Source: Nitrospinota bacterium
Lineage (GTDB): Bacteria; Nitrospinota; Nitrospinia; JACRGO01
DNA: 34,166 nucleotides
Assembly (NCBI GenBank): GCA_016212295.1
Contig: JACRGO010000228.1
Span: 1 to 34,166, forward strand
Direction: 5' to 3'
The notes under the pieces were generated by a model that searched no databases, was not told the DNA's origin, and saw only the letters and a list, made by a program, of their open reading frames with translations. Position 1 is the first letter of the stretch. Every line of letters starts with the position of its first letter. Made by a program: the position numbers and the translations under genes. Positions 1 to 34,166 of the stretch are shown here, in pieces.

Positions 1-326
1 AGATTTGTTTAATGTCCATACTGTCCTCCAAGATTAGACGCTAATGAAGAACACTATACCCCATTCGCGGTTCAATGTCCAGGAGTCGATGGTTCTCTCT
101 TATATATCAGTGAGATAGGGAAAAGAACAAATTCACCCTGGACGTGTCCGAAAAAAAAAACAAAAAATGGACACGGTAAACGAAATCCAAAATTTCCTTT
201 GCGTTCCTGGCGGGCTTTGCTAGGATGCGCGGGAAGTGAATCCCGTCCTGATTTGGGTTATTATAAAAAGACATACTTTTGCGTTTCTATATGGTTTTGC
301 ACCAAAATTGATGAGGAGAAAAAAAT

Positions 327-812
327 ATGAACTATAGCGGCGAGGAAATCATCCAAATAGCCATAGGGGAGGAAAAGGACGCCATCGCGTTCTATAGGGC
401 GGCGATGGATAACAGCTCCTCCCCTGGCGTAAAAGACCTTTTTCACTTCCTCTTGCATGAGGAGGAAAAGCATCTGGTGGAATTGGAGAAGGAGATCCTT
501 CCGGTTTTTCAGGAAGCGGCCTTTACATGGGAGGACGAGGACGTTATAGCGGCCTATCTGCGGTCCCTGGGGAAAAGCGGCGTATTTATGGAAGGGCCCA
601 AGCCGAAGGAGTTCGCCAAGAAAAACAAGGACCCAATGGAAGTGATCGAGTTCGCCATCGGCCTGGAAAGGAAGGCCATCATATTTTATCAAAAGGTGGA
701 AGAGGCTTCCTCCGAAAGCGGGAAGAAGGCCCTGCGCCGGGTTATCGAGGAAGAAGGCGCCCACATACATAAATTGAACGAGTTGAAGGCGGGCCTAAAG
801 AAAGGAGAATAA
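327..812 (+). CDS. Rubrerythrin / ferritin-like diiron-domain protein
   Basis: 161-aa ORF with two helical repeats carrying E..ExxH-type motifs (GEEKDAIAFYRAAM...HEEEKHLVELE; GLERKAIIFYQKV...EEEGAHIHKL). Purine-rich RBS (gaggag) upstream of ATG. Confidence 0.85.
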   Translation: MNYSGEEIIQIAIGEEKDAIAFYRAAMDNSSSPGVKDLFHFLLHEEEKHLVELEKEILPVFQEAAFTWEDEDVIAAYLRSLGKSGVFMEGPKPKEFAKKNKDPMEVIEFAIGLERKAIIFYQKVEEASSESGKKALRRVIEEEGAHIHKLNELKAGLKKGE

Positions 813-814
813 AA

Positions 815-1450
815 ATGTCCGACAACGTGATGGGATACAGTGATCTCTTGATGGACCACTTTTCTAGTCCCAGGAATATATTGAAGGTTAAGGAAGAGGA
901 ATATGGCGCGGACGGCGTGGGCAGCGTGGGGAACCCCACTTGCGGCGACATGATGAAGGTCTGGATCAAGGTTGACAAGGACAGCGAAAGGATCAAGGAC
1001 CTGAAGTGGAAGACCTTCGGGTGCGCCAGCGCCATAGCAAGCACGTCCATCATGTCCGAGATGGTCACTGAAGAGGCGGGAATGACCATGGAGCAGGCCC
1101 TGGCCCTGAAGCCGAAGGACATCATGGCCCGGCTGGGCGGCCTCCCCGCCATCAAGATCCATTGCTCCGTCCTGGGGGACAAGGCCCTTCGCGCCGCCAT
1201 CCACGACTATTTCGAAAAGACCGGACAAAAGGAGCGCATTCTTGAGCAGGAGGCCAAGGTGGTGTGCAAATGCCTGAACGTAACGGACCACGAGATCGAG
1301 GAATGGGTGCTGGAAGGGGCGCGCGACTTCGAGACCCTTCAGGAGAAATGCAAGATATCCACCGGATGCGGCAATTGCAGGCCGGACGCGGAGAGGATAT
1401 TTCAGGGATATTTAAACAAATATTTTACCGATGCTGAAAGAAATAATTAA
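815..1450 (+). CDS. NifU-like Fe-S scaffold: IscU/NifU N-terminal domain plus BFD-like [2Fe-2S] domain, no C-terminal NifU domain
   Basis: MGYSDLLMDHFSSPRN...GNPTCGDMMKVWIKV...TFGCASAIASTS...KIHCSVLG (IscU-like Cys residues), then VCKCLNVTDHEIEEWV...STGCGNC (BFD-like). Confidence 0.88.
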   Translation: MSDNVMGYSDLLMDHFSSPRNILKVKEEEYGADGVGSVGNPTCGDMMKVWIKVDKDSERIKDLKWKTFGCASAIASTSIMSEMVTEEAGMTMEQALALKPKDIMARLGGLPAIKIHCSVLGDKALRAAIHDYFEKTGQKERILEQEAKVVCKCLNVTDHEIEEWVLEGARDFETLQEKCKISTGCGNCRPDAERIFQGYLNKYFTDAERNN

Positions 1451-2417
1451 AGCGATCAATGAGCACGATTCCTTTGTCCTTGCCACCCATTTTAATCCGG
1501 ATGGGGACGGGGCCGGGTCGCTCGTTGCCCTGTCCGCCTTCCTGAAAGGCATTGGGAAAAAGGTGCATGCCTATTACACCGGCCACCTCATCTCCACCTA
1601 CAACTTCCTTAATACGGACGGGGACATCGAACAATACGAAGAGGCGGAAGACCCGGACTCGAGAATAGCCGGGGCCGAGGTCATTATGCTTCTGGACGCC
1701 AACGAATGGAGCCGCACGGAAAAAATGGAGCGGCCACTTAAGGAGAGCCGGGCCCTGAAGCTGGTAATCGACCACCACCCCATTGAGGAGAGCGTTTTTG
1801 ACTCCACTTGGGTCGATGTGGCGGCGGCATCGGTAGGGGAGCTTATCCACAAGTTGATAAAGGAGATGGGGGGCGGGATCACCGAGAAGATCGGGATAGC
1901 CTTGTACGTCACCATCCTCACTGACACCGGATCATTCCGGTTTTCCAACACAACGGCCAACACCCACCGCATCGCGGCGGACCTGATCGACGCCGGAGTT
2001 AAAACAAGCCACCTGTACCAGGCCGTTTATGAGCGGAACCCGGTGGAAAAGGTACGCCTGTTGGGGCATTGCCTGGCCAATATCCACATGGACTGCAACG
2101 ACCTCATGGCCTGGATTTCAGTGTCACAGGAGACCTTGAAAAAGTATAACGGCGCGCTTTGGATGCTGGACGGCGTGGTGGAGGTGGTCCGGACCATCAC
2201 CGAAGTGGAGACCACTGTTTTGATCGCGGAGAGGGAGGACGGGAAAATCAAGGTGAGTTTCAGGTCCAGGGACAAGCTGGATGTGAACGCCCTGGCCCGT
2301 TCAATGGGCGGCGGGGGCCATCCGAGGGCCGCGGGCTGCAAGCTTGATATGAGCTTAAAGGACGCGGAGGAACTCGTGGTGCGCAAGGTGGAAGAGGCCC
2401 TGGCCGCCTGTAAATAA
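1431..2417 (+). CDS. nrnA: DHH/DHHA1 phosphoesterase, NrnA-type oligoribonuclease / pAp phosphatase
   Basis: THFNPDGDGAGS, LLDANEWSR, VIDHHP, DTGSFRFSNT and C-terminal GGGGHPRAAGCKL motifs. Overlaps the upstream gene by 20 nt. Confidence 0.88.
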   Translation: MLKEIIKAINEHDSFVLATHFNPDGDGAGSLVALSAFLKGIGKKVHAYYTGHLISTYNFLNTDGDIEQYEEAEDPDSRIAGAEVIMLLDANEWSRTEKMERPLKESRALKLVIDHHPIEESVFDSTWVDVAAASVGELIHKLIKEMGGGITEKIGIALYVTILTDTGSFRFSNTTANTHRIAADLIDAGVKTSHLYQAVYERNPVEKVRLLGHCLANIHMDCNDLMAWISVSQETLKKYNGALWMLDGVVEVVRTITEVETTVLIAEREDGKIKVSFRSRDKLDVNALARSMGGGGHPRAAGCKLDMSLKDAEELVVRKVEEALAACK

Positions 2418-2499
2418 GTTAACAGCCAAGGATATCCTTATGATCCTTGCCAGCCAAAAGCGCGGCCTGCTTGTCATGCGCCTGAGTGCCAGTGTGGAG

Positions 2500-2513
2500 C
2501 GACTTGTTAGGAC
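2500..2513 (-). other. attC-like 5' core (R''-type; minus strand GTCCTAACAAGTCG)
   Basis: Minus strand after the brnA stop: TAA GTGCGGTCCTAACAAGTCGCTCC, which fits the (R)YYYAAC core that follows a cassette gene. No matching 3' half found. Confidence 0.45.
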
Positions 2514-2518
2514 CGCAC

Positions 2519-2794
2519 TTACAATGACTCTCTCAGAATATCGGCCATACGGGTTTGCCAGCCTGGACCGGTAGCCTTCCAGCGCGCCAAAGTGTCCGGA
2601 GGCAGCCGAAGGCTGATTGCGATTTTTGAATCCGAAGACTTCGCCCGGCCGCGCGGCTTGAGCATGGCGGCCGCTGTGCGGGCGCCAAATATCTCAGGTA
2701 AAACTTTTTTAGCCGGACGAGCCTTCGCAATCATCGCCGCTGTCCACTCCGGATTTACGCGGACTGTCTTTTTAGGTTTGGATTGCTTTTTCAT
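2519..2794 (-). CDS. brnA: BrnA-family antitoxin
   Basis: 91 aa; C-terminal ISLRLPPDTLARWKATGPGWQTRMADILRESL is the typical BrnA ribbon-helix-helix signature. Overlaps the upstream toxin ORF by 23 nt. Confidence 0.85.
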   Translation of the reverse strand: MKKQSKPKKTVRVNPEWTAAMIAKARPAKKVLPEIFGARTAAAMLKPRGRAKSSDSKIAISLRLPPDTLARWKATGPGWQTRMADILRESL

Positions 2795-3041
2795 ACCGAT
2801 TCACCTCGCGTTTATTTGCTTTACGCAGACTGATCACTCTGGGCTTACCGTTGCGTGGTGTAAATACCACGCTATGCAGCCGATCCTCAATGAAGCCGAG
2901 CACACAGTAACGCTGTTCTCCGTAATTTTTGCGCGTGTCTTCCCAGATCAAAGCCGTCGTCCAGTCAAGTTGCTCGGCGATATCTAATGAAAGACCACGC
3001 TCCGCGATATTTCGGCTCTCTTTCTTGGGATCTTTGTCCAC
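2772..3041 (-). CDS. brnT: BrnT-family toxin (ribonuclease), GTG start
   Basis: 89 aa; N-P/AERGLS..., RYCVLGFIEDRLHSVVFTPRNGKPRVISLRKANKREVNRYEK matches the BrnT layout. Directly upstream of a BrnA-like ORF. Confidence 0.85.
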   Translation of the reverse strand: MDKDPKKESRNIAERGLSLDIAEQLDWTTALIWEDTRKNYGEQRYCVLGFIEDRLHSVVFTPRNGKPRVISLRKANKREVNRYEKAIQT

Positions 3042-3197
3042 CTGATTATTGTATATATGTATATACGCAAAAACAACCTATTTTCAATCGCGATGCTCCG
3101 ATTGCGGCGTCGGCCAGAACGTTGTGTTGTGCCGCAGGCCTCGACGGCGGGAGACCGAAATGCGTTGCGTTCGCGGCCCGTTGGCATCAACACACTG

Positions 3198-4124
3198 CTA
3201 GCCGGCGTTCTCACAGGCTTGCTCGACCTTTGAAAAGACGTATTCGTCCCCATGTTCGATCGCCACGTACTCGTCATCCGCTTTAAGGAAGCCAACGGGC
3301 ACCGGATTATTCCTTGCTAAAGGATTGTGAACGGCGACACTGCGCTCCTGATTACCCACAACGGAACTGCCATCCAGTTCAACGGCCCAAATGGCACTTA
3401 CGGCAGCAAAGTGGGGATCAAGGAACATACTTGTGGGAACCAATGCTTTGTTGGGCTTTTCAATGTGAAAACGAACTTGGTGTCCTCGCGCCACTACCTT
3501 GAGCGTCTCTCTGTTGATATGTAGTTGATAGGGGCCAATCGGAAATACCGCTTCCGCCGCGAAAGGAAACTGGCTGATCCCGAGTAGAGCTGAAAAGGGT
3601 CCGTGGCGTAAGCGACACCCATTCACTGCGATTACGTAGGCGTCAGCGGGCGCAACGACTCCTTTACTAAGATATCCCGCGATTTGACCGTCAGAGCTGC
3701 CGAGGAGCTTCTCGGCCTTCTCCTTTACGGCACTCGTCCAGCGCAAGAGGATGGCCTGGTGAGGGAAATCGCCCACCGTGCCGGGTTGAATATTAAGCCA
3801 GGCATCCGGCAATCCAACAGGTTCTGGACAAATCGATTCGATCCAAACCTTCCGGTCTCCATTCAACACGAGAAGGTCGGGGCCATGTCCGGGCTTAGAC
3901 CGAGTTGGGAATGTCTTGTCCTTTAGGCGCTCCGCTAGCAGAGCTTCCGATACGCAGGACCAAAACTTGGAGTCTGAGCCAGAAACGAGCTCGTCGGTGA
4001 ACTTCGGGTCCGCCAAGCCGGAATCTACGAATGTTTGGCACGAGCCCGCTAACTTGGCCGCATACAACTCCTGGCGACCCGATATCGGGTAGCGTTGGTG
4101 AATATGCACCGCGATTCGTGTCAT
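3198..4124 (-). CDS. Uncharacterised protein (308 aa)
   Basis: Long ORF with ATG 6 nt downstream of a GTTAGGC core motif; antisense ORFs are shorter. No family recognised. GPDLLVLNGDRKVWIES weakly resembles a PD-(D/E)xK arrangement but the Lys is absent. Confidence 0.65.
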   Translation of the reverse strand: MTRIAVHIHQRYPISGRQELYAAKLAGSCQTFVDSGLADPKFTDELVSGSDSKFWSCVSEALLAERLKDKTFPTRSKPGHGPDLLVLNGDRKVWIESICPEPVGLPDAWLNIQPGTVGDFPHQAILLRWTSAVKEKAEKLLGSSDGQIAGYLSKGVVAPADAYVIAVNGCRLRHGPFSALLGISQFPFAAEAVFPIGPYQLHINRETLKVVARGHQVRFHIEKPNKALVPTSMFLDPHFAAVSAIWAVELDGSSVVGNQERSVAVHNPLARNNPVPVGFLKADDEYVAIEHGDEYVFSKVEQACENAG

Positions 4125-4128
4125 ACGA

Positions 4129-4140
4129 CGCCTAACAAGT
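4129..4140 (-). other. attC/attI-like 3' core (minus strand ACTTGTTAGGCG)
   Basis: Minus strand ACTTGTTAGGCGTCGT-ATG: a GTTRRRY core immediately upstream of the start codon, as at an integron cassette boundary. Confidence 0.5.
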
Positions 4141-4162
4141 TATCAGGTAAAAGGTCTGCTGA

Positions 4163-4327
4163 AAAATAGCACAGAGTTAAATTACTTGAGAGTGCCGAGT
4201 TCTCAATAATTATTTTCATAACTCATTGATTTTATTGAAATTTTTAAATATTTAACAAAATATAGGAAAATCAATAAAATCAATGAGTTACAGAGAACTC
4301 GGCACTCTCAAGTTAAATTATTGTCAA
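4163..4327 (-). promoter_or_regulatory. Putative sigma70 promoter split by the MITE-like element
   Basis: Minus strand -35 TTGACA at 4327-4322 and -10 TATTTT at 4168-4163. The interval is 153 nt now and exactly 17 nt after removing the 128-bp element plus one 8-bp duplication. Confidence 0.5.
4177..4320. mobile_element. MITE-like palindromic element (4185-4312, 128 bp) with 8-bp target-site duplications
   Basis: Perfect 20-bp terminal inverted repeats CTTGAGAGTGCCGAGTTCTC (4185-4204) / GAGAACTCGGCACTCTCAAG (4293-4312). Second perfect 20-bp inverted pair TAACTCATTGATTTTATTGA (4219-4238) / TCAATAAAATCAATGAGTTA (4271-4290). Direct TTAAATTA at 4177-4184 and 4313-4320 abuts both ends. No ORF inside. 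Confidence 0.82.
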
Positions 4328-4373
4328 TAAAAAAATGGCTTGACTTACTTGACGAATTTTATGGCCCTTTGCC

Positions 4374-4410
4374 AGGGACTAATATTCAGAATTGGATGTT
4401 AGTCCCTTTT
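4374..4410 (+). terminator. Hairpin followed by TTTT
   Basis: AGGGACTAA (4374-4382) / TTAGTCCCT (4399-4407), 16-nt loop, followed by TTT. Could serve other roles. Confidence 0.3.
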
Positions 4411-4424
4411 GGGGTTAGCAGCCT

Positions 4425-4496
4425 ATGCAAACGATTCCAGCCGGTATTTTGGAACAATATTCCGCCGTCCTAAAAACTGGCGATTCATTATATCGC
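4425..4496 (+). pseudogene. Possible N-terminal remnant of an integron-type tyrosine recombinase
   Basis: MQTIPAGILEQYSAVLKTGDSLYR follows the MQxIPxxILxQ(F/Y)xxxL pattern I associate with integron integrase N-termini. The frame then runs antisense into the ABC-F gene. Confidence 0.25.
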
Positions 4497-4519
4497 GCCA
4501 TGCCGGTTACAGGAAAAAA

Positions 4520-6478
4520 TCAGTCCCCGTCCATCACCGAAATCATGCGGCTTACCTCTCCAATTTTTGAGTGCTCCTCCTCCCACCTGGCGATTTCCTT
4601 TTCAAGGGAACACTCCGCCTCTTTTTTTCCCGCCAGGAGGGTTTGCAGTTCTTTCCCGTTGCCTTTCTCGTAGAGGCCCGCGTCCCCAAGCTTTTCATTG
4701 ATCCTGGCGATCATGGATTCCAGCTCATTTACCCGTTCCTCTATTTTTGGAACGGCGCTTTCCAGCCTTGCCAGGTCTTTCTTTAAAAGCCTTCTTTCGT
4801 GTCCGTTGTTTTTCTGTCCGCCCTTGCCGCCGTTTTTCTTTTCTTCCCGAGGCGTTTTTTGCCGAGCCGCCGCCTCACGGTCCAGATGGTCATCTCCCTT
4901 GTAATCCAGGTACTCCGAATAGGTCCCCTTGAAAAGGCAATACCCGCTTGGGGTCAATTCCAGAATGGCTGTTGCCGTGTTCTGGACGAAATGGCGGTCA
5001 TGGCTGACGAAGATAATGGTCCCGGGATAGCCGACCAGGGCCTCTTCAAGGGCCTCTATGGACTCCATATCAAGGTGGTTGGTGGGTTCATCCAGGAGGA
5101 GCGTGTTGGGCTCTTCCAGGATCATCCTGGAAAAAATCAGGCGCGCCCCTTCTCCGCCGCTTAGGGCCTCGGTTTTTTTGCGGACTTCGTCATCTCCGCT
5201 GAAAAGCATCCTCCCAAGTATCCCGCGGATTTTGCCAATGGTCTCTCCTGGCGCGAAGCTGTACAGCCATTCATAGGGGTTCGTCCCGGCGGGGACAAGT
5301 TCCTTGTGGTTCTGCGCGAAATACCCGATTGAGACTTCATGCCCCCACTCCACGGCCCCGTCCTCGTAGTCGAGGTTGCCCACTAAAATCTTCAGGAGGG
5401 TGGATTTCCCGATGCCGTTAGGTCCTATCACCGCCACCCGCTCGCCGCGGGCAACTGAAAAGGCCACCCGGTTCAGGACCTGCTTGCCGTTGAACCCCTT
5501 GGAAAGTTCCTCGACCCGCAGCACCTGTTTGCCGGATGGACGTCTTTGGGTGAATTGAAAACGGGGCGCTATTCTGGAAGAGCGCTTGATGTAGATGTCT
5601 TCCATCTTGTCCAACTGTTTCTTACGGCTCATGGCCTGCCTGGCCTTGGTGGCCTGCTGGCGGAAGCGTTCATAAAAGACCTGAAGCTCCTCCTTCTTTT
5701 TTTCCTGGCGGACGATTCCCAACTCCTTCTGCTCCCGCTCCAGTACCTTTGCATCGCGGAATTGGCCGTAGTTCCCCTTGTATATCTTGACGGTCTCATA
5801 GTCGATATCCAGGATATGCGTGGCGACCCTGTTGAGGAAGTAATGGTCATGAGAAACCACCACCACGGTCCCCCGGTACTCACGGAGGTAATTTTCCAGC
5901 CAGGCGATGGAAAGGATGTCGAGGTGGTTATTAGGTTCGTCCAGGAGCAGGCAGTCCGGCTGGCTGAACAAGAGCTGCGCAAGGAGGACCCGCAGCTTGT
6001 ATCCGCCGGAGAGGGTGGACATTGTTTCGCCGTGCTGGAAAGTCCCTATGCCGAGTCCGTTCAGGATCACGGCGGCTGTTGACTCCGCCTCGTATCCGTC
6101 TTCGTGGGCTATTGTCATTTCCAGTTCCGCCAGGCGGTTGCCTGCCTTCTCGTCGATCGCCGGCAGCAAGAGGAGGCTTTCCTTTTCCCTCAAGGCGCTC
6201 CACAAATCCGGCTTTCCCATGAGGACTGTGTCGATTATGCGAAACTGCTCGAATTCAAAATGATTCTGCCTCAGGAAACCCAGCTTGACTTGGGAGGGGA
6301 GACGGACCTCTCCTCTCTCCGAGGCCATTTCTCCCGCGAGTATCTTGAGGAGAGTGCTTTTGCCGGAGCCGTTGGCCCCGGCAACCCCGTAACGGTTCCC
6401 GGAGTTGAGTTGAAAACTGACGTCCTCGAAAAGGACCTTCTTGCCGAAATGTATGCCAAGTTGTATAGCTTGAATCAT
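4520..6478 (-). CDS. ABC-F family ATP-binding protein
   Basis: Two ABC domains: GANGSGKSTLLKILAG / LSGGYKLRVLLAQLL / LLLDEPNNHLD and GPNGIGKSTLLKILVG / LSGGEGARLIFSRMIL / LLLDEPTNHLD, with linker and C-terminal coiled coil. Start placed at MIQAIQLGIHFGKKVLF rather than the longer ORF start at 6544. Confidence 0.95.
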   Translation of the reverse strand: MIQAIQLGIHFGKKVLFEDVSFQLNSGNRYGVAGANGSGKSTLLKILAGEMASERGEVRLPSQVKLGFLRQNHFEFEQFRIIDTVLMGKPDLWSALREKESLLLLPAIDEKAGNRLAELEMTIAHEDGYEAESTAAVILNGLGIGTFQHGETMSTLSGGYKLRVLLAQLLFSQPDCLLLDEPNNHLDILSIAWLENYLREYRGTVVVVSHDHYFLNRVATHILDIDYETVKIYKGNYGQFRDAKVLEREQKELGIVRQEKKKEELQVFYERFRQQATKARQAMSRKKQLDKMEDIYIKRSSRIAPRFQFTQRRPSGKQVLRVEELSKGFNGKQVLNRVAFSVARGERVAVIGPNGIGKSTLLKILVGNLDYEDGAVEWGHEVSIGYFAQNHKELVPAGTNPYEWLYSFAPGETIGKIRGILGRMLFSGDDEVRKKTEALSGGEGARLIFSRMILEEPNTLLLDEPTNHLDMESIEALEEALVGYPGTIIFVSHDRHFVQNTATAILELTPSGYCLFKGTYSEYLDYKGDDHLDREAAARQKTPREEKKNGGKGGQKNNGHERRLLKKDLARLESAVPKIEERVNELESMIARINEKLGDAGLYEKGNGKELQTLLAGKKEAECSLEKEIARWEEEHSKIGEVSRMISVMDGD

Positions 6479-6600
6479 GTATGCTTTCTTTAAAAGGGAG
6501 AAAAAGGAAAGGGAAAAACCACGGAGCGGAGCAACCGCAACCAATAGCGGAATAAAATTACTGACTCAACCAACAATAGTTAAAAATTTGAATATTTTTT

Positions 6601-6705
6601 CACCGCGGAGACCGCCTAGACGCTGAGAAAAGTAAGGGCACGATGCATCGCGCCCCAACAACCATAAACATCTATAAAAATCTCCGCGTCTCCGCGCCTT
6701 TGCAG
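6601..6705. repeat. Dispersed 'ACCGCGGAGACGC' palindromic repeat, copy 1
   Basis: CACCGCGGAGACCGCCTAGACGCTGAGAAAA ... TCTCCGCGTCTCCGCGCCTTTGCAG: imperfect inverted arms in an intergenic region. Confidence 0.6.
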
Positions 6706-6733
6706 TTAATATTTTGGGTTTTTGTTTAGAATT

Positions 6734-7285
<552 letters not shown>

Positions 7286-7444
7286 TTTCTCCTCTGGTTA
7301 ATTTGTATTATTATAGGATACCAGTATTTCACTTGATTTTAAATCCCTGGCGCATCAATCCTGAAAATTTCCTGTTATTGCTGAAATTTTAAAAAGGGTA
7401 GTATAATAATAAATTAACGCCCTTCGGGCGGGCTTTAAAGAGTC

Positions 7445-7510
7445 ATTGGCCAGTAGTCACTGGTCATCAGGGCGGCTTCCTGCCTATCAATGACAAATGG
7501 CCAATGGCTA
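7445..7510. repeat. Imperfect inverted repeat of TGGCCA/TTGGCC-rich sequence
   Basis: cattggccagtagtcactggtcat ... atgacaaatggccaatggctaatgactgat; complementary arms upstream of the lolA-like gene. Confidence 0.4.
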
Positions 7511-7546
7511 ATGACTGATAACAACATTTTTTTACGGATGGTCCTT

Positions 7547-8200
7547 ATGAGGTTAAAATTTTTCCGCCTGCTCTCCTTGTGCTTCCTTTTTGTTCCCCTC
7601 ATGAGTTTCGCCGCAGACCCGCAAGAGGATTTCATTCAAAAACTTCAACGCAAAATAGATTCCATCACCGACTGGCAGGCCGATTTTCAGCAGAAGGCTT
7701 ATATTTCCTCCGTGGGGCAATCCGACCTCTCCTCCGGCGCAGTGAAAATCAAGAAACCAATGAAGGTCTTTTGGGAATACGTGAAGCCCGGCCGCCAGGT
7801 CCTGGTTTCAAACGGCAAGAAACTTTACTTTTATTCGGAAGAGGACAAGCAGGTGATGGTCAGGGACCTGGACGCCGACACCCTTTCCGGCGCGAACCTT
7901 CTCTTTCTCGCCTCCGGCAAAAAGCTTGAGGACATCTATCAGATCGAGGTGGCCATGCAAGAGCCCTCGTCAAATGAAGCTGTCAAATTTAAAATGGTCC
8001 CCAGAAAAGTGCAAGCCAATTTATCCTATATAGTCCTTACCGTTGACAGAAACACCCTTGACATCCTTTCCCTCCAAAGCTTCGACCCCTTCGAGAACAA
8101 TACCATGGTTGAGTTTTCCAATGCTCGGGGAAATTCCGGCATCCAGGACAAATTCTTCGTTTTCCGGACCCCGAAAGGGGCAGAGGTCGTTCATCAATAG
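7547..8200 (+). CDS. lolA: Outer-membrane lipoprotein carrier protein LolA
   Basis: Signal peptide MRLKFFRLLSLCFLFVPLMSFAA; DWQADFQQKAYISSVGQ...SGAVKIKKPMKVFWEYVKPGRQVLVSNGKKLYFYSEEDKQVMVRDL. Start moved to 7547 from the ORF start at 7490. Confidence 0.88.
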   Translation: MRLKFFRLLSLCFLFVPLMSFAADPQEDFIQKLQRKIDSITDWQADFQQKAYISSVGQSDLSSGAVKIKKPMKVFWEYVKPGRQVLVSNGKKLYFYSEEDKQVMVRDLDADTLSGANLLFLASGKKLEDIYQIEVAMQEPSSNEAVKFKMVPRKVQANLSYIVLTVDRNTLDILSLQSFDPFENNTMVEFSNARGNSGIQDKFFVFRTPKGAEVVHQ

Positions 8201-8272
8201 ATACTTACTCGGCCATTCCGAAAATTCATCCCGCGCAATCCATAAAATTCTAAATAAAAATACCCAAAAATG

Positions 8273-8366
8273 AACCGCGGAGGCGCAGAGGCGCAGAGTT
8301 TTTTGTAAAATGTTTAAAGTTATATTTTTTCTTTTCTCTGCGTCTTTGCGATCTCTGCGGTGAAAA
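8273..8366. repeat. Dispersed 'ACCGCGGAGACGC' palindromic repeat, copy 2
   Basis: GAACCGCGGAGGCGCAGAGGCGCAGAG ... TTTTCTCTGCGTCTTTGCGATCTCTGCGGTG; imperfect inverted arms. Confidence 0.65.
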
Positions 8367-8410
8367 AATTTTTAAATTTCAAATATTTTTGGATAGGAAT
8401 TATTCAAAGG

Positions 8411-9658
8411 ATGCCAAGGAAGGCGGTAATCACCGGGATAGGCATTCTCTCCTCCATAGGCGCCAACCCCCAGGATTTTTGGGAAAACCTGGTTAATGGC
8501 GTATCAGGGATAGATACCGTGTCCAGATTCGACCCCTCTCCCTTTGCTTCCAGGGTCGGCGCTGAGATCAAGGACCAGTCGTACGGGCAAGAACTCTCCC
8601 CAAAGGAAAAAAAACTGGACCCCACGGCGCAGTACGCCTTGATCGCGGCCAGGCAGGCATTGGAGGATTCCGGCATTGACTTGAACGGCGTCGGCCGCTC
8701 CAGATGCGGCGTAATACTCGGCTCCGCGCGGGGGGCGGCCAATTTGCTGGAGGACTTTCATTCCCGGTTTCTGTCAGGCGGCGTTTCCAAGGTAAAGCCC
8801 TACGCCTCTCCCTTCACCACCCTTTCCAGCATGAGCGCCGCTGTGGCGCGAAGGTTCGGACTGCAGGGACCGAATTTCACCATCTCCGCCACTTGCGCCT
8901 CTTCCAGCCATGCCATAGGGTCGGCCCTGGAAAAAATCCAGTTGGGCAAGGCGGACATGGTTCTCGCCGGCGGCTCCGAGGCATGCATAACCCCCTTCCA
9001 CTACGCCATGTTCGGGAACGCAGGGGTGCTTTCTCCAGGCAAGGGACGTCCGGCGGAATCGTGCAAGCCCTTTGACTTGAACCGGGACGGAATGGCCGTG
9101 GCCGAAGGGGCGGGAATCATTGCGCTGGAAGAAGAGGGGCATGCGCTGAGGCGTGGAGCTAAAATTTATGCGCGCCTGGCCGGTTTCGGGTCCTCCTGCG
9201 ACGCCCTTGGCGTCACTTCCATGCCGGAGGACGGGGCCGGAATCCAGCGGGCCATGGCCTTTGCCCTTGAGGACGCGGGACTGGATCGAAGCGAGGTCGG
9301 ATACATAAACGCCCACGGGACCGGCACCAGGCTAAATGATCTTGTGGAAACCAGGGCCATAAAAAATTTCTTCGGGGACCTGGCCGGGAGCATCCCCATA
9401 AGCTCCACTAAATCCATGACCGGACACTCCATCGGCGCATCGGGCGGAATGGAAGCGGTTATCTGCGCCCTGGTCCTCCGCCATGGAATAATTCCCCCGA
9501 CCATCAATTATCAAACGCCTGACCCCGAATGCGATTTGGATTACACGCCGAATCAAAGCAGAAAAATCCCGGTCCGGGTGGCGGTCTCCAATGCCATGGG
9601 TTTCGGCGGCCTGAACACATGCCTGGTCTTTCAAAAAAATTTGACAAAAAAAATATAA
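8411..9658 (+). CDS. Beta-ketoacyl-[ACP] synthase (FabF/KAS II-like)
   Basis: MPRKAVITGIGILSSIG; active-site TCASSSHAIGSALEKI; HGTGTRLND; TGHSIGASGGMEAV; SNAMGFGGLN. Start at 8411 because the ORF start at 8360 lies in a repeat. Confidence 0.92.
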   Translation: MPRKAVITGIGILSSIGANPQDFWENLVNGVSGIDTVSRFDPSPFASRVGAEIKDQSYGQELSPKEKKLDPTAQYALIAARQALEDSGIDLNGVGRSRCGVILGSARGAANLLEDFHSRFLSGGVSKVKPYASPFTTLSSMSAAVARRFGLQGPNFTISATCASSSHAIGSALEKIQLGKADMVLAGGSEACITPFHYAMFGNAGVLSPGKGRPAESCKPFDLNRDGMAVAEGAGIIALEEEGHALRRGAKIYARLAGFGSSCDALGVTSMPEDGAGIQRAMAFALEDAGLDRSEVGYINAHGTGTRLNDLVETRAIKNFFGDLAGSIPISSTKSMTGHSIGASGGMEAVICALVLRHGIIPPTINYQTPDPECDLDYTPNQSRKIPVRVAVSNAMGFGGLNTCLVFQKNLTKKI

Positions 9659-9662
9659 ATCC

Positions 9663-9691
9663 TTGACATTTTTTTTTTTATGAGATATCTT
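9663..9691 (+). promoter_or_regulatory. Putative sigma70 promoter
   Basis: TTGACA (9663-9668), 17-nt spacer, TATCTT (9686-9691), upstream of the microprotein ORF. Confidence 0.55.
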
Positions 9692-9745
9692 ATTTTTCCA
9701 AAGGCGGGTATCTTATTAACAAACTTTTAGGGGAGGGAAAAAGGC

Positions 9746-9832
9746 ATGATGTGGATAAGCATGAGCATCGCGACTTTGGTGACCATATTTCTGGTTGCTT
9801 TGGTCTTGAGCGAGAGAAAAGAAAATAAATAA
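9746..9832 (+). CDS. Small membrane protein candidate (28 aa)
   Basis: MMWISMSIATLVTIFLVALVLSERKENK, preceded by GGGGAGGG RBS-like sequence. One hydrophobic segment then a charged tail. Below the supplied ORF length cutoff. Confidence 0.55.
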   Translation: MMWISMSIATLVTIFLVALVLSERKENK

Positions 9833-9933
9833 TTCTTCGCGGGAAAAGTTGCTAAAAAATTTTCAAAGCCTGTAGACGCCCTGGATGCAATTTCAGGCTC
9901 TTTAGCCAAGAAAATTCATTGTTTGAAACAGAA

Positions 9934-9966
9934 AAGCCCCGGCCCAAATTGGGCGGGGCTTTTTTT
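9934..9966. terminator. Rho-independent terminator, likely shared between convergent genes
   Basis: AAGCCCCGGCCCAAATTGGGCGGGGCTTTTTTT: GC-rich stem plus T-tract on + and a short T-tract on the minus strand. Confidence 0.88.
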
Positions 9967-10013
9967 GTTTTTTGCTTTCATTGACTCCGCCCGAAAGACG
10001 CAAGGGCGCTTAT

Positions 10014-12659
10014 TCAGGAAGCCATCCTCTCAACAATCCCGTACACGCTCTTTATGGCCTCCTGAAGCTTCTCAACGGACTTGCCGCCAGCCTGGGCCAT
10101 GTCCGCCTTTCCGCCCCCGCTCCCGTCCACTATGGGCGCTATTTCCTTGATGATGTTCCCGGCGTGAAGCCGGCCCAAAAGGTCCTTGGTTACTCCCGCG
10201 GCAAGGGCGGCCTTTCCGTTGTGGGCCGTTCCAACCACCACAAGGCCGGAGCCAAGCTTGTTCCTGGTTGCGTCAATATAACTTCGCAATGAGCCCGGAT
10301 CCACGTTTTCCAGCACCTGGGCAAGCACGGTTATTCCCTTGATTGTTTTCACGAAAGAAGCCAGGCCCTCGCCAGCCTTGGCTTGCAGGGCCTTTTCCTT
10401 CATGGAGCGCATGGCATGCTCCAGCTCCTTGTTCTTTTCCAGGAGCTTCTCCACTTTTTCCGCTAGCTCGTGAGGCTGGACCTTCAAGCTCCTGCACACG
10501 CCTGAGATGATTTTTTCCATGTCCTTGACGCGGGAATACGCCCCTGGCCCGGTCAGGGCCTCAATGCGCCTTATCCCGGCGGCGACGCTCCCCTCGTGGA
10601 TAATTTTAAAAAGGCCGATGTCCCCCGTGGCCCTGGTATGGGTGCCGCCGCAAAGCTCAGAGCTGAAATCCGCAATGGCCACCACCCTCACCCTTTCTCC
10701 GTATTTCTCGCCGAAAAGCGCCGTTGCGCCCTTTTCCAGCGCAAGGTCTATGGACATCTCCTCCGACTCCACCAGAGTGTTTTTTTGTATCCGCTCGTTC
10801 ACGATCTCTTCAATATGCTCCATTTCCCTTGGAGTGATGGCCGCGAAGTGGGTGAAGTCAAAACGCAGCCTGTCAGGGGAGACCATGGAACCGGACTGCT
10901 TCACGTGGTCCCCAAGCACAAGCCTTAACGCGGCGTGAAGGAGGTGCGTCGCGGTATGGTTCAGGGCCGTTGCTGAGCGGGACCGCGCGTCCACATGAAG
11001 ATGCATGGAATCTCCTTTCCGAATTTTTCCTTCGATTACCTTGCCCTTGTGGACAATGAGCTTCGCCAATATCTTTTGCGTGTCCGCGACCTCCACCAAG
11101 GTCCCGTTCCTCTTGATTATTCCTTTGTCGCCCGCCTGGCCCCCGGATTCCCCATAAAAAGGAGTTTCCGAAAAGAAAAGCTCCACCTCTTCTCCTTGGG
11201 AGGCGGACTCCACCTCGCGGCCATCTTTTAAGATCCCCTTCAATTCCGAGTCAATGGACGCACCGGCGTATCCCCTGAATCCGGTCGGGCCAATGGCGTT
11301 CAGGATGTCGCGATAAGCCTGCGCCACCACTGATTCGCCTGCCCCCTTCCAGGACGCCCTGGCCCTTTCCTTCTGCACGGACATGGCGGACTCAAAGCCC
11401 TGCCTGTCAACCGCCAGCCCATGCTCCTTTCCTATGTCCTCGGACAAATCCAGCGGGAAGCCATAAGTGTCGTACAGCTTGAATGCCTCTTCGCCCGGGA
11501 TTGCCGTTTTTCCCTTGCTCTTCAGGTCCGCTATCAGGTCCTCAATGATCCTGAGACCGTAATCCAGGGTGTGAATGAAACGCTCTTCCTCGTTGATGAT
11601 GACCCTGGCTATGGTGTTGAGCCTTTCCTTAAGGTCCGGGTAAGGCGTCTTCATCAGTTCCGCGACCGACCCTGAAACCTGGTAGAGGAACGGCTTATCA
11701 AGACCCAGCCTCTTGCCGTGCCGCAGGGCGCGGCGGATAATGCGCCTTAGGACGTATCCCCTTCCTTCGTTGGAAGGAAGCACGCCGTCCCCAATGAGAA
11801 AGGAGGCCGCGCGGGAATGGTCCGCTATGACCCTCAAGCTGAAATCCGAGTCCGCATTAGCTCCGTAGGATTTTTCCGCAAGGCCGCTGATAAAATCAAT
11901 GATGGGTTTTAAGAGGTCGGTTTCGTAGTTTCCCTGCACTCTTTGCAATACGGACGCGAGGCGCTCAAGCCCCATGCCCGTGTCGATGCTGGGCTTGGGT
12001 AGAGGGGACATCTTTCCCGCCGCGTCGCGGTTGAATTGCATGAACACAAGGTTCCAGAGTTCCATGAAACGGTCGCATTCGCACTCGACCCCGCAATCCG
12101 GCCTGCCGCAGCCGTGGCCAGGTCCGCGGTCTATATGTATCTCGGAGCATGGTCCGCATGGTCCGGTTTCCCCCATGCTCCAGAAATTGTCCTTTTCTCC
12201 AAGGCCCATTATGCGGTCGGCAGGCACAAGGGCCTTGGTGTTCCAGATGCGGCGGGCCTCGTCGTCATCCTTATAGACCGTGATCCACAGGTTTTCCTTC
12301 GGCAGCTTCAGGACCTCTGTTATGAACTCCCACGCGCATTCTATGGCCCCTTCCTTGAAATAATCGCCGAAGGAGAAATTGCCCAGCATCTCGAAAAAGG
12401 TGTGGTGCCTGGCGGTCTTGCCGACTTCCTCAAGATCGTTGTGCTTGCCCCCGGCCCGGACGCATTTCTGCGAGCTTGCCGCCCTGCGGTAACTTCGCGT
12501 CTCGTTTCCAAGAAAGACGTCCTTGAACTGCACCATCCCCGCGTTGGTGAAGAGCAGGGTGGGGTCGTTTCCCGGGACCAGGGGAGAGCTGGAAACCAGC
12601 TCATGGTCCTTGGACTGAAAATATTTCAAGAATCCGGCCCTGATCTCATGTCCGGTCAT
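10014..12659 (-). CDS. alaS: Alanyl-tRNA synthetase
   Basis: MTGHEIRAGFLKYFQSKDHELVSSSPLVPGNDPTLLFTNAGMVQFKDVFLG...; editing domain HTATHLLHAALR; CGGTHTRATGDIG. Confidence 0.98.
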   Translation of the reverse strand: MTGHEIRAGFLKYFQSKDHELVSSSPLVPGNDPTLLFTNAGMVQFKDVFLGNETRSYRRAASSQKCVRAGGKHNDLEEVGKTARHHTFFEMLGNFSFGDYFKEGAIECAWEFITEVLKLPKENLWITVYKDDDEARRIWNTKALVPADRIMGLGEKDNFWSMGETGPCGPCSEIHIDRGPGHGCGRPDCGVECECDRFMELWNLVFMQFNRDAAGKMSPLPKPSIDTGMGLERLASVLQRVQGNYETDLLKPIIDFISGLAEKSYGANADSDFSLRVIADHSRAASFLIGDGVLPSNEGRGYVLRRIIRRALRHGKRLGLDKPFLYQVSGSVAELMKTPYPDLKERLNTIARVIINEEERFIHTLDYGLRIIEDLIADLKSKGKTAIPGEEAFKLYDTYGFPLDLSEDIGKEHGLAVDRQGFESAMSVQKERARASWKGAGESVVAQAYRDILNAIGPTGFRGYAGASIDSELKGILKDGREVESASQGEEVELFFSETPFYGESGGQAGDKGIIKRNGTLVEVADTQKILAKLIVHKGKVIEGKIRKGDSMHLHVDARSRSATALNHTATHLLHAALRLVLGDHVKQSGSMVSPDRLRFDFTHFAAITPREMEHIEEIVNERIQKNTLVESEEMSIDLALEKGATALFGEKYGERVRVVAIADFSSELCGGTHTRATGDIGLFKIIHEGSVAAGIRRIEALTGPGAYSRVKDMEKIISGVCRSLKVQPHELAEKVEKLLEKNKELEHAMRSMKEKALQAKAGEGLASFVKTIKGITVLAQVLENVDPGSLRSYIDATRNKLGSGLVVVGTAHNGKAALAAGVTKDLLGRLHAGNIIKEIAPIVDGSGGGKADMAQAGGKSVEKLQEAIKSVYGIVERMAS

Positions 12660-13438
12660 TGCGGTCCCTCCTGGTCCTCTTCCGCGCCCGCGGCGCCGGA
12701 TTTCAACCTGTTGATGTAGTCCATGTATTCCGCGCCCTCCTTGAAGTCCGGGTCCAGCAGGACGCTTGTCCCGAGGATTTCCAGCGCCTTGTCGTAATTC
12801 CTGGTTTCCTTGTAAACCCTGGCCAGATTGTAATAAAGGGCGGGGTCCTCGGAATCGATATTAATCGCCTTTTCATAGTTGTGGATGGCCTGGTCGTATA
12901 GGCCGTTTTTCCGGAGGTCGATCCCGAACTCATTGAAGACATGTTTGTTTTCCTTCTCGAACAGGGCCTCGATATTGGAAAGCTTTTCAAAAACCTCCTT
13001 GGCCTGCTCCGTCTTGCCCTGCTCCAGGTAGGTCTTGCCGAGTCCGTAATTGGCCTTGACGTTTTCCTCGTCCAGCTTGATGGCGTTCCCGAACTCGAAT
13101 TCGGCACTCAGGTACTCCTTTTTTTCCAGATGCATGTTCGCCTGCTTGACCTTCGCCTCGGCCTTCAGCTTTTTAGGGTCCATGTCTCTAAGCCTGAAGG
13201 CGCACTCATGGTCGGAGCAGGGCTTGAACCGCTTGTGAAAGTCCTCTGTCTCAATGGTGTCGACCGTTACTCCCGTGGGCTTGCCCTGGAAGTCGACAAT
13301 CCCAAGGCCAAGGCTGCCGCCCTCCTGGGGCTTCACGTAATAATGAATGTCGTTCACCGCGTCCTTGGCGGTATGGCCGGTCCCCTGGGTCATTGTCTTG
13401 CGCTCGAAATAGATACCTTCCTTTACTTCGCTTGCCAT
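12656..13438 (-). CDS. TPR-repeat protein
   Basis: Tandem TPR-like units (VKANYGLGKTYLEQGKTEQAKEVFEKL; GLYDQAIHNYEKAINIDSEDPALYYNLARVYKETRNYDKALEILGTSVLLDP). Stop overlaps the alaS start as ATGA. Confidence 0.85.
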   Translation of the reverse strand: MASEVKEGIYFERKTMTQGTGHTAKDAVNDIHYYVKPQEGGSLGLGIVDFQGKPTGVTVDTIETEDFHKRFKPCSDHECAFRLRDMDPKKLKAEAKVKQANMHLEKKEYLSAEFEFGNAIKLDEENVKANYGLGKTYLEQGKTEQAKEVFEKLSNIEALFEKENKHVFNEFGIDLRKNGLYDQAIHNYEKAINIDSEDPALYYNLARVYKETRNYDKALEILGTSVLLDPDFKEGAEYMDYINRLKSGAAGAEEDQEGPQ

Positions 13439-13589
13439 CGCTGATCCTCAAAAAGTTTATTAGAATATAAAATAAAACGGGCAAAATAACAATGCCCAAA
13501 GCAAACCCTGGTTCATAAGGGGCCGGTTGTCATTTAGTATAGGAATTTCCATTTTTAACCTTTTAAAATCAAATAGATATATGAAGCAC

Positions 13590-13660
13590 ACCCCCCTTGG
13601 TCCCCTCTTGCCAGGGGGGAATTTTGGAGATACTCCCCCTTAAAAAATGGGGCCAGGGGG
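13590..13660. repeat. Intergenic C/G-run repeat (CCCCCCTTGGTCCCCTCTTGCCAGGGGGGA)
   Basis: Inverted C-run/G-run blocks repeated in tandem between 13590 and 13660. Confidence 0.4.
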
Positions 13661-13732
13661 ATGTCAATTGTTTAAAGTCCGCCCGAAGGGCGATAAGTTC
13701 ATGGCAGAATATAGGAAAAAATTTTCACACCA

Positions 13733-13769
13733 GCCGGCTCCATAGCCCTGACGGGACTATGGAGCCGGC
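13733..13769. terminator. Strong hairpin, probable terminator for the clpC-like gene
   Basis: GCCGGCTCCATAG CCCTGACGGGA CTATGGAGCCGGC: perfect 13-bp stem. T-tracts follow on both strands within about 15 nt. Confidence 0.65.
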
Positions 13770-13823
13770 AAGGAGTTTTTTTCATATTCTGACTCCCGCC
13801 CCCTCGACCCCGGCAAACCCTTC

Positions 13824-16343
13824 CTACTTCTTCCTCAACTCAATCGCGCCGTCCTTCACGGAGGCGATGGCCGTGTCCCCTTTGTCTATGGACCTCTCTA
13901 TCACCATGAGGGACAGGGGGTTTTCGATCTGGCTTTCCATTTCCCTCTTTAACGGCCTTGCGCCGTAGGCCGGGCTGTACCCGTCCTTGGCCAGTTTGTT
14001 CCTGGCCTCTTCCGCCACCTCAATGCTCAGGCCGCTTTCCTTTAGCCTTACCTGAAGCCGGGAGACCAGGAGGTCCACTATGGCCCTTATATGCCCCTCA
14101 TCCAGGCGGTGGAAGACCATGAGGTCGTCCAGCCGGTTCAGGAACTCCGGCTTGAAGTGCTTCTTGGCCTCACCCAGCACCAGCTTCTTGACCTCTTCAT
14201 AAGTGGCCGTTGCCTTGCCTGCGTCGCCGCCTGAAGTGCCGAAGCCTATGGAGTGCTTGTCATCCACTATCTTCTCGCTGCCGATGTTGGAGGTGCCGAT
14301 GATGATGGAGTTCTTGAAGCTCACGGTCCTGCCGTGGGCGTCGGTAAGCCGCCCGTCGTCCAGTATCTGCAAGAGGAGATTGAATACGTCCGGGTGGGCC
14401 TTTTCCAATTCGTCAAGCAGCACCACTGAATAAGGGCTTCTGCGGATCAACTCAGTGAGCTGGCCTCCCTCCTCATATCCAACATAGCCGGGAGGAGACC
14501 CGGTGATCTTGGACACCGAGTGCCTCTCCATGTACTCGGACATGTCCAGCCGTATAAGGCGGTTCTCGTCGTCCATCAGGAACTCGGCCAGGGCCTTGGC
14601 AAGCTCCGTTTTTCCCACGCCCGTGGGTCCCAGGAATATGAAGGAGCCGATGGGGCGGTTCTTTTCCTTGAGCCCGGCCCGGTTGCGGCGTATGGCGTTG
14701 CTCACGGCGATTATGGCGTTGTCCTGCCCGATGACCCTCTTGTGCAGGTTTTCCTCCATGTTCTTGAGTTTTTCGGATTCGGTTTCCACCATCCTGTTTA
14801 TCGGGATGCCGGTGGAATCCGAAACAACGGTGGCGATGTCCTCCTCGGTGACTATCGTGTCCTCCGGCGCGGATTTTTCCCGCCACTTCCTTTTTTCCTC
14901 AAGGAGGTCCTTCTCGGTCTGTATAAGCTCCTGCCTCATGACCGCCACTTCCTCGAATTTCTGGCTGGTGAAGAGTTCCTTCTGCCTTGTGAGAAGTTCC
15001 TGCCTTTTCTTCTCAAGCTCGCGCACCTCCGGCGGGATATAAATCGCGTTCAGGTGCTTCCTTGAGCCGGATTCATCAATGAGGTCTATGGCCTTATCGG
15101 GCAGGAAACGGTCCGATATGTATTTCTGAGAAAGCTTGGCCGCGGCGTGAATGGCCTCCGGGCTGTAAGTGATTTCGTGGTGCTTTTCATATCTGCTTTT
15201 CAAGCCCTCAAGGATCTGGATGGTTTGGTCAAGGGTCGGCTCCTGCACGAGGACAGGTTGAAAGCGTCTTTCCAGGGCCTTGTCCGACTCAATATGCTTC
15301 TTGTATTCGTCCAGGGTTGTGGCCCCGATGCACTGGAGTTCCCCCCTGGCCAGGGAGGATTTCAGCATGTTCGAGGCGTCGATGCCCCCCCCTCCGGCCC
15401 CGGCGCTGACAACTGTGTGCAGCTCATCAATGAAGAGGATGATATTTCCCCCGGCGGAGGCGATTTCGTCCCGCACCGCCTTGAGCCGCTCCTCGAATTC
15501 CCCGCGCATCTTGGCCCCCGCCACGATCTCCGCCATTTCCAGGGACAGCACGCGCTTGTGGGCAAGAGAGCTGGGGACCTCCGCGTTCACTATCTGCTGG
15601 GCGAGGCCCTCCACTATCACGGTCTTCCCCACCCCTGTTTCTCCGATGAGGACGGGATTGTTCTTCTTCCTGCGGGAGAGTATCTGGATTACGCGGTGTA
15701 TTATTTTTTGCCGCCCGATCACCGGATCAAGCTCTCCCTTCCTGGCCTTTTCCGTGAGGTCGGTCGTGAACTGTCGCAGGATATCGAACTTGCCCTCCGC
15801 GTGTTTATCAACGATTTTCCTTCCGCCCCGGATGATGTCCATTCCCTCCCGGAATTTGGCCTCCGAGACCCCGGCCCCGTCAAGGATTTCGCGCGTCTTT
15901 CCCGCCTTTGGACTGAACAGCGCCAGAAACATGGCCCCTGCCCCGATATATTTGTCCCCGCCTTTTTCTGTCTCATTCCACGCCAGTTGAAACACGTCCT
16001 CTATCTCCTTGGAGAACGATATCTGGTTCAGCATCTTGTCGCTGACCTTTGTCATTTCCTCCTGGGCCTCGAAGACCATTTCCACGATATTGTCCTTGAT
16101 GACGTAGGCGTTGGGATACATGACCTCCAGCGCCTTCATGGCAAAGGACTCTTCCTGCTCCAGAAGCCCCAGCAGGATGAAGTCAGGGGTGAGCTGGTTT
16201 TGTTTCAGGTTGATCATTTCCATGGTCCCGACGTTCAGGGCCTCGATGACCTTTTCCGTGCACAGGCGAAGGTATTTTTGAAACATGAAGGGCTCTCCAT
16301 TGGATTTTTTCTTTACTGATGTCGGCGGGTTTGAATTTTCCAT
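13824..16343 (-). CDS. AAA+ Clp-family ATPase, ClpC-like
   Basis: Divergent Clp N-domain, two AAA+ modules (GETGVGKTVIVEGLAQ; GPTGVGKTELAKALAEFL), short UVR-like middle region (QKFEEVAVMRQELIQTEKDLLEEKRKWR), C-terminal GYSPAYGARPLKREMESQIENPLS. Confidence 0.93.
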   Translation of the reverse strand: MENSNPPTSVKKKSNGEPFMFQKYLRLCTEKVIEALNVGTMEMINLKQNQLTPDFILLGLLEQEESFAMKALEVMYPNAYVIKDNIVEMVFEAQEEMTKVSDKMLNQISFSKEIEDVFQLAWNETEKGGDKYIGAGAMFLALFSPKAGKTREILDGAGVSEAKFREGMDIIRGGRKIVDKHAEGKFDILRQFTTDLTEKARKGELDPVIGRQKIIHRVIQILSRRKKNNPVLIGETGVGKTVIVEGLAQQIVNAEVPSSLAHKRVLSLEMAEIVAGAKMRGEFEERLKAVRDEIASAGGNIILFIDELHTVVSAGAGGGGIDASNMLKSSLARGELQCIGATTLDEYKKHIESDKALERRFQPVLVQEPTLDQTIQILEGLKSRYEKHHEITYSPEAIHAAAKLSQKYISDRFLPDKAIDLIDESGSRKHLNAIYIPPEVRELEKKRQELLTRQKELFTSQKFEEVAVMRQELIQTEKDLLEEKRKWREKSAPEDTIVTEEDIATVVSDSTGIPINRMVETESEKLKNMEENLHKRVIGQDNAIIAVSNAIRRNRAGLKEKNRPIGSFIFLGPTGVGKTELAKALAEFLMDDENRLIRLDMSEYMERHSVSKITGSPPGYVGYEEGGQLTELIRRSPYSVVLLDELEKAHPDVFNLLLQILDDGRLTDAHGRTVSFKNSIIIGTSNIGSEKIVDDKHSIGFGTSGGDAGKATATYEEVKKLVLGEAKKHFKPEFLNRLDDLMVFHRLDEGHIRAIVDLLVSRLQVRLKESGLSIEVAEEARNKLAKDGYSPAYGARPLKREMESQIENPLSLMVIERSIDKGDTAIASVKDGAIELRKK

Positions 16344-16356
16344 GTTTAATCCTTTA

Positions 16357-16392
16357 TATATTATTACGTTCAGAAATTTGCGTTTTCCGCGC
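16357..16392. repeat. 36-bp direct repeat, left copy
   Basis: TATATTATTACGTTCAGAAATTTGCGTTTTCCGCGC; 34/36 identical to 17393-17428. Confidence 0.85.
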
Positions 16393-16409
16393 TATGTTAT
16401 GTAAGGTTA

Positions 16410-16489
16410 GGAACCACGAATGAACACTAATTGTTTCTAAAGGCCAAAAAGTATGTTTTCATGAAATACCAGTGTTGATTCGTGGTTCC
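16410..16489. repeat. Inverted repeat GGAACCACGAATNAACACT
   Basis: Left arm 16410-16428 GGAACCACGAATGAACACT; right arm 16471-16489 AGTGTTGATTCGTGGTTCC; one mismatch. Confidence 0.7.
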
Positions 16490-16553
16490 AGCCTTTTCAT
16501 CAATCAATTCGCGAAGCCATGCTCTTTGTAATTTGAAATTTTGTTCCCACTTT

Positions 16554-16576
16554 GATTGCGGCCATGCCGTGCCATG
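16554..16576 (+). repeat. Dispersed GGTTGCGGCNATGCCGCGCCATG element
   Basis: gattgcggccatgccgtgccatg; related copies at 19946-19968 (-), 30410-30432 (+), 33057-33079 (-). Confidence 0.55.
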
Positions 16577-16801
16577 AAAATAAGATAATAAGGGATTGCG
16601 GTTGGCGGCGCAAGGGTATTGTCTTCTTTTCCCCCCTTCGCCTTCAGCCTTTCTCCTGTCCCTTGTTTTTTTAGTACATCATTCTATTGCGAAGCTCCCG
16701 GCCCCGGGTTTAAGAATAGGAGGTGAGGCAAATAACATTTAGATGCGTCGCAATGCCAGCTTCTCACGTAGGTTTTTATATTGATGGTCAATTCCATGTA
16801 A

Positions 16802-16969
16802 TTTACAGACGCAACAACTGGCAGAAAACAAGCTGGGGTAATAATTGAAACCAAAGAGAGCGGAAGAATTGAAAACACCGACCGCTCGTTCATTGACTGC
16901 GATGAAGTTGATGCATTGCTTAAAGGGCTCGATTATATTTCCAAGGCCACTCTTGATGTTACAAAATGA
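16802..16969 (+). pseudogene. Start-less 55-codon coding fragment
   Basis: Open frame FTDATTGRKQAGVIIETKESGRIENTDRSFIDCDEVDALLKGLDYISKATLDVTK*, immediately preceded by an in-frame TAA; protein-like composition. Confidence 0.5.
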
Positions 16970-17162
16970 AATGAAGCCGCGCCTTGAACAGTGAATTATT
17001 TCCTGGGCAGTTTTCAGGGGCAGGGGGCAGGAAAAAGGCTGAAGGCGAAAGGCTGAGGACAGAAGGCGGGAAAATAAAGTTCAAAGTTTAAAATTCAAAT
17101 CAAGCCCAAAGAAACCAAGGGAAGATGCAGCCAAAAGATTTTATTTACCAGTCATTAAGTTT

Positions 17163-17330
17163 TTCCTTTGTGGTCTTTGTGCCTCTGTGTGAGGCCATAT
17201 CTTTAATGGATTTTCTTCGTGTGTTTCGTGAACTTCACGGTTAAGGATTTTGAATCTTTTGAACCGCGGAGACGCGGAGAAAAAATAAGAAAATCCCACC
17301 ACAAAGACACAGAGGACACGAAGGGAAAAA
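17163..17330. repeat. Dispersed repeats (CACAAAGACACAGAGG / GAACCGCGGAGACGCGGAG arms)
   Basis: tttcctttgtggtctttgtgcctctgtgtg, then gaaccgcggagacgcggagaaaa and ccaccacaaagacacagaggacacgaaggg. Confidence 0.5.
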
Positions 17331-17392
17331 ATTCATTTCTTTCTGGCGTTCATGGTTATTGGGGAAATTGTCTTTCAGATGTTTACGGAGGG

Positions 17393-17428
17393 TATATTAT
17401 TAAGTTCAGAAATTTGCGTTGTCCGCGC
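17393..17428. repeat. 36-bp direct repeat, right copy
   Basis: TATATTATTAAGTTCAGAAATTTGCGTTGTCCGCGC; 34/36 identical to 16357-16392. Confidence 0.85.
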
Positions 17429-17597
17429 AAATTTTAAACCGTTCCCTGTCAACCGTCAACTATTCATTGCCTTCAGTTTTCTGTCTTTTCTCGTCCCTCG
17501 TCCCTTTGTTTTTCCACCCTCCGCCTCCCGTCCTCTGCTTTCCCTTCTGCCTTTGTGCCTCTGCCCCCTTTGCCTTGAACCGTCAACCGCTTTTCCC

Positions 17598-18773
17598 CTA
17601 AATCAACCCTGAAAGAAACGTGGCCAAGGGCATGACACGGACATCCCCGGACCAAAAATCCCTCTCGGTCTTTTTTACCACCTGAAAGGAAAAGGGAATG
17701 TTTAATCTGGTTCGGTAATAATTGAGCGCGGGAGATACATTCTCATCGGACATCTTGGCCTCCACTGAAAACCAGGGCTTTCCCTTGTGCGTGACCAGGA
17801 AATCCACCTCCCGCTTGTCCACGTCCCGCAGATAAAACAGCTCAGCTTTATGGCCATGAACGTCATGAAGGTAATGGCAGAGCTTAAGAAGGTGTGACGC
17901 AGCCATGTTTTCCAGGCGACGCGCTTCGTCCTCGATTTCGGACCAGTCCCACAAATAAAGCTTCGGCTCCTTCTTTAAAGACCTGGTCCTTTTGTGCTGA
18001 AAGGGGAAAATCCGGAAGGAGTAATAGAGGTTTTCAAAGACGTCCAGCCAATTGACAATGGCCTTATGCGTGACTTCCACATCCTCACGCAGCGAGTTCA
18101 GGGACAAGGGCGACCCCGCTTTTCCCGGAAGAAGATCGCACAGCAACTCCATGGAAGCAAGGTCCTTGATGGCCGTTAAGTCCCGGATGTCCTCCTTGAA
18201 CAGAAGATATTTCCTCTCGTTATGCCATCTCCGCAAAAAATCGGGGTCCGCTTCCAAAAAAGATTCCGGGAACCCGCCAAAATGGAAGAGTTTTTCCAGG
18301 ACGCCGGGATCATGTTTGCAATTAGGGAAAATAAGCTCCTGCCCAGGATTGAAGATATTTTTTATTTTCAGGACTTCGGCGTAGGAGAAAGGGTGGAGCC
18401 GGTAGTAGTGATATCTCCCGAGCATGGAATCGCCGCCGCGTTTATAGACATTTAGACGGGCGCTGCCGGTAACCAGGAAGGAAAATCGTTCCTTGTGCTG
18501 ATCGTACTCCCCTTTGATAAGGGTTTTCCACTTGGGGTTTTTATGGATTTCGTCGAGGATAATGAGTTTCGCTGTTGCCGGCCATTCGGCCTTCTGGATG
18601 GCCTTCCGGTCCTTTCTGTTGTCCCAGTTGAAGTAGGCGAAGGAACGGAACGCGCGGGCGATGATTTCCCTGGCAAAGGTGGTCTTCCCCACCTGCCTGG
18701 GTCCCCCGAGAAAAACCATTTTTTTCTTGAGGTCCCTTTGAATTTCTGAAGCCAGATACCGGTCCTGGAGCAT
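17598..18773 (-). CDS. ATP-binding protein, AAA_14 / DUF4143 family
   Basis: GGPRQVGKTTFAREII (Walker A), KLIILDEIHKNPKWKTLIKGEYD (Walker B), FLVTGSARLNVYKRGGDSMLGRYHYYRLHPFSY, C-terminal KREVDFLVTHKGKPWFSVEAK nuclease-like motif. Confidence 0.9.
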   Translation of the reverse strand: MLQDRYLASEIQRDLKKKMVFLGGPRQVGKTTFAREIIARAFRSFAYFNWDNRKDRKAIQKAEWPATAKLIILDEIHKNPKWKTLIKGEYDQHKERFSFLVTGSARLNVYKRGGDSMLGRYHYYRLHPFSYAEVLKIKNIFNPGQELIFPNCKHDPGVLEKLFHFGGFPESFLEADPDFLRRWHNERKYLLFKEDIRDLTAIKDLASMELLCDLLPGKAGSPLSLNSLREDVEVTHKAIVNWLDVFENLYYSFRIFPFQHKRTRSLKKEPKLYLWDWSEIEDEARRLENMAASHLLKLCHYLHDVHGHKAELFYLRDVDKREVDFLVTHKGKPWFSVEAKMSDENVSPALNYYRTRLNIPFSFQVVKKTERDFWSGDVRVMPLATFLSGLI

Positions 18774-19014
18774 GCTGAAATTTTAGCATACAGGGAAAAA
18801 AATTAGCAAAGATTTTACCTGGCAGGGGAAAAAATTAGTGAAGGGGGGCCGAAGGCCGGCGTGTTATTTCGATATTGCTTCGGATTTCGAGATTGAATTT
18901 AAAAATTCGACGTTCGATGTTGGACGTTCGATATTTATGCATAGGCTCTAAAATTAATTGCATCGGCTTTTATAGATTGTGCGAGATGAACTCTTGGAGC
19001 GCATATGCAAAAAT

Positions 19015-19896
19015 CTATTGAAGATATTTTTCATCGCCGGGACCGGTCTTGTTCCAATAGTCCAGGCGCAGGGTTTTACGGAGCAAATATTGAGTGCCGT
19101 CATGCCTCTTCCACTTCAGCATAACGTGAGGGAACTCCTCCGCGAACCAGAATAAATCCTCCCCTTTTGAATGGGACACGGAAAAGCCCTTGGCTGAAAA
19201 TTTTCCTGCCGGGACCTCTACCATTGACTTACCTGAATATGCCAGGGTAGCGCTTTCCGGTTGGAAAGAGGTCAGCTTCGAGGAAATTTGGCCTGGAAGC
19301 ATTGGAAACTGGACCTTCTCGCCCTGTTTCATATTCACTGCCCTCAATAGAATCGGGAGTGCGTCGTATAAGGGAAGGCCCTCTTCCAACCCCAATGTCT
19401 TCATGCCGGACCCCTGATGGTCCCAGTAAGTGATGAAATTAATTAAGGACTTTCCACGGAAATTCACGATTTCCTTAAAGCTGTTGCCGCACCATTCCTG
19501 GCTTCCAAAAGTCATTTTAATTGGGTAAAAGCTCTTCTTTTCAAAAAACACGGAGAGCATCTGCCTGTAGGAATAGACCCCGGTTGGGACCGTAATCGAG
19601 TAATTAAATTTCATAACCTCCATCAAACCCTTCTCTTTCCAGTCATCGGCCTTCACCAAGAGGTCCGGTTTGTGGCTTTCCTTCACGAATATATGGGCGA
19701 CCTCTGATTCCCGCGCTATTCCGTACCGGATTTCCCCGGCCTGGTAAATATTAATCTCCGCATTTCCGTCATCCCATGTTTTGTTTTCCATGAATTCGCG
19801 GGAAAGATGATCGTAAAATGGATCAGCAAAGACTGGAACATCTAAGAATAAGAAAAACAAGGCAAACAGCAAAACCAATTTTTTAAATAAATTCAT
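19015..19896 (-). CDS. Predicted secreted protein of unknown function
   Basis: 293 aa with N-terminal signal peptide (MNLFKKLVLLFALFFLFLDVPVFA); no family confidently recognised. Confidence 0.7.
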   Translation of the reverse strand: MNLFKKLVLLFALFFLFLDVPVFADPFYDHLSREFMENKTWDDGNAEINIYQAGEIRYGIARESEVAHIFVKESHKPDLLVKADDWKEKGLMEVMKFNYSITVPTGVYSYRQMLSVFFEKKSFYPIKMTFGSQEWCGNSFKEIVNFRGKSLINFITYWDHQGSGMKTLGLEEGLPLYDALPILLRAVNMKQGEKVQFPMLPGQISSKLTSFQPESATLAYSGKSMVEVPAGKFSAKGFSVSHSKGEDLFWFAEEFPHVMLKWKRHDGTQYLLRKTLRLDYWNKTGPGDEKYLQ

Positions 19897-19945
19897 GGCT
19901 ACTCCTTGAAAGATTGTGGTATCAATGTAGATGCTTACCCAATAA

Positions 19946-20112
19946 CATGGCGCGGCTTCGCCGCAACCAAAATCCGAATAACGAATATCGAAATACGAAA
20001 CAAATCCGAATAACCAAATTCCAATATCTCAAACCACGGGGCCTGGGTTTTAAAATTTGAACCTTTGGATTTTGATATTGTTTCGGATTTCGTTATTCGG
20101 GTTTCGAATTTA
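19946..20112. repeat. Dispersed repeat mosaic incl. GGTTGCGGC element and AATCCGAATAACGAA inverted repeat
   Basis: catggcgcggcttcgccgcaacc, then AATCCGAATAACGAATATCGAAATACGAAACAA with an imperfect inverted partner gatattgtttcggatttcgttattcgggtttcgaat. Confidence 0.6.
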
Positions 20113-20277
20113 TTTTTCAACGAGTTACATGAAAAACTGTGCTTAAAAAACAAAAGAATAAGCAAATAAATGGAATTGTTTTGGACATTCGGTAATTGTA
20201 ATTTGTAATTTATTTGGGATATGTTGTTTGTCATTTGAGATTTTGTTTTCCTTTTGGTTGCCGCACTTTATTATTAT

Positions 20278-20964
20278 ATGACTCAATCAATAAAACTCTC
20301 AATAATCATCCCAACCCTGAACGAAAGCCGAAGCATCGCTCCGTTACTAAAAAGTTTCCACGGAATGCCTGGTATGGAAGCCATTGTCTCTGATGGGGGA
20401 AGCGTGGACGGGACCCTTGATCTGGCGAAGGAGAATGGGGCCATAACCGTGGCTTCTCCTCCGGGCAGGGGGACTCAATTGAACAAAGGCGCGGCCCTGG
20501 CAAGGGGAAAAATTCTCCTGTTTCTCCACGCCGACTCAAGGATTTCCGATGAGGGCATACACAGAGTGATAGAGGCCATGTCAACAGGAAAATACGCGGG
20601 AGGGGCTTTTTACCTTGCAGTGGACGGGGCGGGAAAATTACTGCGGTTTGTGGCCTGCGCCGCTAATATAAGATCCATGTTTTTTAAAATCGCGTACGGA
20701 GACCAGGGGATCTTCGTTGGCCGGGAACGCTTTGAAAGGCTTAACGGATTCAAGGAAATCCCATTAATGGAAGATTACGATTTTTTCAGACGGCTACAAA
20801 ATAGCGGGAAAATCATCCTGATAAAAAAAGGATTGGCGACATCGCCACGGCGATGGGAAAAAGAAGGGATTTTTTACGCCACCATCAGGAACTGGGCCAT
20901 ATTTTCTCTGTACCTGCTTGGGGTCCCGCCCGCGAGTCTCAAGAAGTGGTATGGGAGCGTTTAA
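20278..20964 (+). CDS. Family-2 glycosyltransferase, TIGR04283-like
   Basis: IKLSIIIPTLNESRSIAPLL, AIVSDGGSVDGTLDLA, RGTQLNKGAALARGKILLFLHADSRI, GDQGIFVGRERFERLNGFKEIPLMEDYDFFRRL. Start moved from 20254. Confidence 0.85.
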   Translation: MTQSIKLSIIIPTLNESRSIAPLLKSFHGMPGMEAIVSDGGSVDGTLDLAKENGAITVASPPGRGTQLNKGAALARGKILLFLHADSRISDEGIHRVIEAMSTGKYAGGAFYLAVDGAGKLLRFVACAANIRSMFFKIAYGDQGIFVGRERFERLNGFKEIPLMEDYDFFRRLQNSGKIILIKKGLATSPRRWEKEGIFYATIRNWAIFSLYLLGVPPASLKKWYGSV

Positions 20965-21015
20965 AAAAAAATCGTGGCGGCGATGTGGAAAGCGGCTCCT
21001 TTGTCCCCGCCCCAT

Positions 21016-21050
21016 AAAAAAACCCCCACGCTTTCGCGCGGGGGGTTTTA
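21016..21050. terminator. Bidirectional terminator between convergent genes
   Basis: TAAAAAAACCCCCACGCTTTCGCGCGGGGGGTTTTAT: A-tract, GC stem-loop, T-tract. Confidence 0.88.
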
Positions 21051-21084
21051 TGAAAAAAGAGAACAGTGGGTTCTCTAGGGGGGC

Positions 21085-22728
<1,644 letters not shown>

Positions 22729-22752
22729 TTATCGTTTCTCCTCAAAATAAAT

Positions 22753-23043
22753 TTAAGAAATAATAGCTAAAATGTCTTCTTCCCTCATCAAGAGGTGTTC
22801 AACGCCTTCGACCTTGATTTCAGTCCCGGCGTATTTGCTGTAAATCACCTTGTCGTCCACCTTGACGTCCAGGGGCTGGATTGTTCCGTCCTCCTTAATC
22901 TTGCCTTTTCCGACGGCCTTTACTTGTCCCTCGGACGGCTTGGTCTTTGCGGTATCCGGGATAATGATCCCCCCGGCGCTTTTATCTTCACCCTCTGCCT
23001 TGGGCAGGACCAAAACCCTATCATGCAACGGTCTGATACTCAT
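22753..23043 (-). CDS. groES: Co-chaperonin GroES
   Basis: [48 protein letters not shown]...; directly upstream of groEL. Confidence 0.97.
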
Positions 23044-23300
23044 TAATGCCTCTCCTTAAAAAGTTTGTTGAAAAATATAAAATTAAATGCGGTGAAAATA
23101 GCGGCCCTTCCCTAAGCCCTGTTTCATTTTGGATGGGAAAAATCGCCCTCCTTTCCTATTAAATTTAATAATTTGCCGTCGCGGAATTCATGGCTCCTTA
23201 GTCACTTGCCCAGCAATCCCGTTGATTTTAAAGAAAAACCCAAGAATTTCCACGCATTAAATTAGCGGTCTGCATGTTCGACTGCTAAAGATATATAAAA

Positions 23301-24002
23301 TCAAATTCCGGGCTTGTCAAAAAATAATTTCAAAATAGTCAAAATTATTTTTATTCCTGCCCTCATGGAACCGGAAAAGGTGCCGGAAATCTTTGAAACG
23401 CCAGCTCTTTTTCTGTAACTTACCGGAATTTCAAGGATTTTCAGCTTTTTAATGACCGCCTTCACCTGCATCTCAACGGTCCAGCCATAAGTCCGGTCCA
23501 TCATTTTCAATTCCTTAAGCCTGTCGTACCGGATGGCGCGGAAAGGGCCGAGGTCCGTGTACTTGAATCCATGCAAAAGATTTATCAGGAAACAAACCAA
23601 TTTATTGCCCCATAGTGCGTGAAACGGCATGGCGCCTGACTCCCTCCGGCCACGCAAACGGGAACCGACCGTGAAATCCGCCTCCCCTTTCAGGAGCGGC
23701 CCCACCAGGAGAGCCATTTCCTGTGGAAAATCACTGTAGTCTCCATCCATGAAAACGATTATTTGTGGATTCAAAGGGTCAATGAATTTTAGCCCCTTCA
23801 GACAGGCGTCCCCATAGCCGAGGGTACGTCCCTCCAAGACAGCGGCCCCTTTTTTTCTTGCTATCTCCGAGGTTTTATCCTTGGAGCCTCCATCCACGAC
23901 GACGATCCATTCAGCAAGCCCCTTCGGAATGGCGTCCAGCGCCAAGCCTATGGATTCCTCTTCGTTCAAGGCGGGAATTATGACTGCTATTTTTTCTTTC
24001 AT
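23301..24002 (-). CDS. Family-2 glycosyltransferase (dolichol-phosphate mannose synthase-like)
   Basis: IAVIIPALNEEESIGLALDAI, IVVVDGGSKDKTSEIA, IVFMDGDYSDFPQEM, FTVGSRLRGRRESGAMPFHALWGN, LGPFRAIRYDRL. Confidence 0.88.
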   Translation of the reverse strand: MKEKIAVIIPALNEEESIGLALDAIPKGLAEWIVVVDGGSKDKTSEIARKKGAAVLEGRTLGYGDACLKGLKFIDPLNPQIIVFMDGDYSDFPQEMALLVGPLLKGEADFTVGSRLRGRRESGAMPFHALWGNKLVCFLINLLHGFKYTDLGPFRAIRYDRLKELKMMDRTYGWTVEMQVKAVIKKLKILEIPVSYRKRAGVSKISGTFSGSMRAGIKIILTILKLFFDKPGI

Positions 24003-24052
24003 GGATTTAACGCCCGCGAATTAAGCCTAAGGGACTTAGAAATTAAAAATAT

Positions 24053-24133
24053 ACCGCGGAGACACAGAGGCGCTGAGAAAGCCATGTATTGAAATTAGAA
24101 AATTTTTTCTCAGCGCCACTGCGTCTCCGCGGT
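24053..24133. repeat. Dispersed 'ACCGCGGAGACGC' palindromic repeat, copy 3 (best preserved)
   Basis: ACCGCGGAGACACAGAGGCGCTGAGAAA (24053-24080) and TTTCTCAGCGCCACTGCGTCTCCGCGGT (24106-24133); 26/28 complementary. Confidence 0.85.
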
Positions 24134-24333
24134 TAATAAATGGTATTTTAGTATTTGCCAAGTCCCCAATTTTTTCATTTGGAAAAGGCGGAACCACTTA
24201 AAAAGTGATTTCTTTTTTCTCCTGGTTTATCGTGGACAATTATAACTTTTGAAATAATGGATTGAAAAGGGTATCATTAAAAACGCAATTTTCCGGACGT
24301 AATATTTCAGTACAGTAATAAAGGAGCGATATT

Positions 24334-24801
24334 ATGAAAAAAAACCTGGTCGCCATCGTCATGGGAAGCGGGTCTGACAGGCCCATCATGGAGGAGGCGG
24401 AAAAAGTCCTGAAAAATTTCAATATTCCTTTCGAGGTCAAGGTGACCTCCGCGCACAGGACGCCGGAGCAGACCATGGAGTACGCCAAAACCCTGGAGGA
24501 AAGAGGCATACGGGTGGCAATTGCTGGGGCCGGCGCCGCTGCCCATCTTGCCGGGGCCGTCGCGGCCTGGACCACCCTGCCTGTCATCGGCGTTCCAATT
24601 GACTCTAGCCCCTTGAAGGGCCTGGACTCCCTTTTATCAACAGTGCAGATGCCGGGTGGAATACCGGTCGCCTCAATGGCCATAGGTAAAGCAGGCGCTA
24701 AGAACGCGGCCCTTTTCGCGGCGGCGATTCTTGCCCTGTCCGACCCGGAAATCAATAAAAAGCTCAAGGAATACAGGGACGAGATGAAAAAGGCCGTGTG
24801 A
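24334..24801 (+). CDS. purE: N5-carboxyaminoimidazole ribonucleotide mutase
   Basis: VAIVMGSGSDRPIMEEAEKVLKNFNIPFEVKVTSAHRTPEQTMEYAKTLEERGIRVAIAGAGAAAHLAGAVAAWTTLPVIGVPI...QMPGGIPVA. Confidence 0.96.
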   Translation: MKKNLVAIVMGSGSDRPIMEEAEKVLKNFNIPFEVKVTSAHRTPEQTMEYAKTLEERGIRVAIAGAGAAAHLAGAVAAWTTLPVIGVPIDSSPLKGLDSLLSTVQMPGGIPVASMAIGKAGAKNAALFAAAILALSDPEINKKLKEYRDEMKKAV

Positions 24802-24914
24802 GGAAAAACAAGACTCCAAATGGCAAATTTAAAATAAACCGTTTTTCCCGCGCAACCTTAGTTCACTTGCCGCTTCAGCCATTTTAAACTTGATGAATTC
24901 AAGCGCCTCGAAAC

Positions 24915-25946
24915 ATGAGAACAATCCAACGCCGCCGGAGGGCGCTGTTCACCTTGGTGGCGGCCATTATGCTTCTGGCCATGGCCGAGATCGGGCTCCG
25001 CGTTCCAGCGTACATCTTCCGGCGTGACGCCGGCTACTCCGCCTTGCCTCGGGACAAGGGCGCGACTGTTTTTTGCATAGGCGATTCCTTCACCTTCGGC
25101 ACAGGGGTCAACCTGGACGAGGCGTATCCCCAGGCGCTGGAGCGGCTTCTGCACGGGGCCGGCTTGACCAATATCCGGGTGGTGAACCTGGGGCGGCCGG
25201 GGCACAGCAGCGCCTATGCCCTCTATTGCGCCGCCCAGGCGATCATGAATGAACCCTCTCCTTACCTGGCCGTGTTGTCCGGCTGGAACGCGAATGATAA
25301 CGACTTTCTCATGCATGCAAGGGAGAAGAAGCAATCGGCGCCGCTGAGCGCCTATGTCGACCAATTCCTCAACTGGTCGCGCTTGTACCGGCTGGCCAGC
25401 CAGATCGCCACTCTTCGTGGAAGGAGCGAGGACTTGGGAAATGTGAAGCTTGTTCCGCTGTCGCCGGCCATGCGCCTGTATAACTTCCGCGCTTACCAGG
25501 AAATCTGCCGGAAGAACCTGGAACAGATTGTCCATATCTCCCGGCAGCGCCGGGTCCCGCTCATGCTGCTTAATTATCCTGTCCAGAAGCTCCCGCCCAA
25601 CGAATACAATCTGGAGTTGGAGTACTACCATCTTATGCACGGCAAGACCACGCTGGAGGAAAAGGACTATGTGGTCCACGACAGGCGGCCAGGCGAAAAT
25701 GCCATCGACAGCGTGATACGAGACGTGGCGGAGCGGGGCCGTGTGCCGCTGGTCGACGTCAACACCGCCTTTAAGGAAGCCGCGGAGCAGGGATTATACC
25801 AGGAGGACTGGCACCACCCCACCGCCAGGGGACACGAGATAATGGCGCGGCGGGTCTTCAGCGCAATCACCCAGAATTTCGGCAAGATAGCCGCGTCCCA
25901 ATCGCCTCGGAGCCGGAACAACCAATCAGAGGGCGGGAAACAATAA
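24915..25946 (+). CDS. SGNH/GDSL-type hydrolase with N-terminal membrane anchor
   Basis: N-terminal TM segment; FCIGDSFTFGTGVNLDEAYPQAL; NLGRPGHSSAYA; DWHHPTARGHEIMA. Confidence 0.82.
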   Translation: MRTIQRRRRALFTLVAAIMLLAMAEIGLRVPAYIFRRDAGYSALPRDKGATVFCIGDSFTFGTGVNLDEAYPQALERLLHGAGLTNIRVVNLGRPGHSSAYALYCAAQAIMNEPSPYLAVLSGWNANDNDFLMHAREKKQSAPLSAYVDQFLNWSRLYRLASQIATLRGRSEDLGNVKLVPLSPAMRLYNFRAYQEICRKNLEQIVHISRQRRVPLMLLNYPVQKLPPNEYNLELEYYHLMHGKTTLEEKDYVVHDRRPGENAIDSVIRDVAERGRVPLVDVNTAFKEAAEQGLYQEDWHHPTARGHEIMARRVFSAITQNFGKIAASQSPRSRNNQSEGGKQ

Positions 25947-26068
25947 TTTAATCTTCAACGGGGGCGGGTTAGCCTGGATTGTTTTCGCTGCGGTAATACT
26001 ATAGAATTAAGCGTTTTTCAGCCTTTCGGCGGTTCTTTCGCCATGAATCCAAATATTCCTTAAAATAC

Positions 26069-27853
26069 ATGGGACCTAAAAATTCCGTCTCAATCTTCAG
26101 TCCAAACGCCGGGACCAGATTAGCGATTTCCTGGATTTTCAAGAACAATTCCTACGATGTGAATGCCGCGAATGCATGCCAGCCGGACGAAATTCAGGCC
26201 GCGCTCATGGAGGAGTTCAAAAAACATATCTCCCAAAAAAAATCCTCCGATGAACAGGGTCTGGTGGTCCTAAATTGCCGTAACATCTTTGAATACGAAA
26301 AAGTGTTGCGGGAATTAACCAGGAAAATCATGGCCCGGAGGATTCAGTGGGCCATGGACAGCCTCATCTTCGGGCGGGAAGACCTGAACCATTTTTTCGA
26401 CTCTTTCATCATCACTCATTTTATCACGGGCGCGGACCTCATTTACCAAATTGAACGCGACCAAAAAATCCACGCGAGCCACGGAGACATCTACACCCAG
26501 GAATTTCTTGACTGCGTCAATCTGTTTTGCGAGGTGGGTATATCCCTCTCCATTTATTTTGAAAAGAGCCTGGAGCCGTCAGGGGACGATATACGGCAGT
26601 ACAATCAAGCCTTGCAGGCCGGAAAGCTGGAGGCGGCCAAACTGGCGGGCAGGGGAAATGTCACAAGGGAGGAACTATCGGAAGCCATTAACAAGCATAT
26701 CCAGTACTGCAAGCTGGCGGACAAGTCGGCCCAGATGACGGAACGCTTCATGGGCGACCTCATGACGTTTCTCAAGGACCGGGACACCTGGAACAGGATT
26801 TCCCAGAAAAGGACCGGCGTCATTGAGTCAGTGGACGTCTATAACCAGTACCTGGAGCTGAAAGTCAAGGCCATGAAGCTGAAGGAAAAAAGGGAGTTCA
26901 AGGAGATGGAAAAGGTGTTAAAGCAAAGCCTTGAACTTCTTGAAGGCTCCGGCGATGCTGGAAAACGGCCCCTGTTTGACACGTACATAGAGCTGTCCAA
27001 GGCCCAGATTTACCGGAAAAAATACGTCTCGGCCCAAAAGCACGCCACCGCAGCGAAAAAGATCCGGACCGAGGCCCCAAGTCCCCATCGCCTTATGGGA
27101 GACTGCCAGTTGGGCCTGGCAACCCAGGCGTTGAAGAGCGGCCAGTACCGGGACGCGGAAAACTTTTTTCATGGGGCGTTGAAGCACCTGATAAAGAGCC
27201 AGAAACTGGCGGAAGGCGTGGAAATGGAAGAAGCCACGGAAAACGAGATCGAAACCGCCGCGTCCATTTCTTACTTCGGCGACTGGATGCGGTGGGAGGC
27301 GAAAAAAAATCCTAAGGCGGCGGAACTTTTAAAGGAAAGCGTTAATTTTCAATCCATAGTGAAAATGGGCGAGAATTTCACGGTAAAGCATAAGATCGCG
27401 GTTGAGGCCAAGATCAGCCATACCGCTTCCCAGGCCGAGGCGGATGAAAAACTGGAAAAAGCCAGGAATTTCGCCATGAAGGCCGCGGAGTTGATCCTGC
27501 AAAAGAAATCCGAACCGGCCAAGACAATGTACGCGAGCGCCATAAAATTCGATGAAGTCACCGCCTTCATGACCATCAGCCACCAGGCCAAGAAATTCAG
27601 CGCGCAGGGAGAAGCGGCCAAGGCCCTGGACCTTTATTCATGGCTGGCGGAGGTGGACCAGAACGAGGCGGACATGCAATACATCAATGTCGCTAAATGC
27701 CACCTGCACCTGGGAGACAAAAACCAGGCGCTTAAGTATGTGAATGACGCCTTGAGTCTGAATAAAGACGTTATCCAGGAGGCGCAGGAGCTTGACCCGG
27801 ACTTCGGGCGCTCCGAGATCATGAAGCTGTATCTTGAGAATTGCAAAAAGTAG
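26069..27853 (+). CDS. TPR-rich protein of unknown function (594 aa)
   Basis: Helical TPR-like repeats (AKALDLYSWLAEVDQNEADMQYINVAKCHLHLGDKNQALKYVNDALSLNKD); N-terminal about 80 aa not TPR-like. Confidence 0.75.
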   Translation: MGPKNSVSIFSPNAGTRLAISWIFKNNSYDVNAANACQPDEIQAALMEEFKKHISQKKSSDEQGLVVLNCRNIFEYEKVLRELTRKIMARRIQWAMDSLIFGREDLNHFFDSFIITHFITGADLIYQIERDQKIHASHGDIYTQEFLDCVNLFCEVGISLSIYFEKSLEPSGDDIRQYNQALQAGKLEAAKLAGRGNVTREELSEAINKHIQYCKLADKSAQMTERFMGDLMTFLKDRDTWNRISQKRTGVIESVDVYNQYLELKVKAMKLKEKREFKEMEKVLKQSLELLEGSGDAGKRPLFDTYIELSKAQIYRKKYVSAQKHATAAKKIRTEAPSPHRLMGDCQLGLATQALKSGQYRDAENFFHGALKHLIKSQKLAEGVEMEEATENEIETAASISYFGDWMRWEAKKNPKAAELLKESVNFQSIVKMGENFTVKHKIAVEAKISHTASQAEADEKLEKARNFAMKAAELILQKKSEPAKTMYASAIKFDEVTAFMTISHQAKKFSAQGEAAKALDLYSWLAEVDQNEADMQYINVAKCHLHLGDKNQALKYVNDALSLNKDVIQEAQELDPDFGRSEIMKLYLENCKK

Positions 27854-28030
27854 CTATCCAGCGTAAGTTCAAAAGCCGTCCTTCGATAAGACCGGCCTCC
27901 GCTATCCACTCGCAATTTCCTTGATAAATCCCCCCGCCTCTGGTACATTTACCTTTGACCTTTTTTATTCTTTGTAATTTTAGTTATCGGGATTTATTTG
28001 CCATTTGAAATTTGAAATTTCATACAGCCT

Positions 28031-30142
28031 ATGTCCCAAAACCTCTATATCACGACAACAGAAACAAAAAGCGGGAAATCGTTGATCTCCTTGGGGATCA
28101 TGGATATCCTGCGCGGCGGATTGCGCAAGGTCGCGTTCTTCCGCCCTATAATCAATCCGCCGGCCGACGCCGCGCAGCCGGACCCTGACATACACCTCAT
28201 CAGGACCCACTTCAACCTGGACATGGAATACGGCGACTGCTACGCGCTTACCTTACACGAGGCCGAGGAATTACTGGCAGAGGAAAAATACGGCGAGGTG
28301 ATTGAGCGCGTCCTGGCCAAATACAAGCAACTGGAGGGTAAGTACGATTTTATCCTGATCGAAGGCACGGACTTCACAGGGGGGACAACCGCGTTTGAAT
28401 TCGACATCAACGCGGACATCGCCAACAATTTGGGAGCCCCGGTCTTGTTCGTCACCTCCGGCAAGACAAAAAACGTTAAAAAGAACAGCGAGGAGATCCT
28501 CAATGCCCTCAATATGGCGATTGAGTCCTTCGAGGAAAAGGGCTGCTCCATCCTGGGGGCCATAGTTTCCCGCGTCGCCATCACGGACGCCCCTCGCACC
28601 CTCGATGAAATAAAGTCAAGGTTGAAAAGCCATAAAAAGGACCTGCAAGTTTATATCTTCCCGGAAAACGAAACCCTGGGGCGGCTCACTATCGCCGAAA
28701 TAAGAAAAGCGACCAATGGCAAGGTCCTTTTCGGCTGCGAGCATCTGGCCAGGCACGCCCAGCACCACTTGGTGGCCGCCATGCATCTGCATAATGTCCT
28801 TAAACACATCACCGAAGGGACCCTGGTCATCACGCCCGGCGACCGCGTGGACATTATTCTGGGCTGCTTGCTGACCGCCATTTCCAAGAACTTCCCCCAT
28901 ATCATCGGCCTGGTGCTCACCGGCGGTTTCGAGTTGGACGAAAAAGTCAAAATGCTGATCGAGGGCCTTGGCCCATGCGTCCCCATCATTTCAGTGGAAA
29001 CCGACACCTTGCGGACTGTTTCCCGGATCAATGACATTGATTGCAAGGTTTATCCCCAGGACACGGTGAAGATTTCCACCGCCCTTGGGCTTTTTGAAAG
29101 GCACGTGGACACGAAACTGCTGCGCGAGACAATCATCAAGACAAAAGCAACAGTAGTGACGCCGAAGATGTTTGAATACGGCATTATTCAAAAGGCCAAG
29201 GCGAACAAGCGCCATATCGTCCTGCCCGAAGGCCGCGAGGAGAGGATACTGCAAGCCGCGGAATTGCTTCTCAAGCGCGAGGTGGTTGATTTGACGATCC
29301 TGGGCAATGCGAATGAAATCCGGGACAAGATCAGCAAGCTCGACCTGAAACTGGACAAGGTCAACATCATCGATCCCGTTCAATCCTCCAGGTTCAACGC
29401 TTACGTGGACGCCTATTATGAGCTGCGCAAGCACAAGGGAATTTCCCAAGGCCAGGCGCGTGACGTCATGACGGACATCAGCTACTTCGGCACGATGATG
29501 GTTCACATGGGAGACGCCCACGGCATGGTTTCCGGCTCGGTCAACACCACCCAGCACACGGTGCGGCCCGCGCTGGAATTCATAAAGACAAAGCCAGGCA
29601 TCGGCCTGGTTTCAAGCGTGTTTTTCATGTGCCTGGAAGACCGCGTCCTGGTTTACGGAGACTGCGCGGTCAATCCCAATCCTGACGCCGCCCAACTGGC
29701 GGAAATCGCCGTTGCCTCGGCCCAGACAGCGGCGGCCTTTGGAATCGAGCCGCGCGTCGCGATGCTGTCATATTCCACGGGAGAATCCGGCAAGGGAGCG
29801 GACGTGGAAAAAGTACGCGAGGCCGCAAGGATCGCCAGGGAAAAGGCCCCCGGCCTGAAATTGGAAGGCCCAATGCAATACGACGCCGCGGTGGATCCGG
29901 AGGTGGCAAGGACAAAGATGCCGGACTCCGAGGTGGCTGGAAGGGCCACGGTTTTTATCTTCCCTGATTTGAACACCGGCAACAACACCTATAAGGCGGT
30001 CCAGCGCTCCGCCAAGGCCGTTGCGATAGGGCCGGTCTTGCAGGGCTTGAACAAGCCGGTCAATGATCTGTCGCGCGGCTGCACGGTAATCGACATCGTC
30101 AATACCGTCGCGGTGACCGCCATTCAGGCATTGGAGGAATAG
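28031..30142 (+). CDS. pta: Phosphate acetyltransferase (long form)
   Basis: BioD-like N-domain (NLYITTTETKSGKSLISLGIMD), DRTGG-type middle, C-terminal PTA domain (VLPEGREERILQAAELLLKREVVDLTILGN; DAHGMVSGSVNTTQHTVRPALEFI). Confidence 0.95.
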   Translation: MSQNLYITTTETKSGKSLISLGIMDILRGGLRKVAFFRPIINPPADAAQPDPDIHLIRTHFNLDMEYGDCYALTLHEAEELLAEEKYGEVIERVLAKYKQLEGKYDFILIEGTDFTGGTTAFEFDINADIANNLGAPVLFVTSGKTKNVKKNSEEILNALNMAIESFEEKGCSILGAIVSRVAITDAPRTLDEIKSRLKSHKKDLQVYIFPENETLGRLTIAEIRKATNGKVLFGCEHLARHAQHHLVAAMHLHNVLKHITEGTLVITPGDRVDIILGCLLTAISKNFPHIIGLVLTGGFELDEKVKMLIEGLGPCVPIISVETDTLRTVSRINDIDCKVYPQDTVKISTALGLFERHVDTKLLRETIIKTKATVVTPKMFEYGIIQKAKANKRHIVLPEGREERILQAAELLLKREVVDLTILGNANEIRDKISKLDLKLDKVNIIDPVQSSRFNAYVDAYYELRKHKGISQGQARDVMTDISYFGTMMVHMGDAHGMVSGSVNTTQHTVRPALEFIKTKPGIGLVSSVFFMCLEDRVLVYGDCAVNPNPDAAQLAEIAVASAQTAAAFGIEPRVAMLSYSTGESGKGADVEKVREAARIAREKAPGLKLEGPMQYDAAVDPEVARTKMPDSEVAGRATVFIFPDLNTGNNTYKAVQRSAKAVAIGPVLQGLNKPVNDLSRGCTVIDIVNTVAVTAIQALEE

Positions 30143-30409
30143 CGCTGAATATAAGGGGGAAGGTTGGAGGATTTAAAAATAAGTGTCTTAACGCTTTTGA
30201 TCCCGAAATTCCTATCTTCCAGCCTTCCCCGGAAGGGTGGTGCGGAGCGCCGGGGTGGGTTATATCAGTGCTTTTTGAGACTGTTAAAATTATAAACGCA
30301 AGCGAAGTTTACAGATAGTGCAACTATATGAATGTCTATTTGCACATAGTTATCTCCGTTTGATAAAATAAAATACCGGCAAGCGTTTGAATACTTTGAA
30401 ATTTATTTT

Positions 30410-30432
30410 GGTTGCGGCCATGTCGCGCTATG
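30410..30432 (+). repeat. Dispersed GGTTGCGGCNATGCCGCGCCATG element copy
   Basis: ggttgcggccatgtcgcgctatg, overlapping the start of the downstream ORF. Confidence 0.55.
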
Positions 30433-31620
30433 ATTATCAATAGAAATTTTTGGCTTGGCTTATTACGCGAATCACTTGAATCCAGGTCAATCGCTTGGCT
30501 GGCCGGGGTCCGTCGCGTAGGGAAAACCGTTCTTTGTTCTTCTATTCCTGATTCCGAATATTTCGACTGCGAGCTTCCCAGAGTGAGAAAATATTTTGAA
30601 GATGAAGAAGCCTTCTTCCGATCCCTGAAGAAAGAGAAAATTATTATTTTGGATGAAATCCATCGCCTTGATAATCCTTCTCAGGTTTTAAAAATAGCCG
30701 CCGACCATTTTCCGGGTTTGAAGATAATTGCCACGGGATCATCCTCACTTTCAACGTCGAAAAAATTCAGGGACACCCTGACTGGGAGGAAGCACAATAT
30801 CCGGTTAACCCCTCTCAACACCTATGACATCAAGGATTTCAATATAAATGATACCGGAATGAGACTCCTAAGAGGAGGATTGCCCCCTTTTATTTTGTCC
30901 TCTGCCTTTCCGGAAAAAGAATTTCAGGAATGGATGGATTCCTTCTGGGCGAAAGATGTGCAGGAACTATTTTCCGTGGGTAAAAAAGCGTCTTTTATGA
31001 AATTTGTCGAACTGCTTTTCCTTCAAAGCGGCGGCATGTTCGAGGCCACCAAATTTTCCAGACCGTGCGAGGTAAGCCGTGTAACTATTCAAAATTATTT
31101 AAATATCCTTGAGCAGACGTTTATTGCATCTGCTATAAAACCGTTTTCCACTTACAAGCCAAACGAAATCACTTATGCCCCAAAGGTTTACGCGTTCGAT
31201 ACCGGTTTTGTCTGTTACTACAGGGGATGGGACAAGCTCAGAAACGAAGACCATGGATTGCTCTGGGAACATTTTGTTCTTAACGAGTTGATGTCCCTGT
31301 TGCAAGATTTCAGGATAAATTACTGGAGAGACAAACAGAGGCATGAAATAGATTTTATCCTTCAATTTCACGGCAAACCGCCGATAACGATAGAGTGCAG
31401 GTGGAAAAGCGAACAGTTGAATTTAAAATCCTTGATTCGCTTCAGGGAACTCTATCCGGAAGGATTGAACGCCGTGGTGGCGGAAGACATAACAAGGCCC
31501 ATGGAAAAAGAAAAAAATGGTTTGAAAATCCACTACTTAGGGTTGAAGGACCTGGCAGGCTGGCTGAAAGAAAAAGGTTTGATGAGGAACATCACATGTT
31601 CTAAGGGAGCACACCACTGA
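30430..31620 (+). CDS. ATP-binding protein, AAA_14 / DUF4143 family
   Basis: WLAGVRRVGKTVLCSSI (Walker A), KIIILDEIHRLDNPSQVLKIAAD (Walker B), KIIATGSSSLSTSKKFRDTLTGRKHNIRLTPL, RHEIDFILQFHGKPPITIECRWK. Start at 30430 rather than 30412. Confidence 0.88.
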   Translation: MIINRNFWLGLLRESLESRSIAWLAGVRRVGKTVLCSSIPDSEYFDCELPRVRKYFEDEEAFFRSLKKEKIIILDEIHRLDNPSQVLKIAADHFPGLKIIATGSSSLSTSKKFRDTLTGRKHNIRLTPLNTYDIKDFNINDTGMRLLRGGLPPFILSSAFPEKEFQEWMDSFWAKDVQELFSVGKKASFMKFVELLFLQSGGMFEATKFSRPCEVSRVTIQNYLNILEQTFIASAIKPFSTYKPNEITYAPKVYAFDTGFVCYYRGWDKLRNEDHGLLWEHFVLNELMSLLQDFRINYWRDKQRHEIDFILQFHGKPPITIECRWKSEQLNLKSLIRFRELYPEGLNAVVAEDITRPMEKEKNGLKIHYLGLKDLAGWLKEKGLMRNITCSKGAHH

Positions 31621-31740
31621 TTGGAAGATTGGAAGGAGGGAAGAGTGAAATAATGGAAGAAAGATAGGAGTGCCATTAAAAGCAAATGCCGATAGGCCAG
31701 AACTTTTTGCTTTCCGCGTTCCTCTTAGCGGAAATCAAAA

Positions 31741-31785
31741 AATTTTTACCTTGGCGCCCTTTGTGTCTTTGTGGTGAAATTTTCC
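31741..31785. repeat. Fragment of dispersed CTTTGTGTCTTTGTGGTGAA repeat
   Basis: tttaccttggcgccctttgtgtctttgtggtgaaattttcc, related to the 17163-17330 arms. Confidence 0.4.
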
Positions 31786-31804
31786 GTTATGGAGTGATAA
31801 GACC

Positions 31805-33004
31805 ATGAAAATTTTTGTCATCAACACAGGCAGCTCTTCCATCAAGTATCAACTGTTTCAGATGGCCGATTCCCAGGTCCTTGCCTCCGGGCTTCTGGAA
31901 AGGATCGGCGAGTCCACAAGCAAGCTCAAGCACCAGTCCGCCAGATCGCCGGAAGCGGTGGTAAGAGAAAAGGTGGTGCCGGACCACGAGCAGGGCCTGC
32001 GGGAAATAGTCGATTTGCTCACTGATCCCACGATAGGCGTCATACGCGACACATCAGACGTGGCGGCCATCGGCCACCGCGTGGTGCATGGGGGCGAGGC
32101 GTTCAAAAGGCCCACGCGGATTGACCAGAAGGTCATACAGGCGATCGAGGAGCATATTCCCCTTGCGCCTCTGCACAATCCCGCGAACTTGACCGGCATC
32201 CGCGCCGCCCTGAAGTATTTTCCCTCCGCCCCGCAGGTGGCCATTTTCGACACCGCCTTTCACCAGACCATCCCGCGCCACGCCTACCATTACGCCATCC
32301 CGGATGAATACTACCGCAAGCTGAAGATCCGCAGGTATGGATTTCACGGCACCTCTCATTTTTATGTGGCCAAAAAGGCGGCTGAGCTTCTGGGCAAGCC
32401 CTTGCAACAGCTCAATCTGATCACAATCCATTTGGGCAACGGGTGCAGCATGGCCGCCATTCAAAACGGGAAAAGCGTGGACACCAGCATGGGCATGACT
32501 CCCCTGGAGGGCTTGATCATGGGAACGCGCTGCGGCGACATTGATCCGGCGATACATTTTTATCTGGTGGACCACTCGACGCTCCAGTTCCGCGACGTGG
32601 ACAAGCTCCTGAACAAGGAAAGCGGACTGAAGGGGCTGACGGGAACAAATGACTTGCGCGACGTAATGCAGATGCGCGAGGCGGGAAACGGCAACGCCGA
32701 ATTGGCCGTGCGGATGTTCGCGTACCGGATTAAAAAATATATCGGCGCCTATTACGCGGTCCTTGGCCGCCTGGACGGCATTGTTTTCACGGCCGGCATC
32801 GGCGAAAACAGCCCGGAAATGCGCCGCTTATCCACAGCCGGCCTGGAGGCGCTGGGCATTGAGGTGAGCGATGAACGCAACGCGGAGACGGTCAAATCCG
32901 CCAGATTCATCCAAGGCGGGAACAGCAGGGTCGCGGTCATGGTGGTTCCCACGAACGAGGAACTGGAGATCGCCTTGCAGACTCAGGAAGTCATAGAGGG
33001 CTGA
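31805..33004 (+). CDS. ackA: Acetate kinase
   Basis: MKIFVINTGSSSIKYQLFQM; GHRVVHGG; VAIFDTAFHQTIPRHAYHYAIP; HLGNGCSMAAI; DTSMGMTPLEGLIMGTRCGDIDP; FTAGIGENSPEMR. Confidence 0.97.
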   Translation: MKIFVINTGSSSIKYQLFQMADSQVLASGLLERIGESTSKLKHQSARSPEAVVREKVVPDHEQGLREIVDLLTDPTIGVIRDTSDVAAIGHRVVHGGEAFKRPTRIDQKVIQAIEEHIPLAPLHNPANLTGIRAALKYFPSAPQVAIFDTAFHQTIPRHAYHYAIPDEYYRKLKIRRYGFHGTSHFYVAKKAAELLGKPLQQLNLITIHLGNGCSMAAIQNGKSVDTSMGMTPLEGLIMGTRCGDIDPAIHFYLVDHSTLQFRDVDKLLNKESGLKGLTGTNDLRDVMQMREAGNGNAELAVRMFAYRIKKYIGAYYAVLGRLDGIVFTAGIGENSPEMRRLSTAGLEALGIEVSDERNAETVKSARFIQGGNSRVAVMVVPTNEELEIALQTQEVIEG

Positions 33005-33056
33005 ATCAGGGGAAAGTTATGGAATGGTAAATTTAAAAAACATAGAACGCGGATAA

Positions 33057-33135
33057 CATGGCGCGGCTTCACCGCAACCAAAGGGAAAACAAAATCCCAA
33101 ATGACAAATAGCAAATTACAAATAAATTACAAACT
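33057..33135 (-). repeat. Dispersed GGTTGCGGC element plus ATTTGTCATTTG tract
   Basis: catggcgcggcttcaccgcaaccaaagggaaaacaaaatcccaaatgacaaatagcaaattacaaat; inverted relative to similar sequence at about 20200-20272. Confidence 0.6.
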
Positions 33136-33239
33136 ACAATTATTGATTTTAAAATATTCTTGTGCTAATTTTGCGGCAAATTAATTCATGGGCAATGCTG
33201 GTGAATCTTCAGAGAAAATCACGAAGGTTTTTATGCTGA

Positions 33240-33438
33240 TCCGTATAAAACGCCGTGATAAATCATGGCGTGGGGCGCAAGTCGCTGAATCTAAAGGAAT
33301 TATCAGGCCGCAGGCAGTTGAGTCAACGGCAGAATATACGGACAGGAAATAGGAATTAAACATTTTATACGGGTCCACCTAATTAATGTTCGCTGGAAAA
33401 TGCAAATTTAACTGCATTGATCTTGTCCGTTGACTCAA
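33240..33438. repeat. Two interleaved inverted repeats
   Basis: CCGTATAAAA (33240-33249) / TTTTATACGG (33363-33372) and TTGAGTCAACGG (33318-33329) / CCGTTGACTCAA (33427-33438), in A-B-A'-B' order. Confidence 0.55.
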
Positions 33439-33464
33439 TCGCCTCTTCTTGGTATTATGCCGCC

Positions 33465-34166
33465 ATGCTGGAAAATTGGAAAATAGATGAAAAATTCAGG
33501 CCATCAGCAAGTATCGTAGTCCATCTCGGCGACTGCATGGATTTGCTGAGAACCATTCCCAATGATACGCTGCAACTTGTAGTCACATCACCGCCTTACA
33601 ACATCGGAAAAGAATATGAAAAACGTCACAAGTTGGAATCCTATCTTGAGCAACAGGCCGCCGTCATTCGTGAAAGTGTGCGGTGCCTGTCCCCAACAGG
33701 AAGCATTTGTTGGCAAGTCGGAAACTATGTGGACAATGGGGCCATCATTCCGCTTGATACGGTTATTTATCCGATTTTTACGAGACTTGGCTTAAAGATG
33801 CGTAAACGCATAATCTGGCACTTTTAGCACGGGCTGCATTGCAGCCGCCGCTTTTCCGGGAGATATGAAACAATTATTTGGTTCACCAAAACAGATGATT
33901 ATGTATTCAATCTGGATCCGGTCAGGGTTCCTCAGAAATACCCTGGCAAGAAATACTTCAAAGGGCCGAAAGCCGGGAAGTATTCCTGTAACCCGCTTGG
34001 AAAAAATCCTGGGGATTTATGGGTTATTCCCAACGTAAAAAGCAATCATGTTGAGAAAACAGAACATCCTTGCCAGTTCCCGGTTGAACTGATTGAACGG
34101 TTTGTTCTGTCAATGACCAATGAGGGAGATTGGGTATTTGACCCTTTCCTCGGTACCGGGACATCA
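33465..34166 (+). pseudogene. Beta-class amino DNA methyltransferase interrupted by in-frame TAG; truncated by window end
   Basis: VVTSPPYNIGKEYEKR (catalytic motif) ... KRIIWHF-TAG-HGLHCSRRFSGRYETIIWFTKTDDYVFNLDPVRVPQKYPGKKYF ... NEGDWVFDPFLGTGTS (SAM-binding motif). Same frame on both sides of TAG at 33825-33827. Confidence 0.85.

Follow-up and report, generated by a model that had tools for sequence, protein, structure and literature searches.

Expression of integron cassettes is usually attributed to sequence variants of the cassette promoter (Pc) and to cassette order. Chromosomal (sedentary) integron platforms have divergent integrase (intI) and cassette promoters, with attI directly downstream of Pc and cassette-type genes transcribed away from intI. 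The PcS promoter of class 1 integrons has the form TTGACA-17-TAAACT (tabulated in PMC8876359), and the provision of cassette promoters by mobile elements has been reviewed (PMC8876359). Short TIR elements that affect the expression of neighbouring genes or are associated with integrons include regulatory MITEs (Correia elements, MITEAba12) and the integron-flanking MITEs of Acinetobacter class 1 integrons (reviewed in PMC10969869); these supply promoters or lie outside integrons as mobilisation ends.

The locus described here, from an uncultured Nitrospinota lineage, lies in a window of 34,166 nucleotides (the whole stretch of DNA that was analysed). It shares with chromosomal integrons the divergent promoters, the place of attI, and cassette-type genes (a toxin-antitoxin (TA) pair and an unknown gene) directed away from intI, but differs in its truncated integrase, in that no canonical attC was found, and in having a MITE inside the Pc spacer, a location for which a small literature search found no report. 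Without the MITE, its Pc would have the TTGACA and 17-nt spacer of the class 1 Pc, whereas its -10 (TATTTT with TGn), its integrase clade and its chromosomal, environmental setting are different. The reading favoured here, to which a probability of about 0.83 is given, is that of a relic integron whose Pc was split by insertion of a MITE, with Pc transcription lost or lowered. The features of the locus are:

2519 to 2794, minus strand: BrnA antitoxin gene (PF14384, E 1.1e-19)
2772 to 3041, minus strand: BrnT toxin gene (PF04365, E 1.3e-21)
3198 to 4124, minus strand: first gene in cassette position, 308 aa, no Pfam or NCBIfam match
4130 to 4136, minus strand: GTTAGGC core-site box, the first bases of the cassette, overlapping the end of the attI core
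4134 to 4143, minus strand: predicted attI core ATAACTTG^TT at the cassette junction, matching AATAACTGG^TT of contig C182 of the same genome and of relatives
4163 to 4168, minus strand: predicted Pc -10 hexamer TATTTT, aligned with TACCGT (three relative sites) or TGCCGT (one); TATTAT at this position on C182
4169 to 4171, minus strand: extended -10 element TGC; TGCT is invariant in the alignment, TGG on C182
4177 to 4184: TSD copy 1, TTAAATTA, 8 bp
4185 to 4312: MITE of 128 bp, AT 73%, a near-complete hairpin by RNA fold, with perfect 20-bp TIRs
4185 to 4204, plus strand: left TIR, CTTGAGAGTGCCGAGTTCTC, perfect over 20 bp
4229 to 4258, minus strand: weak promoter-like pair TTGTTA-N18-TAAAAT inside the MITE, facing the cassettes
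4293 to 4312, minus strand: right TIR, same sequence as the left, perfect over 20 bp
4313 to 4320: TSD copy 2, TTAAATTA, 8 bp
4322 to 4327, minus strand: TTGACA, the predicted Pc -35 hexamer, left upstream of the MITE; ATTGAC is invariant in five homologous leaders, TTGACC on C182
4340 to 4345, plus strand: TTGACT, a -35 remnant from the divergent promoter of intI
4375 to 4406: conserved palindrome GGGACTAATATT..ATGTTAGTCCC separating intI from Pc, its arms kept in five leaders
4425 to 4475, plus strand: truncated 5′ end of intI, MQTIPAGILEQYSAVLK, 17 codons, aligning with MQLIPADIWEQYSAVLK of genome G008 and VQKVPYDIWSQYDAFLK of the intact C182 gene

A MITE with the termini of a widespread transposase family

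An earlier note on this DNA had called the element MITE-like, and the perfect TIRs, the 8-bp TSD and a TIR held in common with transposase-bearing elements bear this out: by its sequence the element is a true MITE. It is well under about 600 bp, contains no transposase gene and no ORF of at least 80 aa, and its predicted RNA fold has an energy of -63.3 kcal/mol (z -13.9). A search tolerating as many as 3 TIR mismatches found a single copy in its own genome, and one partial relative is present in G001. The TIR core was found in at least 119 stretches of public genome contigs from many phyla, often near contig ends, as expected of repeats.

Elements of 1.9-2.4 kb with a DDE transposase between the TIRs of the MITE (CTTGAGAGTRSCGAGTTCT) are present in four of the matched loci (L029, L135, L038 and L074), and the full-length transposase elements in L029 and L135 have 8-bp TSDs. 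Across the family, TSDs of 6-8 bp directly abut a TIR that begins exactly at CTTGAG, confirming the borders and TSD of the window element. The family transposase is IS701_3-like (E 1.7e-38) and has a DUF6788 ORF alongside; against NCBIfam NF049999 (IS701) it scored 132.6 bits where the curated cut-off is 170, making it related to, but by this model not a member of, that family. The window copy shares TIR and TSD length with this IS701/IS4-related family, differing from it as a 128-bp non-autonomous derivative. Neither the window's own genome nor 77 genomes of its class yielded a relative of the transposase, and the element is therefore probably stranded in its host.

The transposon family itself (L021-L139) is very widespread, is weakly covered by current family models, and includes numerous MITE derivatives, about 135-460 bp long. 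Separately, the interior arm TAACTCATTGATTTTATTGA of the window MITE (4219-4290) is similar to a subterminal motif in a repeat of the same genome, high in copy number and probably IS1380-like, that is found at about 20 contig ends (e.g. C3:70-89, C50:75-94); the resemblance covers 20-33 nt of AT-rich DNA.

The insertion separates the hexamers of a predicted promoter

On the minus strand, TTGACA (4327-4322) and TATTTT (4168-4163) are 153 nt apart, and removal of the 128-bp element with one copy of TTAAATTA leaves a spacer of 17 nt (153 - 128 - 8); these values, as given in the earlier note, were exact when the sequence was reread and the distances recomputed. That description listed TATTTT only. 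The three bases immediately 5′ of it, which are the last three spacer bases of the restored promoter, read TGC, making the -10 an extended one. Neither stranded half-site has found a new partner at its junction (best hybrid score 3.5).

Promoter scores were calculated with approximate E. coli sigma-70 weights. The restored site scores 13.3 and is the best by far on that strand of the 265-nt empty site, where the runner-up scores 6.5. Calibration was done on 1.03 Mb of the genome to which the window belongs, taking 402 upstream regions, each 120 nt long, of genes defined by a simple ORF rule. In these regions the right-strand and wrong-strand counts are 9 and 1 for TTGACA-N16-18-TANNNT, 59 and 27 for TATAAT, and 11 and 4 for TGnTATTTT, whereas TATTTT alone shows no enrichment (113 vs 109). 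Separation by score is weaker, with 13 regions reaching at least 13.34 on the right strand and 6 on the wrong strand. The enrichment of sigma-70-like promoters upstream of genes in this genome makes the restored site plausible; calling the promoter near-consensus was nonetheless an overstatement as regards the -10, which departs from background only in its extended form. Statistics alone leave the promoter reading open, and comparison with homologous sites that lack the element decides the matter better.

Homologous leaders without the MITE

A joined-flank search of the class found the right flank of the insertion (4323-4406, extending further), with 75-81% identity, in G011, in G008 and twice in G015, genomes of another family of the same class, in all cases without the MITE. 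At the four sites (G011 C136, G008 C52, G015 C163 and G015 C175) TTGAC(C/T) lies 18 nt from the -10 position, and three of the four (G011, G008 and G015 C163) read TTGAC(C/T)-N18-TGCTACCGT on the cassette strand; at G015 C175 the -10 position has decayed to TGCTGCCGT. All four carry the intI promoter TTGACG-N18-TATACT on the opposite strand. In G008, the leader has an integron integrase (TIGR02249, 372.8 bits) on one side and cassette-type genes on the other. The first of these (L281, C52 3821-4969) encode a ThsB-like TIR protein (Thoeris-type, PF08937), which is preceded by a hairpin ending GTTGGGC, and an unknown protein of 145 aa, possibly a defence cassette. At both G015 sites the homology does not extend past the intI start, and no integrase was observed.

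The closest counterpart is in the window's own genome, where C182 carries an intact integron integrase of the same clade, 77% identical to that of G008. Its intI promoter reads TTGACG-N17-TAGAAT, and its Pc, TTGACC-N17-TGGTATTAT (26615-26643), is followed by attI AATAACTGG^TT (26657-26667). The restored window promoter, TTGACA-N17-TATTTT with TGC at the end of the spacer, has the same layout, including the 17-nt spacer; the relatives have 18 nt. This genome has three integron integrases of full length, from at least two clades (C146, C3 and C182), besides a broken one (C50), and attC-like hairpins are present on C3, C182 and C199.

By this homology (conserved TTGAC..TGnTAnnnT), the split pair is a predicted Pc. 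Since the leader adjoins an integron integrase in G008 and on C182, the claim that it lies where an integron cassette promoter belongs was right, and the element-free leaders likewise support the view that TTGACA, the 17-nt spacer and the -10 were suggestive of a promoter. The proposed check on element-free relatives was borne out in that leaders without the MITE have the TTGAC pair near a -10, but with N18 spacers, at other loci, and with one -10 decayed. No orthologous empty allele of the window's locus was found, the comparisons being with homologous leaders at other loci. In G001, which is of the same genus, the ABC-F and DHH neighbours are on separate contigs and neither the locus nor its cassette region was found, so G001 was set aside as a source of the empty site; L280 (G008 C54), where TTTGACA stands beside tRNA-like sequence, was rejected as a leader.

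The window contains only a 17-codon 5′ stump of an integrase gene. None of 2000 shuffles reached the score of its alignment with G008; matches of the stump to L289 and L290 were dismissed as an ABC-permease coincidence. No good -10 remains for the window's intI promoter. The predicted recombination site, ATAACTTG^TT, stands at the junction in a position homologous to that in C182 and relatives, and its pattern ATAACT[GT]GTT is rare, with just 3 occurrences on the two strands of about 1 Mb of the genome; the window's attI region is about 15 nt longer than in relatives. These comparisons support identification of the DNA outside the element, which adjoins an ABC-F gene, as the intI-attI leader of a chromosomal integron, and leader homology, intI stump and attI core together mark the locus as a relic integron whose Pc spacer holds the MITE.

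The palindrome, which is strongly conserved, follows closely on the -10 of the intI promoter in the window and in L276, L275, L277 and L279, and C182 has a related, diverged form, CTAATATT..AATATTAG (26531-26554). It is a candidate operator or 5′UTR hairpin controlling the integrase of this clade.

Genes in cassette position

The 308-aa protein has relatives on plasmids that are 23-45% identical, one of them aligned from residue 1. They are found on rhizobial, Acinetobacter and Providencia plasmids, in one case beside a PrlF/YhaV toxin-antitoxin pair, with no evident cassette arrays around them. The protein was not found in viral contigs, nor the window's cassette DNA on plasmids.

A search of 2400-3200 for a standard attC by simple R-box criteria found no R″/R′ pair better than in shuffles, and attC assignment by R-box complementarity was rejected. 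The attC-left-half pattern CTAACAAGTCGCTC was also abandoned, its hits in the window's own genome being no more numerous than those of the control. By eye, an attC-like left half follows BrnA. Inverted copies of ACTTGTTAGG bound the 308-aa/BrnTA unit at 2502-2511 and 4130-4139, an arrangement that would follow if the array were closed by the left half of an attC. With no canonical attC found, the term cassettes rests on adjacency to attI, on the type of gene and on the attC-like left half after BrnA.

Proposed history and alternative explanations

The comparisons establish the insertion, the duplication, the homology to intact integron leaders, and the predicted positions of Pc and attI. In the proposed history, the leader of a chromosomal integron, with its divergent intI and cassette promoters, palindrome and attI, would have survived beside the ABC-F gene while the integrase gene was cut to about 17 codons, the 308-aa gene and BrnTA pair occupying the cassette position. 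A MITE with ends related to the IS701/IS4-like transposase family inserted into the Pc spacer, duplicating TTAAATTA and taking the -35/-10 distance from 17 to 153 nt. We infer that Pc was functional before the insertion, which would have abolished or strongly lowered its transcription of the 308-aa gene and BrnTA. Residual expression may come from the extended -10 (TGCTATTTT), from the weak promoter-like pair of the MITE, or from read-through, of which the ABC-F gene is a possible source.

The alternative that survives best, though still tentative, is that expression was rewired rather than silenced, the cassettes still being transcribed from the MITE-internal TTGTTA-N18-TAAAAT or from the surviving extended -10. 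The internal pair scores 11.1, the best in the present sequence, and upstream regions reach scores of at least 11 on the right strand 3 times as often as on the wrong one (12.4% vs 4.2% of regions in the same genome); the extended -10 belongs to the enriched TGnTATTTT class. Sigma-70-like promoters are known from MITEs (Correia, MITEAba12; PMC10969869), and cassettes can receive promoters from mobile elements (PMC8876359). However, a 9-of-12 match is common in such A+T-rich DNA, with 1.4 sites expected in the region, and a single-copy MITE offers no check of its promoter by conservation.

Somewhat less likely is that the leader was dead before the MITE arrived, intI having been truncated first, so that Pc had no selective value and the insertion is neutral debris. 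The reduction of intI to 17 codons, the missing -10 of its promoter, and the end of homology before any integrase at both G015 sites are in keeping with this. Yet the window Pc (TTGACA, TATTTT, 17 nt) is nearer consensus than the hexamers of the relatives, and the perfect TSD and TIRs give the insertion a recent look, with Pc still intact at that time; the question is one of selection rather than structure. That TTGACA and TATTTT merely flank an AT-rich insertion site and were never a promoter is very improbable and largely refuted: dinucleotide shuffles left it room (an equal or better site in 1.1%, P about 0.01; any 10-of-12 site in 6.6%), and other insertions of the family often have AT-rich flanks (0.45-0.76), two such sites scoring 10.6 and 11.2, but the homologous leaders, including the intact integron of the same genome, place the promoter identically beside intI and attI.

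If the split-Pc reading holds, a mobile element has divided Pc itself in an uncultured Nitrospinota lineage, with an effect that is directly testable through homologous leaders that are unsplit, including one from the same genome. It is unlikely, on present evidence, that the MITE acts as a heritable switch on the cassette promoter, its insertion isolating captured genes from Pc and its precise loss with one TSD copy restoring the promoter; were this true, integron arrays would have an off/on or strength-change mechanism distinct from cassette shuffling, with attI and genes untouched. A leader with a conserved divergent intI-Pc promoter pair can outlast its integrase, and relic integrons can therefore be identified from leader homology even without intI.
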